The notes beneath the pieces were generated by a model that was given only the letters and a program-made list of their open reading frames with translations, did no database searches and was not told where the DNA came from. This document shows positions 1-64,000 of a stretch of 64,000 bases of DNA, piece by piece. The translations under genes and the position numbers were made by a program. The stretch is from Aquimarina aggregata (GTDB lineage: Bacteria; Bacteroidota; Bacteroidia; Flavobacteriales; Flavobacteriaceae). Where the stretch lies: assembly GCF_001632745.1 (NCBI RefSeq), contig NZ_LQRT01000008.1, positions 1 through 64,000 of the forward strand. The letters run 5' to 3'. The stretch's first letter is position 1. Each line of letters begins with the position of its first letter.

Positions 1-1074
1 TTCAGTGGATCAGCTACAGCACCAGATTGCGGAACAACCCCACCAAGTACTACAGTTAATGGAGGAGTACTTGCAGGAGGTCCTTTTACGTTTACAGTTG
101 GAGATGGTATCGCAGATAATGTTTCAGGAATAACATTAACAGATACGGTAGGAGATACAAATCAATGGATAGTAACTGATGCCGCAGGTAAGATTTTAGG
201 ATTACCAGCTTCTCCAGAAGTAGTTGATTTTGATGGAGCTGGAGTAGGAAGTTGCTTTATTTATAATGTAACATATAACGGATCAATTACAGGTCTTACT
301 GCAGATGTATTAATTTCAGGCTTGTCAGGAGATTTTGATCTTTCAAATAGTATTGAAGTAGTAAGAAACCCAGTTTCGACAGGAGGAGATTGTACTTTTG
401 GAGCTCCGTTGGCTAATGCATTACCAGCACTTAATTCAAAGTATGAGAATATATTTGTTCTAGGTGCAGGAGGTCCAAATCTTGATAACGTTTTAGATTT
501 AACAATCAATTGGGATCTTTCAAATAATGGATTATATCAATTTTCTATGAATACCAACAATGGTACTCCAGATTGGTATAATGATTTCTTACCAAAAGTA
601 ACTCAAACATTTAATGCTGCACAGCCAGCGATTACAATTGCAGGTTCTGGATTTACAGGATTAGATGGTGAATATTGGACAACAGAAGATGCTGGTAATT
701 TCGTGTTAGTTTCAAAAACAGGAGGATTTACTATTTACTTTAGTACATCTGCTACAGCACCTGATTGTAGTGGTATTAGTTCTGATGCGATACAAGCTCA
801 GCCAGATGTTGTAATAAGCCCTAATCCTGCTTCAAACTTGATCAATGTTTCATTGAGACAAGGAGATGAAAAGAGTAGTAGTAAAATTACGAATGTTCGA
901 ATTAGACTATTTAATTTAATAGGTAATGTCGTTAAAGAGCAACAGGTAAAAGGCCAAGAAAATCAATCAAAAATTCAAATACCTATAATAGGTTTAGAAC
1001 CGGGTGTTTATATTTTGGAAACTTTTGATTTTACTTCAAAACAAAGAACAGAAAGTAAAATAGTAATAGAATAA
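1..1074 (+). CDS. Secreted repeat protein with T9SS sorting domain (5' end outside window)
   Basis: The reading frame is open from base 1, so only the last 357 residues are visible. They begin with the end of one module (…SATAPDC), then a module of about 90 residues with a VTDAAGKILGLP core and VDFDGAGVGSC, a type seen repeated in large flavobacterial surface proteins. A second, beta-rich module of about 140 residues follows and again ends …SATAPDC, so the two module types probably alternate. The last 85 residues start with VVISPNPASN and end in a KIVIE strand, a classic T9SS type A C-terminal sorting domain, so export across the outer membrane is expected. No catalytic motif is visible; a structural, adhesive or binding role is inferred only. 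A strong hairpin follows the stop codon. Confidence 0.85.
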   Translation, partial: FSGSATAPDCGTTPPSTTVNGGVLAGGPFTFTVGDGIADNVSGITLTDTVGDTNQWIVTDAAGKILGLPASPEVVDFDGAGVGSCFIYNVTYNGSITGLTADVLISGLSGDFDLSNSIEVVRNPVSTGGDCTFGAPLANALPALNSKYENIFVLGAGGPNLDNVLDLTINWDLSNNGLYQFSMNTNNGTPDWYNDFLPKVTQTFNAAQPAITIAGSGFTGLDGEYWTTEDAGNFVLVSKTGGFTIYFSTSATAPDCSGISSDAIQAQPDVVISPNPASNLINVSLRQGDEKSSSKITNVRIRLFNLIGNVVKEQQVKGQENQSKIQIPIIGLEPGVYILETFDFTSKQRTESKIVIE

Positions 1075-1094
1075 GTATACTTTTTGAGTCTATA

Positions 1095-1127
1095 AAATGG
1101 AGAGAGATTTTATATCTCTCTCCATTT
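1095..1127 (+). terminator. Hairpin after the T9SS repeat protein
   Basis: A perfect 13-bp stem (AAATGGAGAGAGA pairing with TCTCTCTCCATTT) encloses a 7-nt loop, 20 bases after the stop codon. There is no long T-run, but the position and stability fit a transcription terminator. Confidence 0.7.
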
Positions 1128-1518
1128 GTATTTTATAACGTTTTCATGAATTGAAAATACAATGCCAATTTATTGTTAAATGAATATTAAAAAAAGATAA
1201 ACAAATCCTTTAAAACACAGGGTATTCAGCTTAAAATAGTAAAGAAACTTTATAACAGATACTAATTAGTACTTAACGAATTCTAATCACAAACCTTCGA
1301 ATCATAATTACATACCGTTGTCTGGTATGCTAAGTACTACTTTTAGTTTTTGATCAAATTTGTAATATAATTTGATTAAAAAACAAACAACACTAATTCA
1401 ACTTTATAAATTGCTTTTGTAACGATGTCAAATTTTGCTTGGGAGGGCATTATAACATTATGCAATATTTTATAATTGAAAACTAACACTCGAAACAAAT
1501 CTTTTAACGAATTAAATC
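1128..1518. other. Gene-free stretch before the large glycoside-hydrolase-like gene
   Basis: AT-rich with no convincing ORF or RNA. A 12-bp perfect palindrome (TACTAATTAGTA) lies near 1259-1270. It should contain the promoter of the following secreted enzyme, but no clear TTG/TAnnTTTG pair was identified. Confidence 0.4.
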
Positions 1519-4500
1519 ATGAAACTTACAAAACTCAATTGTCTAATTGCTTTTTTCCTTCTAGGGCTAGTGGTAAAAGCACAAACTCCCGAAGGAGAAT
1601 TAAAAAGATGGCATAAAGTCAGTCTTACATTTAATGGTCCTAATACATCTGAAACTGCTAATCCAAATCCTTTTTCTGATTTTAGGTTAGATGTTACATT
1701 TACTCACCAAGCAACAAATAGAAGTTATACTGTGCCAGGGTATTTTGCAGCTTGTGGTAATGCTGAGAATACTGGTTGTAAATCTGGTAATAAATGGAGA
1801 GTACATTTTACACCAGATCAAACAGGAGCTTGGAATTGGTCTGCGTCGTTTAAGTCTGGATCTAATGTGGCTATAAACGGAGGAGGTTCTGGTGCTGGGT
1901 TTATGAATGGTAATACAGGATCTTTTGCTATTTCAGAATCTGATAAATCAGGAAGAGATCACAGAGCAAAAGATAAAGGAAGATTACAGTATGTAGGAGA
2001 ACATTACCTTAGATACTCAGGTACAAACCCTGCAAATCCTAATGGTAATTGGTTTGTAAAAGCAGGAGCAGATTCCCCAGAAAATGCACTTAACTATGTA
2101 GATTTTGATGCTACACCAAGTTATAATAATAACCTTAATAAAATTGGTAGTAAAACATGGCAGCCTCATCAAAGAGATTATGTAGCTGCAGATGCAAGTT
2201 CGTATACATGGAGCAACGGTAAAGGAACAGAGATTTTAGGTATGATTAATTACCTTTCTTCTCAAGGAGCAAATGTAGTATCGTTCTTGACATGGAATAC
2301 AAGTGGAGATGGAGGAGCTGTTTTTCCTCATGTTTTAAAAGTTTCTGAGCAGGAATATGGTAATACAGGGAGAGCTCAACAATGGAATAAAGTACATCAT
2401 GACCGTTTTGATGTATCCAAATTGGCTCAGTGGGAAAAAATGATGGAATATGCAGATAAAAAAGGTATATACCTTCATTTTAAAACCATGGAAACAGAGA
2501 ATGATAATAAAATGGATGGTGATAATTTTGGTAGAGAAAGAAAATTATATTACCGAGAGTTAATAGCTAGATTTAGTCATCATTTAGCACTTAATTGGAA
2601 TCTTACAGAAGAAACTACTCTTAAGGATAATGTAGCAAAGGCTACAGCATCATACATTAAAGATGTAGACCCATATGATCATAATATTGTAATTCATACA
2701 TATCCTAACCAACAAGATCAAAGATATAATCCTTTACTAGGTAATAGCTCTGTCTTAACCGGTGCTTCTATACAAACAGACAAGAATAAAGTACATAACG
2801 ATGTAAAGCGATGGTTAGAAAAATCTCGTAATGCGGGTAGAAAATGGGTTGTAGCTAATGATGAACAAGGTCCAGCTTCAACGGGAATTAGAGTTTCTGA
2901 TAAAGAAGTAAGACACAAAGTTTTGTGGGGTACACTTATGGCTGGAGGAACCGGTGTAGAATACTATAGTGGTTATACAAATAATGATGGCGATATAAAT
3001 GGGAACGACCATCGAAAAAGAGGAAATAAATATAAAGAGGGAGGATATGCTCTTAACTTTTTTAATAAGTACCTGCAGGGGGATATGATAAAAATGACCT
3101 CTTCAGATGGAGTTACATCTGATGGTAATGATTATGTACTCGCAAATGCAGGCAAAATATATGCTGTTTATAGACCAAATGGGGGTTCTACAGGGTTAAG
3201 TCTACCTGCCGGAAATAATAAGTATGATGTGCAATGGTATAACCCTCGTAATGGCGGTAACCTAACAGCTAAAACAACATTAGGAGGTAATTTGGTTGCT
3301 CCTGATAATAATGACTGGGTTGCATTGATTACAAGTAAAGATGGAAACGGTAACGGCGGCGGAGACGGCGGTACTTGTGATAACACAAAAACAGCTACTC
3401 CATCTCAAGATGCGTATTTACAAGGCACAACAAAGTTTAATACGGCAGATTTAAGAGTAGAAAGTGGGAACAGAATTTCATACTTAAAATTTACAGCACC
3501 TTCAACAACAGAAAAAGTTACTGGAGTAAAATTAGAGTTAACCGTATCTTCAGATGGAGGTAATGGACTTATAGAGGTGTTTAAAGGAAACTCTAATAAC
3601 TGGACAGAAGGTAATCTTTCTAATGGTAACAAGCCTGCACAAGGAACAAAAATAGGTTCTCTAAATACCATATATAGCGTAGGTCAATCGTATAAATGGG
3701 ATTTAACGGGTGTTACCCCTGGAGAAACTATTTCTCTAATAATAAAGCAAACAGGAGGTAATGATGTATCTTTTTCTTCTAAAGAAGGTTCAACAGCACC
3801 AAAACTAATTTTCGAATTAGATTGCCCAGATGGAGGAGGAAACTGCGGAACAGTTTCAATGAAATCAACTTCTGATTTTCCAACATTATCAGTTTCAGGA
3901 TTCTCTCCTGCTTATAAAGATAATGCAAGAAATGCAGTGGCAATAGATGCATCTAAATACAAAGATAAGTTTGCAGCTGCAGAAGCTACTTTTGGAGGTG
4001 ATACAGGAAAATATGATATCAAATTAACAACACTTACAGAAATTGATGGTGAGTCTTCTTATAGAGTTTCTATTGATGGTGTAAGAGTAGGGGAATTTAA
4101 AAACCCAACTACTGCTACTGATTATGCAGAATCTGGAACAACTTTTAAAGGTATTGAAGTTAAAAAAGGAGCCAAAATTAGAGTAGAGTTTAATTCTCAT
4201 ACCAATGGTAATATTCCTGAAGGAAACGGGACTGCATTTTCTAGAGGAAGATGGACTGCACTTGACTTTATTTGTCAAGGAGGAGGAACTCCTGATGGTG
4301 GAGGCGACACCGATGGTGGAGAAGGATGTGTTGCTTTAGAGAAAAACGGAGTAGTAGCCGTAGAAGCAGAACACTTTTTAAGCCAAGAAAAAACAAGCAA
4401 TAGAAAATGGTATGTGTTTGATGCAAATACCACAGGAACTCCTACTCCGGATCCAGATCCAAATCATGCAAATGGAGCTAGTAGTGGTGGGTATTTAGAA

Positions 4501-6387
4501 ATTTTACCTGATACCAGAGTCACTCATGGTGATCCATTAGTAGCTGGAGTAAGTTTTAGTGATGTAGCAGGGCAAACTACAATTGTAAATTACAAGGTTA
4601 AGTTTACTTCTGCCGGAAAATATTTTGTTTGGGTACGTGCGCATTCTACAGGTACCGAAGATAATGGAGTACACGTAGGTCTTAATGGAAATTGGCCTGC
4701 ATCAGGTAGAAGAATGCAATGGTGTTCAGGCAAAAACAAATGGACTTGGGAGAGTAAACAACGTACAGCGGCTAATCACTGTGGTGAAGAGCGCAAGATC
4801 TTTTTAGATATCCCATCTGCAGGAGTACATACTATCTCTTTCTCATTAAGAGAAGATGGATTCGAAATGGATAAATTTGTATTGTCGAAAGCATATACAA
4901 AACCAACAGGTAATGGACCAGCAGAGGTTTTAGTAGATTGTAATACAGGATCAGAAAATGCCAAACCACAAGTAGGAATGACATCTCCTACAAATGGAGC
5001 AACATTTGGTACTGGAGAATCAATAACACTTAGCGCAGATGCATCTGATAGTGATGGTACTGTAGCTAAAGTTGAGTTTTATATTGGTGCTAATAAGGTT
5101 GGTGAGGATACAACAGCACCTTATCAAGTAACAACTACCATTGCAAATGTAGGATCATATAACGTAACTGCTAAAGCTACAGATAATAAAGGGGCTTCAA
5201 CTACTTCAACAAGTGTTGCAGTCGAGATAGAAGATAATACACCACCAGTAAATACTATAGCTATTCCAGGAAATTTTGAGGCAGAAAGTTTTGCTTCTAA
5301 ATCAGGAAGTGTGCGTATCGAAAACACCCCAGGAACTTCTGGTAAAAATCTTGGATTTGTTAAAAATGGAGATTATACCGAGTATACTGTTAATATTCAA
5401 TCTAGTGCAAAATATGCAATTAATATTGCAGCTTCAAGTGCTGGTCAAGGGGGAACAATTGATATTGTTGAAGCCGGAACAACAGTTGGTACTGTAACAA
5501 TTCCGGTAACAGGGCAATGGCATGATTATAAATCATATACGGCAGAAGTTTCACTTACTAGTGGTGAGAAAAAACTAAGATTGGTATACAAAGGGGCAGT
5601 AGGTTATCTATTTAATGTAGATAATGTTACTACAAGTGTTGTAGCTCCTCCTGTTGTTCAAACTAGAACTGTTACATTATCACCGATTCATGATGCTTAT
5701 TTACAGGAATCAAAAAGATATAACGATGGTATTGTTCGTGTAGAAAAGGATAACAGATCAGGTTATCTAATGTTTGATCTATCTTCTATTCAAGGAACTG
5801 TTACTAAAGCAGACTTACAGTTTACAATTGATTCTGATCCAGGAAATGGAAACATCAATGTAAATAAAGGGAGTAGTAGCAATTGGACAGAAAATAACTT
5901 ATCCAATGCTAATAAGCCTGGAGTTGGAGATTTATTAGGTAATTTAAATACAGGGTTTGCAGTAGGAAGTAATAAAACGATTAGCCTAAATGCCGGAGGT
6001 ATAAACGGAGATAAACTTTCACTTATTCTTAATGCAAGTTCTGGGAATGATATCGCTTTTGCCTCTAAAGATCATAAATCAGTAAAAGCACCGCAGTTAG
6101 TTATTACATATACAACTACTATTGGGGCTAGACAGGAAGATTTAGGTAAAAGTGCGAAGAGTGATATTAAAGTATTCCCTGTACCTATGAAAGTGATGCT
6201 TAATGTATCAGGAGTTTCTAATGGGTCTGTTGCTAGAATAGTTGACTTTATGGGAATCTTAAGAAAAGAAGTTACTTTGAAAGAGGGTAATAACGCTTTA
6301 GATGTTCAAGACTTACCTTCAGGGCACTATATAATAACTATTTTGGAGAACAATAGAATAGTATCCAGAAAGAAAATAAGTAAATAA
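1519..6387 (+). CDS. Multi-modular secreted glycoside-hydrolase-like protein (DUF5060, TIM barrel, CBMs, T9SS)
   Basis: 1622 residues with a signal peptide (cleavage near KA-Q, residue 21). Order inferred from sequence: DUF5060 beta-sandwich (about 25-130); a TIM-barrel region of the DUF5060/DUF4038-linked hydrolase type (about 150-520) with candidate catalytic glutamates E364/E365 in NWNLTEE and E449 in ANDEQGPA; a collagen-binding-like C-terminal barrel cap (about 521-612); Gly-rich linker; DNRLRE/CBM96-type domain (about 624-769); an agarase-type accessory domain ending SRGRWTALDF (about 775-922); a domain resembling the GH115 C-terminal domain (about 935-1140); bacterial Ig-like domain (about 1150-1240); CBM6-like domain (about 1246-1374); second CBM96-type domain (about 1378-1534); T9SS sorting domain (about 1550-1622). 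Enzymes of this build occur in agar, carrageenan and other algal polysaccharide degraders; the substrate here is unknown. Confidence 0.85.
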   Translation: MKLTKLNCLIAFFLLGLVVKAQTPEGELKRWHKVSLTFNGPNTSETANPNPFSDFRLDVTFTHQATNRSYTVPGYFAACGNAENTGCKSGNKWRVHFTPDQTGAWNWSASFKSGSNVAINGGGSGAGFMNGNTGSFAISESDKSGRDHRAKDKGRLQYVGEHYLRYSGTNPANPNGNWFVKAGADSPENALNYVDFDATPSYNNNLNKIGSKTWQPHQRDYVAADASSYTWSNGKGTEILGMINYLSSQGANVVSFLTWNTSGDGGAVFPHVLKVSEQEYGNTGRAQQWNKVHHDRFDVSKLAQWEKMMEYADKKGIYLHFKTMETENDNKMDGDNFGRERKLYYRELIARFSHHLALNWNLTEETTLKDNVAKATASYIKDVDPYDHNIVIHTYPNQQDQRYNPLLGNSSVLTGASIQTDKNKVHNDVKRWLEKSRNAGRKWVVANDEQGPASTGIRVSDKEVRHKVLWGTLMAGGTGVEYYSGYTNNDGDINGNDHRKRGNKYKEGGYALNFFNKYLQGDMIKMTSSDGVTSDGNDYVLANAGKIYAVYRPNGGSTGLSLPAGNNKYDVQWYNPRNGGNLTAKTTLGGNLVAPDNNDWVALITSKDGNGNGGGDGGTCDNTKTATPSQDAYLQGTTKFNTADLRVESGNRISYLKFTAPSTTEKVTGVKLELTVSSDGGNGLIEVFKGNSNNWTEGNLSNGNKPAQGTKIGSLNTIYSVGQSYKWDLTGVTPGETISLIIKQTGGNDVSFSSKEGSTAPKLIFELDCPDGGGNCGTVSMKSTSDFPTLSVSGFSPAYKDNARNAVAIDASKYKDKFAAAEATFGGDTGKYDIKLTTLTEIDGESSYRVSIDGVRVGEFKNPTTATDYAESGTTFKGIEVKKGAKIRVEFNSHTNGNIPEGNGTAFSRGRWTALDFICQGGGTPDGGGDTDGGEGCVALEKNGVVAVEAEHFLSQEKTSNRKWYVFDANTTGTPTPDPDPNHANGASSGGYLEILPDTRVTHGDPLVAGVSFSDVAGQTTIVNYKVKFTSAGKYFVWVRAHSTGTEDNGVHVGLNGNWPASGRRMQWCSGKNKWTWESKQRTAANHCGEERKIFLDIPSAGVHTISFSLREDGFEMDKFVLSKAYTKPTGNGPAEVLVDCNTGSENAKPQVGMTSPTNGATFGTGESITLSADASDSDGTVAKVEFYIGANKVGEDTTAPYQVTTTIANVGSYNVTAKATDNKGASTTSTSVAVEIEDNTPPVNTIAIPGNFEAESFASKSGSVRIENTPGTSGKNLGFVKNGDYTEYTVNIQSSAKYAINIAASSAGQGGTIDIVEAGTTVGTVTIPVTGQWHDYKSYTAEVSLTSGEKKLRLVYKGAVGYLFNVDNVTTSVVAPPVVQTRTVTLSPIHDAYLQESKRYNDGIVRVEKDNRSGYLMFDLSSIQGTVTKADLQFTIDSDPGNGNINVNKGSSSNWTENNLSNANKPGVGDLLGNLNTGFAVGSNKTISLNAGGINGDKLSLILNASSGNDIAFASKDHKSVKAPQLVITYTTTIGARQEDLGKSAKSDIKVFPVPMKVMLNVSGVSNGSVARIVDFMGILRKEVTLKEGNNALDVQDLPSGHYIITILENNRIVSRKKISK

Positions 6388-6417
6388 CAAATAGTAAACA
6401 CACGTTATTTTATGCAG

Positions 6418-6446
6418 AAAAGGTTACCCATTTTGGGTAACCTTTT
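6418..6446. terminator. Bidirectional terminator between convergent genes
   Basis: A 13-bp perfect stem (AAAAGGTTACCCA with TGGGTAACCTTTT), 3-nt loop and a T-run on the + strand, sitting between the convergent 1519-6387 and 6481-10332 genes. It can serve both. Confidence 0.85.
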
Positions 6447-6480
6447 TTTCTTAGTAAAGAATGAAGTATATGAGAATAAC

Positions 6481-9400
6481 TTATCGTTTTACTAACGTCT
6501 TTTGTATAGTTTGATTTTCTAACCCTATTTTGATAAAATATAGTCCAGTTGTCAAATCTTGTATATCAATAGATTGATTATTAGTGTTTATTTCTACACT
6601 TTTTATAGCTCGTCCTAGATGATCAAAAAATTGAACAGGTACTTTAGTAGAGATAATTTTACCAAAATCGATCTGTACTTTTTCAATTGCTGGATTAGGA
6701 TATAGGCTGATACTAGCTTTGTTCTTACTGTTTTCATTACTATTAGCGATAGAGGTGATAGCTGTATTTCTAACTGAAGAACTAAACTGAACAGAGTTGA
6801 TATTAAAAGAACCACCTACCATAGTAAGACGCAGAACTTTATTAGATCCACCAGAAACAGTAACTGAAGGTATGGTAATAGTCTGCCAGGTTTGCCATCC
6901 ACCTGTATTGGGAACTGCAACGGTACCAAGATTTACACCACCTAATGAAACCTGAACAGATTTTGCAGTATTTCTAGGGCTAGCTACTCTAATGTTAATA
7001 GCATATGTTCCCGCCGTTGTGTTTGCGATAGTATATTCTAGCCATTCTCCATTTGCAACCCAGCCTACATTTGTACCTCCTCCTGCATCAGTTGTAGTTT
7101 GCACATCAACAGCTTCATTTGTTCTACCTTGCCCTCCATTATTACTTGTGTCTACATCATTATAGGCAACATCTTGTCCTCCATTGTCGTAATTCTCTAG
7201 CTCAATAGTACCAGGAATGTTTTGAACGGCAAAAGCTGTTTGAGCACTAGTAACAGCTTCAAACCGAACCCAATTAATGTTATAGGATCCACCACTAATG
7301 TTTAATCGTAATATTTGATTAGCATTTCCATTAGAAATCACCACGTTATTAAGCGTTAAATCTGTAAATGTTTGCCATCCGCCAGTATTTCCAATTGAGA
7401 TATTACCTAAGTTTTGAGAACCCAAAAGTGCTTCAATTGATTTTGTATTGCTTACATTGCTCGCTACTCTAAAGGTAACGTTATAGGTTCCAGGTGTTAC
7501 ATTTCCGATAGTATATTCTAACCATTCTCCATTTGCTGTCCAGCCTATGATTTGGCCTCCTCCCGCATCTGGGGTATTGGTAATATCTACGCCTTGATTT
7601 GTTCTGCCTTGTCCCCCTATATTATTATTTGTGGTATCATTATAAGCCACGCCTTGTCCTCCATTATCATAATTTTCAGCTTGGATAGTTCCTGGAATAC
7701 TATTCGAAACAAATGCAGTTTGAGTATTTCCTGAGGGGGTATTAGAATTAGAGGTAAATGAACCTGTAAAAACCCCTCGTCCATAAGTAGAAGCTATAAT
7801 CCTATTATTGTTATCATCTCCATTGATAGCCCAATAATCAAAAGAAGTAACGCTGGCATCACTCATTCCGTTTTGAGATCTGCTCCAAGTAGGGTTGGTA
7901 GCATTAAAATTAGTAGTAACCCAAACACCAAGTTGCGTTCCAACAATTACTTCGTCTCTGTCTAATGGATTTTGTAAAATATCTCTAACCGGAATATCAG
8001 GAAGATTTCCTTCTTTATTAACCCAGTTTGTTCCTCCATTAGTAGAAGACCAGATACTAGTCACTCCATAATTGTGCATAGTAACCATAATATCGTTTGC
8101 TGTGGCTCCAAATCTTACTGAAGACACAGAACCTACAAATGGAGTAGTAATGGCAGCCCAATTTGCAGTTCCTAATCCTACGTTAGTTAGACGTAATAAA
8201 CCTCCATTGGCAGTACCTATAAGCCATGTATTATTTGCAAAAGGAGAAGGTGTAAGTGCCGTTGGTTTTGCTGTTAATAAAGCATTTCTAATATCTGAAT
8301 TTCGATCGTTAGCAACATCTATTGTTCTTATAGCAAAATTAGTTCCTGATGAGGCATTTGAGAGTAAAAAATTAGCCTGACTGTCATATCCCATTTGATT
8401 TACAAAATCTCCTGTTTGATCATCATTTGACAATGTTGTAGCACCTCCTTGAATTCTACTTCTTCCATCCCAAGGTAAATTAAATCTATAAATAATATTA
8501 TGAAGAAAAGTAGCAATCATAAATTGTCCGTCTCTATCCACAAATGTGTAAAAACCGTCACCATCAGATAATTCTTCTGATCCATTAATTCCAGGAGTTA
8601 CGTTTCTAAATGCTTGAGATCCGTTGTCTTGAGCTCCTGCAGTAAAAATCCCAGCGGTGTCGCCAACACCATTAGGACCAATGGCAGCTTTTACATATTG
8701 AGTTACATTATAATTATTGTTTCTAGCGCCAAATACGTTATTATTTCCGGCTGTTGATAAACTATTAGAATAAAAAACACCACCATCATTTCCAAAAATT
8801 GCTTGGTTCGTATTTCCTGGGCGAAATACCATTGCATGCTGATCTGCATGTACCAAAGAAACTGGTAAAGCTGCTAGATTATTATTGTTGGACCATTTAG
8901 AAATCTGTGTCCAGCTATTACCACTATTTGTAGATCTAAATAAATCAATACCGCCTACATATAGGATATCATCATTTGTAGGGTCAGCTTCTATCATCAA
9001 ATTATAAAATGATTGCCCACGTGTAAAGTCGTTTGCAGGAATCCCAGTATCAACATCATTTGGTAATGTTGTTTCTGTAACAGCACCAAACCTATTTGTA
9101 GTTCTGTAAATATGTACAGGATCAATTAATCTATCCTGAGCATTTCTGGCAAGACCTTCTGTTAATGCATACATCGTATTAGCATCTGTTGCAGAAGTTT
9201 CTAATTCTACTCGATTAGAATCTGGTAATGGAGAAGCTGTAGCTTCTGTCCAAGTAGCACCATTTGTAGATGAGAAAACTCTTCCTCCACCGTTTGAAAG
9301 CCCAGGCGTCTCTATTGTTCCCATCCATAATGAGTTGTCTGAAGCTATTTCTAAATCATTAGGGATATAGTAATAATTGGCACCACTAAATGTAAATCTA

Positions 9401-10332
9401 AGATTAGTAGATTCTATTCTATTCCAATTGGCTCCTCCGTCTATAGATCTATATAATCCAGCTGTTTGGTATCCTAATCTATTTGTTGGATTGGATGCAT
9501 CTCCATAAATATGCGCTCCAACTCCAACGAATAACTCAGTTCGGTTTTCTGCTGTGTTGTTCCATGCAGTAACATCATTTACAAAGAAAATTCCTGATAA
9601 GAATAAATTGGTAGCACTAAATTCAAAAGTCGCGGGTCCGGCTGCCGGAATATTTACAGCTTGCCATGTTGATCCGCCATCAGTAGAACGGTATACACCA
9701 TTACCAACAACATCTCCAGCAGTATATTGCTCGCCGGTACCTATATAGAACGTATTAGAATTTCTTGGGTCTACGGTAATTGAAGTAACCGATAGATTTC
9801 CAGGAACATTTTCAATTCTACTCCATTGTGAATTGGCTGCTGTTATATTATCGTTTACCCATAATCCACCACTAACACCACCAGCAAAAACTCTTCTATT
9901 GGTATTATCATTTGGATCAAACATAATTGCTCTGGTACGACCACCAATATCATTTGGACCTCGTTCTATCCAGGGGTTGTTGGCAGCATCTCCGGGAGCT
10001 CTTTTTGATATTTCTTTTCTTAATTTTTGTTGAAGTAGGTGTACATTCTCAGGACTTGTTTTTCCTGTTTGTGGATTTAAGGTAAGTTCCCACATTTGTT
10101 CATAATACTTGTTGGGGGGTAATCCTTTAGACTTTCGTTCTGCTTTGCTAAGTTTTAATGTTTCTGTAAAAGGGCTGTTTTTTAAATGTTGAGCGTGTAA
10201 TGCTCTTTGAGCGGCGATAGTGCTGTCATTTTGTTTTTCTTGTTTTTCTAAGCCTGAACGGGTTAGAAATAAAGCTGAAAATACAGAAAGACTTAGCCCT
10301 AACGTGACGTAGCGTTTTAACTTTTGTTTCAT
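6481..10332 (-). CDS. Secreted BNR/sortilin-type beta-propeller protein with two CBM6-like modules and T9SS domain
   Basis: 1283 residues with a hydrophobic N-terminal export segment. Residues about 120-860 carry many propeller repeats of the VPS10/BNR kind (YRSTDGGSTW, FRSTNSGNSWTQ, WSSTNGGTNW), typical of exo-acting hydrolase or sortilin-like folds. Two tandem carbohydrate-binding CBM6-type modules follow (about 872-1024 and 1034-1181), each opening IPGTI-x-x-ENYDNGGQ and containing ANGEWLEYTI; they look like an internal duplication. The end (about 1204-1283, starting SLYPNPAIEK) is a T9SS type A sorting domain. The role is inferred as extracellular glycan binding, possibly hydrolysis; no sialidase catalytic set was identified. 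It converges on the neighbouring glycoside-hydrolase-like gene. Confidence 0.85.
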   Translation of the reverse strand: MKQKLKRYVTLGLSLSVFSALFLTRSGLEKQEKQNDSTIAAQRALHAQHLKNSPFTETLKLSKAERKSKGLPPNKYYEQMWELTLNPQTGKTSPENVHLLQQKLRKEISKRAPGDAANNPWIERGPNDIGGRTRAIMFDPNDNTNRRVFAGGVSGGLWVNDNITAANSQWSRIENVPGNLSVTSITVDPRNSNTFYIGTGEQYTAGDVVGNGVYRSTDGGSTWQAVNIPAAGPATFEFSATNLFLSGIFFVNDVTAWNNTAENRTELFVGVGAHIYGDASNPTNRLGYQTAGLYRSIDGGANWNRIESTNLRFTFSGANYYYIPNDLEIASDNSLWMGTIETPGLSNGGGRVFSSTNGATWTEATASPLPDSNRVELETSATDANTMYALTEGLARNAQDRLIDPVHIYRTTNRFGAVTETTLPNDVDTGIPANDFTRGQSFYNLMIEADPTNDDILYVGGIDLFRSTNSGNSWTQISKWSNNNNLAALPVSLVHADQHAMVFRPGNTNQAIFGNDGGVFYSNSLSTAGNNNVFGARNNNYNVTQYVKAAIGPNGVGDTAGIFTAGAQDNGSQAFRNVTPGINGSEELSDGDGFYTFVDRDGQFMIATFLHNIIYRFNLPWDGRSRIQGGATTLSNDDQTGDFVNQMGYDSQANFLLSNASSGTNFAIRTIDVANDRNSDIRNALLTAKPTALTPSPFANNTWLIGTANGGLLRLTNVGLGTANWAAITTPFVGSVSSVRFGATANDIMVTMHNYGVTSIWSSTNGGTNWVNKEGNLPDIPVRDILQNPLDRDEVIVGTQLGVWVTTNFNATNPTWSRSQNGMSDASVTSFDYWAINGDDNNNRIIASTYGRGVFTGSFTSNSNTPSGNTQTAFVSNSIPGTIQAENYDNGGQGVAYNDTTNNNIGGQGRTNQGVDITNTPDAGGGQIIGWTANGEWLEYTIGNVTPGTYNVTFRVASNVSNTKSIEALLGSQNLGNISIGNTGGWQTFTDLTLNNVVISNGNANQILRLNISGGSYNINWVRFEAVTSAQTAFAVQNIPGTIELENYDNGGQDVAYNDVDTSNNGGQGRTNEAVDVQTTTDAGGGTNVGWVANGEWLEYTIANTTAGTYAINIRVASPRNTAKSVQVSLGGVNLGTVAVPNTGGWQTWQTITIPSVTVSGGSNKVLRLTMVGGSFNINSVQFSSSVRNTAITSIANSNENSKNKASISLYPNPAIEKVQIDFGKIISTKVPVQFFDHLGRAIKSVEINTNNQSIDIQDLTTGLYFIKIGLENQTIQKTLVKR

Positions 10333-10556
10333 TTTAAGAGTTATTAATATTAGTAATAGCCACCTATGTGACGTTTGTGTATTTAAATAACAATCAAAAC
10401 AAAAGCTACCCTACTTTTTTTTAAGGAAAAATTAAGATAAGCTTAGTTTTTCCTTATTATGTTTTTACTAAAAATCAACTGTTATGAGATAGAAGCGGCT
10501 ATTAAAATAACTTACTTAGAACTAACGCGATATACGCTTATCGTTTTGGAATTTGA

Positions 10557-11765
10557 TTAATTCGAATTGGATTCGATTTTGGTAGATTCAATTTCTTTCT
10601 TAAGTTGAGTTATTCTTTTTTTAACTTTTTCTTCAAAAAAACTTTTGAAGGTTCTCTTTTGGTTTTTTACCGAAGTGTTTTCTTTTTCCCCAAACTTTTC
10701 CATGTATTTGGTGTAGTAGGAAAGTTTAGTTTTAGGATCTTTATAATAGGCATCTGCAAAAATGGCGAGTTGATATTGAGATCTAAGACTCTCTGGATTT
10801 TCTTTTAAAGATTTTTTCATAAAAGTAATCGCCTCTTTCCATTTCTCCTGATGTCTATAATTCATAGCCAAATTGTGATATTCTTTATCCAGACTATAGT
10901 CAAGAAGTGTAATCGCAATATGGTAGTATTTTTGAGCTTCTGCATAATTTTTAGTTTGACTGTAAAGCTCTGCTATCGTATAATACAATTTTGGATTTTT
11001 ATCGTCATAATTAAGTAATATACCATAGTATTTTAATGCTTCTTGGTATTCATACTCTTTATGATATGAGGTGGCAAGCATGCGGTAAATAAATTCATTT
11101 TTGAAATTCAATTTTAATAACTTCAAAAAATAAGGTATAGCCTTATCAAAGTGCTCTTTTTTGTAATAATTTTGCCCTAGAATACTTATAAGTTCTACAT
11201 TATTATTGTAATAAGAAAGACCTGTATTGGCATATTTGACAACACTATCATATGCTCTAAGTGACAAAAAATGTTTTGAAATTTTATAGCAACTCTTTTG
11301 GTGTGAATTATCTAAATTAAAAGCATTTTGGTAATAGTTTATAGCGGTACTATCCTTACGAATCTCTTTGACTAATCCTAATTGATATTGAAAATTGGGA
11401 TTCTTAGGGTATTTATAAATGAGCCCCCCAAAAATACTATCGGCTTTAACGAATTTTTTTGTTGTTATTAATAACTTTCCGTATTCAAATAAGGCTATCG
11501 TAGATTCTGAGTCTATATCGATAGCCTTTGAGTAAAAATTTAAGGCATCATCATAAGTTCCTATTGCTTTGTGAGCTCGTGCAATCTGCAAGAATGTATA
11601 ATTAGTATTGGGAGTTACATTTTCATATTTCTTTATGGCGTTTGTATAATCTCCAAGTTGAAATAATTTATCTGCTTCTACCACAGTGCTTGATTGCGCT
11701 TTAATAGGTGCGATTTTGCCCAAGAGGGCAGTCAGTATAAGTACTAAAAAATAATTACCCTTCAT
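10557..11765 (-). CDS. Secreted/periplasmic TPR protein, last gene of the BlaI-M56 operon
   Basis: 402 residues: a cleavable signal peptide (MKGNYFLVLILTALLG… ending near KAQ), then tetratricopeptide-like helix pairs through most of the chain (for example A-x-x-FYSKAIDIDSESTIALFEYGKLL and ALKYYGILLNYDDKNPKLYY), and a Lys/Glu-rich tail. TPRs are protein-docking scaffolds. Its start overlaps the end of the M56 gene by 11 bases, so the two are translationally linked and the TPR protein presumably works with the M56 sensors in the periplasm. The partner is unknown. Confidence 0.85.
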   Translation of the reverse strand: MKGNYFLVLILTALLGKIAPIKAQSSTVVEADKLFQLGDYTNAIKKYENVTPNTNYTFLQIARAHKAIGTYDDALNFYSKAIDIDSESTIALFEYGKLLITTKKFVKADSIFGGLIYKYPKNPNFQYQLGLVKEIRKDSTAINYYQNAFNLDNSHQKSCYKISKHFLSLRAYDSVVKYANTGLSYYNNNVELISILGQNYYKKEHFDKAIPYFLKLLKLNFKNEFIYRMLATSYHKEYEYQEALKYYGILLNYDDKNPKLYYTIAELYSQTKNYAEAQKYYHIAITLLDYSLDKEYHNLAMNYRHQEKWKEAITFMKKSLKENPESLRSQYQLAIFADAYYKDPKTKLSYYTKYMEKFGEKENTSVKNQKRTFKSFFEEKVKKRITQLKKEIESTKIESNSN

Positions 11766-13419
11766 GTATTTTTAAAATATATAAATCTCCCTCATAATTT
11801 CCGTCTAAATTAGAAGTAAGCATATTTTTTACCGTTTCTAAATCATTAGACTTTTTAAGATATACATAGTAATATTTGTCTTTCGGATTTTGAAATACTT
11901 TTGGATCAAGACCTTGCTCTTGTAATTTTTTAAGTCCTTTTTCTAAAAGTGATTTACGCTGATAAATATTAGAGATTAGATAATACCCAAGTTTAACGTT
12001 ATGGTTTTTAAAGTCGGATAAATTATCCGATAAAATTATCGGTTCTGTTTTAATACTTTTTTTTTCAAACGATTTTGATAAATCCTCAGAACCATTTTTA
12101 AACACAATAGGCAAAGAATACAGCACTCCTACTTTTTCTCCATTTAATTCTCCCGGAATCATCTTAGGTATAGATTTAACTACTCTTATAGCTTCTTTTT
12201 CTAATTCTGGCGATGGCCCTCTAGCTTGTACACTTGTAATGATACCTGTTTTATGAATTTTAAAGCGAACATAAATACGATTTACACCAGGTTCTGAGTA
12301 TTTTTTCATTTCAGAAACATTGAAATTGGTATTGACAAATTCCTTAATTTCATTTGACACGCATTTCTTCATTTCTACTTTATTTAGAATGCCTTTACAA
12401 GATTCTGTAGTAGGGATTTTATCTATTAATGCAAAAGGAATCCCGTCTTTAATTGTATCTTTTGAGATTTGTGTGATCCTTTTTTCAATATGATTTACAT
12501 TGTCAAGAGTACTTCTAGAAGTTGTTTTTGTATTGCTTAATTTCCCCGAAAACGAAGAAAAAACGATCATTATCATAAAAACAGGAAGTATTATTAAATA
12601 TTTGATTGTCATGTTTTTATTGGATTTTGGTTTTTGTAACATTAGGATTCTCTTTTTAAGTAAGGAGTGATTGAAAAATTGATTAATGAATTTTATTTTT
12701 TCTGTATCAAACCCTGTGTTTAATAATTGTTCTGAGTATTTTCTTTTTCCAAATACAGTTGCACTTTTGGCATCAGCTATAAATTCATGAAGTACATTAA
12801 TCTTTGATTGATATATGTAAACTAAGGGGTTAAACCATAGTAAGATTTTAAGAAACTCAAACCATAACAAATCTATTGAGTGCCTTTCTTTAAGATGCAC
12901 GATCTCATGAGTGATAATTTGTTCTTTCTCACTGTGGATTTGATCTCCTAAGTAAATGGTGTTCCAAAAAGAGAAAGCATCATTACTGTTTTTAACAGTT
13001 ACCAGATTGTAGTTATAAATTTTAGTTATTATTGATTTTTTTCTTAGTAAATAAAGTTTTACGTTTTTATTTATAAAGGATAAACAGGCAACGGTGAGAC
13101 CAATACCATATATTATGAGCCACCAATTTAGATTACTAAAGTTACCTGATACATTTGTTGTTGTTTGCAGTATCTGTGAAGCGTTGTTAAGCTCACTTTG
13201 TTGGCCAATAAGAACTGCCGGGAGGTTAACTATATATTCATCTGGAATAGTATTTTGGATGCTTTTAATCCGCACAAGAGGTAAAATAAACGATAACACA
13301 GAGGTGATAAGTAGATAAACCCTATTTAAAGAGAAAAAAGTGTCTTTTCTGTGAAACAAGTCATATGCGATTAAGAATATGAGCTGAAAAATTATAATGC
13401 TAATTAAATAATGTATCAT
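11755..13419 (-). CDS. M56 (BlaR1-like) membrane metallopeptidase with TonB-C-like and SPOR-like domains
   Basis: 554 residues. Membrane segments flank an HEIVH zinc motif (H171-H175), followed by NPLVYIYQSKINVLHEFIADA, the characteristic M56 core that in BlaR1 cleaves its repressor in response to an external signal. A further membrane helix lies at about 275-290. The extracytoplasmic part is not a penicillin-binding domain. It holds a TonB-C-like segment (VNRIYVRFKIHKTG…) near residues 370-440 and a C-terminal about 80-residue segment (KLGYYLISNIYQRKSLLEKG…) reminiscent of SPOR domains. In family terms it should sense an envelope signal and trigger BlaI cleavage; the ligand is unknown. It is 33 bases downstream of the other M56 gene. 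Confidence 0.85.
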   Translation of the reverse strand: MIHYLISIIIFQLIFLIAYDLFHRKDTFFSLNRVYLLITSVLSFILPLVRIKSIQNTIPDEYIVNLPAVLIGQQSELNNASQILQTTTNVSGNFSNLNWWLIIYGIGLTVACLSFINKNVKLYLLRKKSIITKIYNYNLVTVKNSNDAFSFWNTIYLGDQIHSEKEQIITHEIVHLKERHSIDLLWFEFLKILLWFNPLVYIYQSKINVLHEFIADAKSATVFGKRKYSEQLLNTGFDTEKIKFINQFFNHSLLKKRILMLQKPKSNKNMTIKYLIILPVFMIMIVFSSFSGKLSNTKTTSRSTLDNVNHIEKRITQISKDTIKDGIPFALIDKIPTTESCKGILNKVEMKKCVSNEIKEFVNTNFNVSEMKKYSEPGVNRIYVRFKIHKTGIITSVQARGPSPELEKEAIRVVKSIPKMIPGELNGEKVGVLYSLPIVFKNGSEDLSKSFEKKSIKTEPIILSDNLSDFKNHNVKLGYYLISNIYQRKSLLEKGLKKLQEQGLDPKVFQNPKDKYYYVYLKKSNDLETVKNMLTSNLDGNYEGDLYILKIHEG

Positions 13420-13452
13420 GATGGTTAGAACTACTTTTTTCTCAATTAAATA

Positions 13453-15237
13453 TTATTTTTTAGTTTCTGGAGTGTACTCTAATTTTAGATTATAGGAAGG
13501 TACATTTAGACCTTTTTTTGTTCTTACAGTATTATAATCAAGTTTAGGCACTCCTTTTTCTGATTTTTTGACGTTTTTAAAATAGGCCATACAGATATTA
13601 TCAATAGTTTTTTCAGCATAATCATCCCCATATATTACACTATATTCATACGTACCCTCGGGAATGTTTCTAGCAATATATACTTGGTTAGTTTTAACGT
13701 GAATTGTACGTACGACTTTTTGATTTTCTAATGAAGTTAGAGTAAGAATAACATCAGCATCTTTACCTGCTGTAATTTTTAAATAGTTATCTATTTTAGT
13801 ATCGTATTGTGCATTTTGATTAGGACATTTTGGCTCGGCTCCACGTTTAATAACTTTTTTAGAAATTTTTGGATTAACATTTTTGGATGAAGTAGCTTCT
13901 TCATTGATAGTCTTTTTTTGATTTTTATTTTTTAAATCAATGCTTAAAGAATAAGATGGTACGTTGATTCTTTTTTTGGTTTTGACTATTTTAAAATCAA
14001 GAATATTCGGATTTGTTTCTATAGCTATTTGGTTTGTGAAATAGGCTTTGCATTCACCATCAATTTGCTTTTCTGCATAATCTTTACCATAGACCACATT
14101 AAGCTTGTATGTTCCTTCTGGAATATTTCTTACGAACTGAGTTGTGTTTTGTGTAATATATACAGTTCTGACTTTTTTGGAAGTTTCAGTAGAAACTATA
14201 TCGACAATGGCTTCTGAGCTTTTTCCGTTGTACAATTTTAAGTAATTATTTAGTTTACCGTTGTATTCAGAATTTTCATTAGGACATATAGGTTCTCCAC
14301 TAGCAAAGAAATTTGAAGTGCTTTCATCAATGTTATTTGTTGAATTTTCAATACTACTTCTTGTTATAGTGCTTGAAGCTTCAATAGAAGAAGTATAAGA
14401 CAGTATGCCAATAATTACGGGTGCTAGTAGTAGGTATTTAAATTTAGCAATAGTTTTAGATTTGGATTTTTGTAACATAAATATTCGTTTTTTGATTAGG
14501 GACTTATTAAAAAATTGATTGACAAATGTAATTTCCTGAGTTTGAAAAGCTGAGTTTAATAATTGTTCTATATAGTTTCTTTTTTCTATAGTAGACACCA
14601 CTGCGGCATCAGCCAAGTACTCATGTAAAATTGTAATTCTAGATTGATAGATATACATCATTGGGTTCCACCATAAGACTACCTTTAAAATTTCAAAAAA
14701 TAGCTGGTCCAGCGAATGTTTTTGTTCTACATGAACAATTTCATGAGTAACAATTTGTTTTTTCTCTTCTGCATTTAGTTGATCTCCGAGATAAATCGTA
14801 TTCCAAAAAGAAAAAGCCTGGCTGCTATTAGGAAGCGTTACTATTTTTTGATTTTTGAGAACAGATTTAAAAGAAAAACTTGTTAAAATATTCAGTTTGT
14901 AAAACTTCATTACAAGTAGAAACAGACTCACTATTACACCTAAACAATATAAAACTAACCACCAATTTGTTGGACTTTGTTCTGGCCCAGTGGTACCAAG
15001 AACAACAAGACTTTCAGAAGAGGTGTTAATTACTCTCTCTAGTTTAGATACATATACTTGAGAAGTAGGTGTACTTAGCGCCTGAATTTTTATAAAAGGA
15101 AATATTAAGGATAGAATTGGTGTAAATGTTAGGTATATCCTATTCCATATAAAAAATGTATCCTTTTTATGAAATATATCATAAAGCACTAAAAATAGCA
15201 CTTGAAAAATCAAGGTTTGTAAAAGATAATGAGGCAT
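13453..15237 (-). CDS. M56 (BlaR1-like) membrane metallopeptidase with duplicated sensor domain
   Basis: 594 residues with N-terminal membrane helices, the HEIVH zinc motif at H165-H169 and NPMMYIYQSRITILHEYLADA, then another membrane helix (about 270-285). The extracytoplasmic region has two copies of a roughly 130-residue module (about 312-435 and 464-594). Each begins with CPN-x-N-x-x-Y, contains RNIPEGTY, a (Y/D)YAEK-x-I-D segment with a cysteine, and ends with NVPSY-x-L. Conserved cysteines (CPN… and GEC/NIC) suggest a disulphide. The module is not a known beta-lactam sensor. The gene starts 5 bases after the BlaI-type gene and should act as its signal-dependent protease. Confidence 0.85.
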   Translation of the reverse strand: MPHYLLQTLIFQVLFLVLYDIFHKKDTFFIWNRIYLTFTPILSLIFPFIKIQALSTPTSQVYVSKLERVINTSSESLVVLGTTGPEQSPTNWWLVLYCLGVIVSLFLLVMKFYKLNILTSFSFKSVLKNQKIVTLPNSSQAFSFWNTIYLGDQLNAEEKKQIVTHEIVHVEQKHSLDQLFFEILKVVLWWNPMMYIYQSRITILHEYLADAAVVSTIEKRNYIEQLLNSAFQTQEITFVNQFFNKSLIKKRIFMLQKSKSKTIAKFKYLLLAPVIIGILSYTSSIEASSTITRSSIENSTNNIDESTSNFFASGEPICPNENSEYNGKLNNYLKLYNGKSSEAIVDIVSTETSKKVRTVYITQNTTQFVRNIPEGTYKLNVVYGKDYAEKQIDGECKAYFTNQIAIETNPNILDFKIVKTKKRINVPSYSLSIDLKNKNQKKTINEEATSSKNVNPKISKKVIKRGAEPKCPNQNAQYDTKIDNYLKITAGKDADVILTLTSLENQKVVRTIHVKTNQVYIARNIPEGTYEYSVIYGDDYAEKTIDNICMAYFKNVKKSEKGVPKLDYNTVRTKKGLNVPSYNLKLEYTPETKK

Positions 15238-15242
15238 AATAC

Positions 15243-15602
15243 TTAATTTTCTTTATCGATTTCTTTTAAAATTTGTTCCAGATCTTTGATGTCCATATCA
15301 TTCTTTTTTACAAAAAATGAAACCATATTTCTAAAGGAACCATTAAAGTAACCGTTCATAAGTTTGTTAAGGGATTGACTACTATAATCTTCCTTTTTTA
15401 TCAAAGGAAAATAGATATACCCTTTACCTTTTTTCCGATGTGAGACAAATGCTTTGTTTTCTAAGATTCTAATTATTGTAGAAATGGTATTATATGCAGG
15501 TTTTGGAGTAGGCATTTTGTCTATTATAGACGCTACATTTGCTTCTTCCAGTTCCCATAATAACTGCATTACTTCTTCTTCGGCTTTTGTAAGTTGTTTC
15601 AT
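15243..15602 (-). CDS. BlaI/MecI/CopY-family transcriptional repressor
   Basis: 119 residues of the BlaI type: an N-terminal winged helix (LTKAEEEVMQLLWELEEANVASI followed by P-x-PAYNTISTIIRILENKAFV), a KKGKGYIYFPLI wing, and a C-terminal dimerisation helix region. Family members bind short dyads as dimers and are inactivated by proteolysis by a partner M56 peptidase. It is the first gene of a four-gene operon with two M56 peptidases and a TPR protein. Two 16-bp dyads lie over its promoter and suggest autorepression. Confidence 0.93.
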   Translation of the reverse strand: MKQLTKAEEEVMQLLWELEEANVASIIDKMPTPKPAYNTISTIIRILENKAFVSHRKKGKGYIYFPLIKKEDYSSQSLNKLMNGYFNGSFRNMVSFFVKKNDMDIKDLEQILKEIDKEN

Positions 15603-15711
15603 AAATTGATTCTTCTATAGACTATTAAACTAAGAAACGAACAAGCGTTTCTCTGTAAATTAGACAGAGTTATAGAATAAGATTTTTAGTGTGATTGTTT
15701 TATTTAAAAAA

Positions 15712-15752
15712 CAAATATAACTAAATATTTAGTTAAAACTAATTATTTAGTT
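15712..15752 (-). promoter_or_regulatory. Promoter with two BlaI-type operator dyads
   Basis: On the minus strand a TATATTTG -7 element occupies 15719-15712. A perfect 16-bp palindrome (AACTAAATATTTAGTT, 15719-15734) overlaps it, and a near-palindrome (AACTAATTATTTAGTT, 15737-15752) lies 18 bases away on centre, over the expected -33 position. This is the placement expected for autorepression by the BlaI-type protein encoded just downstream; binding itself is inferred. Confidence 0.7.
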
Positions 15753-15887
15753 AAAAAAATGTAAAACAATGACTTTTAGGGATGTGTGTTATTGGTGCAA
15801 GCTGTATTTTGTCTAAAAACTAACAACAACCCGAGACAAGTAATCAATATGAAGAAAATATTTTGGTATGAGTGCAGATAGGTATTA

Positions 15888-16334
15888 TTAATTGCCTGTT
15901 AGTTGTTTCTCTGTAGGGTTAATTTCTATTTGGGTTTTATTGACCTCAAAAGTGATAAGTAGGGTATAAATATCTTCAGACTCAAGTGTATTATCTGTAT
16001 TTGCAATAGGTATCAAATCAGGAAATGATGCTAACACTCTAATAGCTTCTATTTCTAAAGGAAAAGATGATGCTTTGGCCTGTATGTCGGTAATTTCTCC
16101 TGTAGTATCAATCTTAAAACGTGTATAAATACGATTAGCTCCAGGTTTGGCATCTGAAGAAATTGCAGTAATATCATAGTTGTTATTAACATACTTCTGA
16201 ATTTCTTTGATGACACAGTTTTTCCTTACACGTTCATTAGTTGAATTTTTGCATTTTTTTGTAGTGAAACTACTTTGAGAAAAAGACATAAAGCATGTCA
16301 TCATGACAAGCGCTGATGTAAAAAGAGTTTTCAT
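15888..16334 (-). CDS. Small secreted protein with TonB-C-like domain
   Basis: 148 residues: signal peptide (MKTLFTSALVMMTCFMSFSQ) then a domain with CVIKEIQKYVNNNYD, GANRIYTRFKIDTTGEI and EIEAIRVLASFPDLIP. The same motif series occurs in the extracytoplasmic part of the M56 protein at 11755-13419 (CVSNEIKEFVNTNFN, GVNRIYVRFKIHKTGII, EKEAIRVVKSIPKMIP), so the two are clearly homologous. TonB-C-like domains of this sort are common in Bacteroidota periplasmic proteins. A role alongside the neighbouring M56 system is inferred. It lies upstream of the BlaI operon on the same strand but is separated by that operon's promoter. Confidence 0.75.
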   Translation of the reverse strand: MKTLFTSALVMMTCFMSFSQSSFTTKKCKNSTNERVRKNCVIKEIQKYVNNNYDITAISSDAKPGANRIYTRFKIDTTGEITDIQAKASSFPLEIEAIRVLASFPDLIPIANTDNTLESEDIYTLLITFEVNKTQIEINPTEKQLTGN

Positions 16335-16517
16335 AATTCTGGGGGTAGTTTTGAATCAATAGTTAGTTTATTAGTCTTTGCTTAACAGTAAGCTTATACA
16401 AAATAATTAAATTTAACTATAATATGTGTACTCTTATCTAAGTAAGAATAGGTTGGGCGTGTTAAATGATATTGTCGTAACAAATCAGAAACATTGTCGT
16501 CATATAAATAAAAAAGT

Positions 16518-17018
16518 ATGGATATTGCTTTAGTAGTTATAGGTCTTCTCTTTTGTCTTTTGGGTATTATTGGTAGTTTTTTACCAGTTTTACCGGGACC
16601 TTTTACTTCTTGGATTGGATTATTAATTTTACATTTTACAGATGCCGTTCCTCAAAATTGGACATTTTTAGGAGTTACTTTAGCAATTGCTATATTGGTT
16701 TGGGTACTTGATTACATAGTTCCGGCATTGGGTACAAAAAAGTTTGGAGGAACTAAATATGGTATGATCGGAAGTTCTTTAGGATTAATTGTCGGAATCA
16801 TATTTATGGGGCCACTTGGTATTATTATTGGGCCATTTGCTGGTGCTTTTTTAGGAGAATTTATAAGAGATAGTAGTGAAACATCAAAGGCACTCAAAGC
16901 AGCCTTTGGATCATTCATAGGTTTTTTGGCAGGAACGTTTTTAAAATTTATAGTATCACTAGTATTTATTTGGTTTTATTTTATTAAAGTTTCTGAAAAT
17001 TGGGAAGCATTATTTTAG
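16518..17018 (+). CDS. DUF456 family membrane protein
   Basis: 166 residues, almost entirely hydrophobic with Gly-rich helices: an LPVLPGP motif in the first third and a GPLGIIIGPFAGAFLGE segment near residue 105-120, both hallmarks of DUF456. It is an inner-membrane protein with about four to five helices. Family function is not established. It is followed 77 bases later by the S9 peptidase gene on the same strand. Confidence 0.85.
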   Translation: MDIALVVIGLLFCLLGIIGSFLPVLPGPFTSWIGLLILHFTDAVPQNWTFLGVTLAIAILVWVLDYIVPALGTKKFGGTKYGMIGSSLGLIVGIIFMGPLGIIIGPFAGAFLGEFIRDSSETSKALKAAFGSFIGFLAGTFLKFIVSLVFIWFYFIKVSENWEALF

Positions 17019-17095
17019 TAAATGATCTCTTTTGTGTTGTAACATATTGAATTTTAATCAGTTTTATAAATATAAATTCACAAAATCATCAAATC

Positions 17096-19120
17096 ATGAA
17101 AACGTATTTTTTATCGGCACTGGTCGTGCTAAGTGTACATTGTAGTGTAGCACAAGACAAAAAGGATAAACTGCCTGGCAATCCCTCACTAGTTTCATCA
17201 AAAGAACAACTTAAAGCTTTGGTAGATCAAGAAAAAGGAAATTTTAAGTACGCCGTTCAAGATTATTTTGAAAGGCCGAAACAATCTTCTTTTCAATTTT
17301 CACCAGATGGGATGTACTTTTCTTATCGCGAAAAAGATACTAATGGAAAAAGACATATATATGTTAAGAATACAGAAACAGAAGTCACAAAAAGAATCAT
17401 TGAAGAAAAAGAAGAACTTATCAGAGGTTATGGTTGGGCTAACAATAATCGTCTTATTTATGTCATGGATCAAGGTGGAAATGAAGATTATCACCTTTTT
17501 GCTTCAGATTTAGATGGTTCGAATCAAAAGGATCTTACACCTTTTAAAGGGGTTCGTGTAAATATTCAAGAATCCTTAAAAGAACAACCCGAGTTCATGA
17601 TTATTACTATGAACAAGGATAATCCACAGATATTTGAACCTTTTAGAATAAACATAAATACTGGAGAGCTAAAAAAACTGTACGAAAATAAAGATGTGCA
17701 AAACCCTATATCAGGATATAATTTTGATAAAGACGGAAATTTAAGGGCTTATAGTAAACAAGAAAACGGAACGAATTATAGTTTATATTATAAAGTAGCT
17801 AAAGAAAAACCTTTTGAAAAAATCCTTACAACAACCTGGAAAGACAATTTTTATATTATCGGATTTGATTATACTACGGCATATCCTCACGACGCTTTTG
17901 TAATGAGTAATTTAGAAAATAATACAGATGAGATTATTTTGTATGATCTAGAAAATAAAAAAACACTTAAAAAAGTATTTAGCAATGCTACTTTCGATGT
18001 GGGAGGAATGAATCGTTCTAGAAAAAGAGGTTATGAAACTGATTATTACTATTATACTGGAGAAAAAAGTGTTACAATACCAGTTAGTGAAACATTTAAG
18101 AAGTTATACAAGAAAGTAAACGATAAGTTTGGGGATAAAGATGTTTCTATAGCTAGTAAAACAGACGAAGAAGATAAGTATTTACTCTATGTTGATAGTG
18201 ACAAATTATATGGGATGTATTACCTGTATGATACAAAAAAAGATAGTTTTAAAGAGATTATGAATTTAATGCCTCAATTAAAAGAAGAGGATATGGCAGA
18301 AATGCGACCTATTAAATTTAAGTCAAGAGATGGATTAACATTATATGGTTATCTAACAATACCAAAAGGAATCGAAAAAGGAAAAAAACTTCCTTTGATT
18401 GTGAATCCACACGGCGGCCCATATGGTCCAAGAGATTATTGGGGGTTTAATCCAGAAACACAGCTTTTTGCGAGCAGAGGCTACGCAACTTTACAAATTA
18501 ACTATCGCGGTTCAGGAGGTTACGGAAAAGAGTTCTTTCTAGCGGGGAGTAAACAAATTGGTAGAAAAATGTTAGATGACCTTGAAGATGGAGTGAAATA
18601 TGTAAAATCTATGGGATTCATTGATGAAAATCATATCGCTATTTATGGCGGAAGTTATGGTGGACTAGCTACTTTAGGAAGTTTGGTGAAAACACCAGAT
18701 TTATACCAATGTGGAGTAGATTATGTTGGTGTATCAAACTTATTTACCTTTTTTAAGTCATTTCCTCCTTACTGGAAACCCTATCTGGCACAAGTATATG
18801 AACAATGGTATGATGAGAATGATCCAGAAGATCAAAAAATAATGAAAGAAGTTTCACCTGCATTAAATGTAGATGAAATTACTAAACCTCTTTTTGTTGT
18901 GCAGGGAGCTAACGATCCTCGTGTTAATATTAATGAATCAGATCAAATTGTAGCCAATTTAAGAGGAAGAGGTTTTGATGTTCCGTATATGGTTAAATAC
19001 GATGAGGGTCATGGGTTTGGACATGAGAAAAACCGAATCGAATTGTATAAAAGTATGATGGGCTTTTTTGCAAAGCATTTAAAATCTGATATTCCAACAT
19101 CAACGTCGTTCAAGCAATAA
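17096..19120 (+). CDS. S9 family (prolyl oligopeptidase-type) secreted serine peptidase
   Basis: 674 residues with a signal peptide ending near VAQ. The N-terminal two-thirds form the beta-propeller that gates substrate access (SPDGMYFSYRE and similar strands). The C-terminal alpha/beta-hydrolase domain (from about 400) has the nucleophile S520 in GGSYGG, an acidic residue D607 in GANDPRVN and H639 in DEGHGF, a complete Ser-Asp-His triad. Family members release dipeptides or cut oligopeptides, often after proline, in the periplasm. A strong terminator follows. Confidence 0.92.
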   Translation: MKTYFLSALVVLSVHCSVAQDKKDKLPGNPSLVSSKEQLKALVDQEKGNFKYAVQDYFERPKQSSFQFSPDGMYFSYREKDTNGKRHIYVKNTETEVTKRIIEEKEELIRGYGWANNNRLIYVMDQGGNEDYHLFASDLDGSNQKDLTPFKGVRVNIQESLKEQPEFMIITMNKDNPQIFEPFRININTGELKKLYENKDVQNPISGYNFDKDGNLRAYSKQENGTNYSLYYKVAKEKPFEKILTTTWKDNFYIIGFDYTTAYPHDAFVMSNLENNTDEIILYDLENKKTLKKVFSNATFDVGGMNRSRKRGYETDYYYYTGEKSVTIPVSETFKKLYKKVNDKFGDKDVSIASKTDEEDKYLLYVDSDKLYGMYYLYDTKKDSFKEIMNLMPQLKEEDMAEMRPIKFKSRDGLTLYGYLTIPKGIEKGKKLPLIVNPHGGPYGPRDYWGFNPETQLFASRGYATLQINYRGSGGYGKEFFLAGSKQIGRKMLDDLEDGVKYVKSMGFIDENHIAIYGGSYGGLATLGSLVKTPDLYQCGVDYVGVSNLFTFFKSFPPYWKPYLAQVYEQWYDENDPEDQKIMKEVSPALNVDEITKPLFVVQGANDPRVNINESDQIVANLRGRGFDVPYMVKYDEGHGFGHEKNRIELYKSMMGFFAKHLKSDIPTSTSFKQ

Positions 19121-19140
19121 AAACAAATGTATAAAAGTAT

Positions 19141-19176
19141 AATACCTCTGTTAAAGTTCTAACAGGGGTATTTTTA
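19141..19176 (+). terminator. Rho-independent terminator of the S9 peptidase gene
   Basis: AATACCTCTGTTA pairs with TAACAGGGGTATT (13 bp with one G-U pair), 6-nt loop, then a T-run, 20 bases after the stop. Confidence 0.88.
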
Positions 19177-19326
19177 TGTCTAATTTTAGGCCTTTAAAAT
19201 GTGTTATAAAATGTTTAATTAGGTTAAAAAAAGAATAAGTATGCCTATTTACCAAATCTAAATTAGGTATTCAGCATAAAAACGTATTTCTTACGTTTAT
19301 TCTTAAAACTAAACTCTTAATTTACT

Positions 19327-21930
19327 ATGAAACACAAAGTATCTATTATTGCCTTATTAGTGTTGTTATGCACTAATTTTGCCTCAGCACAAACAGTAGA
19401 GTCTCGTAGACAAGCGGCCAATACATTATGGGAAACTTATGGTAGAAATCCAAATAATCCCTCACAAATGCCCGATGCGGTGCCAGTTAATGTAAACGCT
19501 AATATAGACCAAATAGTAATTGACCCAACTTTTAGTAATCTGGAAACAGCACTAAAAAACCTTCTTGATAATAATGGTGGAATTCTTCGTTTCAATGCTA
19601 CGACTCCAACCACTATTAATTTTAATAATGTTATTCATCTTAATCCATCATACCAAAATAGAGATAAAGTAAGAACAATTGTAATTCAAGGTAAGAACAT
19701 CACATTTGATGGTCAAAATAATACTAGTCTTTTTTTGGTTAGGGGTAGTGTTAGATTAGTAATTCAAGATGCAACGTTAACAAATGCTAACTTTAAAGGA
19801 GTCTCCCAGGCAAATCTTAAAAATATCTTTCGTTCTGGCGGTGGTGCCATAGAAGTGGCGCAAGCAGCATCATTTTTTGGATCTTTAAGAGTAAGAAATT
19901 GCCAATTTGTTAATAATAAAGTATCGCATTTTAATGGTATAGGTGAAAACCAGAATGGTGCAGCAATTAGAATTAATAACAAAAGTACTGCAGAGGTATT
20001 TGGTTGTAGTTTCAAAAACAATCAAGCGGTTACAGGAGGAGCCATAGGAGCGACTTCAATCGAAAGACTTACTATCATTAATAGTTCTTTTGATTCTAAT
20101 TTATCTAATGGATACAAATCAACTACTGGTTATATGAATGTAGTAGAAGGTGCTGGCGCTTTGCGAGTAGATAGAACCACAAAGCCTCTTGAAATCTATG
20201 GAACTAGTTTTGTTAGAAATTCTGCAAATGTAAAAGTATCCGTAATGGAGGTATTTATAGCTCCAGTTTTTGGATCTTCACCAGGCTATCCTACCAATGA
20301 ACCTGCTCTAGTTATTGATAATTGTGAGTTTAAAGATAATACATATAATAACTATGCAGGCGTAAGTAACTTTGAAAGAGCTTTTTTTGCAGGATGTATT
20401 GTTTTTCATGGCAATAGTGCTAAAATGAAGTTAACCAACTCTGTGTTTGATAATAATGAGGTAGGACAGGCTAATGTTAGATTGATTAATAATTTTGAAT
20501 TTGACAACTGTACTTTTGCAAACACTAAATTTCTTAATGTTGTAGATGCACCGCAGCAAGGAGCCGTCTTTTTACAAAAAATACCTGAATCAGGGTCATT
20601 TAATAACTGTACTTTTTATAAAAATGAACCTAGAAATAGAACTATGGCTAATGACATCATGTTTTGGCAAGGTACAGTGCCTTCAAGAGTTACATTAAAT
20701 AACTCTATATTTTATCGTACGAACACAAGTACAAATATTAAGCAGGTAAAAGCTCCTTTAAAGGGAAATGGCAATAATCAATATATTCCGGGAGTAGCTT
20801 CTTCTAGTCTTTCTGAAGTCACTACGACAGCTTCAAATAAAACTAATCCAAATATTATTGCCAATAATATAGTAGATATGTGTCTAGGGACAAACACACT
20901 ACCTTTGGGTATAGGAGGTATAGATGATTGTTCAGGAACACCACCAAATCCAATAGGTATTGTAATTCCGGGAACTATTCAGGTAGAAAATTTTGTTGCT
21001 AAAAATGGAGAAGTAAGAGCAGAAAACACACCTGGAGGAGGACAAAACCTAGGGTTTATAAAAAATAATAATTATACCGAATATGATATTAATGTTGATA
21101 AAAAAGGAACTTATACGTTAGATGTTTTTACTTCTTCAAATGGAGTAGGAGGTAATGTTGTAGTTTCTGTCGGGGGAGTAAACAAGGCCACCCTAATGGT
21201 TCCTGTTAATAATGCATGGCATACCTATGATACTTCAATCACTGCAAATTTAGATTTGGTAGCAGGGACTCAAAAAATTCGTTTTACATATACTGGGGGA
21301 GCAGGATTCTTATTTAATTTTGATCGAGCAGAATTTAAGTTGAATACCGCCGTGCCAGTAACATTAGATTGCAATGATGCACCTACCGGGTTAAAAGCGA
21401 TTAGCTCGACTACAAATTCGATTACGTTTTCATTTGATAATTCGAGTAATGACCTTAGAAGATTTGAGTTAAGGGCTTTTGCGCAAGGTACTTTTGGAGG
21501 AAATATAAATTCTGGAGCAGTTAGTTATGCAGCGGCCCCAGAAGGAAGTTCTACAATAACGATAAGAAGTTTACAAGGGGCTACTAGTTATGATTTTGTA
21601 TTTAGAGCGCTATGCTCAGGTAGTAACCCTGGGGCTAGTCCGGTTGCTCCGCTAGTTAACGCTTCAACAAGTGTAACACTTGCTAAGAATGTAAATAATG
21701 AAGAGTTAGAAATTATAGCGTATGAAGGTTCTTTGGAGATAAATAATTTAACAGTGTTTACTGGTGTTGAGAATGTGAGGTATGCCTTATATAATTTATC
21801 TGGTCAAATAGTGAAAAAAGGTATTTTAACTACCTCAAAAATTTCAACGAAAGGTTTTCCAAAAGGAATATATCTACTAGAGTTAAATAAAGGAATCAAA
21901 AGAAAGGTTTTTAAAACTTTACTGCAATAA
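19327..21930 (+). CDS. Secreted right-handed beta-helix protein with CBM6, FN3-like and T9SS domains
   Basis: 867 residues; signal peptide ends near SAQ (residue 22). Residues about 70-530 consist of short repeated strands with Asn ladders (CQFVNNK, CSFKNNQA, SSFDSNLS, SVFDNNEV, CTFYKNE), typical of parallel beta-helix proteins such as polysaccharide lyases. A CBM6-like module (about 543-675) resembles that of the 1622-residue enzyme at 1519-6387 (NTPGGGQNLGF-x-KNN-x-YTEY). A fibronectin III-like domain (about 681-785) and a T9SS sorting domain (about 795-867) complete it. Lyase activity is plausible but no catalytic residues were assigned; it may be a non-catalytic binding protein. Confidence 0.82.
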   Translation: MKHKVSIIALLVLLCTNFASAQTVESRRQAANTLWETYGRNPNNPSQMPDAVPVNVNANIDQIVIDPTFSNLETALKNLLDNNGGILRFNATTPTTINFNNVIHLNPSYQNRDKVRTIVIQGKNITFDGQNNTSLFLVRGSVRLVIQDATLTNANFKGVSQANLKNIFRSGGGAIEVAQAASFFGSLRVRNCQFVNNKVSHFNGIGENQNGAAIRINNKSTAEVFGCSFKNNQAVTGGAIGATSIERLTIINSSFDSNLSNGYKSTTGYMNVVEGAGALRVDRTTKPLEIYGTSFVRNSANVKVSVMEVFIAPVFGSSPGYPTNEPALVIDNCEFKDNTYNNYAGVSNFERAFFAGCIVFHGNSAKMKLTNSVFDNNEVGQANVRLINNFEFDNCTFANTKFLNVVDAPQQGAVFLQKIPESGSFNNCTFYKNEPRNRTMANDIMFWQGTVPSRVTLNNSIFYRTNTSTNIKQVKAPLKGNGNNQYIPGVASSSLSEVTTTASNKTNPNIIANNIVDMCLGTNTLPLGIGGIDDCSGTPPNPIGIVIPGTIQVENFVAKNGEVRAENTPGGGQNLGFIKNNNYTEYDINVDKKGTYTLDVFTSSNGVGGNVVVSVGGVNKATLMVPVNNAWHTYDTSITANLDLVAGTQKIRFTYTGGAGFLFNFDRAEFKLNTAVPVTLDCNDAPTGLKAISSTTNSITFSFDNSSNDLRRFELRAFAQGTFGGNINSGAVSYAAAPEGSSTITIRSLQGATSYDFVFRALCSGSNPGASPVAPLVNASTSVTLAKNVNNEELEIIAYEGSLEINNLTVFTGVENVRYALYNLSGQIVKKGILTTSKISTKGFPKGIYLLELNKGIKRKVFKTLLQ

Positions 21931-21946
21931 GATAAAAAAGTAGCAA

Positions 21947-21996
21947 ACTAGATCAAGCCCAAAAATCTATATATTCAATTTTGAGCTTGATCTAGT
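21947..21996 (+). terminator. Stem-loop after the beta-helix protein
   Basis: A 12-bp perfect stem (ACTAGATCAAGC with GCTTGATCTAGT) separated by 26 bases, beginning 17 bases after the stop codon. It lacks a T-run, so a terminator or 3'-end stabiliser is only likely. Confidence 0.5.
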
Positions 21997-22052
21997 AATA
22001 TGATAAAGTTACGTCAATAAAAGTTTTGTTTACTGTATACATGAATTAAAAA

Positions 22053-22082
22053 AAGCCTCTCCAAGTTTATATGGAAAAGCTT
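22053..22082 (-). terminator. Second minus-strand terminator-like hairpin downstream of tRNA-Asp
   Basis: On the minus strand AAGCTTTTCCA pairs with TGGAGAGGCTT (11 bp, two G-U pairs), 8-nt loop, followed by a T7 tract. It is about 66 bases beyond the tRNA terminator, so it is either a back-up terminator or the end of a short RNA. Confidence 0.55.
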
Positions 22083-22104
22083 CTCATCGGTTTACTACTA
22101 AACC

Positions 22105-22122
22105 ATCCCGATCTCTCGGGAT
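22105..22122. repeat. Small palindromic element ATCCCGA/TCGGGAT
   Basis: A 7-bp inverted repeat around a TCTC loop between the two minus-strand terminators. GC-rich compared with its surroundings. Function unknown. Confidence 0.45.
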
Positions 22123-22148
22123 CAACACAACATTTTTCAATTGCTAAA

Positions 22149-22176
22149 AAAAGCTTCAATAATAATTGAAGCTTTT
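22149..22176 (-). terminator. Terminator of tRNA-Asp
   Basis: Perfect 12-bp stem (AAAAGCTTCAAT with ATTGAAGCTTTT) around a 4-nt loop; on the minus strand it ends in a T-run directly after the tRNA gene. Confidence 0.85.
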
Positions 22177-22185
22177 ACAATTTTG

Positions 22186-22259
22186 CGGTCTGGACGGGAC
22201 TCGAACCCGCGACCCCCTGCGTGACAGGCAGGTATTCTAACCAACTGAACTACCAGACC
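22186..22259 (-). tRNA. tRNA-Asp (GTC)
   Basis: Read on the minus strand the 74-nt cloverleaf has a 7-bp acceptor stem (GGTCTGG with CCAGACC), anticodon loop CTGTCAC giving anticodon GTC, a TTCGAGTC T-loop segment and discriminator G, all as expected for tRNA-Asp. The 3' CCA is not encoded. Confidence 0.97.
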
Positions 22260-22344
22260 AGGCCTTATTGCGGATGCAAATATACACCTCATTTTAGAAC
22301 CCGCAAATCTTTTTTTTGTTTTTTTTCAAAATCTTTTTTCGAGA

Positions 22345-23274
22345 TCAACTAAATTTCTGCCTTTCAACTAAATATGTGGTTAAAATTTTATCAAAGTTTT
22401 TGGTGGTATCTGCTTCAACATACTTAATGCCATATTGGGCGCATTTCATTTTTAAGTCATAAAAGTAAGTAGAAACGGCTTTTTGATAATTGTCTTTTAT
22501 ATTATCAGCGTATAAGTTAATGTGTTCTTTGGTTTCAACATCAATAAATCTAGTAGGGCGATTGCTAAAATCAAAATTTAGTTCTTTTTCACTATCAAAA
22601 GTGTGAAAAAGGATGACCTCATGTTTATTGTGTTTAAGATGTCTTAATGCTTCAAAAAGTTTTTCGGGACTTGTTGTAGCTTGAAGCATATCAGTAAATA
22701 AAAATATAAGAGATCGCCTATGTATTTTCTCAGCAATGAGATGTAAAAACTTAAAAGTTTCAGTATTCTTATGTTCAGCTTCTCTAACAATCGTTTGATT
22801 AAGATTGTTAAGTAACATTTGGTGATGCCTTTCACTACCTTTTTCTGGGGCATAGTAATCGTATGCATCGCTGTATACACTAAGCCCAATAGCGTCGCGT
22901 TGTTTTTTTAAAATATTCATTAAACAAGCAGTAGCTAAAACAGAAAAGCTAATTTTATTTAAGGAATTTAAATTGTGCTCTTTTACTTTAGGGTAATGCA
23001 TAGAAGATGAGCTGTCTATAATAATATGACACCTTAGATTAGTCTCTTCTTCGTAGCGTTTTGTAAAAAGTTTATCTGTTTTGGCAAAAAGTTTCCAATC
23101 TATATGTTTAGTACTTTCTCCATTATTATAAACTTTATGTTCGGCAAATTCTGCAGAAAATCCATGAAAAGGGCTTTTATGCATACCCGAAATAAACCCT
23201 TCTACAACTTGTTTAGCTAATAATTCTAGATTAGTAAACCCACCAGTTTTATTTATTTCTTTTTGAATATCCAT
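22345..23274 (-). CDS. DUF58 domain protein (vWA-like fold)
   Basis: 309 residues. HIDWKLFAKTDKLFTKRYEEE is the conserved DUF58 signature, followed by IIIDSSSSM, a MIDAS-like DxSxS metal site of von Willebrand A folds. No membrane helix, so cytosolic. DUF58 proteins commonly work with MoxR AAA ATPases in maturation or metal insertion, but no MoxR gene is adjacent here. It lies downstream of the thioredoxin gene, separated by a terminator. Confidence 0.88.
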   Translation of the reverse strand: MDIQKEINKTGGFTNLELLAKQVVEGFISGMHKSPFHGFSAEFAEHKVYNNGESTKHIDWKLFAKTDKLFTKRYEEETNLRCHIIIDSSSSMHYPKVKEHNLNSLNKISFSVLATACLMNILKKQRDAIGLSVYSDAYDYYAPEKGSERHHQMLLNNLNQTIVREAEHKNTETFKFLHLIAEKIHRRSLIFLFTDMLQATTSPEKLFEALRHLKHNKHEVILFHTFDSEKELNFDFSNRPTRFIDVETKEHINLYADNIKDNYQKAVSTYFYDLKMKCAQYGIKYVEADTTKNFDKILTTYLVERQKFS

Positions 23275-23298
23275 ACATGCAGATTTTTGTGAAAATAA

Positions 23299-23327
23299 AA
23301 AAGGTTTGACAATTCGTCAAACCTTTT
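23299..23327 (-). terminator. Terminator of trxA
   Basis: 12-bp perfect stem (AAAAGGTTTGAC with GTCAAACCTTTT), 5-nt loop, followed by a T-rich stretch on the minus strand, 25 bases after the thioredoxin stop. Confidence 0.88.
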
Positions 23328-23351
23328 ATTGTTTTTATTATTGAGTTGTAA

Positions 23352-23669
23352 TTACAAAAGCGAATCTAAAGCTTCTGAGTATACATTTTTTGGAGAAACA
23401 CCAACTTGACGACCTACAACCTCTCCATTTTGGAAAACCAAAACAGTTGGGATATTTCTTACACCGTATTTAGCAGCAAATTCTTGATTAGCATCTACAT
23501 CTACTTTACCTACAACGGCTTTGCCATTATATTCTTCGCTAATTTGTTCGATGATAGGACCTACCATTCTACAAGGACCACACCAAGCTGCCCAAAAATC
23601 TACTAATACTGGTTTATCGCTTTTAAGTACTACTTCGTCAAAAGTAGCGTCTGTTATTTCTAGTGCCAT
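23352..23669 (-). CDS. trxA: Thioredoxin
   Basis: 105 residues, the classic thioredoxin size, with no signal peptide. Active site WCGPCR (C30 and C33), preceded by VLVDFWAAW and followed by the cis-proline segment NIPTV. It reduces protein disulphides in the cytosol using electrons from thioredoxin reductase, which is not encoded nearby. Its own promoter and terminator are visible, so it is monocistronic. Confidence 0.97.
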   Translation of the reverse strand: MALEITDATFDEVVLKSDKPVLVDFWAAWCGPCRMVGPIIEQISEEYNGKAVVGKVDVDANQEFAAKYGVRNIPTVLVFQNGEVVGRQVGVSPKNVYSEALDSLL

Positions 23670-23710
23670 AGTTATTTATTGTTTAAATTTTTATATTGTT
23701 TTAATAATTA

Positions 23711-23744
23711 CAAAATTAGTCAATAATTCTTCGAAAGCTTACAA
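23711..23744 (-). promoter_or_regulatory. trxA promoter
   Basis: On the minus strand TTG (23744-23742), a 23-base spacer and TAATTTTG (23718-23711), matching the Bacteroidota -33/-7 pattern, about 40 bases before the start codon. Confidence 0.6.
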
Positions 23745-23909
23745 TCGTTGTATTTGTTTTGACTATTTAGCTATATGGTTTTCTGATACCTAAGTTTGAA
23801 TATCGAAATATAATCTAATTTATATTTCTACGAAAACAATACTTTAAATATACACTTATATGTTCTAAAATGAAATTAACATTATATTTGTAAGACTGAA
23901 TTAGAAATA

Positions 23910-24269
23910 ATGAAGGAAACCCAACTCTCATATTGTCACTTAACTTTTAAAGAATCTCATGCCATTTTGGTAATGTATGAAGGATCAGCGATTACCATAG
24001 AAAACGCTAAAGAGATAACTGCACTCTTAGATGAATTTTACCAAGGAAGAAAATTTGTTTTTATAACTCATCGAAAATACGGTCATGATATAGATCTGGA
24101 TGTTTATAAGGGTAAAATTTTAAAAAATATGATTGGCTTTGCGATAGTTTCTAATAATCCTGATGAGGTAGAAAGAGCAGTAAAAGAACAATCTTTATGG
24201 AATGAGGCATTTACTTTTTTTACCACACTTGAAGAAGCTGAAAATTGGGCAAGTAGCTTTTTTGATTAG
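23910..24269 (+). CDS. Uncharacterised small protein, possible SpoIIAA/STAS-like fold
   Basis: 119 residues, soluble, no signal peptide. The pattern of strands and helices (GSAITIENAKEITALLDEF, FVFITHRK, IGFAIVSNN, FFTTLEEAENWASSFF) resembles SpoIIAA/STAS-like proteins common in Bacteroidota, but the assignment is tentative. A TATATTTG -7-like element lies at 23883-23890 and a small hairpin follows the gene. It is convergent with dnaE. Confidence 0.75.
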   Translation: MKETQLSYCHLTFKESHAILVMYEGSAITIENAKEITALLDEFYQGRKFVFITHRKYGHDIDLDVYKGKILKNMIGFAIVSNNPDEVERAVKEQSLWNEAFTFFTTLEEAENWASSFFD

Positions 24270-24320
24270 ACTAATCTTTATAGTAAATAAATCATTGTGC
24301 TCACTAAAATATTAAAAATC

Positions 24321-24343
24321 AAAAGAATATAAAACATTCTTTT
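24321..24343. terminator. Small bidirectional hairpin between the convergent genes
   Basis: AAAAGAAT pairs with ATTCTTTT across a 7-nt loop and ends in a T-run on the + strand; A-run before it supplies Ts on the minus strand. Confidence 0.5.
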
Positions 24344-24363
24344 TTGCGTATAGTCTGTATACA

Positions 24364-27300
24364 TTAATTTAATTTGTAGTACACAGCATCATTTTCTAAT
24401 GCAGTTAATAATTCAGGTGAAATGTTTATTTTTTGTTTTCTACTTGGCATATGTAATTTTAGTTTTTCTGCCATTTCATAAATCACAAAATTAAGAGTAT
24501 GATTTCCAGAATGTTCGGTTAATAGTTCTTTTAGGCTATCAATTCTAGAGTCTGATAAATTATTAATGTCTAATTGGATTGTTAGTTTTCTGGCGTAGGT
24601 TTCCATAACATCGTGTAATAGCTGAAAACTATTAAATTGTATTCTGGGGTCTCCTTTTTTACCTGTATCTCTATTAACCCACCCTTCTTTTATAAATGCT
24701 TTAGTATACACAAAAGTACTTTGTACTAGAAAAGGTCTGTGTTTAAGATAGTCTTCTCCAAACACCCTAAATTCATGAGCTGTATTGTAGTCTTCAATTG
24801 TAAATGTTGCCCAGCCTTTTCCATTTTTTGAAGTACGATGTTCTACTCCCGTAATTACTCCTCCAAACGCTATTTCACGATTTAGGTTATTTTCTAGATC
24901 AGCAAAATTCAAAAGAGTTCCATTACAGAAATATTTCATTTCATATTTAAAATCGTCTAACGGATGTCCGGATAGATAAATCCCAACGACTTCTTTCTCT
25001 CGGGCGAGTTTTTCCATGGTTCCCCATTCTTCACAAGGAGGAACTACAGGCTCAGGGATTTGAACATCACTGGCTTCGCCAAATAAACTTACTTGTGAAG
25101 AGTTTTCATTTTCTTGATATTTAGAGCCGTATTTCATAGCTTTTTCAAGAAAAGTAATATCATCTCCATCTTTATGAAAATATTGCCCTCTATGTGTTTC
25201 TCCAAATGAGTCAAAGCCACCTGCAAGCGCTAAACTTTCAAATGCCTTTTTGTTAGCTGCTCTAAGGTCAATACGTTTAGCCATGTCAAAAATAGACTTG
25301 TATGGTCCATCTTCTTTTCTATTTTCTACGATAGTAGCAACAGCTCCTGTTCCTACACCTTTTATTGCTCCCATACCAAATCTTACGGCACCATCCTTAT
25401 TTACAGAGAACTTTCTATAAGATTCATTAACATCAGGTCCCAATACATCTAATTTCATTCGCTTACATTCTTCCATAAAGAAAGTAACCTGTTTAATGTC
25501 ATTCATATTGTTAGAAAGTACTGCAGCCATATATTCTGCAGGGTAATGCGCTTTTAAGTATGCTGTTTGATATGCAATCCAAGCATAACATGTAGAATGT
25601 GATTTATTAAAAGCATAGGCAGCAAATGCCTCCCAGTCTTTCCAAATTTTTTCTAATTTATCTTCAGCATGGCCTTTTGCAGATGCTTGAGATATAAATT
25701 TAGGCTTCATTTTGTCAAGAACGGCTTTCTGTTTTTTACCCATTGCCTTACGAAGGACATCGGCTTCACCTTTTGTGAAATCAGCAAGTTTTTGTGATAA
25801 TAACATTACTTGCTCTTGATATACAGTAATACCATAGGTTTCTTTTAGGTATTCTTCACATGCTTCAAGGTCATATATGATTTCTTCTGTCCCGTGTTTC
25901 CTATTAATAAAACTAGGGATATATTCTAAAGGCCCTGGACGATATAAAGCATTCATTGCGATAAGATCCGCAAAAACAGTAGGTTTTAACTCCTTCATGT
26001 ATTTTTGCATTCCCGGGGATTCATATTGAAATACCCCTACAGTTTCTCCTCTTTGGAATAGAGCATAGGTCTCTTCATCATCTAATGGGAAATTTTCTGG
26101 ATCTAAATCTACATCATGTTTAGCTTTTACAATCTTAACGGTATCCTTAATTAGAGTCAATGTTTTAAGCCCTAGGAAATCCATTTTTAGTAATCCAGCA
26201 CTTTCAACAACAGAGTTGTCAAATTGAGTACAGTACATATCTGAGTCCTTGGCTAGGGCAACAGGTACAAATTTGGTAATATCGTCTGGGGTAATAATAA
26301 CTCCACAGGCATGGATCCCTGTATTTCTTACAGAGCCTTCTAGAACTCTTGCTTGGTTTAGGGTTTCTGCTTCGAGATCACTTCCTTCGGCTATGTTAAG
26401 AAGCTCATTTACTTTTTCTAATTCGTCGCTTCTAAATTTTTTCTTTAATGTGGCTTCATCTACACCAAATATTTTACCTAATTTGGACATATTTGGTATT
26501 AGCTTAGCAATACGATCGGCATCACTAAGCGGTAAATCAAGTACTCTGGCTGTATCTCGAATGGAAGACTTTGCAGCCATTGTTCCGTATGTAATGATTT
26601 GCGCAACTTGATTGGCGCCATATTTTTCAATTACATAGTCCATAACTCGCCCTCGTCCTTCATCATCAAAATCAATATCAATATCGGGCATACTTACACG
26701 ATCAGGATTTAAGAATCTCTCAAAAAGTAAATCGTATTTAATAGGGTCAAGATTCGTGATCCATAAACAGTATGCTACTGCTGATCCAGCGGCTGATCCA
26801 CGACCGGGCCCTACCGAGACGCCCATGTCTCTTGCAGCTCTTATAAAATCTTCAACAATAAGGAAATATCCAGGATAACCTGTTTTTTCAATTACTTTAA
26901 GTTCAAAATCCAGACGTTCGTCGATTTCTGGAGTGATGTCGCCATACCGTATTTTAGCACCTTGATAAGTGATATGCCTTAAATATGCATTTTCTCCTCT
27001 TTTACCACCATCGATTTGATCCTCTTTAGACTGAAATTGTTCAGGGATATCAAATGCAGGTAAAAGTACATCTCGTGCAAGTACAAAAGGTTCGATTTTA
27101 TCTATAATCTCCTGTACATTAATAATCGCTTCAGGTAAATCTTTGAAGAGATTTTTCATCTCCTCTTGTGTTTTGAAATAATATTCTTGATTTGGTAAAC
27201 CATAGCGATATCCGCGACCACGACCTATTGGTGTTGCTTGTTTTTCACCATCTTTTACACATAATAGGATATCATGGGCATTGGCATCTTCTTTTTCACA

Positions 27301-28749
27301 ATAATAGGTGTTATTCGTTGCAACAGTTTTAATCCCATGTTTTTTTGCAAAATCAATCAGTACCTGATTTACCCGATTTTCATCTTCTTGATTATGACGC
27401 ATGATCTCGATATAAAGATCATCACCAAATTCTTGATGCCACCATAATAAAGCCTCTTCAGCTTGTTTTTCTCCAATATTTAATACTTTACTAGGAACTT
27501 CTCCGTAAAGGTTACCGGTAAGAATTATAATATCGTCTTTATATTGCTTTATGATCTCTTTGTCTATTCGCGGTAAATAATAGAATCCATCTACGAAGGC
27601 AGTAGAAGACATTTTTGCTAGATTGTGATACCCGTTTTTATTTTTGGCTAACATCACAATTTGATAACCATTATCTTTTCGAGATTTATCTTTATGGTTT
27701 TCACAAACAAAAAATTCGCATCCTACAATAGGTTTCATTTCTATACCTGTTGGAGTCTCTCCATTTTCAATAGCTTCAGCATTAGCTGCTTTTACACTTT
27801 TGTTATGGTTAGAAACGGCTTGTACAAAATGAAATGCACCCATCATATTAGCATGATCGGTCATGGCAACAGCTGTCATTTTATGTTGAGCCGCTATATT
27901 AACTAGATCAGGGATACTTGTAGTAGATTGTAAAACTGAAAATTGAGTGTGATTATGTAGATGTGCAAAATTGACTTCGTCAAGAGCTGCTATATTCTTC
28001 TCAATTTCTTGTTGAGATATATCAGAAGTACCTTTTTTATTAAGGGCTTCTTGTATTTTTTGTGAAGCTTTCTTAAGGTTTATATGTTTTAACCCTATTA
28101 GTTCAATAGGTTCTTGATGAATCTCCTTAAAATTCTGAAAGTAATCCGGCTCAACATCAAGCTCTTCTACTGTGAATATTTGTTTACGAATTAGTTCAAG
28201 AAAACATCTTGTTGTTGCTTCTACATCGGCAGTAGCATTATGTGCCTCTCCAAAAGCTACTCCAAAAAGATGTTGATGTAATTCGGTAAGAGTAGGAAGT
28301 TTAAACTTACCTCCTCGTCCTCCAGGTATTTGACAAAGTGATGCTGTGGTTTCTGTACAGGTATCAAGAACGGGTAGGTTTTGCAAATCATTTTCTACAC
28401 CTAAACGATAGAATTCTGCCCCCATTATGTTAACATCAAATCCTACATTTTGACCAACTACAAATTTAGTTTTGGAAAGCGCTATATTAAATTTTTCAAG
28501 AACCTCCTGCAAAGTAATTCCGTCCTGATCAGCAAGTTCAGTTGATATACCATGAATTTTTTCGGCATCGTAGGGGATATTAAAACCATCTGGTTTTACA
28601 AGGTAATCTTGATGCTCAATGCAGTTTCCCATTGCATCATGCAATTGCCAAGCAATTTGTATGCATCTTGGCCAGTTATCACTGTCGCTAATAGGTGCAT
28701 CCCATCGTTTTGGTAAACCGGTGGTTTCTGTATCAAAAATTAAATACAT
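24364..28749 (-). CDS. dnaE: DNA polymerase III subunit alpha with fused N-terminal exonuclease
   Basis: 1461 residues, the replicative polymerase. Residues 1 to about 190 are a DnaQ/DEDD 3'-5' exonuclease (DTETTG at 6-11, HNATADVEATTRCF near its end), giving built-in proofreading. A PHP domain begins near residue 260 (HLHNHTQFSVLQS). The palm carries the catalytic PDIDIDF motif (688-694), with RGSAAGSAVAY just before it; helix-hairpin-helix, OB-fold and C-terminal domains follow. Alpha chains fused to an exonuclease are normal in Bacteroidota, unlike the separate DnaQ of E. coli. A TATTTTTG -7-like element lies at 28800-28793. Confidence 0.97.
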   Translation of the reverse strand: MYLIFDTETTGLPKRWDAPISDSDNWPRCIQIAWQLHDAMGNCIEHQDYLVKPDGFNIPYDAEKIHGISTELADQDGITLQEVLEKFNIALSKTKFVVGQNVGFDVNIMGAEFYRLGVENDLQNLPVLDTCTETTASLCQIPGGRGGKFKLPTLTELHQHLFGVAFGEAHNATADVEATTRCFLELIRKQIFTVEELDVEPDYFQNFKEIHQEPIELIGLKHINLKKASQKIQEALNKKGTSDISQQEIEKNIAALDEVNFAHLHNHTQFSVLQSTTSIPDLVNIAAQHKMTAVAMTDHANMMGAFHFVQAVSNHNKSVKAANAEAIENGETPTGIEMKPIVGCEFFVCENHKDKSRKDNGYQIVMLAKNKNGYHNLAKMSSTAFVDGFYYLPRIDKEIIKQYKDDIIILTGNLYGEVPSKVLNIGEKQAEEALLWWHQEFGDDLYIEIMRHNQEDENRVNQVLIDFAKKHGIKTVATNNTYYCEKEDANAHDILLCVKDGEKQATPIGRGRGYRYGLPNQEYYFKTQEEMKNLFKDLPEAIINVQEIIDKIEPFVLARDVLLPAFDIPEQFQSKEDQIDGGKRGENAYLRHITYQGAKIRYGDITPEIDERLDFELKVIEKTGYPGYFLIVEDFIRAARDMGVSVGPGRGSAAGSAVAYCLWITNLDPIKYDLLFERFLNPDRVSMPDIDIDFDDEGRGRVMDYVIEKYGANQVAQIITYGTMAAKSSIRDTARVLDLPLSDADRIAKLIPNMSKLGKIFGVDEATLKKKFRSDELEKVNELLNIAEGSDLEAETLNQARVLEGSVRNTGIHACGVIITPDDITKFVPVALAKDSDMYCTQFDNSVVESAGLLKMDFLGLKTLTLIKDTVKIVKAKHDVDLDPENFPLDDEETYALFQRGETVGVFQYESPGMQKYMKELKPTVFADLIAMNALYRPGPLEYIPSFINRKHGTEEIIYDLEACEEYLKETYGITVYQEQVMLLSQKLADFTKGEADVLRKAMGKKQKAVLDKMKPKFISQASAKGHAEDKLEKIWKDWEAFAAYAFNKSHSTCYAWIAYQTAYLKAHYPAEYMAAVLSNNMNDIKQVTFFMEECKRMKLDVLGPDVNESYRKFSVNKDGAVRFGMGAIKGVGTGAVATIVENRKEDGPYKSIFDMAKRIDLRAANKKAFESLALAGGFDSFGETHRGQYFHKDGDDITFLEKAMKYGSKYQENENSSQVSLFGEASDVQIPEPVVPPCEEWGTMEKLAREKEVVGIYLSGHPLDDFKYEMKYFCNGTLLNFADLENNLNREIAFGGVITGVEHRTSKNGKGWATFTIEDYNTAHEFRVFGEDYLKHRPFLVQSTFVYTKAFIKEGWVNRDTGKKGDPRIQFNSFQLLHDVMETYARKLTIQLDINNLSDSRIDSLKELLTEHSGNHTLNFVIYEMAEKLKLHMPSRKQKINISPELLTALENDAVYYKLN

Positions 28750-28881
28750 AAAAGATATATTTCGAAAAAATTAAGGCCTTACTTCTGTAATTCAAAAATA
28801 CAGAAAATGATACGTTCGGTTTCCGAAAAGTTATCCAGAATTATCAACTAGTCATTTTGATTAAAATATGTCAATAAAAAA

Positions 28882-28908
28882 GCTTAGAAACATTAAATGT
28901 TTCTAAGC
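28882..28908 (-). terminator. Terminator of lipoprotein paralogue A
   Basis: 12-bp perfect stem (GCTTAGAAACAT with ATGTTTCTAAGC), 3-nt loop, followed by a T-run on the minus strand. Its stem sequence is shared with the terminator of paralogue B at 30922-30958, so the duplication included the 3' end. Confidence 0.88.
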
Positions 28909-28933
28909 CTCTTTTGTATAATTTGTTTTACTA

Positions 28934-30319
28934 TTAATTGTTTCTCGGCAATCCAATTTGAGTTCCGATTACACTTTCTGAAGGCTGTGTAATTACTGGG
29001 CAATTGATAATTGCTCCTGTCGCGGTTAATAAATCTGATAAAGAGTTTGCTAATGGACTAGGGTTTGCATTTCCTCTAAAAGGAATTAAAGTGCCATCTG
29101 CTAAAAGATCGTTTATTTGTTCAAAACTTTTTAAGATTGGACGCTCTGATTCTGCAACTGTAAATTCAGTAATATGAGCATCCCACATTGGTGCATATCT
29201 AGTGTCTCTAGGATCAATAGGAAAAGTATTTGTAGGATCTTGTACTTGTCTATCACTTAATGAAGCAGAGTTTAAACCTTGAACTCCAAAACCATCGGTG
29301 TCTGTTGTTCTACCGTTTGCCGTTGGGCTAAAAGGTAGCATAGAACCACCTGGGAATAAGCCAAATGTTGGTAACTGAGCTAATCTTGGTGCAAAAACAC
29401 CTAATTCTATTGTAGCTGGTCCTGGATCTGAAGTGTCAGTTACTATATGGAAATAGTAAGGTTTTCCGTTTTGCCACCCATCTAAAAGTTGCATTACAAC
29501 TGATGCTTGATCAGGAGCAAAGTTTGGATTGTTTAAATCGTCTTCCTGTTGTGGCCCATTCCCATTAGGATTAGGTATTCTATCATGAATACCTGTACTA
29601 TTGGCTACAGGTTGAGCATTGATTACAACTCCACTTGGTAATACTACATAAGACGACCAATTAGCATCAGCTATAGCTCCTGGGTTAACTTCTGCAGGTG
29701 GAAAACCAAATAATAATCCATCATCTGATGTAGGTCCTGGAACCAAAGATCTTTTTGGAGAAAAATCTACAGACCCTTCAAAAACCAATCGACCTCTACG
29801 AGTAAAGTATCCTCTTTGTTCACCTCCAGAACCTATTGAAGCTGCCATTCTTGGAGCAAAAATAACTCCTAATTTTTTGGCCATAAACTTATCTGATGCT
29901 TCGGTTATTACATAATAACTTTCTCTTTTACTTCCATCAGGTAAGGTTTCCAATCCTTTGAACATAGGAAATCTAGCTGTTGGTCCTGCTGGTACTTCAG
30001 ATCTATCTATTCTATAATCGATACCTAATACGCTAGGTAAAAATACATTTTGATCTGAAGTAAAACGAAGAGCAGGGTTAAATACATTATAGGGGGTCCC
30101 TCCATCTTGTTTTATACTGCTTAATAATATTTTAGCTTCTTTTAAGGCTCTTAGGGACTGAAAAAAACCTTTTGATTTAGCTTCAAGTTCTAAAGCATCT
30201 TCTGCTGTTTCACTGTTGGTTACTAATGGGGGGGTCTCTGAGGTTATATCATCAGTATTACAAGCTGTAAATATCGACGCTGCAAATAAGCCTAAAAGTA
30301 ATGTTTTAAAATTTTTCAT
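28934..30319 (-). CDS. Lipoprotein of unknown function, paralogue A
   Basis: 461 residues. Lipoprotein signal with lipobox FTAC followed by acidic NTDD, a pattern associated in Bacteroidota with surface export of lipoproteins. After a variable linker of about 55 residues comes a conserved body: QDGGTPYNV, FLPSVLGIDYR, AASIGSGGEQRGYFT, LFGFPPAEVNPGAIAD, STGIHDRIPNP, SVVMQLLDGWQNGKPYYFHIVTD, LPTFGLFPGGSMLPFSPTANGR, and the tail NCPVITQPSESVIGTQIG. I do not recognise the family. Two close paralogues follow at 30990-32333 and 34520-35833; the body is nearly identical while the N-terminal linkers differ. An extracellular binding role is only a guess. Confidence 0.85.
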   Translation of the reverse strand: MKNFKTLLLGLFAASIFTACNTDDITSETPPLVTNSETAEDALELEAKSKGFFQSLRALKEAKILLSSIKQDGGTPYNVFNPALRFTSDQNVFLPSVLGIDYRIDRSEVPAGPTARFPMFKGLETLPDGSKRESYYVITEASDKFMAKKLGVIFAPRMAASIGSGGEQRGYFTRRGRLVFEGSVDFSPKRSLVPGPTSDDGLLFGFPPAEVNPGAIADANWSSYVVLPSGVVINAQPVANSTGIHDRIPNPNGNGPQQEDDLNNPNFAPDQASVVMQLLDGWQNGKPYYFHIVTDTSDPGPATIELGVFAPRLAQLPTFGLFPGGSMLPFSPTANGRTTDTDGFGVQGLNSASLSDRQVQDPTNTFPIDPRDTRYAPMWDAHITEFTVAESERPILKSFEQINDLLADGTLIPFRGNANPSPLANSLSDLLTATGAIINCPVITQPSESVIGTQIGLPRNN

Positions 30320-30360
30320 GTTTTAATTTTTTTAAATTTTTGTGTGTTTAAAAAAGAGAA

Positions 30361-30378
30361 AACAATTGGCCAATTGTT
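30361..30378. promoter_or_regulatory. Leader palindrome of paralogue A (AACAATTGGCCAATTGTT)
   Basis: Perfect 18-bp palindrome 42 bases upstream of the start codon. The same site, slightly degenerate, lies at 32373-32390 and 35885-35902 before the other two paralogues. Protein-binding site or mRNA hairpin near the ribosome site; function unknown. Confidence 0.6.
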
Positions 30379-30436
30379 TTTTTTAAGTATTGATTTTGAG
30401 TGCTTAAAATCAAAGCTTAAAATTTGATATTAATTC

Positions 30437-30469
30437 AGACGACAGTATTTTTTTATGCTTACATGAAAA
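30437..30469. promoter_or_regulatory. Conserved leader block of paralogue A (AGACGACAGT … TGCTTACATGAAA)
   Basis: AGACGACAGT followed by TATGCTTACATGAAAA about 118-150 bases before the start. The block is conserved before all three paralogues while the flanking sequence has drifted. Confidence 0.5.
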
Positions 30470-30599
30470 AAAGTATTAAAAAAATATGATTGTTCTAATA
30501 ATTATAGTTAAAAATAAAAAAATCAATGTTTTTGGGGCTTGTGAAAGAATAAGAGATGTTTTGAAAAAAAAGAAAACACTAATTTTAGCATTTAATTAA

Positions 30600-30632
30600 C
30601 AAAATTAAAGTGTTTTTAAATCAAACTCAAAA
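30600..30632 (-). promoter_or_regulatory. Candidate promoter of paralogue A
   Basis: Minus strand TTTTG (30632-30628), a 20-base spacer and TAATTTTG (30607-30600), immediately followed by TTAATTAA. The element TTTGTTAATTAA is kept before paralogues B and C. It implies a leader of about 270 nt. Confidence 0.55.
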
Positions 30633-30639
30633 GTTCTAA

Positions 30640-30657
30640 GTGTTAGGCAGCTAACAC
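30640..30657. promoter_or_regulatory. Operator-like dyad of paralogue A (GTGTTAG-N4-CTAACAC)
   Basis: Perfect 7-bp arms around GCAG, lying just upstream of the -33 element. TGTTA-N6-TAACA has the geometry of CRP/FNR-family sites. Equivalent dyads precede paralogues B and C; the outer pair is G-C here and A-T there, so symmetry is preserved. Confidence 0.65.
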
Positions 30658-30921
30658 ATTAGAGTGGTTTTTGAATGAAGTAGTTGTCTCAAAAGAATGC
30701 CTAAATGTAATTTTAGTAGTTTTAAAAATCACATTATTTTATTAGTAATATAAAAGATGATGTTTGATTTTGTTTTTTAATCATACCTTTTTGAAATATT
30801 TATTAGCGAATCTTTTAAATTTTTTAGAATAAATATTTTCGATTTCTAATCTTCTCGCTTTTTTGGAAATATAACAAAATGTATTTGTCCTTTCTATTAC
30901 CAAGGTTATAGATATAAACAA

Positions 30922-30958
30922 AGTAAGCTTAGAAACATATAATGTTTCTAAGCTTACT
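30922..30958 (-). terminator. Terminator of lipoprotein paralogue B
   Basis: 17-bp perfect stem (AGTAAGCTTAGAAACAT with its complement) and a 3-nt loop, 32 bases after the stop of paralogue B. Confidence 0.8.
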
Positions 30959-30989
30959 ATTACAATCTATTTATTTGTTTTATACTTTA

Positions 30990-32333
30990 TTAATTGTTTC
31001 TAGGCGATCCAATTTGAGTTCCGATTACACTTTCTGAGGGTTGAGTAATTACTGGGCAATTGATAATTGCTCCTGTTGCGGTCAATAAGTCTGATAAAGA
31101 ATTTGCTAATGGACTAGGGTTTGCATTTCCTCTAAAAGGAATTAAAGTACCATTTGCTAAAAGTTGATTCACTTCGGCGAAACTTCTTAAGATCGGACGC
31201 TCATTTTCAGGAATTGTAAATTCAGTAACATGTGCATCCCACATTGGAGCATATCTAGTATCTCTAGGATCGATTGGGAATGTATTTGTTGGATCTTGTA
31301 CTTGCTGGTCACTTAATGAAGCTGTGTTTAAGCCTTGTACTCCGAAACCATCTGTATCTGTTGTTCTTCCATTTGCCGTAGGGCTAAAAGGTAACATAGA
31401 ACCACCTGGAAATAAACCAAATGTTGGTAACTGGGCTAATCTTGGTGCAAAAACTCCTAGTTCTATAGTTGCAGGTCCAGGATCAGAAGTATCAGTTACT
31501 ATATGGAAATAGTAAGGTTTCCCGTTTTGCCACCCATCTAAAAGTTGCATTACAACTGATGCTTGATTAATAGCAAGGTTTGGATTGTTTAAATCATCTT
31601 GATCAGCAATGCTGTTTCCGTTCGGATTAGGAATTCTATCATGAATACCAGTGCTGTTTGCTACCAATTGAGCGTTAATTACGGCGCCACTAGGAAGTAC
31701 TACATATGATGACCATTTGTCATCTGCGATTGCTCCAGGATTAGCTTCTGCAGGTGGGAAACCAAATAATAAACCATCATCTGATGCAGGTCCGGCTACT
31801 AAAGATCTTTTTGGTGAAAAATCTACCGACCCTTCAAATACCAATCTTCCTTTACGAGTGAAATATCCTCTTTGTTCTCCTCCAGAACCTATAGATGCGG
31901 CCATTCGAGGAGAGAATATAACTCCCAATTTTTTTGCCATTTTTTTGTCAGACGCTTCGGTTATTACATAATATCCTTTTCTACGACTGCCATTGGGTAA
32001 AGTTTCCCAGCCTTGAAACATAGGAAATCTAGCTGTTGGCCCTGCAGGTACTACAGATCTGTCTATTCTGAAATCAATACCTAATACACTAGGTAGAAAT
32101 ACATTTTGTTCTGAAGTAAATGAAAGTGCTGGCCTAAGAACGTTGAATGGAGTTCCTCCGTCTTGTTTTATACTGTTTAGTAATATTTTAGCTTCTTTTA
32201 GGGCTTTAAAAGATGTTAAAGATTTTGCCGATGCTACTGGTTGTTCTTCATTTATTACCGTATCATCGTTACTACAAGCTGTAAATATAGCAGTAGCAAA
32301 TAGGCTTAAGAGTAAGGTTTTTAAGTTTTTCAT
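30990..32333 (-). CDS. Lipoprotein of unknown function, paralogue B
   Basis: 447 residues. Lipobox FTAC followed by SNDD, consistent with an outer-membrane or surface lipoprotein. From KEAKILLNSIKQDGGTPF to the C-terminus it matches paralogue A almost residue for residue, including GFFxGGSMLPFSPTANGR-type and IDPRDTRYAPMWDAH segments and the tail NCPVITQP…IGSPRNN. The N-terminal linker is shorter and unrelated to A. Its regulatory region is shared with the divergent DUF1593 gene, whose start is 528 bases away. Family not recognised; function unknown. Confidence 0.85.
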   Translation of the reverse strand: MKNLKTLLLSLFATAIFTACSNDDTVINEEQPVASAKSLTSFKALKEAKILLNSIKQDGGTPFNVLRPALSFTSEQNVFLPSVLGIDFRIDRSVVPAGPTARFPMFQGWETLPNGSRRKGYYVITEASDKKMAKKLGVIFSPRMAASIGSGGEQRGYFTRKGRLVFEGSVDFSPKRSLVAGPASDDGLLFGFPPAEANPGAIADDKWSSYVVLPSGAVINAQLVANSTGIHDRIPNPNGNSIADQDDLNNPNLAINQASVVMQLLDGWQNGKPYYFHIVTDTSDPGPATIELGVFAPRLAQLPTFGLFPGGSMLPFSPTANGRTTDTDGFGVQGLNTASLSDQQVQDPTNTFPIDPRDTRYAPMWDAHVTEFTIPENERPILRSFAEVNQLLANGTLIPFRGNANPSPLANSLSDLLTATGAIINCPVITQPSESVIGTQIGSPRNN

Positions 32334-32372
32334 GTTTTAATTTTTTAAATTTTTGTGTCTTTAAAAAAGAAA

Positions 32373-32390
32373 AACAATTGGCCAATCGTT
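32373..32390. promoter_or_regulatory. Leader palindrome of paralogue B
   Basis: AACAATTGGCCAATCGTT, one base from a perfect 18-bp palindrome, 40 bases upstream of the start codon; same position as in A and C. Confidence 0.55.
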
Positions 32391-32433
32391 TTCTAAGTAT
32401 CCAAATTCAGTACTTAAAATTTGATGTTAATTG

Positions 32434-32466
32434 AGACGACAGTACTATTTTATGCTTACATGAAAA
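32434..32466. promoter_or_regulatory. Conserved leader block of paralogue B
   Basis: AGACGACAGT followed by TATGCTTACATGAAAA, about 101-133 bases before the start, matching the block at 30437-30469. Confidence 0.5.
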
Positions 32467-32639
32467 AAACCATAAAAAATGTAAGGTTATCAAATAAATG
32501 AGCTTAAAAATCTAAAAAAAGCCAATGTTTGTAGGGGTTTCTTAAGGGTGGAGAAATCTTTGAAAAATGAATTAAAAGCCAAATTTGGCTTTTAATTAAC
32601 AAAGTTTAAGTGTTTTTAAATTCAAATCGAAAATATGAA

Positions 32640-32657
32640 ATGTTAGGTAGCTAACAT
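32640..32657. promoter_or_regulatory. Operator-like dyad of paralogue B (ATGTTAG-N4-CTAACAT)
   Basis: Perfect 7-bp arms around GTAG, 307 bases upstream of the start, with TTTGTTAATTAA downstream at 32603-32592. It sits in the divergent region between paralogue B and the DUF1593 gene and could affect both. Confidence 0.65.
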
Positions 32658-32860
32658 ATAACTAAAGGTTTTCAAAAAGTAAAAAGAAGTTTTTAATTTA
32701 CATTTTGAGTTTGCAATTCAAATTCTTTAAAAATTGTATGATATTATTATAATACAAAATGAGTTTAATTGTTAATGATTAAATAGTTTTTTAAGAGTAA
32801 TTTTATTTTTTTTGATTTGAAAAACTTTATTTACTAAATATATCTTCAACACATACACTA

Positions 32861-34384
32861 ATGAAAAAAGCTTATTTACTGATTTTAATTTTTTGCTCTA
32901 CATTACTAATTTATGCTAATGATAAACATAGAGTTATAATACTTGCTGATATGGGTAATGAACCTGATGAAGTTCAACAAATTACTCATATGATGACATG
33001 TTCTAATGAAATGGATATTGAAGGTCTTATAGCTGTAACAGGAAAATACTTGAGACCTGAATCAAAAGAAGAATACAGAAGAGTTAATCACCCTGAACTA
33101 TTTATTGAAATACTAGATGCTTATGCTAAAGACCTTCCAAACCTAAGAAAACATGCTAGTGGTTGGCCTAACCCAGAAGAATTGAGAAAAGTTGTTTGTT
33201 CAGGTCAGAAAGGATATGGGATTGCAGACGTTGGTGAAGGTAAATCAAGTAAAGGTTCAAAATTAATAATAGATGTAGTAACCAAAGATGACCCCAGACC
33301 TGTGTGGATTGTTGTGAATGCAGGTTCAAATACACTTGCACAAGCCTTATATGATTATAAAAAAGAACATTCAAAAACTGAATTACAAGCTTTTATAGAT
33401 AAGTTACGAGTTTTTGAAAATGGAGCTCAGGACAATGCAGGAGCTTGGATTTGCAGTAATTATCCTAAAATACATTGGATACGTAGTAATTATCAAACAT
33501 ATGCGTATGGCGGACCAGGAGGGACAGACGGAGATATTACTACCAATCTTGGACCACATTATTGGAAACCTTATGCATATAGCGTAACAGGTCAAAATGA
33601 ATGGTTAATAAAAAACGTAATGACAGATCATGGAGCATTGGGGAAAGTATATCCCGAACGCAGGTATCATGGTTTTCGAGATGGAGGTTTAGGATTTATG
33701 GAAGGTGGAGGTACTATACCTTGGATGGGACTTGTGAATAAAGGACTCTTTGATATTAATCACCCTAATTGGGGTGGATGGGGCGGTCGTTTTAGCGCAA
33801 ACAAGATGCCTGATTTTTGGTCTCGTCATGTAGATATTAAAGTCGATGAGGAAAAAGAAACGCCATTTTATACATATCGAGAAGTAAGTGATCATTGGGT
33901 TGATTTACAAGATGGCAAAGTATATAATAATAATTATGCGCCAATATGGCGATGGCGAGAAGCTATGTATAATGATCAGATTTGTCGTATGGATTGGTGT
34001 GTAAAACCTTTTAAAGAAGCTAACCATCATCCAGTAGCTGCGGTAAATGGAGATGATTCAAATTCAATTATACGAATAAGTGCTCTAGCTGGTGAAACAA
34101 TTACATTTGATGCCTCTTCTTCTTCCGATCCTGATGGTGATGAACTAATTTTTAAATGGTGGGTTTATGAAGAAGTAGGAACGTATTCGGGAAAAATAAT
34201 GATTTCGGAGCCTCAACAGTCAAAAACTAAAATAGTAGTTCCTACAGGGGCAGGAGGGAAACAAATACATTTAATTTTAGAGGTAAAAGATAATAATGCG
34301 ATTGCTTCTCTTTTTGATTATAGAAGAGTAGTAATTGATGTAGAAAATATATTTGTTAAACAAGAATCTGTTCAAGTAGATTAA
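32861..34384 (+). CDS. DUF1593 (nucleoside-hydrolase-like, Sde182-type) secreted protein
   Basis: 507 residues. Signal peptide (MKKAYLLILIFCSTLLIYA), then an inosine-uridine nucleoside hydrolase-like fold: IILADMGNEPDEVQQ corresponds to the Asp-rich metal site, WIVVNAGSNTLAQAL and HWIRSNYQTYAYGGPGG are DUF1593 signatures. The C-terminal third (from about 395) is an Ig-like domain (AGETITFDASSSSDPDGD). DUF1593 proteins are frequent in polysaccharide-degrading marine bacteria; a hydrolase acting on glycosides is inferred from fold only. It is the only + strand gene inside the three-paralogue lipoprotein locus and is divergent from paralogue B. Confidence 0.88.
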   Translation: MKKAYLLILIFCSTLLIYANDKHRVIILADMGNEPDEVQQITHMMTCSNEMDIEGLIAVTGKYLRPESKEEYRRVNHPELFIEILDAYAKDLPNLRKHASGWPNPEELRKVVCSGQKGYGIADVGEGKSSKGSKLIIDVVTKDDPRPVWIVVNAGSNTLAQALYDYKKEHSKTELQAFIDKLRVFENGAQDNAGAWICSNYPKIHWIRSNYQTYAYGGPGGTDGDITTNLGPHYWKPYAYSVTGQNEWLIKNVMTDHGALGKVYPERRYHGFRDGGLGFMEGGGTIPWMGLVNKGLFDINHPNWGGWGGRFSANKMPDFWSRHVDIKVDEEKETPFYTYREVSDHWVDLQDGKVYNNNYAPIWRWREAMYNDQICRMDWCVKPFKEANHHPVAAVNGDDSNSIIRISALAGETITFDASSSSDPDGDELIFKWWVYEEVGTYSGKIMISEPQQSKTKIVVPTGAGGKQIHLILEVKDNNAIASLFDYRRVVIDVENIFVKQESVQVD

Positions 34385-34450
34385 TGTGATTAATTTGCTA
34401 ATGCGAAGAATCTGTTTTGATGGTTTTATGTTCTTGTCAAGAGTATAAAT

Positions 34451-34500
34451 AATTAAAAAAAGAAGGCTTAGAGATATCTCTAAGCCTTCTTTTTTTAATT
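34451..34500. terminator. 50-bp perfect palindrome, bidirectional terminator
   Basis: The two 25-base halves are exact reverse complements; the core AGAAGGCTTAGAGAT is flanked by A7 and T7 tracts, so either strand yields a hairpin followed by Us. It separates the convergent DUF1593 gene and paralogue C. Confidence 0.92.
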
Positions 34501-34519
34501 ATTTGTTATTACTATTTTA

Positions 34520-35833
34520 TTAATTATTACGAGGAGATCCGATCTGAGTTCCAATTACACTTCCTTCAGGTTGTGTGATTACTGGGCAGTTAATAATCGC
34601 TCCGGTTGCAGTAAGTAAATCAGATAATGAATTTGCTAACGGACTTGGATTTGCATTTCCTCTAAAAGGAATTAAAGTACCATCTGCCAAAAGATCATTT
34701 ACTTGTTCAAAACTCTTTAATATAGGACGTTCAGATTCTGCTACTGTAAATTCAGTAATATGAGCATCCCACATTGGTGCATATCTTTCGTCTCTAGGAT
34801 CGATAGGGAATGTATTTGTAGGATCTTGCACTTGTCTATCGCTTAAAGAAGCAGAGTTTAAACCTTGAACTCCATCACCATCGGTATTAGTCGTTCTACC
34901 GTTTGCTGTAGGGCTAAAAGGTAGCATAGAACCTCCTGGGAATAACCCAAACGTTGGTAACTCAGCTAATCTTGGTGCAAAAACGCCTAACTCGATAGTT
35001 GCTGGTCCTGGGTCAGAAGTATCTGTTACGATATGAAAGTAATAAGGTTTTCCATCTTGCCATCCATCTAAAAGTTGCATTACTACTGAAGCTTGATCTG
35101 TTGCAAGATTTGGATTATTTAAATCGTCTTCTTGTGCAGGACCGTTTCCGTCTGGGTGAGGTATTCTGTCATGGATACCAGTGCTATTTGCTACAACTTG
35201 TGCATTGATAACAATTCCACTAGGTAAAACCACATATGAAGACCATGCAGCATCTGCTATTGCTCCAGGATTAACTTCTGCAGGAGGAAATCCGAATAAT
35301 AAGCCATCTGCCGATGTTGGCCCAGCTATTAGAGATCTTTTTGGAGAGAAATCTACAGAACCTTCAAAAACAAGCCTTCCATCATCTGTCCAAGTAGCAT
35401 TTTGAACTCCACCAGAACCTACTGAAGCTGCCATTCTTGGAGCAAAAATAACCCCTAATTCTCTTGCCATATCTCTATCTGATGCTTCTGTGATTACATA
35501 ATATGAGCGTCTAGGTCCACTAGGAGTTGTCTCCCAACCTTGAAACATAGGGAATCTAGCTGTGGGTCCAGCCGGTACTACTGATCTATCTGTTCTGAAA
35601 TCGATACCTAATACACTTGGTAAAAATACATTTTGTGCGGCGGTAAAAGTTAAAGCAGGATTGTCTACATCATAAGGAGTTCCTCCGTCCTGTCTAATAC
35701 TTTCTAATAATAAACTAGCCTCTGATGGTGTATCTACCGGTGGAGATATTATTGTTGAATCATCATCGTCACTACAGGCTGCTAGTAATGAGGCGGCTAG
35801 GATACCTAAAAATATTGTTCTTAAATTTTTCAT
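34520..35833 (-). CDS. Lipoprotein of unknown function, paralogue C
   Basis: 437 residues. Lipobox LAAC followed by SDDDD, the clearest surface-export signal of the three. The conserved body is the same as in A and B but is the most diverged (for example SVGSGGVQNATWTDDGR where A and B have SIGSGGEQRGYFTR-x-GR). Tail NCPVITQPEGSVIGTQIG. Family not recognised. It has the same upstream dyad, leader block and palindrome as the other paralogues, so common regulation is likely even though its 3' terminator is unrelated in sequence. Confidence 0.85.
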   Translation of the reverse strand: MKNLRTIFLGILAASLLAACSDDDDSTIISPPVDTPSEASLLLESIRQDGGTPYDVDNPALTFTAAQNVFLPSVLGIDFRTDRSVVPAGPTARFPMFQGWETTPSGPRRSYYVITEASDRDMARELGVIFAPRMAASVGSGGVQNATWTDDGRLVFEGSVDFSPKRSLIAGPTSADGLLFGFPPAEVNPGAIADAAWSSYVVLPSGIVINAQVVANSTGIHDRIPHPDGNGPAQEDDLNNPNLATDQASVVMQLLDGWQDGKPYYFHIVTDTSDPGPATIELGVFAPRLAELPTFGLFPGGSMLPFSPTANGRTTNTDGDGVQGLNSASLSDRQVQDPTNTFPIDPRDERYAPMWDAHITEFTVAESERPILKSFEQVNDLLADGTLIPFRGNANPSPLANSLSDLLTATGAIINCPVITQPEGSVIGTQIGSPRNN

Positions 35834-35884
35834 GTTTGCAATTTTTAAAATGTTTGTATTTTTTAATGTTTATATTTTTAAAAA

Positions 35885-35902
35885 AAACAACTGGCCAATC
35901 GT
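35885..35902. promoter_or_regulatory. Leader palindrome of paralogue C
   Basis: AACAACTGGCCAATCGTT, a slightly degenerate copy of the palindrome at 30361-30378, 52 bases upstream of the start. Confidence 0.5.
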
Positions 35903-35946
35903 TTCTATATATCAAAAAACTGATGTTTTAATTTTGATATAAGTTG

Positions 35947-35980
35947 AGACGACAGCACTTTTTTGTACTTACAAGATGAA
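35947..35980. promoter_or_regulatory. Conserved leader block of paralogue C
   Basis: AGACGACAGC followed by TTGTACTTACAAGATGAA, about 114-147 bases before the start, the counterpart of the blocks at 30437 and 32434. Confidence 0.45.
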
Positions 35981-36164
35981 AACTTACAGAATAAGTAAAA
36001 TTTATTAATATTTTTTTTACAATAAGTAAAAAATATACTGTTTTAAAGGGTTTTAGATGAAAAATGAATGGCGAATCTTGTTTTGAAAATAAATGATTTT
36101 ATTGAAATATTAGCATTTAATTAACAAATCGACAGCATGGTCAAAGCGAGGCGAGCCCCTGTAA

Positions 36165-36182
36165 ATGTTAGGTATCTAACAT
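36165..36182. promoter_or_regulatory. Operator-like dyad of paralogue C (ATGTTAG-N4-CTAACAT)
   Basis: Perfect 7-bp arms around GTAT, 332 bases upstream of the start. TTTGTTAATTAA follows at 36127-36116. Between them is a GC-rich stretch not found before A and B. Confidence 0.6.
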
Positions 36183-36281
36183 ATTGTAAATAGTTTTGTG
36201 ATTCAGGTAAGAGGTGTAAGGAAAAAATACGTGTCATAAAGTTTAGAGGTGCCTAATCTAAATTTATGCTCTTAAATAAAA

Positions 36282-36311
36282 AAAAGTGCTCATTACCTAA
36301 TGAGCACTTTT
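36282..36311 (-). terminator. Terminator of the 36336-37169 lipoprotein gene
   Basis: 13-bp perfect stem (AAAAGTGCTCATT with AATGAGCACTTTT), 4-nt loop, with a T-run on the minus strand. Confidence 0.88.
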
Positions 36312-36335
36312 TATCGCTAAGTTGAGTCTCTGGTT

Positions 36336-37169
36336 TTAGTAACCAAAATCAAATAGGCCTTCTGTAACTTGAATTCCGCTTCGGGTTTCGAATTCGAAAC
36401 TTCCTCCAATACATTTTGTATCAATATCGTGGTCTGTTATTATAAGTCTTCCAGAAAGTGCAGATGACTTATCTGTACCTGCTGTATAAGTAGCACTGTA
36501 ATCTCCTGATCCTGTTAATGAATATTCTCCCGGACTGGTAGTTGCAGGAAGTACGATAGTAATTTCTCCGTCTTCATTCGTTGCTTTAATAAGAATAGAT
36601 ACAGACGAAACGCCGAATAACTCTGCGGTGTGATTGTCAGTAATCATTTCAGAACCGTCAATTAATGCAGTTAATGAGGCATTAAGTAAACAAGGATTGA
36701 TTTCTACTGTTGGCTCTTCTGCAACTGCATTTTCAATAGGAACTCTATAAAACCATCCACTTTCCATGCTTGTGGTGTTTCCTTTTGTATCATTTAAGTT
36801 TTTGAAATAGAAGTTACCTGAAATTTCATTATTATGTATTTCGGTAATAACTACTTCTCCTTCTGTTGTATCATCTTGAGAAGTAAATTTTGTTTGATCT
36901 TTTTCAAAACTTATTCTACTAAGGGTTTGTTGTGCTAATTTATACGTTCCCGTTTTTGTAGAGGACGTTGTGAAGCTGATAGACTGATTGCCTTCACTTC
37001 CAGAAATTACTAATGTTCCATCATCATGAATTACGGCCTTTTTGAATGTAGATCTAAAAAGCTGTCCATCAATTTTAGCTTGTAATGCAGGATCGTTAAT
37101 TTCGATATCTGTCGAACAAGAAGTTAAAATAATGCAGAAAACTGCTAATAGGGTAGTTATTCTAATCAT
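36336..37169 (-). CDS. DUF6252-like lipoprotein
   Basis: 277 residues from the chosen start. The frame is open 37 codons further upstream, but the internal Met opens MIRITTLLAVFCIILTSC, a good lipoprotein signal with lipobox LTSC, whereas the upstream extension looks like untranslated sequence. The body has ALQAKIDGQLFRS, SISFTTSSTKTGTYKL and ISGNFYFKNLN, the strand pattern of DUF6252 and related Bacteroidota lipoproteins, followed by a second similar half (ASLTALIDGSEM, TSPGEYSLTGSGDYSATY). Function unknown; outer-membrane location inferred. Confidence 0.8.
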   Translation of the reverse strand: MIRITTLLAVFCIILTSCSTDIEINDPALQAKIDGQLFRSTFKKAVIHDDGTLVISGSEGNQSISFTTSSTKTGTYKLAQQTLSRISFEKDQTKFTSQDDTTEGEVVITEIHNNEISGNFYFKNLNDTKGNTTSMESGWFYRVPIENAVAEEPTVEINPCLLNASLTALIDGSEMITDNHTAELFGVSSVSILIKATNEDGEITIVLPATTSPGEYSLTGSGDYSATYTAGTDKSSALSGRLIITDHDIDTKCIGGSFEFETRSGIQVTEGLFDFGY

Positions 37170-37512
37170 ACGCTTGGGGCTTTTGCAATTATTAATTACG
37201 GTCAAGCCGTAAAAAGTGCTTACAGGACAAACATACAGGTAAATTTCGTATAAATCAAAAATTTTATCGAAAAAAAGCATATAATATCGATGAAATACAC
37301 AAAAAGAATAAAAAATATGTTCAATTAGTATTATTTATAAGAATTTATCTTTCAATAAATATTATTATCGACAAAGCGTAAATGAATTCAAAATGGCCTA
37401 TCTAATAAATTAGATACTATAAACTTGTAAATTATTGATTCTTTATAAATTAAAATAATTATCTTTGCGCCCTTAATTATAACCCGGGTCGAGTACCCAA
37501 AAATTAATTTAT
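37170..37512. other. Divergent region between the DUF6252-like lipoprotein and rpsP
   Basis: Holds the rpsP promoter (37435-37467). The short 5' UTR of rpsP contains a small GGGT/ACCC pairing near 37486-37498. The remainder is AT-rich; no promoter for the lipoprotein gene was assigned. Confidence 0.45.
37435..37467 (+). promoter_or_regulatory. rpsP operon promoter
   Basis: TTG (37435-37437), a 22-base spacer and TATCTTTG (37460-37467), a textbook Bacteroidota promoter 45 bases before the rpsP start. Confidence 0.75.
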
Positions 37513-38022
37513 ATGCCTGTTAAAATTAGATTACAGAGACACGGTAAAAAAGGAAAGCCTTTTTACTGGATCGTAGCAGCAGATGCTAGATCAAAAAGAG
37601 ATGGTAGATTTCTTGAAAAATTAGGTACGTATAATCCTAATGTAAACCCAGCTAGTATTGACCTTGATGTTGATGGAGCTGTAAAATGGTTACAAAATGG
37701 TGCACAACCTAGTGATACTGCAAGAGCTATTTTATCTTATAAAGGAGCTTTGCTTAAAAACCACCTTGCTGGTGGAGTTAGAAAAGGAGCAATCACTGAA
37801 GAGCAGGCAGCCGAGAAATTTGCTGCATGGTTATCTGAAAAGGATGGAAGTGTAACTGCAAAAAAGGATGAAGTAGCAAAAGCTGAAGCTGCTGCAAAAG
37901 CTAAGGCTCTTGAAGCAGAAAAAGAAGTAAATGCTAAGCGTGAAGCAGAAGCAAAGGCAGCTGCAGCACCTGAAGCAGCAACAGAAGAAGTAACAACTGA
38001 AGCTAGCAACGAAGAAGAATAG
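37513..38022 (+). CDS. rpsP: 30S ribosomal protein S16
   Basis: 169 residues. The first about 80 are canonical S16 ([34 protein letters not shown]). The rest is a long Ala/Lys/Glu-rich tail ([16 protein letters not shown]…), a common extension in Bacteroidota S16. Structural component of the 30S subunit. First gene of an operon with rimM, 14 bases downstream. Confidence 0.98.
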
Positions 38023-38036
38023 TTGCATTATTAACG

Positions 38037-38561
38037 ATGAAGAAAGAAGAATGCTTCTATCTAGGTAAAATCGTAAGTAAATTTAGTTTTAAGGGGGAGG
38101 TATTGATCAAATTAGATACCGATGAACCTGAAAGTTATGTAAAAATGGAATCAGTTTTTGTTGACTACAACAATAATTTGGTTCCATTTTTTATTGAACG
38201 AAGTACTTTACATAAAAGCGATTTACTACGGGTAAAATTTGAAGATGTAGATTCTGAAGAAGATGCAAACGATCTAATGAAGGCAGAAATTTACCTTCCA
38301 CTAACACTATTACCCAAACTCGAAGGAGATCAGTTTTATTTCCATGAGGTTATAGGATTTAAAATTATAGATAATGCGTATGGAGAAGTTGGTGTAATTA
38401 AGTCTATAAATGATTCAACAGCTCAAGCATTATTTGAAATCGATCGTAATGGTACCGAGATACTTATCCCTATGAATGATGAGTTTATTGATAAAATAGA
38501 CAGAGACTCAAAAGAAGTAAGAGTAAATACTCCAGAAGGATTGATCGACCTTTATCTATAA
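38037..38561 (+). CDS. rimM: Ribosome maturation factor RimM
   Basis: 174 residues: N-terminal RimM beta-barrel (LGKIVSKFSFKGEVLIKLDTDEP) and C-terminal PRC-barrel (DQFYFHEVIGFKIIDNAYGEVGVI, EILIPMNDEFIDKIDRDSKEV). RimM assists 30S head assembly around S19. The position after rpsP is conserved in many bacteria. Confidence 0.96.
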   Translation: MKKEECFYLGKIVSKFSFKGEVLIKLDTDEPESYVKMESVFVDYNNNLVPFFIERSTLHKSDLLRVKFEDVDSEEDANDLMKAEIYLPLTLLPKLEGDQFYFHEVIGFKIIDNAYGEVGVIKSINDSTAQALFEIDRNGTEILIPMNDEFIDKIDRDSKEVRVNTPEGLIDLYL

Positions 38562-38588
38562 AAGAGATATACATCTCATATTTAGAGT

Positions 38589-39302
38589 ATGAATAAACCT
38601 TTTAAATTCAAACAGTTTACCGTTAAACAAGATCAATGTGCTATGAAAATAGGTACCGATGGTGTTTTGCTTGGTGCTTGGGTTCCTATTAGTAATGAGG
38701 TAACTTCGGTATTAGATATAGGTGCTGGTACAGGAGTTATAGCACTTATGGCTGCGCAGCGATCAAATGCAGAACTTATTGATGCTCTAGAAATTGATGA
38801 AGGGGCTTATGAGCAGGCTGTTGATAATTTTGAGGCTTCACCCTGGGGAGATAGATTATTTTGTTATCATGCTTCGTTTCAAGAATTTGTTCAAGAAATC
38901 GAAGACACTTATGATTTATTGATTAGTAACCCTCCTTTTTATGCAGAAGATTATAAATCTGCAAATGCAGAAAGGGATTTAGCCAGGTTTCAGGATGCAC
39001 TTCCATTAGATCATTTAATAATTGGAGCAGTAAAACTATTATCCGAACAGGGAAAACTAGCTTTAATTATCCCATTTAAAGAAGAGGAGCAATTACTTGC
39101 GATAGCAAAACAAGTGGGACTTTTTCCTGAAAAAATTACAAGAGTAAAGGGAACTCCAACTTCTGAAGTAAAAAGAAGTATGCTGCTATTGGGTTTTACA
39201 GAAAACGATATGGTGATAAATGAGTTGGTTATCGAAAACGCTCGTCATCAATATACAGATGAGTATAGTGATATTACCAAAGAATTTTATCTCAAAATGT
39301 AG
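38589..39302 (+). CDS. trmN6: tRNA1(Val) (adenine(37)-N6)-methyltransferase-like
   Basis: 237 residues, class I SAM-dependent methyltransferase: FKQFTVKQDQCAMKIGTDGVLLGAW at the start, VLDIGAGTGVIAL for SAM binding, and the catalytic NPPF motif (LLISNPPFYAED), the set seen in YfiC/TrmN6. It should methylate A37 of tRNA1(Val). It is 27 bases after rimM and likely part of the rpsP operon. Confidence 0.92.
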   Translation: MNKPFKFKQFTVKQDQCAMKIGTDGVLLGAWVPISNEVTSVLDIGAGTGVIALMAAQRSNAELIDALEIDEGAYEQAVDNFEASPWGDRLFCYHASFQEFVQEIEDTYDLLISNPPFYAEDYKSANAERDLARFQDALPLDHLIIGAVKLLSEQGKLALIIPFKEEEQLLAIAKQVGLFPEKITRVKGTPTSEVKRSMLLLGFTENDMVINELVIENARHQYTDEYSDITKEFYLKM

Positions 39303-39315
39303 AATTTGAACAAAA

Positions 39316-39343
39316 AAAGGAGAGCTTTTATAGGCTCCCCTTT
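39316..39343 (+). terminator. Terminator of the rpsP-rimM-trmN6 operon
   Basis: AAAGGAGAGC pairs with GCTCCCCTTT with one mismatch across a short loop, 14 bases after the stop codon. Confidence 0.6.
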
Positions 39344-39426
39344 CTAAATTCAATCACTCTACTAAAGATTAATTTATATTACGCATTATAAATTAAACTT
39401 ATGCTTTTCTGTTAAGCAGAATAGAA

Positions 39427-39738
39427 TTACTTAGTAATCCAATTTCCATCAGCGTCACAAAAAACTTCCATTTCTTTTTCTCCCTGCTTCAATACTAATT
39501 TAAATTCAGAAGCATCTTCTTTTGCCCCAGCACTTTCGATTGTTGCTCCAGCAAAGTCTTTAGCAACTGCTTCAAGAACTTTTTGAGGTAAATTTTCAAC
39601 GGCTAAATCAATATATTTATCCTGAACTGGAGTTACTATTTCAGTATTTTCACTAGAAGCTACTTCCTGAGCATTGCTATTTTGAGTTCCTACTAATAAT
39701 CCAAAAGCTACGGCTGGTAATACAAATAAATTTTTCAT
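39427..39738 (-). CDS. Small secreted PepSY-like protein
   Basis: 103 residues. Signal peptide ending near NAQ, then one PepSY-like module: YIDLAVENLPQKVLEAVAKDFAGATIESAGAKED, EFKLVLKQGEKEMEVFCDADGNWI. Bacteroidota have many such small periplasmic proteins; PepSY domains are thought to bind or inhibit partners, but the role here is unknown. Confidence 0.82.
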   Translation of the reverse strand: MKNLFVLPAVAFGLLVGTQNSNAQEVASSENTEIVTPVQDKYIDLAVENLPQKVLEAVAKDFAGATIESAGAKEDASEFKLVLKQGEKEMEVFCDADGNWITK

Positions 39739-40123
39739 TTTATTTCTTTTTAAGATTTAAATTTTGTTACGCCTTATACAATAGAATAATTATGCCATTA
39801 AGATAAAGGGCAAGGTGGTTTTTATATAAGCAATTAATAATCAAATAGTTGTGTTGAATGTGTGGAAAATTATTGATTTTTAATATTTTGTGATAAGTGT
39901 AGAAAGAAGTGTCAAACTGCGGAATTTATACACGGATTTCTTGTAATTATGGTTGAAAAAAGAATCTCAATTTTTTAAGAATCATAATGCTCAAATTCTC
40001 ATTAAAAAAACAATCTTTTTAAAGATGTGAAAAAAATTGGTAGCTGTTTTTTCATTAATTACATTTGTTGAGTACTTTGATACAAGAATTTTGAAAATAG
40101 TGTAAAATTAAACATACTGCTAG
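39739..40123. other. Gene-free stretch between divergent genes
   Basis: AT-rich divergent region between the PepSY-like gene and the acyl-CoA dehydrogenase gene. TACTTTG near 40074 is one base short of a -7 element. No convincing small ORF or RNA was seen. Confidence 0.4.
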
Positions 40124-41302
40124 ATGAAACCTGATCTTTTTGAAGCTCCTGACTACTATAACTTAGATGAATTACTAACAGATGAACATAAATTAGTTCG
40201 TGATGCTGCCCGAAGTTGGGTAAAACGAGAAGTGTCGCCAATAATTGAGGATTATGCGCAGCGTGCTGCATTTCCTGAACAAATTATAAAAGGACTAGCA
40301 GAGATAGGAGCTTTTGGCCCATATATTCCTGCAGAATATGGAGGAGCAGGATTAGATCAAATAAGTTATGGTTTGATTATGCAAGAAATAGAAAGAGGTG
40401 ATTCTGGAGTACGCTCAACTTCTTCTGTACAATCCTCTCTGGTAATGTATCCTATTTGGAAATATGGTAACGAAGAACAACGTAAAAAATACCTTCCAAA
40501 ATTAGCTTCAGGAGAATTCATGGGCTGTTTTGGGCTTACAGAACCTGACCATGGTTCTAACCCTGGAGGAATGACTACTAATTTTAAGGATAAAGGAGAT
40601 CATTATTTGCTGAACGGAGCAAAGTTATGGATTTCTAATGCTCCTTTTGCTGATATTGCTGTGGTTTGGGCTAAAAATGAAGAAGGAAGAATTCATGGAC
40701 TTGTTGTAGAAAGAGGAATGGAAGGGTTTTCAACACCAGAAACTCATAATAAATGGTCACTACGTGCGTCTGCCACTGGAGAGCTTATTTTTGATAATGT
40801 AAAAGTCCCTAAAGAGAACTTATTGCCAAATAAAAGTGGTTTAGGAGCACCACTAGGATGTTTAGATTCTGCTAGATATGGGATAGCTTGGGGAGCAATT
40901 GGAGCTGCTATGGATTGTTATGATACGGCTTTGCGATATGCAAAAGAACGTATACAGTTTGATAAGCCTATCGGAGGAACCCAATTGCAACAAAAGAAAT
41001 TAGCCGAAATGATCACCGAAATTACCAAAGCTCAATTATTAGCATGGCGATTGGGTGTTTTACGTAATGAAGGCAAAGCAACTACTGCACAGATTTCTAT
41101 GGCCAAACGTAATAATGTAGAAATGGCAATTAATATCGCCCGAGAAGCCAGACAAATATTAGGCGGTATGGGAATTACTGGTGAATATAGTATTATGCGA
41201 CATATGATGAATTTGGAAAGTGTGATAACGTATGAAGGTACACATGATATTCACTTACTAATTACGGGTATGGATATTACAGGGATACCTGCATTTAAAT
41301 AA
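40124..41302 (+). CDS. gcdH: Glutaryl-CoA dehydrogenase (acyl-CoA dehydrogenase family)
   Basis: 392 residues, full family length. FAD/substrate motifs CFGLTEPDHGSNPGGM and LNGAKLWISNAPFADIAVVWA; YEGTHDIH places the catalytic base at E371, the glutaryl-CoA dehydrogenase arrangement. RYAKERIQFDKPIGG is the C-terminal helical signature. It converts glutaryl-CoA to crotonyl-CoA in lysine/tryptophan breakdown, in the cytosol, passing electrons to ETF. Monocistronic. Confidence 0.93.
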   Translation: MKPDLFEAPDYYNLDELLTDEHKLVRDAARSWVKREVSPIIEDYAQRAAFPEQIIKGLAEIGAFGPYIPAEYGGAGLDQISYGLIMQEIERGDSGVRSTSSVQSSLVMYPIWKYGNEEQRKKYLPKLASGEFMGCFGLTEPDHGSNPGGMTTNFKDKGDHYLLNGAKLWISNAPFADIAVVWAKNEEGRIHGLVVERGMEGFSTPETHNKWSLRASATGELIFDNVKVPKENLLPNKSGLGAPLGCLDSARYGIAWGAIGAAMDCYDTALRYAKERIQFDKPIGGTQLQQKKLAEMITEITKAQLLAWRLGVLRNEGKATTAQISMAKRNNVEMAINIAREARQILGGMGITGEYSIMRHMMNLESVITYEGTHDIHLLITGMDITGIPAFK

Positions 41303-41440
41303 AAATTCTCCTATACCGAGGTATAGGAGAATCAAGGGAATTGCAAAAAATCAGCGAATCGCCGAATGTTTAAAGGTCGTATGAACCTTTAATAGTCCAA
41401 TATTGATTTCGCCTACCCCTAGTCTCAGTTCAATATTGGA
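41301..41440 (-). ncRNA. Candidate structured RNA, unit 1
   Basis: Read on the minus strand: an 11-bp stem (41440-41430 with 41406-41396) whose loop contains CTAGGGGTAGGCG (41422-41410); three bases on, an 8-bp stem TTAAAGGT/ACCTTTAA (41392-41370); a 37-nt linker; then a 12-bp terminator hairpin (41332-41305) followed by Us. The same order of parts occurs in unit 2. No known family was recognised. Orientation is inferred from the terminator. The first hairpin is also followed by T5 on the + strand, so the + strand cannot be excluded. Confidence 0.5.
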
Positions 41441-41580
41441 TTTTTCAGTACTATAATGGCTAACTATGTATTGAAAATGATTTGTTAATAATGATGCAAT
41501 GATAGCTTAGGGTAGTTTCATTTTTCGTTACTGGGATTTATTTTTTCTTTTTTTCTGAAGAATTATTTTAAGTATTGCAA

Positions 41581-41718
41581 ACAAAAAATTCCCTTACAAA
41601 AGCAAGGGAATTTAAAAACTCAACTAATTGTCGAAAGTTTAGAGAATCTTTTAATGATTCTCTTTTGAAGTTTAATACTGATCGCGCCTACCCCTAGCCT
41701 TGACCAGATATCAAACTT
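41581..41718 (-). ncRNA. Candidate structured RNA, unit 2
   Basis: Same layout as unit 1 on the minus strand: an imperfect stem (41718-41702 with 41683-41668) with the identical loop CTAGGGGTAGGCG (41697-41685); an 8-bp stem AGAGAATC/GATTCTCT (41663-41641) with a 7-nt loop; a 27-nt linker; then a 10-bp terminator hairpin (41613-41586) with a U-run. It begins 17 bases after the stop of the HTH gene, so it could be that gene's 3' UTR. Stem sequences differ from unit 1 while the loop is identical, as expected of a selected RNA motif. Confidence 0.5.
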
Positions 41719-41734
41719 TTTAAGTTAATACCTA

Positions 41735-42007
41735 TTATGCGGTATTGGTCAATTTCTTATTTCTAAATTCTTTTTGTTCATAAAACCCAAATCGAAACCC
41801 AACATTTTGTTCATAGACAAAGCTTTTTAATGCGACATCATAGATTACAGGAGCATTTAATGCTTTCATAGTACTTATGGTACGATATAGTTTTGTTTTT
41901 GAGATTCCCAGTCTGCAAGCAAGTGCTTCAGGTGTTCCAGTTGATTTTAATCGAACCAACTGATCTATTCTCTCTATAAGCTTAATGTGTTTTATGATAA
42001 CATTCAT
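41735..42007 (-). CDS. Small HTH DNA-binding protein
   Basis: 90 residues with a helix-turn-helix near residues 10-50 (IERIDQLVRLKSTGTPEALACRLGISKTKLYRTISTMKAL), of the HTH_11/DeoR-like kind, and no ligand domain. The C-terminus is short and basic. Target unknown. Two structured RNA-like units lie directly downstream on the same strand. Confidence 0.8.
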   Translation of the reverse strand: MNVIIKHIKLIERIDQLVRLKSTGTPEALACRLGISKTKLYRTISTMKALNAPVIYDVALKSFVYEQNVGFRFGFYEQKEFRNKKLTNTA

Positions 42008-42351
42008 AGATATTCCCTTTCATTTAAATAATATTCTAATACGTATTTATTTGTGGGGGTTTGTCTATTAATGTTGTCAATAGAAAGTATGTTACCTAAA
42101 AAATGATATTTTTTTTATTTTTTTATAAAATGAAGAGTATACCTGCTATAGAGAACAGGAAACTTGGTGCGATTTTTAACGTAGTTTATGTACTACAGCC
42201 CGAAACTTCATCACAAAATTCCTATACCTAAAATAGATAACAATAAAAAAAGAAAAGAATTAAATTCTAAAAAAGCGAATTACCTATGTTTGAAGGAAGA
42301 AAGGAAATATGAAAAGAGAAATAATACTCTAAATTAGAAATACTAGTGTTC
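42008..42351. other. Gene-free stretch upstream of the HTH gene
   Basis: AT-rich. Holds the presumed promoter of the HTH gene and the region downstream of the anti-sigma gene. A 7-base direct repeat GAAACTT (near 42160 and 42203) and short CCTG/CAGG pairing were seen; nothing convincing. Confidence 0.35.
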
Positions 42352-43083
42352 CTATAAAGCTTCTTTTAACTGTAGGGCTCTAATTTTATAGATGCCATCA
42401 TAGGCTATTATTTCATCCAAAACTGAAATTACTATGTTTTTCTTATCGAGCTTTAGATAAGTAAGCGATAAGTACCATTTGGCGACCTCGTAAAACTTAC
42501 TATCTTTTTCAAAATCTTCAAATACTGTGATAGCTTTTTCTTCTTGATTTGTATTTAAGTAGCTATTGCCAAGATATAATTGTAACTTTTCTTTACGGTC
42601 TAGATTAGGTAGTTTTTCTAATTCTCCGATTACAGTTTCGTAATCTTTGTTATTGTAGTTTTCAATAATATCTTGTAACTGAGTGTCTGTTTTACCTCTG
42701 GTTGTATCTTCTGTTAAAAAAGGAGTGTAATACGCTAAATATAAATCTTGGGTATCAACGGTTTTGCCAGTATAGTTCCATACTAATGCTCCAATACTTA
42801 ATATGACTATAATAGAGGCCGCGATTTTCCAGGGTGCAGAAAAAAAAGAACTGCTAGCGGTTTCCTCTTCTTTAATCGCAGCACTTATTTTTATTAATTT
42901 TTTTTTAAAAGCGATAGTATCAGGATCACTTAATGCAGCATGTAAAGATTTATGTTTTTCAACTTCCTGGGATAGTTCAGGATTAAGCGATATTTCTTTT
43001 TCAAAAGCAATTAGCTCCTCTTTAGATAAAGAGCCAGCAATATAACTTTCGATTTTATCGAATATTTGTGGGGTTCGTTTCAT
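42352..43083 (-). CDS. Membrane-anchored anti-sigma-like protein with TPR-type periplasmic domain
   Basis: 243 residues. A cytosolic N-terminal part of about 85 residues (YIAGSLSKEELIAFEKEISLNPELSQEVEKHK) is typical of Bacteroidota anti-sigma-like proteins. A single membrane helix lies at about 86-104 (WKIAASIIVILSIGALVW). The C-terminal part holds TPR-like helices (YETVIGELEKLP, KEKLQLYLGNSYLNTNQEEKAI, EVAKWYLSLTYLKLDKK). Its start overlaps the sigma factor stop by 4 bases (ATGA), so they are co-translated; sequestration of the sigma factor is inferred. No zinc-binding HxxxCxxC motif. Confidence 0.82.
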   Translation of the reverse strand: MKRTPQIFDKIESYIAGSLSKEELIAFEKEISLNPELSQEVEKHKSLHAALSDPDTIAFKKKLIKISAAIKEEETASSSFFSAPWKIAASIIVILSIGALVWNYTGKTVDTQDLYLAYYTPFLTEDTTRGKTDTQLQDIIENYNNKDYETVIGELEKLPNLDRKEKLQLYLGNSYLNTNQEEKAITVFEDFEKDSKFYEVAKWYLSLTYLKLDKKNIVISVLDEIIAYDGIYKIRALQLKEAL

Positions 43084-43670
43084 AATTCGCTATTTTTTTG
43101 GGGAGTAAGCTGTAACTCCTTAAATGCAGTATCTTTTTCGATCATTTCGATTAAAGATTCCTTGCATTCAAATTTTTTCTTTCGGGTATACCCTTCGGTG
43201 TACCCAGTTATTTTAGCAATCTCTTTCATGCTATTGCCCTGAAAGAGTAAATTTAACACTTCGCGACAGCTATCACTTAATTTTAAGAAATATTTGCGAT
43301 AAATATGTTCGCGTTCACTATTTTCTATATCTTCTTGAACTTTAAGTTCTATAGTATCTGCAGTATCATAGATATTTTCTGCAAGTACTATTTTTTTGTT
43401 TTTTCGTAACCGATTTCTCCAAATGTTTTTACAAACAGCGTAGAAAAAGGTACGTAAAGAAGACTGAAGCTCTAAAGAATCTGTCTTTAGTTTTTGATAG
43501 ATCATGACTAATGCGTCTTGAAACACATCTTCTACATCTTCTTCGTTTCCTGAATTTTGTAGAATATATCGCCGTATATAAGGAAGGTTCTTTTTATAAA
43601 ACAAGGTTAAAACCTGTTCATCTCCTGCCGCGATACCCTTCAAAATTTTCTGATCTTCGGTGTTCTTCAT
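43080..43670 (-). CDS. ECF-type sigma-70 family RNA polymerase sigma factor
   Basis: 196 residues. Region 2: LTLFYKKNLPYIRRYILQNSGNEEDVEDVFQDALVMIYQKL; region 4: FLKLSDSCREVLNLLFQGNSMKEIAKITGYTEGYTRKKKFECKESL, with the -35-binding helix. No region 1 or 3, hence ECF class. It directs polymerase to a dedicated promoter set when released from its anti-sigma factor, encoded next. Divergent from the TPR-CHAT gene. Confidence 0.93.
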   Translation of the reverse strand: MKNTEDQKILKGIAAGDEQVLTLFYKKNLPYIRRYILQNSGNEEDVEDVFQDALVMIYQKLKTDSLELQSSLRTFFYAVCKNIWRNRLRKNKKIVLAENIYDTADTIELKVQEDIENSEREHIYRKYFLKLSDSCREVLNLLFQGNSMKEIAKITGYTEGYTRKKKFECKESLIEMIEKDTAFKELQLTPQKNSEL

Positions 43671-43687
43671 ACATTAATGTAATAAGA

Positions 43688-43700
43688 TAACAATTTGTTA
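43688..43700. promoter_or_regulatory. Dyad TAACAA-T-TTGTTA before the sigma gene
   Basis: 13-bp palindrome 18 bases upstream of the sigma factor start. Related AGTAAC(A/G)ATTTT copies occur at 43757-43768 and 43829-43840 in the same divergent region. Candidate autoregulatory sites; no function shown. Confidence 0.4.
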
Positions 43701-43887
43701 CCTTTTTAGATGGATTTTTTTATTTTATGTCGAACTATTGGTATAAGAACTGTAAAAGTAACAATTTTAGTGTCTTTGGTATTAATAAAGAAAGGAAACA
43801 ATTGATAAGTGACACTAGTATTGAAATTAGTAACGATTTTTATACTGTAATATAGCTTATATAAGTAAACAATAAGTCATAAAAATA

Positions 43888-46800
43888 ATGGTAATACGAC
43901 CCAGAGATATACCAAAGAGACTGTCATTATATTTTAAAATGACATGTTACTTCATTTTTTTTAATACAATAGTATCCTACAGTCAAACCACAGATACTTT
44001 GGTTGCCTATCAACATTTTGTAAAAGCAGATTCACTATTAACAAATAAGAGCTATGAGGAATCTATAAAATATTTTAAAAAAGCATTACCTATTTATAAA
44101 AAAGCAAAAGCGTGGGAACGAGTGGCTAGGTGTTATAATAGGATTGCTGAAAACCTACAACATAATTACGAACTCGAAAAATCGTTACAGAATGCAAAGG
44201 AAGCATTGACAATCAGTAATTCTTATCTTCAAAAAGAGAATAAAGAAAAAGCTTATGTTTATGATAATATGGGGAAGTATTATAATGAAAAAGAAGATTT
44301 TGAAAAAGCTCTAAAATTTTACTCAAAAGCATTATCGATTAGACAAAGACTCTTAGGAAAAGAACATATAGATATTGCTACATCATACAGTAACCTTGCT
44401 TTGACTTATTATCATACTTCCTTGTATAAGAAAGCTATCGAATATCATAATAAAGCATTGGTTATTAATTTAAATACATTAGGGGCAGATCATCAAAAAA
44501 TAGGTAATACGTATAATAATATTGGTATTGTTTATAAAAGATTAGGTAATTATAAAAGGGCGCTTTATTATTTCGAAAAGGATTTAAAAATAACAATCAA
44601 AAACTCTGGAGAACATCACCTCTATGCTAGTTACAGTTATAATAATATAGGGTTGATATATGCTGAGACTAAGCAAAATGATAAAGCAATAGCGTATTAT
44701 CAAAGAGCATTATCAATTTTGATTCAAGAAGATAACATATATGGGATGAATATTTTATATAATAACATTGGTAATCTTTTAGATGAAAAAGGTGAATTTG
44801 ACGAAGCGCTGGAGTATTATAAGAAAAGCCTGAATATGAGACTTAAATTATATGGTGATTCCCACTCAGAAATCGGAACCATATACAATAATATTGGTGT
44901 TACCTATATAAATAAAAGCGATTATAAAAATGCATTACGTTATTTTTCTAAAGCATTAAAAGTTTTTAAATCTTTATATAAAAAAAATCATTACAATATC
45001 GCATTTGAATATGCTAATCTAGGAAGTGTTTACATCCGTAAAAAAGAATATGATAATGCTTTAAAATATTACAAAAAAGCTCTAAAAATATATAAAGCTA
45101 TTGATATAAGTGATCAAATAGATATCGCAGATGTGTATCTAAATATTGCGATTGTTTATAGTAAAAAGGAAGAGTATACTAATGCATTGCTAAATTCTGA
45201 AAAAAGTTTAAAGATTCTTCAAAACAAATATGGAGAAAAACATTCGCTTGCAATGGAGTCATATCTTAATATTGCCGAAATTTATAATAAACGGAAAAAA
45301 CACGTAAAAGCAATTTCTTATTATGATACGGTATTATTAATAAATACTAAAAATGTTTTTAAGAAGATTTCAAAAAACACTTTCGATTCAAATTATTATT
45401 ATGATCAGAAATTGCTTTTGAAAACTCTTACAGGAAAAGCTCGAAGCTTTCTTTTTCAATATAAAAAAAGTAGCGCAATAAAGGATCTTAAAGAAGCGAT
45501 TTTGACTTATCAAAAAATAGATACTTTAATTAACACGGTCAGGCATTCGTATACTAATTATAATGACAAAGTAACCTTTGCTAAAAAAACAGCAAAAATA
45601 TATCAAGGTGCCATAGCCTCACACTTATTGGCATACAAAGTAACCAAAGATCAAAAATCACTAGAAAAAGCATTTTATTATTCAGAGAAGAGTAAAGCCA
45701 ATACGCTAAAAGAACTACTAGCTGCGGCTAATGCTACAAACTATGCGGGATTACCAAAAGAAGTTTTAGAACTAGAAAAAGAATTACGAATTGATCAAGC
45801 CTTTTATCAATCTAAAATTACAGAAGAACGCACAAAACAAAGGATAGATTCCTCAAAGATTATAGATTATGAGAATCGGCTTTTTGATATAAGTAAACGG
45901 CAAGATTCACTTACCATGATTTTAGAAAAAGAGTATCCTAAATATCATCAATTAAAGCATAAAAATGCGCTTGTTTCGGTATCAGATATACAACAAAAGC
46001 TAAAAGCAAACACGACCTTGTTAGAATTTTTTGTTTCAGATAATATTGTATATGCGTTTACCATCTCTAAAGATAAATTAGATGTCAAAGAAATAACAGT
46101 TTCAGATGTAAGTAAGAATATAGAAATACTTAAAGAATCTATTATTGCCAAAGATATACAAGAGTATAAGAAAGTTGCTTATGGTCTATATTCGCAATTA
46201 ATAGCACCTATACAAGATAGGCTAACTGGCGGCGATGAGTTAATTATTGTTCCCGATGGAGCATTATGGCATTGCAATTTTGAGTTGTTACTTACCCAGC
46301 AGGATAGTTCTAACAATCCTAAGTCATTATCATATTTGTTAAAAGAGTTTGCGATCAGTTATGCTAATTCAGCAAGTTTATTGTTTCAATCATCGAATAC
46401 AAAATCTGTTCACCAGGAAAAAGAAGATTGTTTGGCGTTTTCATTTTCAAATAGCACAACTGTAATAGATGCCAAAACGATGAGTTTGGCAACTTTGAGA
46501 AATGCTGGAGATGATTTACCTGGTACACGAAGAGAAATCAGAGAAATTTCAGAAATTATAGATGGTCAGTATTATTTCGGATCTCAGGCAATAGAATCTA
46601 ATTTTAAGCGAAATGCAAATCGGTATAACATCTTACATCTGGCATTGCATGGAGATGTAGATCATAAGCGTCCAGAAAACTCAAAGCTGTATTTTACCAA
46701 AAGTAAAGACACTATCGATGATAACTTATTGTATGCTCATGAGTTATTTGCGATGGATATCCCAGCAGAGCTTACCGTATTAAGCGCCTGCAATACAGGT

Positions 46801-47196
46801 ACAGGAAAGGTTGCCAAAGGCGAAGGGATTATGAGTTTAGGTAGTGCGTTTCAATATGCAGGTACCAAGAGTTTGTTGTTAAGCAGTTGGGCGGTATCAG
46901 ATCAAACAACACCAGAGTTGATGAAATACTTTTATACAAACCTAAAAGAAGGGATGAATAAGTCCAAGGCATTACAACAAGCAAAACTACAATACTTACA
47001 AACAGCCAATTTAGATCGTGTTCACCCATGGTATTGGGGAGGCTTTTATGTAGTTGGTGATACTACTGCAATACAGTTTACTAGTAATACATCGTGGTAT
47101 TGGATTTTAGGAATAGTATTATTTGTATTAATTTTAGCGAGATTTGTATATAAAAGAAATTCTAACAAAACAAAGAAATTATCTTACGATATTTAA
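43888..47196 (+). CDS. TPR-CHAT protease, membrane-anchored
   Basis: 1102 residues. An N-terminal hydrophobic signal (MTCYFIFFNTIVSYSQ; start could be Met18 at 43939) suggests export. Around ten TPRs of the kinesin-light-chain type follow (about 40-470, e.g. IGTIYNNIGVTYINKSDYKNALRYF). The C-terminal third is a CHAT caspase-like peptidase with catalytic H921 (LHLALHGD) and C968 (LSACNTGTG), then WGGFYVVGD and one membrane helix (WYWILGIVLFVLILARFVY) near the end. It would therefore present TPR and peptidase in the periplasm. It is divergent from the ECF sigma/anti-sigma pair. CHAT proteases with TPRs serve as regulated proteases in several systems; the substrate here is unknown. Confidence 0.88.
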   Translation: MVIRPRDIPKRLSLYFKMTCYFIFFNTIVSYSQTTDTLVAYQHFVKADSLLTNKSYEESIKYFKKALPIYKKAKAWERVARCYNRIAENLQHNYELEKSLQNAKEALTISNSYLQKENKEKAYVYDNMGKYYNEKEDFEKALKFYSKALSIRQRLLGKEHIDIATSYSNLALTYYHTSLYKKAIEYHNKALVINLNTLGADHQKIGNTYNNIGIVYKRLGNYKRALYYFEKDLKITIKNSGEHHLYASYSYNNIGLIYAETKQNDKAIAYYQRALSILIQEDNIYGMNILYNNIGNLLDEKGEFDEALEYYKKSLNMRLKLYGDSHSEIGTIYNNIGVTYINKSDYKNALRYFSKALKVFKSLYKKNHYNIAFEYANLGSVYIRKKEYDNALKYYKKALKIYKAIDISDQIDIADVYLNIAIVYSKKEEYTNALLNSEKSLKILQNKYGEKHSLAMESYLNIAEIYNKRKKHVKAISYYDTVLLINTKNVFKKISKNTFDSNYYYDQKLLLKTLTGKARSFLFQYKKSSAIKDLKEAILTYQKIDTLINTVRHSYTNYNDKVTFAKKTAKIYQGAIASHLLAYKVTKDQKSLEKAFYYSEKSKANTLKELLAAANATNYAGLPKEVLELEKELRIDQAFYQSKITEERTKQRIDSSKIIDYENRLFDISKRQDSLTMILEKEYPKYHQLKHKNALVSVSDIQQKLKANTTLLEFFVSDNIVYAFTISKDKLDVKEITVSDVSKNIEILKESIIAKDIQEYKKVAYGLYSQLIAPIQDRLTGGDELIIVPDGALWHCNFELLLTQQDSSNNPKSLSYLLKEFAISYANSASLLFQSSNTKSVHQEKEDCLAFSFSNSTTVIDAKTMSLATLRNAGDDLPGTRREIREISEIIDGQYYFGSQAIESNFKRNANRYNILHLALHGDVDHKRPENSKLYFTKSKDTIDDNLLYAHELFAMDIPAELTVLSACNTGTGKVAKGEGIMSLGSAFQYAGTKSLLLSSWAVSDQTTPELMKYFYTNLKEGMNKSKALQQAKLQYLQTANLDRVHPWYWGGFYVVGDTTAIQFTSNTSWYWILGIVLFVLILARFVYKRNSNKTKKLSYDI

Positions 47197-47246
47197 TTAC
47201 CCAGGATTTTATCATTTTTATATCTCGAACACAGTAAGTTATTATC

Positions 47247-47924
47247 ATGAAAATATACGGACATCGCGGAGCAGCAGGTTTAGTTGCCGAAAATACCATC
47301 GAATCAATTTTAGAAGCGCTGAACAATAATGTAAAAGGAGTTGAAATCGATGTGCATTGCTGTAAATCTGGTGAATTAGTGGTGATCCACGATGAAACCT
47401 TAGAACGAACAACTAATGGAACGGGTTTAGTTTCTGAATATACTTTACAAGAGTTAAAACAGATAACCACGATAGAAGGTTATAAAATTCCAACATTACA
47501 AGAAGTTCTTGAAGTTATAGACGGGCGATGTGAACTTAATGTTGAACTAAAAGGTATACATACAGCACTACCAACGCTTAAATTACTTGAAGAGCAAATA
47601 TTAAAAACCAATTGGGAATACAAACATTTTATTATATCAAGTTTTGACCATAGTCAATTGTTCGAATTAAAAGAACATACTTCTAAATTTAAAATAGGTG
47701 TTCTTACTGAAGAGAATATAAGTAAAGTACTGCCTGTAGCTCATGACTTAGAAGCATTTTCAATCCATCCTCCAATTTCAACACTAACTCAACAAGCGGT
47801 TGATAAAGCAAAAACACAAGGGTATCGAGTATACGTTTGGACTGTAAATACAAAAACATTAATGGAACAATCAAAAAGCTGGAATGTTGATGCTATCATC
47901 ACAGATTTTCCGAATTTTGTATAA
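47247..47924 (+). CDS. Glycerophosphodiester phosphodiesterase (cytosolic)
   Basis: 225 residues with no signal peptide. IYGHRGAAGLVAENTIESI gives the HR and EN residues of the active site, GVEIDVHCCKSGELVVIHDETLERTTNGTG the metal ligands and second catalytic His. It hydrolyses glycerophosphodiesters to glycerol-3-phosphate and an alcohol. The stop codon overlaps the next start by one base, so translation is coupled. Confidence 0.93.
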   Translation: MKIYGHRGAAGLVAENTIESILEALNNNVKGVEIDVHCCKSGELVVIHDETLERTTNGTGLVSEYTLQELKQITTIEGYKIPTLQEVLEVIDGRCELNVELKGIHTALPTLKLLEEQILKTNWEYKHFIISSFDHSQLFELKEHTSKFKIGVLTEENISKVLPVAHDLEAFSIHPPISTLTQQAVDKAKTQGYRVYVWTVNTKTLMEQSKSWNVDAIITDFPNFV

Positions 47925-49135
47925 TGAATTATGATTTAATAATCGTTGGTGGCGGAGCTGCAGGTTTTTTTACAGCAATAAATGTTGCCGAACAGGATCC
48001 GAAATTAAGAATTGCAATTCTCGAAAGAGGAAAAGAGGTATTGTCAAAAGTTCGTGTTTCTGGAGGAGGACGTTGTAATGTTACCCATGCAGAGTTTATA
48101 CCTAATGAACTAAGTAAGAATTATCCAAGAGGAGAAAAAGAGCTAAAAGGACCATTTCATACCTTTATGACTGGCGATACTATGGATTGGTTCGATCAGA
48201 GAGGAGTAGCTCTAAAAATTGAAGACGATGGTCGAATTTTTCCTGTCTCTAATTCATCAGAAACTATTATAAATTGCTTTTTGTCCGAGGCAAAGCGATT
48301 GCAAATTGATGTTCTTACAAGTCATGCGGTTAAAAATTTTAAACCTGAGCAAGAAACTTGGTTTGTCGAAACTAATCAAGGAGGTTTTACTACAAAAAAA
48401 CTGATGATAGCTACTGGTAGTAATCCAAAGATTTGGAAGGTACTACAAGAACAGGGTCATGATACTATAGATGCTGTTCCTTCATTATTTACATTTAATA
48501 TTAAAGATTCCAGAATTAAAGAATTACCAGGAGTGGTAACGCATGCCATGGTTAAGGTGAATAATTCAAAATTGCAGAGTGAAGGGCCTTTGTTAATAAC
48601 GCATTGGGGGATGAGTGGTCCGGCAATATTAAAACTTTCTGCTTGGGGAGCAATAGAATTAAATGCGATTCAATATGATTTTGAAATAACCGTAAACTGG
48701 TTGCAAGATGATACTGAAGAAGAAGTTTTACAAAGTATCAGGAGTCTTAAAGAAACCTATTCAAAACAATTAGTATTTACGTATGCACAGTTCGATTTAC
48801 CTAAAAGGCTGTGGCAGAGTTTGGTTTTGGCATCAGGTATCCAAAAAGATACACGCTGGGCAGATCTTAATAAAATTCAAAGTAAATCCTTGTCAGAACA
48901 ATTAACCCAAAGTGTTTTTAAAGTTAATGGTAAAAGTACCTTTAAAGAAGAATTTGTAACGGCAGGAGGTATTAATCTCAAAGAAGTAAGTTTTAAAACG
49001 TTTGAAAGTAAAAAATGCCAAAATCTATATTTTGCCGGAGAAGTCTTAAATATAGATGCTATCACAGGTGGATTTAATTTTCAAAATGCATGGACTGGTG
49101 CTTTTATAGCTGCTAAGGCTATTACGTCAAAATAA
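47924..49135 (+). CDS. HI0933/YhiN-type FAD-dependent oxidoreductase
   Basis: 403 residues. N-terminal dinucleotide fold DLIIVGGGAAGFFTAI; RGKEVLSKVRVSGGGRCNVTH is the HI0933 family signature, and FAGEVLNIDAITGGFNFQNAWTGAF the C-terminal FAD motif. Flavoprotein of the BaiN/YhiN group; physiological substrate unknown. Coupled to the upstream phosphodiesterase gene. Confidence 0.93.
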   Translation: MNYDLIIVGGGAAGFFTAINVAEQDPKLRIAILERGKEVLSKVRVSGGGRCNVTHAEFIPNELSKNYPRGEKELKGPFHTFMTGDTMDWFDQRGVALKIEDDGRIFPVSNSSETIINCFLSEAKRLQIDVLTSHAVKNFKPEQETWFVETNQGGFTTKKLMIATGSNPKIWKVLQEQGHDTIDAVPSLFTFNIKDSRIKELPGVVTHAMVKVNNSKLQSEGPLLITHWGMSGPAILKLSAWGAIELNAIQYDFEITVNWLQDDTEEEVLQSIRSLKETYSKQLVFTYAQFDLPKRLWQSLVLASGIQKDTRWADLNKIQSKSLSEQLTQSVFKVNGKSTFKEEFVTAGGINLKEVSFKTFESKKCQNLYFAGEVLNIDAITGGFNFQNAWTGAFIAAKAITSK

Positions 49136-49180
49136 CATTTCTTAATTTTAAAAAGAGATAAAGGACTTAAAAATTAACTT

Positions 49181-49738
49181 ATGAAAACATATGTTGCATT
49201 GTTAAGAGGAATTAATGTAAGTGGCCAGAAAAAGATTAAAATGGCAGATCTTACAGAAGCATTAGAAAAATTAGGATTGTTTTCTGTTACCACTTATATC
49301 CAAAGCGGAAATGTAATTTTTCAAAGTGAACAAAATGATGTACAATTTTTAAGTAATTTAATCTCAAAAGGTATACAACAAAGATTTGGGTTTGATGTTC
49401 CTGTGTTGGTTATTACTCTAGAGACATTAGCTGCTATTTATCAAAAAAACCCATTTTTAGACCGATTAAACAAAGAAGAAATTGAAACAAAAAAAATGTA
49501 TTTTACATTATTGTCAACCCCTCCTGATGAAGAATTAGTAAAAGAATTACGATCTGGTTTTAATGGAGAAGAAGAGTTTGTGATTACTAAAAATGTAGTG
49601 TACCTATATGTAGCTGCTGGATACGGAAAAACCAAACTAAACAATAATTTTTTCGAAAAAAAATTGAAAAGTGTAGCCACAACCAGAAACTTAAAAACAG
49701 TAATTAAATTATTGGATTTAAGTGGTTTGAACTTGTAA
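49181..49738 (+). CDS. DUF1697 family protein
   Basis: 185 residues, soluble. ALLRGINVSGQKKIKMADL and TYIQSGNVIFQSEQND are the defining DUF1697 motifs; the KT-x-LNNNFFEKKL segment near the C-terminus is also characteristic. Function is not established. Follows the FAD oxidoreductase at 45 bases and may be co-transcribed. Confidence 0.93.
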   Translation: MKTYVALLRGINVSGQKKIKMADLTEALEKLGLFSVTTYIQSGNVIFQSEQNDVQFLSNLISKGIQQRFGFDVPVLVITLETLAAIYQKNPFLDRLNKEEIETKKMYFTLLSTPPDEELVKELRSGFNGEEEFVITKNVVYLYVAAGYGKTKLNNNFFEKKLKSVATTRNLKTVIKLLDLSGLNL

Positions 49739-49813
49739 ATTAGAGTAAAGTATTACGGTTTTTTAAGTAAATTTTTGTATCTTAATAGAGATTAACTAAT
49801 ACCTCAATTAACT

Positions 49814-50602
49814 ATGAAAAAAATTACTCTCTTTCTTTTTGTCATAATTTTATTTAGTAATGCACATCAAGGACATGCCTATAGTGATAAAAAACCTATG
49901 GAAAAGTTATTGATGGATTATATTGACAAAATGAATGCCTTGACGCAAGGAACCAAAAAAGAAGATGTACTAAGTTTGTTTGATGAAAAATATAACGGAA
50001 ATACAGTATATGTAAACTTATCGGGAGCCTTAGTTAGGAAGAATTACTTTAAAAAGGATATTTCTGGACAATTAGACGATATTATTGATGATGATAATTA
50101 TAAATTCAAACTTACATTAGAAAAAATTGTTTTTCAAACTCAGAAAGAAAGGGCAGGTACAATTTCTGCTGTAATTAACTTTGAATCGTATATAGATAAG
50201 AAAATTGCCGAAAAAGGAACAATGCTAATGGATCTTGTTGCTATTAGAGTAAACGGCGGTTGGAAAATAGCACAAAATAATATGATTAGAGTTTCTGAAG
50301 CAAAAGATATAGGAGAATGCATTTGTTATGTATACGGTAAAGGGACTACCAAATTTGTCACAGAAGTATATTACCCATCAGGATTAGAATATAGTCAAGA
50401 ACTAGGGGCGTTTCAGGTTACGACAAAAGATACAAAACGAATCATTAAATCAAATAGCAATGAGTATTATTGGAATAAAGGTACTGGAAAAATAGCTTTT
50501 AAAGGTGTGCAAATTGGAAAAGCCGCAGATTCAAGAAAAGCACTAGAAGTTGTGCTAAAACACCAGTATAAAGAATCTTGTGTTAATATTGTATTTAATT
50601 AA
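49814..50602 (+). CDS. Secreted protein of unknown function, NTF2-like N-terminal half
   Basis: 262 residues. Signal peptide ending near GHA, then about 140 residues with an NTF2-like pattern (LLMDYIDKMNALTQGTKKEDVLSLFDEKY …, AVINFESYIDKKI, LVAIRVNGGWKIAQNNMIRVSE). The C-terminal half repeats strand-like segments (CICYVYGKGTTKFVTEVYYPSGLEYS). No enzyme motif. A long hairpin follows the gene. Family not recognised. Confidence 0.75.
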   Translation: MKKITLFLFVIILFSNAHQGHAYSDKKPMEKLLMDYIDKMNALTQGTKKEDVLSLFDEKYNGNTVYVNLSGALVRKNYFKKDISGQLDDIIDDDNYKFKLTLEKIVFQTQKERAGTISAVINFESYIDKKIAEKGTMLMDLVAIRVNGGWKIAQNNMIRVSEAKDIGECICYVYGKGTTKFVTEVYYPSGLEYSQELGAFQVTTKDTKRIIKSNSNEYYWNKGTGKIAFKGVQIGKAADSRKALEVVLKHQYKESCVNIVFN

Positions 50603-50615
50603 TAGTATTTAGCAT

Positions 50616-50654
50616 ATACACATACTTAAGCTTTATATATTTAAGTATGTGTAT
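50616..50654. terminator. Hairpin between convergent genes
   Basis: 14-bp perfect stem (ATACACATACTTAA with TTAAGTATGTGTAT) extended by AGC/GCT across a one-base bulge, 11-nt loop. Between the 49814-50602 gene and the convergent TetR gene. Confidence 0.7.
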
Positions 50655-50667
50655 TGCTTTATTTCTC

Positions 50668-51240
50668 TTACTGAATAATAGTTGCATCCTTTAGAAAACC
50701 TCGCCATGAGATTTCAATAGCTTGATTAATATGTTTTTCTTGAAGTTTCACCTGCTCATTTTCGTGAATCTTTACCAACGAAACAACGTTACCAAAGAAT
50801 AACTCTTCCATAACGAGTGTATTGTAAGATTTAAAAACCTTTTGTCGTACACCATTTTTAAAATAATTTTCTATTTCACCATAGTATTCACGAGCTTTAT
50901 CTTTTAGGCTTTGTGGAATTTCTGGAGAACGAGCAATTTGTTCAGAAAAAATAAAAGCTAATGGGTTATTAACAAAGTAATAGAATAGGTTTAGCCACAT
51001 TACGGTAAATTGCTTTTTAATATCGTCTTCTGGGATGTTACGCATTACTACTGTACCAAAATCTTGCGTAAGCATTAAATATAATTCTGTAATAATCTCT
51101 TCCTTATTCTTAAAATGATGATATACGGTACCATTAGCAACTCCTGATTCTTTAATAATCTGCGAAAGAGAAGTAGCATTAATTCCTTGTTTAGTAATTA
51201 ATTCTAGAGTAGTCTGTAAGACTATTGCTTTTTTACTCAT
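50668..51240 (-). CDS. TetR/AcrR-family transcriptional regulator
   Basis: 190 residues. N-terminal HTH (TLELITKQGINATSLSQIIKESGVANGTVYHHFKNKEEII) and a helical ligand-binding domain. It follows the TspO-like gene by 25 bases on the same strand and probably forms an operon with it; the operator and ligand are not visible. Confidence 0.93.
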   Translation of the reverse strand: MSKKAIVLQTTLELITKQGINATSLSQIIKESGVANGTVYHHFKNKEEIITELYLMLTQDFGTVVMRNIPEDDIKKQFTVMWLNLFYYFVNNPLAFIFSEQIARSPEIPQSLKDKAREYYGEIENYFKNGVRQKVFKSYNTLVMEELFFGNVVSLVKIHENEQVKLQEKHINQAIEISWRGFLKDATIIQ

Positions 51241-51265
51241 AAAAATGAAATTCCTTATTCTTAAT

Positions 51266-51739
51266 TTAATTTAGCTGCCATATGCCAAAATTCAATGCAG
51301 TCGCAAAAGCAACCCAAACAACGTAAGGGATAAGTAGGTAAGCGGCAATAGTGTTCACTACAGTAAACCATTTAATGGTAAACAATAGTAGGATAAATAG
51401 GGCTATTATATCTAGTAATGCAATCAATGGACTCTGCAAGCCAAAGAAAAAAATTGACCAAGCAGCATTCAATATTAATTGAAAACCAAAATGATATAAC
51501 GCAGTTTTTACCCATTTATGATAAAAACCTTTACTCCATACAATTCCTGCTGAAATACCCATCATAATGTACAATAGTATCCATACAGGTCCAAATATCC
51601 AATTTGGAGGTGTAAAGGACGGCTTTTTTAAAGTTAAATACCAAGTATCTATAGAACTTTGAGTTGCAATACTACTCAAAAAACCAATTAGTAGACATAA
51701 AACTACGGCAATACCGATGCGAGATAACTTTTTTTTCAT
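51266..51739 (-). CDS. TspO/MBR family membrane protein
   Basis: 157 residues, five hydrophobic helices. Signatures: SSIDTWYLTLKKPSFTPPNWIFGPVWILLYIMMGISAGIVW and the later N-x-x-W-x-x-FF region (LNAAWSIFFFGLQSPL). TspO proteins bind tetrapyrroles or sterol-like ligands and act in stress or porphyrin handling. Upstream of a TetR gene that may control it. Confidence 0.94.
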   Translation of the reverse strand: MKKKLSRIGIAVVLCLLIGFLSSIATQSSIDTWYLTLKKPSFTPPNWIFGPVWILLYIMMGISAGIVWSKGFYHKWVKTALYHFGFQLILNAAWSIFFFGLQSPLIALLDIIALFILLLFTIKWFTVVNTIAAYLLIPYVVWVAFATALNFGIWQLN

Positions 51740-51840
51740 TAAAAGGAATTAGTGCAGTACTAAAATAGGAATTTATTTTCACTACTGATGCACTTAAATA
51801 TCGTAGAGCACTTATATTTGTTCAAAATTATTCTAATATT

Positions 51841-52926
51841 ATGATGAACTATCCTGAGTTTACCTTTTCTGTAGTGTCAGAATTACCAGATAATGGAGTA
51901 ATAAAGTGTACATCTCCTAGCAATATAGCTTTAGTAAAGTACTGGGGTAAAAGACCTATACAGCTACCCGAAAATGCATCTATTAGTTTTACGTTAGAGA
52001 CTTGCAAAACAATAACAAGTTTAGCATACAAAAGAAAGGAAACACCCTCTGAAGATTTTGATTTTGAATTGCTTTTTGAAGGAAAACCCAAACCAGATTT
52101 TAAACCTAAGATTCAGAGTTTTTTTACACGAATAGAGACATATTTGCCTTTTTTAAAAGAATATTCTTTTACCATAGAAACAAGTAATACTTTTCCTCAT
52201 AGTAGTGGGATTGCATCTTCGGCTAGTGGTATGAGTGCCCTTGCATATTGTTTGATGCAATTAGAAAGAAAAATAAACACAAGTATTACAGAACATGAAT
52301 TGTTACAAAAAACGTCATTTTTAGCCCGTTTAGGATCTGGGAGTGCTTGCCGAAGTCTTGAAGGTCCAATTACGGTATGGGGAAAACACGATGCTATTGG
52401 CGGAAGTAGTGATGCCTTTGCTGTTAAATTTCCGCATACTATTCATGATAATTTTAAAGAATTTCAAGATACGATCTTACTAGTTGATAAAGGTGAGAAG
52501 CAAGTGAGTAGTACCGTTGGCCATGATCTTATGCATGGTCATCCATTTTCTGCAAAGCGATTTGAACAAGCTACAAACAATTTATCTAAACTTAAAGAAA
52601 TACTTGGTACAGGAGATTTAGATGCGTTTATTGAGGTGGTCGAAAGCGAAGCCTTAACGTTGCATGCTATGATGATGACCTCGTTACCCTATTTTATTTT
52701 AATGAAACCTAACACATTGGTAGTAATTAATAAAGTTTGGGAATATCGAAAAGCAACAGGATCTAAACTTTGTTTTACATTAGATGCAGGTGCTAATGTA
52801 CATTTATTATATCCAAATAATGAAAAAGATAAGGTTTTATCTTTCATTACTAGTGAGTTAGTTGCGTATTGTGAAAACGGTCAGTATATTTGTGACAAAA
52901 TAGGATTGGGAGCAAAATTGTTGTAA
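51841..52926 (+). CDS. mvaD: Diphosphomevalonate decarboxylase
   Basis: 361 residues, GHMP fold. SPSNIALVKYWGKRPIQLPENASIS at the start, SSGIASSASGMSALAYCL near residue 120 for ATP binding, GSGSACRSLEGPITVWGKHD. It produces isopentenyl diphosphate from mevalonate diphosphate. A TATATTTG -7-like box lies at 51813-51820. First gene of a cluster with a mevalonate-kinase-like gene and a UbiA prenyltransferase. Bacteroidota use the mevalonate route, so the context fits. Confidence 0.95.
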   Translation: MMNYPEFTFSVVSELPDNGVIKCTSPSNIALVKYWGKRPIQLPENASISFTLETCKTITSLAYKRKETPSEDFDFELLFEGKPKPDFKPKIQSFFTRIETYLPFLKEYSFTIETSNTFPHSSGIASSASGMSALAYCLMQLERKINTSITEHELLQKTSFLARLGSGSACRSLEGPITVWGKHDAIGGSSDAFAVKFPHTIHDNFKEFQDTILLVDKGEKQVSSTVGHDLMHGHPFSAKRFEQATNNLSKLKEILGTGDLDAFIEVVESEALTLHAMMMTSLPYFILMKPNTLVVINKVWEYRKATGSKLCFTLDAGANVHLLYPNNEKDKVLSFITSELVAYCENGQYICDKIGLGAKLL

Positions 52927-52974
52927 CTTTATCCTAATAGGGAAGACAAATAAGATATATATTAAAAAATACAG

Positions 52975-53910
52975 ATGAAGGGACCATTATTTTATTCTAA
53001 AATATTATTATTTGGAGAATATGGAATTATAAAAGATTCTAAGGGTTTATCTATACCATATAATTTTTTTAAGGGTGCCCTTAAAGTGTCAGAAACTCCA
53101 AATGATGAAGCTTTAGAATCTAATAAGAACCTGAAAGAATTTTCAATTTATCTTGAGAAAATTCAAAATGAAGATGTCGTTAAATTTGATTTAGAAAAGT
53201 TAAGAAAAGACATAGATGCGGGCATGTATTTCGATAGTAGCATACCACAAGGTTATGGTGTTGGTAGTAGTGGAGCACTTGTAGCTGCTATTTATGATAA
53301 ATATGCTGCAAATAAAATTACAGTTTTAGAAAATCTTACTAGAGATAAATTATTAAAACTTAAGAAAGTTTTTGGTCTTATGGAGTCTTTCTTCCATGGA
53401 AGCAGTTCAGGGTTAGATCCTTTAAATAGTTATTTAAGTCTTCCGATACTAATTCATTCTAAAGATAATATAGAACCCGCAGGTATTCCATCTCAAAGTG
53501 TGGAAAATAAAAAAGGTGCCGTTTTCTTATTAGATAGTGGTATTGTAGGAGAAACAGCTCCTATGGTAAGTATCTTCATGGAAAACATGAAGCAAGAGGG
53601 TTTTCGCAGCATGCTTAAAAATCAATTTGTAAAGTATACTGATGCATGTGTAGATGATTTCCTAAAAGGAGATGTAAAGTCTTTATTTTTAAATATCAAA
53701 CAGCTTTCTCATGTAGTGTTAGATAATTTCAAACCTATGATTCCAAAAGAATTTCATAATCTTTGGAAAAATGGAATTGAGACGAATGACTATTATCTTA
53801 AATTATGTGGTTCTGGCGGAGGAGGTTATATCCTTGGGTTTACACAAGATTTTGATAAAGCACAAGCTTCACTTAAAGATTACAAATTAGAAGTAGTTTA
53901 TAATTTTTAA
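52975..53910 (+). CDS. Mevalonate kinase-like GHMP kinase
   Basis: 311 residues. SKILLFGEYGIIKDSKGLSIP at the start and IPQGYGVGSSGALVAAIYDKY (ATP loop) are GHMP kinase motifs; LCGSGGGGYILGF is the C-terminal GHMP motif; HGSSSGLDPLNSYL resembles mevalonate kinases. It sits between mvaD and a UbiA prenyltransferase, so mevalonate phosphorylation is the likely role. Confidence 0.88.
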   Translation: MKGPLFYSKILLFGEYGIIKDSKGLSIPYNFFKGALKVSETPNDEALESNKNLKEFSIYLEKIQNEDVVKFDLEKLRKDIDAGMYFDSSIPQGYGVGSSGALVAAIYDKYAANKITVLENLTRDKLLKLKKVFGLMESFFHGSSSGLDPLNSYLSLPILIHSKDNIEPAGIPSQSVENKKGAVFLLDSGIVGETAPMVSIFMENMKQEGFRSMLKNQFVKYTDACVDDFLKGDVKSLFLNIKQLSHVVLDNFKPMIPKEFHNLWKNGIETNDYYLKLCGSGGGGYILGFTQDFDKAQASLKDYKLEVVYNF

Positions 53911-53921
53911 TAAGCATTAGT

Positions 53922-54830
53922 ATGCTTACTAGAAAAAACAAACTTTTTTTTCTCAAATTGTTAAGTTTATTTTCTGTCGTTAGAGGATATAACATTCTTA
54001 TTATTGTCCTTGCTCAATATTTGACATCTATATTTATTCTTGCACCTAATATTCAATTAAAGCAAGTTCTTTTTGATCCAAATTTATTTGTAATTGTATT
54101 GGCTTCTGCAGGAGTAATTGCAGCAGGGTATATTATTAATAGTTTTTATGATAAAGAAAAAGATCTAATTAACAGACCTCAAAAAACGATGCTTGACCGT
54201 CTAGTAAGTCAGCAAACTAAACTTACAGGTTACTTTATTTTAAACTTTTTATCTGTTGTATTAGCAAGCTATGTTTCGTTTAGGGCTGTTCTTTTTTTTT
54301 CGGTATATATTTTTGCAATTTGGTTTTACTCTCATAAATTGAAGAAATATCCTATTTCTGGGAATATGGTGGCTTCAATACTATCAATAACGCCTTTTTT
54401 TGTTGTATTTATATACTATAAAAATTTTGATGAAGTCATCTTTGTACATGCAACTTTTTTGTTTCTAATGTTAATGATTCGCGAGATGATAAAGGATTTA
54501 GGAAACTTAAAAGGTGATCTAGTTCAAAATTACAAAACAATTGCCGTTGTGTATGGAGAACTCGCGTCAAAAAGAATTATTACAGGTTTAATCATAATTG
54601 CTTGTATACCTATTTATTTATTATTGACTAAATATGAAATAGGGTTTATGTATCTGTATTTTTATGTTTGTCTTGTTCTTCTTACTTTACTACTAGTTGG
54701 ATTATGGGGTTCTAAGGGGAAATTACATTATGTTTGGTTGCATAATATTTTAAAACTAATTATAGTTTCAGGTACATTTAGCATAATTCTTATTGATGTA
54801 AACATGATTCTAGATAGAATTCTTTGGTAA
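53922..54830 (+). CDS. UbiA-family prenyltransferase (geranylgeranylglycerol-phosphate transferase-like)
   Basis: 302 residues, about eight membrane helices. Asp-rich motif NSFYDKEKDLINRPQKTMLDR near residue 70-95 and REMIKDLGNLKGDL near 190 are the two UbiA prenyl-diphosphate/metal sites. Family members attach isoprenoid chains to acceptors; the exact acceptor is not decidable from sequence. Directly downstream of two mevalonate genes, which supply the isoprenoid. Confidence 0.88.
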   Translation: MLTRKNKLFFLKLLSLFSVVRGYNILIIVLAQYLTSIFILAPNIQLKQVLFDPNLFVIVLASAGVIAAGYIINSFYDKEKDLINRPQKTMLDRLVSQQTKLTGYFILNFLSVVLASYVSFRAVLFFSVYIFAIWFYSHKLKKYPISGNMVASILSITPFFVVFIYYKNFDEVIFVHATFLFLMLMIREMIKDLGNLKGDLVQNYKTIAVVYGELASKRIITGLIIIACIPIYLLLTKYEIGFMYLYFYVCLVLLTLLLVGLWGSKGKLHYVWLHNILKLIIVSGTFSIILIDVNMILDRILW

Positions 54831-54836
54831 AAAAGA

Positions 54837-54860
54837 AAGCAGTTGCATATGCAACTGCTT
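54837..54860. terminator. 24-bp perfect palindromic terminator
   Basis: AAGCAGTTGCAT/ATGCAACTGCTT, a perfect 24-bp palindrome with Ts following on the minus strand, between the UbiA gene and the convergent 54907-55257 gene. Confidence 0.75.
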
Positions 54861-54906
54861 AAAAAGATAAGTTCTCAATTTAATCTCTTTGAAGATGTAT
54901 TTAAGA

Positions 54907-55257
54907 TTAAATAGTATTTGGCTTTTTAATTTTAAGTGGAAGTCTAAAGATTCTGTTTGTAGTAACAGATTTTTCTGTAGTTACTTTTTTATAGTTTAAT
55001 CTAGATTTTATATAAGTAACAACACTATCTTCATGTGAATCAACATTTAGAACTACAACTTCACCATTAGTATTGATAGTAAATTGGATTGTAGCGGTCA
55101 AATCTGCTTTTTCAATTTTGATTTCTGGGTCTTTTAAAAGTACAGCAACTTCATCTCTTATTTGTTGTTCTGTACTAATAGAATTTTTGTCGTTTGAGGC
55201 AAATGACTGATTAAATCCTAATACAATGACGAATACTAAAACGATTAACTTTTTCAT
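54907..55257 (-). CDS. Small secreted protein of unknown function
   Basis: 116 residues: signal peptide (MKKLIVLVFVIVLGFNQSFA), then about 95 residues with a short strand-helix-strand core (TATIQFTINTNGEVVVLNVDSHED, VVTYIKSRLNYKKV, RIFRLPLKIKKP). The segment resembles a reduced TonB-C-like domain. No functional assignment. Confidence 0.72.
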   Translation of the reverse strand: MKKLIVLVFVIVLGFNQSFASNDKNSISTEQQIRDEVAVLLKDPEIKIEKADLTATIQFTINTNGEVVVLNVDSHEDSVVTYIKSRLNYKKVTTEKSVTTNRIFRLPLKIKKPNTI

Positions 55258-55695
55258 TTTTTTGATCTTTTAAGATTTGAGTTTTGAACTATTTGTTTCA
55301 ATTTTACATGACAAATGTACCGCTGGATTTTACATTATTTTTGTTTTTAGTTTTACTAGAATGTGTCAATATGTTTACGGTTTGGTTAAAAAGCATATGT
55401 TTTAACGTAAATTAAACTTTGAATACTATATACTTTTTATATGTTTACTTTTTCATAATAAATAAGGAAGTACTTTTTTGTTGTTAAATTCTCAGCGTTT
55501 AGTATGATTTCCTGTCGATAGTAAGTTTTTTACTAAGGCTCTAATGTTATGATAATGTTATGTTGTGGTTTTGCCGTAAGCTCATTTTTAGAGTTTAATG
55601 AATTGAAAAACAGAATTTTATATATTAATTATTTGTTAACGAAGTGCTGGGGAATTTGTATCACTCACGCATGAAGAAATAATACAATTGAATAC
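55258..55695. other. Gene-free stretch between divergent genes
   Basis: AT-rich region between the small secreted protein and the nitrilase. No ORF, RNA or strong dyad recognised. It should hold both promoters; the -7 elements were not clear. Confidence 0.35.
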
Positions 55696-56649
55696 ATGAA
55701 GGATCCATTATTGACAGTAGCGCTAGCTCAAATTTCTCCTGTTTGGTTAAACAAAACAGGAACATTACAAAAAATTGAAGAAACTATACACGAAGCTGCT
55801 TCTAAAAAAGCAGAGCTAATTGTTTTTGGTGAATCACTTCTTCCTGGATACCCTTTTTGGGTAGAACTTACCAATGGCGCTAAATTTAATAGCACGGTTC
55901 AAAAAGAAATCCATGCACATTACGCACAAAATGCTGTTAGCATTGAAAATGGAGATTTAGATACTATTTGTAAGCTTGCTGCTACATATAAAATGGCAAT
56001 GTATATTGGTATTATTGAACGCCCTATAGATCGTGGAGGACATAGTTTATATGCTTCATTGGTTTATATTGACCCTTTAGGAGAAATTAAATCGGTTCAT
56101 AGAAAATTGCAACCAACATATGAAGAAAGACTAACTTGGTCCCCTGGAGATGGTAATGGGCTTAAGGTTCATCCTCTTAAAGCATTTACTGCTGGTGGAT
56201 TAAATTGTTGGGAGAATTGGATGCCATTGCCAAGAGCGGCGCTTTATGGTCAAGGAGAAAATTTACATATTTCAGTATGGCCAGGGAGCGATTATAATAC
56301 AAAAGATATAACAAGGTTTATTGCGCGAGAATCACGCTCTTATGTGATCTCAGTTTCAAGTTTAATGAGAAAATCTGATTTTCCGGAGACAACTCCGCAT
56401 CTAAATGAAATTTTAAAAAATGCTCCTGATGTTCTAGGAAATGGAGGCTCCTGTGTTGCAGGTCCCGATGGAGAATGGGTTCTTGAACCCGTTTTACATA
56501 CAGAAGGACTTTTAATAGAAACATTAGACTTTAATAGGGTGCTACAAGAACGTCAAAACTTTGATCCAGTAGGGCATTATTCAAGACCCGATGTAACTCA
56601 ATTACATGTAAATAGAGAACGTCAAAGTACAGTAAGGTTCGATAAATAA
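55696..56649 (+). CDS. Nitrilase-type carbon-nitrogen hydrolase
   Basis: 317 residues. Catalytic Glu-Lys-Cys set visible: E46 in VFGESLLPGYP, K137 in HRKLQPTYEER, C171 in GLNCWENWMP. GLNCWENWMP and the FARIARESRSY-type segment favour the nitrilase branch over amidases. It would hydrolyse nitriles to acids in the cytosol; the substrate is not known. Monocistronic between two gene-free regions. Confidence 0.9.
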   Translation: MKDPLLTVALAQISPVWLNKTGTLQKIEETIHEAASKKAELIVFGESLLPGYPFWVELTNGAKFNSTVQKEIHAHYAQNAVSIENGDLDTICKLAATYKMAMYIGIIERPIDRGGHSLYASLVYIDPLGEIKSVHRKLQPTYEERLTWSPGDGNGLKVHPLKAFTAGGLNCWENWMPLPRAALYGQGENLHISVWPGSDYNTKDITRFIARESRSYVISVSSLMRKSDFPETTPHLNEILKNAPDVLGNGGSCVAGPDGEWVLEPVLHTEGLLIETLDFNRVLQERQNFDPVGHYSRPDVTQLHVNRERQSTVRFDK

Positions 56650-56652
56650 TAA

Positions 56653-56685
56653 TTGTCAATCCTAAATAGTAATCCACTATCTTTG
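56653..56685 (+). promoter_or_regulatory. Promoter of the pseudouridine synthase gene
   Basis: TTG (56653-56655), a 22-base spacer, TATCTTTG (56678-56685), the same arrangement as the rpsP promoter, 15 bases before the start codon. Confidence 0.6.
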
Positions 56686-56700
56686 CAAAAAATTTAAGAT

Positions 56701-57537
56701 ATGAGTCGTGGAGATCGTTCTCGAGATGGAAAAAGTAGTGGAAGACAAGGGAAATCTAAAATTAAGACTTTCAAACAGGATAATACTCCTGTAAAAAAGT
56801 CTGTTGGAAGTCCTAAAAAGATTGTAGAATCTGATGAGATACGACTAAATAAGTATGTTGCTAATTCTGGTGTTTGCTCTAGAAGAGAAGCTGATTTATA
56901 TATTCAAACAGGAAGTGTTTGGGTAAATGGTAAGCCAGTGACAGAAATGGGGTATAAAGTGAAGTTGACCGACGAAGTAAAGTTTGATGGACGACTTATT
57001 ACACCACATAAAAAAGAGTACGTTTTACTTAATAAGCCAAAAGGCTTTGTAACCTCGACAAGTCCCGAAAAAACCAGAACGGTAATGGATTTAGTCGCAA
57101 ATGCTTCTAAGCAACGATTAAAACCCGTTGGACGATTAGAACGAAATACAACAGGTTTACTTTTATTTACAAATGATGTGGATTTAGAGAAAAAACTCAC
57201 TCATCATAAAAGTGGGGTTCGTAAAATCTTTCATGTAGAGTTAGAACGTAATCTTAAATTTGAAGATCTTCAGAGAATTGAAAAAGGAATTAAACTAGAA
57301 GAAGGTTTTATAAACGTTGATGAGATTTCTTATATCGAAGGCGCTTCTAAAAACGAAATAGGTATTCAATTACAATCTTCTAAAAACGGAATAATTCATA
57401 AACTTTTTGAACATCTTAACTATAGCGTAGTCAAGTTGGATCGTGTTATCTATGCAGGATTAACTAAAAAAGATCTTCCTCGTAGCCACTGGAGAGTACT
57501 AACAGAGCAAGAAGTAATTAATTTAAAGATGATGTAA
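56701..57537 (+). CDS. RsuA/RluB-type rRNA pseudouridine synthase
   Basis: 278 residues: basic N-terminal tail, S4 RNA-binding domain (IRLNKYVANSGVCSRREADLYI), then a pseudouridine synthase domain (YVLLNKPKGFVTSTSPEKTRTVMDLV). The catalytic motif reads GRLERNTTGLLLFTND, with E147 where the family usually has the catalytic Asp of GRLD. The gene ends 20 bases inside the convergent glycosyltransferase gene. Confidence 0.9.
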   Translation: MSRGDRSRDGKSSGRQGKSKIKTFKQDNTPVKKSVGSPKKIVESDEIRLNKYVANSGVCSRREADLYIQTGSVWVNGKPVTEMGYKVKLTDEVKFDGRLITPHKKEYVLLNKPKGFVTSTSPEKTRTVMDLVANASKQRLKPVGRLERNTTGLLLFTNDVDLEKKLTHHKSGVRKIFHVELERNLKFEDLQRIEKGIKLEEGFINVDEISYIEGASKNEIGIQLQSSKNGIIHKLFEHLNYSVVKLDRVIYAGLTKKDLPRSHWRVLTEQEVINLKMM

Positions 57538-58918
57538 GACTTGACTTAGTCTGATTTTTAGATAGCAGATACATATCCCAAAAAAAGACAGTTAAGACTA
57601 TAAAATATTCTAATCCAACCATCCATAAGTTTTCCTTAAAATCAGGATGGATATAGGCTGTATAACTTAATATAATTGCAAATGACCATGCAATAGGGAA
57701 TTTATACCTTGTAAATATGCAAAGTGATAAAGGAACGGCGATATACCAGGGATGTACTGTGGTGGATAAAAAATAATAACAACAAATTCCTAAGGTCAAT
57801 ACGGTGATGAGTTGTATTGTTGTTTTGTTTTTTCGAATAAAAGTCAAACTAAGAAGGATTAAAATAACAATCATTGGTAATATTTTACCAACGGTTTCGA
57901 TAATATTCCAACCTACGACTTGATACCCAATCCAACGAATGATATAGAAAATACTGGCATTAAATTCAAAATTTTGAAACCAGAGCGTAATTGTTTTTCT
58001 AAAGTTAATAAGAAAAGCTTCTGATAAAAAAGGAGCAAAGGTTACCAAAACAGTAAGAAGAATAATACTATAGAATCCAAGTAGTTTTGGTAATCCTGAT
58101 TTTAGACCAAGCTTGTTGTAGTTTTTGTGATCCCCAATTACAAATTTCTTAAAGAATAATGGTAAAAATAACAAGGGAATCAGTTTTACAGAAACAGATA
58201 GTCCTAATGCTATTGCAGCCCAATACCAATAGCCTTTATGTAAAAGGTATAAGGACCAAATGATAAAAAAGACCATTACAGCTTCAAAATGCAGGTTTCC
58301 CGTAAGCTCTATAATTATAAAAGGATTAAGAACATACCAGAAAATTTGTTTTTCTGGAAGCTTAAGAGCCTTTAGTAGTTTTTTTCCGAAGAAAAATGTT
58401 CCAATATCTGCCAGAATAATAAGAATTCTAAATACCATTGCAGATCCTAGAATGCTCTTACTTGCAAATACAGCCGAAATTAAATAGCAAAGCTGGCTGA
58501 TAGGAGGGTAATTGGTAAAATGACTACCATTAAGTTGTTCCATGCCCTTGTAGAGCTCGTGAGCTTGGTTAATAGGAGCATTGTTGTCGCTAATCCAGAC
58601 TTCAGGCAAAGATAAATACGGATTGTATCCTTCTAATAACATTCTGCCATCCCAGATAAAGCGATAAAAATCTTGAGATAGATTAGGGATAGCAAATAAA
58701 AATACGATCCTAAATAGTAATCCGGCTACGGCAAGAAGCTTCCAATTATTTGGATTGGATTGTATGATTTTATATGAAATAAAGAATAAGATAGTCCAAA
58801 GACTAATCATCTTAACAAAATCAATGCGCTCTAATTGATAAGCAAAGCTCCAATAAAAAAGAATACCAATAAAAATGAGAAGTATAGAAAACTTATTATG
58901 TTTCCAATACGATAACAT
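57518..58918 (-). CDS. Polytopic membrane glycosyltransferase (GT-C fold, mannosyltransferase-like)
   Basis: 466 residues with about eleven to twelve hydrophobic helices. DFYRFIWDGRMLLEGYNPYL in the first third and NPFIIIELTGNLHFEAVMVFFIIWSLY are typical of GT87/GT-C-like polyprenol-sugar-dependent transferases. Likely moves a sugar onto an envelope glycolipid from the periplasmic side. Last gene of the MORN-GT2-GT2-GTC operon, start overlapping the preceding stop by one base, and 3' end overlapping the pseudouridine synthase gene. Confidence 0.85.
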   Translation of the reverse strand: MLSYWKHNKFSILLIFIGILFYWSFAYQLERIDFVKMISLWTILFFISYKIIQSNPNNWKLLAVAGLLFRIVFLFAIPNLSQDFYRFIWDGRMLLEGYNPYLSLPEVWISDNNAPINQAHELYKGMEQLNGSHFTNYPPISQLCYLISAVFASKSILGSAMVFRILIILADIGTFFFGKKLLKALKLPEKQIFWYVLNPFIIIELTGNLHFEAVMVFFIIWSLYLLHKGYWYWAAIALGLSVSVKLIPLLFLPLFFKKFVIGDHKNYNKLGLKSGLPKLLGFYSIILLTVLVTFAPFLSEAFLINFRKTITLWFQNFEFNASIFYIIRWIGYQVVGWNIIETVGKILPMIVILILLSLTFIRKNKTTIQLITVLTLGICCYYFLSTTVHPWYIAVPLSLCIFTRYKFPIAWSFAIILSYTAYIHPDFKENLWMVGLEYFIVLTVFFWDMYLLSKNQTKSSLTSSLN

Positions 58919-60390
58919 TATAATTTAGAGGTAACAGATTTAATAAATACAAAACCAAATCCCAAAAAAAGCATAATATGAAATAAGAAGAGTCCAAAAT
59001 CCTGAAGCTTAAAAGCGCTATATAAGGCAAATCCGAAATAGCCCATTAGTAAAGCTTCAATAATAGTATTACCCGAAATATTCTTGTTTACATATTTATT
59101 GTCTTTCCATGAATCTTTTAGCGTATTTATATTAAACTTTGGAGTACGTACAAATTCACTTTTCTTTCCAAAATGGCCTTCAAGGACAGCCATAGAATTG
59201 TGCACAGAGAATCCCATTGCAATAGAGAAAAATGTAAAAAACATTTTAATGTACTCCATGAAATTCCAAAACCCTTTTCCGTGTATTTTTTTAAATGTAT
59301 GCCAATAGCAATAGAAAAATATTACCGTACTTAGAGCAAAGAATGCGATTACATTAAAGTACCAACTAAACAATGGATTGTTGTTTTTAATATACATTAC
59401 AGGTACACTAAGAATAGCAACCAATAATACTAATAAAAACATACTACTGTTTAACAAGTGGAAAAAACTATGAAATTTGGTTTTAAAAGGTACGGTTTTG
59501 TCTCTAAGTAATTTCCAATATAATTTCTGAAAATTTTCTGCAGCACCTTTATTCCATCTAAATTGTTGTGATCTTGCGGCGCTAATTACTACCGGTAATT
59601 CTGCAGGTGTTTCAACCTCTTCAAGGTATTTAAATTTCCATTTCTTTAATTGTGCTCTATAACTTAAATCTAGATCTTCGGTTAATGTATCTCCTTGCCA
59701 ATTACCTGCATCTTCGATACATTTCTTTCTCCAAACACCGGCAGTTCCATTAAAATTAATAAAATGATCCTTATAATTACGTCCTACCTGCTCCATAGTA
59801 AAGTGAAAATCAAGTGCAAACGCTTGAATTTTGGTTAGCATAGAGTAGTTTCTGTTAATATGTCCCCAGCGTGTTTGTACAACACCAATATTTTGATCTT
59901 TAAAGTAAGGAATAGTCTGCAGTAACCATTTTTTTCCGGGAAGAAAATCAGCATCAAAAATCGCGATGTATTCACCTTTAGCAATTTTTAATCCTTCTTT
60001 TAAAGCGCCAGCTTTAAACCCAGTACGATCTTCGCGACAAATATGCTTAATGTCTAATCCACTTTTTTGAAGTTTTTCTATCTGAGCAGCGGTAGTAATC
60101 ACTGACTCATCTGTAGAATCATCCAAAACTTGTATTTCTAATTTATCTTTAGGGTATTCAAGCTCTGCAATATTATCAAGTAATCGATCCATTACATATA
60201 GTTCATTAAATACAGGTAATTGAACTGTTACTTGTGGTATTTCTTCTGCTTTAGTAAAATCAAAAGTAGGAGAGCTATCAGGTTGCTTTCTTGACTTTAG
60301 ATAATTAACGAGCAGATTCAATTGAGCCAGACTATACATAAATATGATTAGTAAGGCTAATGTGTAGGTTATGATGATAGCAATATCCAT
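58918..60390 (-). CDS. Membrane-bound GT2 glycosyltransferase, cellulose-synthase-like
   Basis: 490 residues. N-terminal membrane helix, then a GT-A domain with DDSTDES, DADFLPG near residue 145, TEDLDLSYR near 238 and QQFRW near 275, the processive D,D,D,QxxRW-type set. Four or so C-terminal membrane helices. Processive glucan-like or glycolipid synthesis at the inner membrane is inferred. Overlaps the neighbouring glycosyltransferases by one base at each end. Confidence 0.88.
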   Translation of the reverse strand: MDIAIIITYTLALLIIFMYSLAQLNLLVNYLKSRKQPDSSPTFDFTKAEEIPQVTVQLPVFNELYVMDRLLDNIAELEYPKDKLEIQVLDDSTDESVITTAAQIEKLQKSGLDIKHICREDRTGFKAGALKEGLKIAKGEYIAIFDADFLPGKKWLLQTIPYFKDQNIGVVQTRWGHINRNYSMLTKIQAFALDFHFTMEQVGRNYKDHFINFNGTAGVWRKKCIEDAGNWQGDTLTEDLDLSYRAQLKKWKFKYLEEVETPAELPVVISAARSQQFRWNKGAAENFQKLYWKLLRDKTVPFKTKFHSFFHLLNSSMFLLVLLVAILSVPVMYIKNNNPLFSWYFNVIAFFALSTVIFFYCYWHTFKKIHGKGFWNFMEYIKMFFTFFSIAMGFSVHNSMAVLEGHFGKKSEFVRTPKFNINTLKDSWKDNKYVNKNISGNTIIEALLMGYFGFALYSAFKLQDFGLFLFHIMLFLGFGFVFIKSVTSKL

Positions 60391-61082
60391 TACGTAAAGC
60401 TATATTTAAAAATCCAACTTAAAATCTTAACGCCTGCAAATATAGCACCTTTTATTGTTCCTGAAACTTTTGAGACTCCAATTCTCTTTTTGTACTGTAC
60501 AGGGACTTCGGTGTAGCTGTAACGTTTTTTTAACACTTTTAGCTGCATTTCTACAGTCCAACCATAGGTTTTATCAACCATGTCGAGTGCTAGAAGTGTT
60601 TCATATTTAATCGCTCTAAATGGACCAAGATCTGTGAAATTTGCTCCAAAAAAAAGTTTCATTAAGCTTGTAGCTAGCCAATTTCCGAAGATTTGTGGGA
60701 ACGTCATTGATCCAGCTTCTCGTAAATGTTTTACTCTAGAACCAATAACCATATCAATATTATCAGTAAGTATAGGATTTATAATTTTAGTTAATTCGGC
60801 AGGGTAATCACTATAATCTCCATCAAGGAAAACGATAATATCTGGTTTGTTTTCTTTTGAAGCAATATAACTCATGCCTTTTAAACATGCATATCCATAT
60901 CCTTTTTGATTTTCTATAAGTACTGTTGCACCAGCCTTTTTTGCCACACTTTCTGTTTGATCTGTAGAATTATTACTCACCACAATAATCTCAGAAACCA
61001 CTTCGGGAATCTCTTGAATTACATGCGCAATAGATTCTTCTTCGTTAAAAGCAGGTATGATTACGTTTATTATTGGAGGCAT
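60390..61082 (-). CDS. GT2 glycosyltransferase, polyprenyl-phosphate sugar transferase-like
   Basis: 230 residues. NVIIPAFNEEESI, FLDGDYSDYP (metal/nucleotide site) and GSRVKHLREAGSM resemble dolichol-phosphate mannosyltransferase-type enzymes that charge a polyprenyl phosphate with a sugar. The product would feed the GT-C transferase at the end of the operon. The start is on the base adjacent to the MORN gene end. Confidence 0.88.
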   Translation of the reverse strand: MPPIINVIIPAFNEEESIAHVIQEIPEVVSEIIVVSNNSTDQTESVAKKAGATVLIENQKGYGYACLKGMSYIASKENKPDIIVFLDGDYSDYPAELTKIINPILTDNIDMVIGSRVKHLREAGSMTFPQIFGNWLATSLMKLFFGANFTDLGPFRAIKYETLLALDMVDKTYGWTVEMQLKVLKKRYSYTEVPVQYKKRIGVSKVSGTIKGAIFAGVKILSWIFKYSFT

Positions 61083-61637
61083 TTATAAGGAAACATTTGG
61101 GTTGTCTTTTTTAAAGCTAAAGATATCGGTCCATTCTCCGATCTTTTCATCATTAACATAGCGTTCGGCTTTAAAAATTTTATTGTTTTTGTATAATAAG
61201 GAATATCCTTCTTTTTTATTGTTTTGATATTGGTACTTTGTTGTTATTCCGGTCGCAATATCGTAAATAATCCACCATTTCTCTGCATTATCGTTTAGAA
61301 AATGGCCTTCCTTAAATAATTTACCCTTTTCTGTATAAAAATACCAATAGCCATTTTTAGCATTATTTTTAAAATGTCCTTCTTTCATGATGATGCCATT
61401 AGAAGAGTAATAATACCAAAAACCTTCTTTTTTATCTTTTTGGTAATGCCCCTCATGAGAAACTTTTCCGTTAGGATAATAAAAAAACCAAAAATTCACT
61501 TTCTTTCCGTCTTCTTTCCATCCTTGAGATTTAAGAACACCATCAGGATAGTACTCATAATGATATTCTTTTTGAATAGCATAGGTACTAGCAGAAAAGC
61601 AACACATCAATAAGAAAATAGATAACTTTTGGATCAT
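61083..61637 (-). CDS. MORN-repeat secreted protein
   Basis: 184 residues: signal peptide, then about six MORN/YwqK-type repeats (YYPDGVLKSQGWKEDGKK, YYPNGKVSHEGHYQKDKKEGFW, YYSSNGIIMKEGHFKNNAKNGYW, FYTEKGKLFKEGHF…). Such repeats form a beta-meander and are common in Bacteroidota periplasmic proteins. First gene of an operon with three glycosyltransferases, one base apart from the next, so a role in assembling or anchoring the same envelope glycan is inferred. The name toxin-antitoxin YwqK antitoxin often given to such proteins is not supported here: no toxin gene is near. Confidence 0.82.
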   Translation of the reverse strand: MIQKLSIFLLMCCFSASTYAIQKEYHYEYYPDGVLKSQGWKEDGKKVNFWFFYYPNGKVSHEGHYQKDKKEGFWYYYSSNGIIMKEGHFKNNAKNGYWYFYTEKGKLFKEGHFLNDNAEKWWIIYDIATGITTKYQYQNNKKEGYSLLYKNNKIFKAERYVNDEKIGEWTDIFSFKKDNPNVSL

Positions 61638-61710
61638 GATGATTTTATGTTTGCAGTCTTAGACGAAAGCTAAAAGCTATACTAACAGAGAATTTTAAGT
61701 TAATTCGTAA

Positions 61711-61742
61711 AAAAGCCATATCTAAAAACAGATATGGCTTTT
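61711..61742 (-). terminator. Terminator after the 4Fe-4S protein gene
   Basis: 13-bp perfect stem (AAAAGCCATATCT with AGATATGGCTTTT), 6-nt loop, 25 bases after the stop on the minus strand. Confidence 0.85.
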
Positions 61743-61766
61743 TACTTTGTTATTAGATCTTAAAAT

Positions 61767-63404
61767 CTATTTTTTATTTACATAATCCATTAAATCTACG
61801 TCATTACCTAGTAAGATTTCGTTTGAATTAATTCTACCGTCAAGAGAATCATTTTCTAGTTTAAGTACTCCTCTTGGGCAAACTGCAGAACATATTCCAC
61901 AACCTACACAACTAGACCTTACTATGTTTTCACCTTTTTGTGCGTATGCACGTACATCTATTCCTTGTTCACAATAGGTAGAACAGTTACCACAAGAGAT
62001 ACACTGTCCTCCGTTAGTAGTAATTCTAAATTTAGAGAATAATCGTTGTTGGATTCCCATAATACCAGCCATTGGACATCCCATTCTACACCATATACGG
62101 TTACCAAGTATAGGATAAAAACCAGTTCCTATTACACCAGAGAAAATAGAACCGATTCCGAAAGCATAAAAACTTCTTAAGGCACCATCAAAAGCATATT
62201 TCTTTGTATTAAGTCCAAAAGAAAAATATGAGGCATTAATTTTAAGCTGATTAAGATCTACAAAAGCAATTAGTAAAAGAAACCCAATAGTAATTGCAAA
62301 TGCACCTATAGCTCCTTTAAAAGCACTGTTGTTAAGTTGATCTCTTTTGAAATATGTTACTGTTGCAAAAACAATTGTTAAAAATGCACCTACACTTATT
62401 AAGAATGTATTTTTTGTAAACCAATATTTAGTTGAGTCATATCCTAAATATGTAGATATGGTAGCAACTGTCATTACTACAGAAAAAACCAATACAGAGT
62501 TGATCATCCATCTTTCAAATTTCCAGGCTTTAATTCCTTTGTCTGATAGTTGGCGAAAAGAATCACCTGCGGTTTCTGCTAATCCACCGCAACCGCAAAC
62601 CCATGAACAATACCATCTCTTTCCATATTTATAGGTAAGCCAAGGTGAAATCACAAATACCATTAATACAGCCAAGATTAAAAAGAATAACCCAATGGTT
62701 TGCGCATTAATAAATTGATCTACTCTCCATTGTTCAAAAGCATAATAATTTAATGGCCACATGTTTTTTAAATCATTATAGGGTAATGAAAATGTATCCG
62801 AATTAAGACGGGCCATTAATTCTGGAATTACAAATGCAAAAGCTGTTTGAAAAAACATCACGCTTATCGTTCGTAATTGCTCATAACGATTGTGTTTGTA
62901 TTTCATGATGAATTTTACTCCAAAAGAAATAATGGCTACCGTATATAATGTTCCATATACAAACCATTGACTTGCTGGATTACCACTTAATAACCTACTT
63001 AACGGATCGAATAGACCTACAAGACCAGTATTTGTTCCATCTGCTCCTTGTCCAAGACCTAATAATTCTGCATAAAAGTATAGTACAATGTAAAAACCTG
63101 TAAGTGCTACTCCTGCAATCCAGGCAAGTACGCCACGGGATGAAATAGAATTAAACCAAACTGCGTCATTTTTAATTCCTTCGAGCTTTTTATCATATGC
63201 TCCTTTTGAAAACGTTATGATGCCCCCTATTAATGCTATCAAAGATATAGCAAGCCATGCAGTTTTATTTGGTAAGTTGATATTAAAGATTGCTAGTACT
63301 AATATTAGCAACCCAGACATCCCGACTAGAACGCCTATTTTTTGTATTGTATTAAGGCTTTTAGGAGGTTGTCCTGTTAGTGCCATATTTCTCTCTACTG
63401 CCAT
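61767..63404 (-). CDS. Polytopic membrane 4Fe-4S protein (NapH/NosR-like)
   Basis: 545 residues with about ten hydrophobic helices. Cys motifs between helices: WYCSWVCGCGG and WCRMGCP, typical of NapH/NosR-type quinol-electron carriers. Two C-terminal ferredoxin-like clusters: CISCGNCSTYCEQG (about 466-480) and CVGCGICSAVCPRG (about 496-510). It should transfer electrons between the quinone pool and a partner. It follows the FAD oxidoreductase by 3 bases, so the two probably form one electron-transfer unit; the acceptor is outside the window or unknown. Confidence 0.87.
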   Translation of the reverse strand: MAVERNMALTGQPPKSLNTIQKIGVLVGMSGLLILVLAIFNINLPNKTAWLAISLIALIGGIITFSKGAYDKKLEGIKNDAVWFNSISSRGVLAWIAGVALTGFYIVLYFYAELLGLGQGADGTNTGLVGLFDPLSRLLSGNPASQWFVYGTLYTVAIISFGVKFIMKYKHNRYEQLRTISVMFFQTAFAFVIPELMARLNSDTFSLPYNDLKNMWPLNYYAFEQWRVDQFINAQTIGLFFLILAVLMVFVISPWLTYKYGKRWYCSWVCGCGGLAETAGDSFRQLSDKGIKAWKFERWMINSVLVFSVVMTVATISTYLGYDSTKYWFTKNTFLISVGAFLTIVFATVTYFKRDQLNNSAFKGAIGAFAITIGFLLLIAFVDLNQLKINASYFSFGLNTKKYAFDGALRSFYAFGIGSIFSGVIGTGFYPILGNRIWCRMGCPMAGIMGIQQRLFSKFRITTNGGQCISCGNCSTYCEQGIDVRAYAQKGENIVRSSCVGCGICSAVCPRGVLKLENDSLDGRINSNEILLGNDVDLMDYVNKK

Positions 63405-63407
63405 GAT

Positions 63408-64000
63408 TTATGCGTTTATAAGTTTTTGCTTTTGAAAAGCATTTAAAATATCTTTTTCGAAATGTTTAAAAAATTCGGGATCAAAATTAGCTTCAGGTAA
63501 ATGTTGTATTACATAATCAACATCTCTTTTTTCAGTTAACCAACGATCAAAAATTTCGTGGCGCATTCTAATACCAAAAGTGTTTATTCCTAAAAATTCT
63601 GAAGTTTCTTTATGATATGAAACCGTTATACACTTAGTATCATCTTCATGAATCCAATGAAATTGTTCTTCATATTCTTGTGGCCTTCCAAACACCCAAC
63701 CATATGTTTGATATTCGATGTCAAGAAATTTTGCGCTATTAAACCAGTGTCCAGGTTTATATTCAATTCTATTTCCGCAGATAGTTTGCGCAACAGTTTC
63801 ACCCATCATACGTCCAGTGTACCAAACTGCTTCAATTGGTCTTCTAAGTCCAATTGCTTCATGTTGTTCTGCGCAATCACCAATCGCATATATATTAGGG
63901 ATATTGGTTTCAAGAAATCTATTTACTTTTACACCACGTCCCAGTTCAATACCAGAATCTTTTAGAAAATCTACATTTGGAGATACTCCTGGCGTTAATC
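63408..64000 (-). CDS. NAD(P)/FAD-dependent oxidoreductase, C-terminal part (5' end outside window)
   Basis: The frame stays open to the window edge; about 197 residues are visible. LTPGVSPNVDFLKDSGIELGRGVKVN and NIYAIGDCAEQHEA are the C-terminal FAD-binding part of the NAD(P)H-dependent disulphide/nitrite/rubredoxin reductase type. A 110-residue C-terminal extension follows with no recognised motif. Partner of the 4Fe-4S membrane protein, 3 bases downstream. Confidence 0.85.
   Translation of the reverse strand, partial: LTPGVSPNVDFLKDSGIELGRGVKVNRFLETNIPNIYAIGDCAEQHEAIGLRRPIEAVWYTGRMMGETVAQTICGNRIEYKPGHWFNSAKFLDIEYQTYGWVFGRPQEYEEQFHWIHEDDTKCITVSYHKETSEFLGINTFGIRMRHEIFDRWLTEKRDVDYVIQHLPEANFDPEFFKHFEKDILNAFQKQKLINA

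Follow-up and report, generated by a model that had tools for sequence, protein, structure and literature searches.

The locus and its gene products

The window analysed here is a stretch of 64,000 nucleotides from Aquimarina aggregata (contig NZ_LQRT01000008.1, positions 1 to 64,000). Its ORF list places two genes on the reverse strand: one for an anti-sigma-like membrane protein of 243 amino acids (42352..43083) and one for an ECF sigma factor of 196 amino acids (43080..43670). As the initial annotation had described, these genes overlap by 4 bases, and a TPR-CHAT protein gene encoding 1102 amino acids (43888..47196, forward strand) diverges from the sigma gene across a gap of 217 bases (43671-43887), with no gene between them.

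Profile searches match the sigma factor to Sigma70_r2 (7.6e-9, 35.7 bits against a cut-off of 24) and to TIGR02937 (6.3e-20, 71.5 bits against a cut-off of 42.9). Five closer sigma paralogues, with E values of 4e-26 or better, are encoded elsewhere in the genome. The adjoining membrane protein matches no Pfam family above cut-off, and its score against the NCBIfam anti-sigma family NF052375 (19.5 bits) lies below the cut-off of 100. Its identity as an anti-sigma factor is a weaker assignment than those of the sigma factor and the CHAT protein, and is made because its gene overlaps that of the sigma factor and its product combines a four-helix N-terminus, one transmembrane (TM) helix and a TPR-like outer part. 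Of the 127 homologues of this protein called in set 1, 125 directly follow a sigma gene on their own strand.

The AlphaFold2 model of the anti-sigma-like protein (mean pLDDT 90.1) has four N-terminal helices within residues 5-76, a TM segment at residues 85-105 and an exposed linker that includes a non-helical stretch at residues 119-133. Residues 134-242 form a TPR-like domain that is predicted to be periplasmic, as had been proposed for the outer part of this protein. In a structure comparison with this model, no hit reached an E value of 0.001, and the best 50 rows were mostly TPR-type proteins. Of 127 anti-sigma proteins, 107 show a single TM segment with a 19-residue hydropathy window; the remaining 20 show none. 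Lysine and arginine are commoner before than after the TM segment in 157 of 168 homologues (a mean of 3.9 in the 15 residues before it, compared with 0.85 after it), which points to an N-terminus inside the cell.

The TPR-CHAT protein consists of a signal-like N-terminus, a TPR superhelix (TPR_12, 2.9e-78), a CHAT protease domain, a C-terminal TM helix and a basic tail. The CHAT domain (PF12770, E 2.8e-62 to 2.9e-61 in profile searches) follows the superhelix and covers residues 763-1058 (46174..47061, forward strand). Structure comparison gives a clear fold match to Csx29 and the separases. When the whole protein was searched by sequence against solved structures, the best 60 of 79 matches were all to TPR proteins; the CHAT part searched in the same way matched 8rot_B and Craspase CHAT chains (7e-7 to 4e-5). 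The predicted catalytic residues H921 (codon 46648..46650, forward strand) and C968 (codon 46789..46791, forward strand), initially reported as an intact pair, are kept in all 125 CHAT relatives compared in set 1.

Topology was assessed in the 121 CHAT proteins that reach 800 amino acids. Hydrophobic segments, as first noted in the window protein, lie at both ends in 113 of these, and in 120 the positive charge is greater on the side of the C-terminal tail. The count of signal-like N-termini depends on the window used in this simple hydropathy measure, which involves no trained predictor: it is 40 of 121 with 19 residues and 114 of 121 with a looser window of 10 residues, a threshold chosen after the first result from the appearance of the N-termini. 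A cytosolic placement of the CHAT domain is contradicted, at the level of prediction, by the hydrophobic ends and the positive tail. Hydropathy and charge thus predict that the CHAT protein and the outer part of the anti-sigma-like protein meet in the periplasm, as the initial annotation had suggested.

Conservation of the module

An ECF sigma factor, a protein with a single TM helix and a TPR-like outer region, and a TPR-CHAT protease form a conserved module. A survey of gene adjacency, which had been put forward as a check on the first reading of the locus, covered 199 Flavobacteriaceae genomes, with anti-sigma homologues of at least 500 nucleotides and a distance limit of 10 kb. It excluded a lack of conserved synteny, which would have counted against that reading: of the 131 anti-sigma homologues, 117 have a CHAT gene inside this limit, compared with 1.63 expected. 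Both genes occur in 77 of the 199 genomes (83 with the anti-sigma gene, 88 with the CHAT gene; Fisher p 2.5e-35, a value that ignores species relatedness).

The same partners are found in four gene orders among Flavobacteriaceae genomes, and therefore have been rearranged repeatedly without being separated. The window's own order, with the CHAT gene divergent and no gene in between, is a minority arrangement: among the other 121 linked anti-sigma genes of set 1, 5 share it. Linkage of the anti-sigma and CHAT genes also extends to further families of the phylum. In the phylum table, 45 of 85 matches are unlinked to the CHAT matches listed, and this number is too high because 9 of 20 "unlinked" loci that were fetched do hold a CHAT gene. 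Elsewhere in the A. aggregata genome there is a CHAT gene with no sigma pair nearby (C11), and another that is separated from its own sigma pair by four called genes (C35).

A candidate cleavage site and a covarying, predicted pocket residue

The linker of the anti-sigma-like protein carries a motif, x-[TSE]-R|[GS], which in one clade takes the form GLPTTM|[SG]. It lies outside the membrane, at a median of 25 residues from the TM segment. In the window the proposed cleavage site is R129-G130 (TEDTTR|GK; codons 42694..42699, reverse strand), which falls within the non-helical stretch of the model. The 122 CHAT-linked proteins, counting that of the window, have R at residue 129 in 87 cases, M in 22, K in 8, Q in 2 and another residue in 3; residue 130 is G in 75, S in 39 and another residue in 8. 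These two positions are among the most conserved of the linker, with 3.0 bits each; Y115 has 3.4 bits, Y118 has 2.7 and most other columns have 1-2.

In M-clade proteins that have no CHAT neighbour, the motif was altered or lost in all five that were read (L175-L178 and L240). One of these, L176, retains the methionine. This decay was observed in a single clade, since the R-class proteins L051, L052 and L228 keep the motif where no CHAT gene was found; the first two come from drafts that are about 80% complete, and for the third there is no CHAT gene among the matches listed for its genome.

The identity of residue 129 is tracked by CHAT residue 883 (E883 in the window; codon 46534..46536, forward strand). 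Across set 1 and the window, residue 883 is acidic with R129 in 88 of 88 pairs, with M in 0 of 23, with K in 6 of 8 and with Q in 1 of 2. The two K partners and one Q partner that are paired with a non-acidic residue belong to the D1 layout. Among CHAT-domain columns, the difference in acid content between the R and M classes is largest at residue 883 (0.98; the next is 0.54). The covariation largely recurs in other families. In set 2, which was read only after the covariation idea had formed, 24 rows with E883 have the Arg motif and four rows without it have Met, both judged by eye. With strictly aligned columns, the E883 rows give 23 R and one gap, and the others 2 M, 1 R and 1 S; under this alignment an R is paired with S883 in L234.

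Only a small number of independent events underlie the covariation. On the tree, the exchange between R and M requires only two changes, and a sign test cannot reach significance because of this. When K is scored as non-Arg, there are three supported pairs; the median number in which residue 883 follows is one, and in two it does not differ.

In the CHAT model, residue 883 lies in a helix (880-888) that follows a strand (846-852). The residues that anchor P1 in caspase-3 (Arg64) and gingipain-R (Asp163) are placed by PMC4626109, in its account of these enzymes, after strand beta1 and at the beginning of helix alpha1, and the modelled position of residue 883 corresponds to both. E883 is predicted to be an S1-pocket acid able to hold a P1 arginine. 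The listed sequence alignments with Craspase have a gap at this position.

Promoter-like sites

The intergenic gap holds two promoter-like sites, and in the window those of the sigma and CHAT genes are similar in carrying GTAACAA. A putative sigma-autoregulated promoter, GGTAACAA ... ACATTAAT, lies on the reverse strand at 43671..43702; its GTAAC is 31 bases ahead of the point where the sigma gene starts. Its place and -35 element are shared by seven of nine relatives examined (L053, L054, L056, L057, L058, L059 and L174) and are not seen in L055 or L005. A putative CHAT-gene promoter, GTAACAATTTTAGTGTCTTTGGTATTAA, lies on the forward strand at 43758..43785; it is conserved upstream of CHAT in L053, L056 and L057, weaker in L058 and not seen in L059.

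In other layouts, GTAACA is present in 25 of 30 D2-D5 loci compared with 1.9 expected, a fixed -10 pattern is present in few loci, and gene orders A and B have little or no enrichment of GTAAC upstream of sigma or CHAT. A genome-wide search with the CHAT promoter pattern, allowing up to three mismatches, returned the window site only, so no regulon can be read from it.

A proposed membrane-tethered proteolytic switch

We consider it likely that these genes encode a CRISPR-independent, membrane-tethered switch, in which the CHAT protein acts as a site-1 protease that cuts the anti-sigma factor at R129|G130. The anti-sigma-like protein would retain the ECF sigma factor at the membrane's inner face and expose its own linker and TPR-like domain to the periplasm. 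Once exported, the TPR-CHAT protein would remain anchored by its C-terminal helix, and its long TPR superhelix would probably read the signal. The His921/Cys968 dyad would then cut the TTR|G sequence after R129, some 25 residues from the membrane on its outer side. We infer that the remaining stump would pass to a site-2 protease, as in RseA/DegS, and that the sigma factor would be freed to start transcription of both its operon and the CHAT gene at their similar GTAACAA promoters. The genome encodes one Peptidase_M50 (1.4e-49), which is weak evidence for the site-2 step since the family is also present in all 14 control genomes.

The promoter-like sites also suit a different order of events, in which the sigma factor switches on CHAT as a periplasmic effector that acts on a different substrate, while the anti-sigma factor is released by other means. 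The sites, including the GTAACA of the D2-D5 loci, point at the CHAT gene or operon, and in the D loci with insert genes that were inspected, CHAT shares an operon with lipoprotein-like and surface-type proteins. We regard this as unlikely, if worth serious attention: it leaves unexplained both the tracking between the linker residue and the CHAT pocket residue and the altered motif in M-clade proteins without a CHAT neighbour. The two roles are compatible, as a protease can belong to its own regulon.

Other proteases are at hand as well, since the insert proteins of 419-455 amino acids are S8 subtilases in the four loci tested by Pfam (L083, L136, L163 and L081). A different envelope protease might thus cut the linker, with CHAT only presenting or sensing, for example through TPR-TPR contact. 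This seems improbable to us, because the CHAT catalytic pair is intact throughout the relatives, the relation between pocket and site is of the enzyme-substrate kind, and no intervening gene separates sigma from CHAT at the window locus. That the genes travel together without interacting, the covariation reflecting clade history, would fit the small number of independent switches (two), but is very improbable given the repeated rearrangement of the same partners into four gene orders and a linkage far above that expected.

Relation to known systems

CHAT proteases are known mainly from CRISPR systems. Csx30 is not known to be a membrane protein, whereas the inhibitor here is a one-TM membrane protein and the protease is predicted to be exported and membrane-anchored. 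In the description given by PMC10028731, type III-E Craspase comprises Csx29 (TPR-CHAT), Csx30 (a sigma inhibitor) and CASP-sigma. In contrast, the genome here has no cas1 (PF01867) and no RAMP domain (PF03787): neither profile had a match in a search of the whole genome (100% complete, 60 contigs), and the same profiles were positive in 9 and 4 of 14 control genomes, respectively. This supports the CRISPR-independent route proposed in the initial annotation. A defence-system reading was rejected, as PADLOC gave only a generic TPR match for CHAT and a weak match for sigma, and the genome has no cas1 or RAMP gene.

In E. coli, DegS, RseA and RpoE exemplify regulated intramembrane proteolysis of a one-TM anti-sigma factor, which frees an ECF sigma factor. 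The switch proposed here would likewise involve a one-TM anti-sigma factor cut outside the membrane and the release of an ECF sigma factor. The proposed site-1 protease differs from DegS, a PDZ serine protease, in being a TPR-bearing CHAT cysteine protease, and the anti-sigma factor differs from RseA in having a TPR-like outer domain.

Two further comparisons come from type III CRISPR systems, as presented in PMC11229360. In CalpL-CalpT-CalpS, the CalpL protease cuts an anti-sigma factor and frees a sigma factor, and in SAVED-CHAT a CHAT protease acts within a proteolytic cascade; in both, cyclic oligoadenylates are the trigger and act through a SAVED domain. Unlike these, the CHAT protein here has no SAVED domain reported by Pfam. 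Separase, a eukaryotic protease, cuts cohesin at ExxR according to PMC4626109 and PMC12609080, whereas the anti-sigma motif has no conserved Glu three residues before the Arg.

The module has no description in the open-access literature searched. We somewhat favour the view that it represents a large, undescribed class of envelope signalling across the Bacteroidota, in which an exported, membrane-anchored, separase-like CHAT protein serves a cognate TPR anti-sigma factor as its dedicated site-1 protease, and pocket and cut site co-evolve (Glu with Arg, hydrophobic with Met). According to PMC7406223, only 6% of Bacteroidetes ECF sigma factors adjoin a class I anti-sigma domain, and other regulation is suggested; a recurrent sigma, anti-sigma and CHAT module would fill part of this gap. 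If true, CHAT proteases would gain a widespread envelope role outside CRISPR, and the Craspase of CRISPR systems would be a single captured, cytosolic form of a broader CHAT, anti-sigma and sigma theme, suggesting an origin for its arrangement. The predicted cut site and the predicted specificity residue can each be tested by one mutation.

The trio in its own genome

In the window, an ECF sigma gene (43080-43670, minus strand, 196 amino acids, called from its ORF and profiles) overlaps by 4 bases a gene for a one-TM anti-sigma-like protein, hereafter anti-sigma (42352-43083, minus strand, 243 amino acids). A TPR-CHAT protease gene (43888-47196, 1102 amino acids) is divergent from this pair, 217 bases away. 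Profiles confirmed the sigma, TPR and CHAT identities proposed in the initial annotation.

The genome (6.19 Mb, 60 contigs) holds four CHAT genes. On contig C24, a paralogous trio of sigma (195 amino acids), anti-sigma (248) and CHAT (1044) runs all in one direction; finding this trio in two gene orders within a single genome first suggested a module. On contig C35, a sigma/anti-sigma pair is divergent from a run of genes whose last members encode a CHAT protein and an aspartyl-protease-like protein; the gene for the latter is small and retropepsin-like (L007 10182-10619) and overlaps the end of the CHAT gene. The fourth CHAT copy, on contig C11 (L006 5574-9116), has an in-frame stop that splits the TPR part from the CHAT part, and no sigma pair among the neighbours listed. 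Three further close sigma paralogues (contigs C10, C14 and C46) have no anti-sigma of the window kind among the adjoining ORFs listed.

Linkage across Bacteroidota

We surveyed 199 Flavobacteriaceae genomes with an anti-sigma profile built from two sequences and a CHAT profile. Each matched in 88 genomes; among the matches listed, and leaving out short anti-sigma matches, 77 genomes had both, 6 anti-sigma only and 11 CHAT only. At least 117 of the 139 anti-sigma matches listed lie within 10 kb of a CHAT gene, in divergent (49), convergent (37) or co-directional orientation with CHAT downstream (26) or upstream (5). Without the 8 matches below 500 nt, at least 117 of 131 are linked, compared with 1.63 predicted from the number of CHAT genes and the size of the genomes.

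We assembled 129 loci, a few of which end at contig ends: all 115 linked loci outside the window's genome, 5 unlinked, 3 from that genome and 6 from Aquimarina. The sigma gene lies directly upstream on the same strand for 125 of the 127 anti-sigma genes called, the exceptions being L175 and L178. Layouts are sigma-anti-CHAT (A), sigma-anti facing CHAT (B), CHAT divergent from sigma-anti (D), with zero genes between (D0, as in the window) or several, and a rare layout F. L053, from the closest Aquimarina relative, has tandem CHAT genes (1199 and 1127 amino acids) divergent from the sigma pair; at L147, L151 and L171, an extra sigma-like gene (206-208 amino acids) follows CHAT in the same direction, past a gene of about 150 amino acids. 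One Flavobacteriaceae genome, G195, lists 9 CHAT and 8 anti-sigma matches (L108, L135, L143, L160, L161, L163, L164 and L172).

The association extends beyond this family. At E 1e-10, a 61-row anti-sigma profile found matches, some of them short, in 117 of 296 Bacteroidota genomes; CHAT matched in 147. Of the 85 longer matches kept outside Flavobacteriaceae, at least 40 lie no more than 10 kb from a CHAT match listed, and 9 of 20 loci that had been taken as unlinked there proved to contain a CHAT gene.

Topology and proposed mechanism

The anti-sigma model (mean pLDDT 90.1, pTM 0.61) comprises four N-terminal helices, a TM segment at 85-105, a helix at 111-118, a non-helical stretch at 119-133 and TPR-like helices at 134-242. 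Among 168 homologues, Lys and Arg average 3.9 in the 15 residues before the TM segment vs 0.85 after it, with an excess before it in 157 and 7 ties. Because these residues lie on the N-terminal side, both outer parts of the protein are predicted to be periplasmic.

Most likely, the TPR-CHAT protease would cut its sigma inhibitor. This would resemble Craspase, in which a TPR-CHAT protein cuts a sigma inhibitor and deletion of M427 in Csx30 prevents cleavage (PMC10028731), and would resemble DegS/RseA in the kind of place where the anti-sigma would be cut. The trio does not belong to type III-E CRISPR: profile searches of the whole genome found no cas1 and no RAMP gene, in line with the CRISPR-independent route initially proposed.

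A candidate cut site and its CHAT partner

The candidate site lies in the anti-sigma linker, at residues 129/130 (R129|G130 in the window). Across 122 CHAT-linked anti-sigma proteins, counting that of the window, the residue at 129 is R in 87, M in 22, K in 8, Q in 2 and N, T or S in 1 each; at 130 it is G in 75 and S in 39. The N, T and S rows (L106, L115 and L116) read VLRD, VIRD and ALRD, with an Arg one or two positions away. The pattern [RKM][GSAND] occurs in 119 of the 122 linkers, but is loose and often expected by chance; conservation of the columns, 3.0 bits at both 129 and 130, tells more. Met, mostly as GLPTTM|[SG], goes with layout A.

In all five M-clade anti-sigma genes read that have no CHAT neighbour (L175, L176, L177, L178 and L240), the motif is altered or lost. 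No CHAT is among the matches listed for the genomes of L175, L178 and L240; L176 retains Met (SM|NH), and the L176 and L177 genomes have other CHAT genes. R-class proteins without a nearby CHAT mostly retain the motif (L055, L174, L051, L052, L228, L230 and others); CHAT genes are present at other positions in some of these genomes, the drafts behind L051 and L052 are about 80% complete, and L228 is a clear exception.

We asked which CHAT column separates the partners of M proteins (23 rows) from those of R and K proteins (96, window included) in the Flavobacteriaceae set. Residue 883 (E883 in the window) was best, being acidic in 94/96 R/K partners and 0/23 M partners; the next-best acid difference was 0.54. 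By partner, it is acidic for R in 88/88, K in 6/8, Q in 1/2, M in 0/23 and N/T/S in 3/3. Within G195, it is non-acidic in L160 (Q) and L164 (K) and acidic in L135 and L161 (K or Q).

A second set comprised 40 loci of other families, picked from the 85 kept matches, with 29 CHAT rows aligned; L235, a fragment, lacks column 883. Read by eye, and not blind, all 24 E883 rows had an Arg motif and the four without E883 (L209, L229, L234 and L241) had Met. By aligned column, E883 rows gave R in 23 and a gap in 1, and the others M in 2, R in 1 (L234) and S in 1 (L241). When a fixed pattern rule was applied to both sets, R partners were acidic in 114 cases and not in 1 (the fragment), M partners non-acidic in 27 and acidic in 1 (L113, motif EKG), K partners acidic in 4 and not in 2, and those without a call acidic in 3 and not in 1.

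In a tree of 154 CHAT domains with column 883 left out, two R/M changes fall on supported branches, and 883 goes along in both. Counting K as non-Arg gives 6 changes, with 883 following in a median of one of three supported pairs and never going the opposite way; 883 itself needs 3 changes. The tree is consistent with the covariation, with events far too few for a test.

In the CHAT model, 883 falls in helix 880-888, after strand 846-852. P1 is held by Arg64 of caspase-3 and Asp163 of gingipain-R at a place after β1, at the beginning of helix α1, where separases are said to carry Glu or Asp (PMC4626109). Human separase also uses D2070, beyond the catalytic Cys2029 in sequence, for P1 Arg (PMC12609080), and a role for E883 as the S1-pocket acid thus stays one that we infer from position and covariation.

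Promoter-like sites and intervening genes

GTAACAA, with small changes, stands 31 bases before the sigma start in D0 loci and their near relatives: the window, L053, L054, L056-L059 and L174. On the CHAT side, the window, L053, L056 and L057 carry a site of related sequence, GTAACAATTTTAG...TATTAA, directed at that gene. In layouts D1-D5 it is the CHAT operon, rather than sigma, that has the site in front of it. GTAACA precedes the divergent CHAT operon in 25/30 D2-D5 loci (1.9 expected), mostly reading GGGTAACA with TTGATATAAG downstream, and in 8/19 D1 loci (1.2 expected). In layouts A and B, there is little or no GTAAC before sigma (2/26, 3.3 expected, and 6/36, 5.1 expected, respectively) or before CHAT (7/26, 2.7 expected, and 6/36, 4.2 expected). 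Judged from these sites, feedback by sigma is therefore plausible for the D layouts only.

At L083, L136 and L163 (D1) and L081 (A1), the sole gene between the sigma pair and CHAT encodes a subtilase (PF00082 in 4/4 tested, 419-455 amino acids); all four N-termini look lipoprotein-like by eye, and a two-protease cascade is possible there. The shorter insert proteins of L101 and L134 gave no Pfam match. In L117 (5235-8848) and its D2-D5 relatives, the CHAT operon carries, before CHAT, a gene for a PKD and DUF7849 protein of about 650 amino acids and a lipoprotein-like gene of 330 amino acids, domains being assigned by Pfam on the L117 proteins only.
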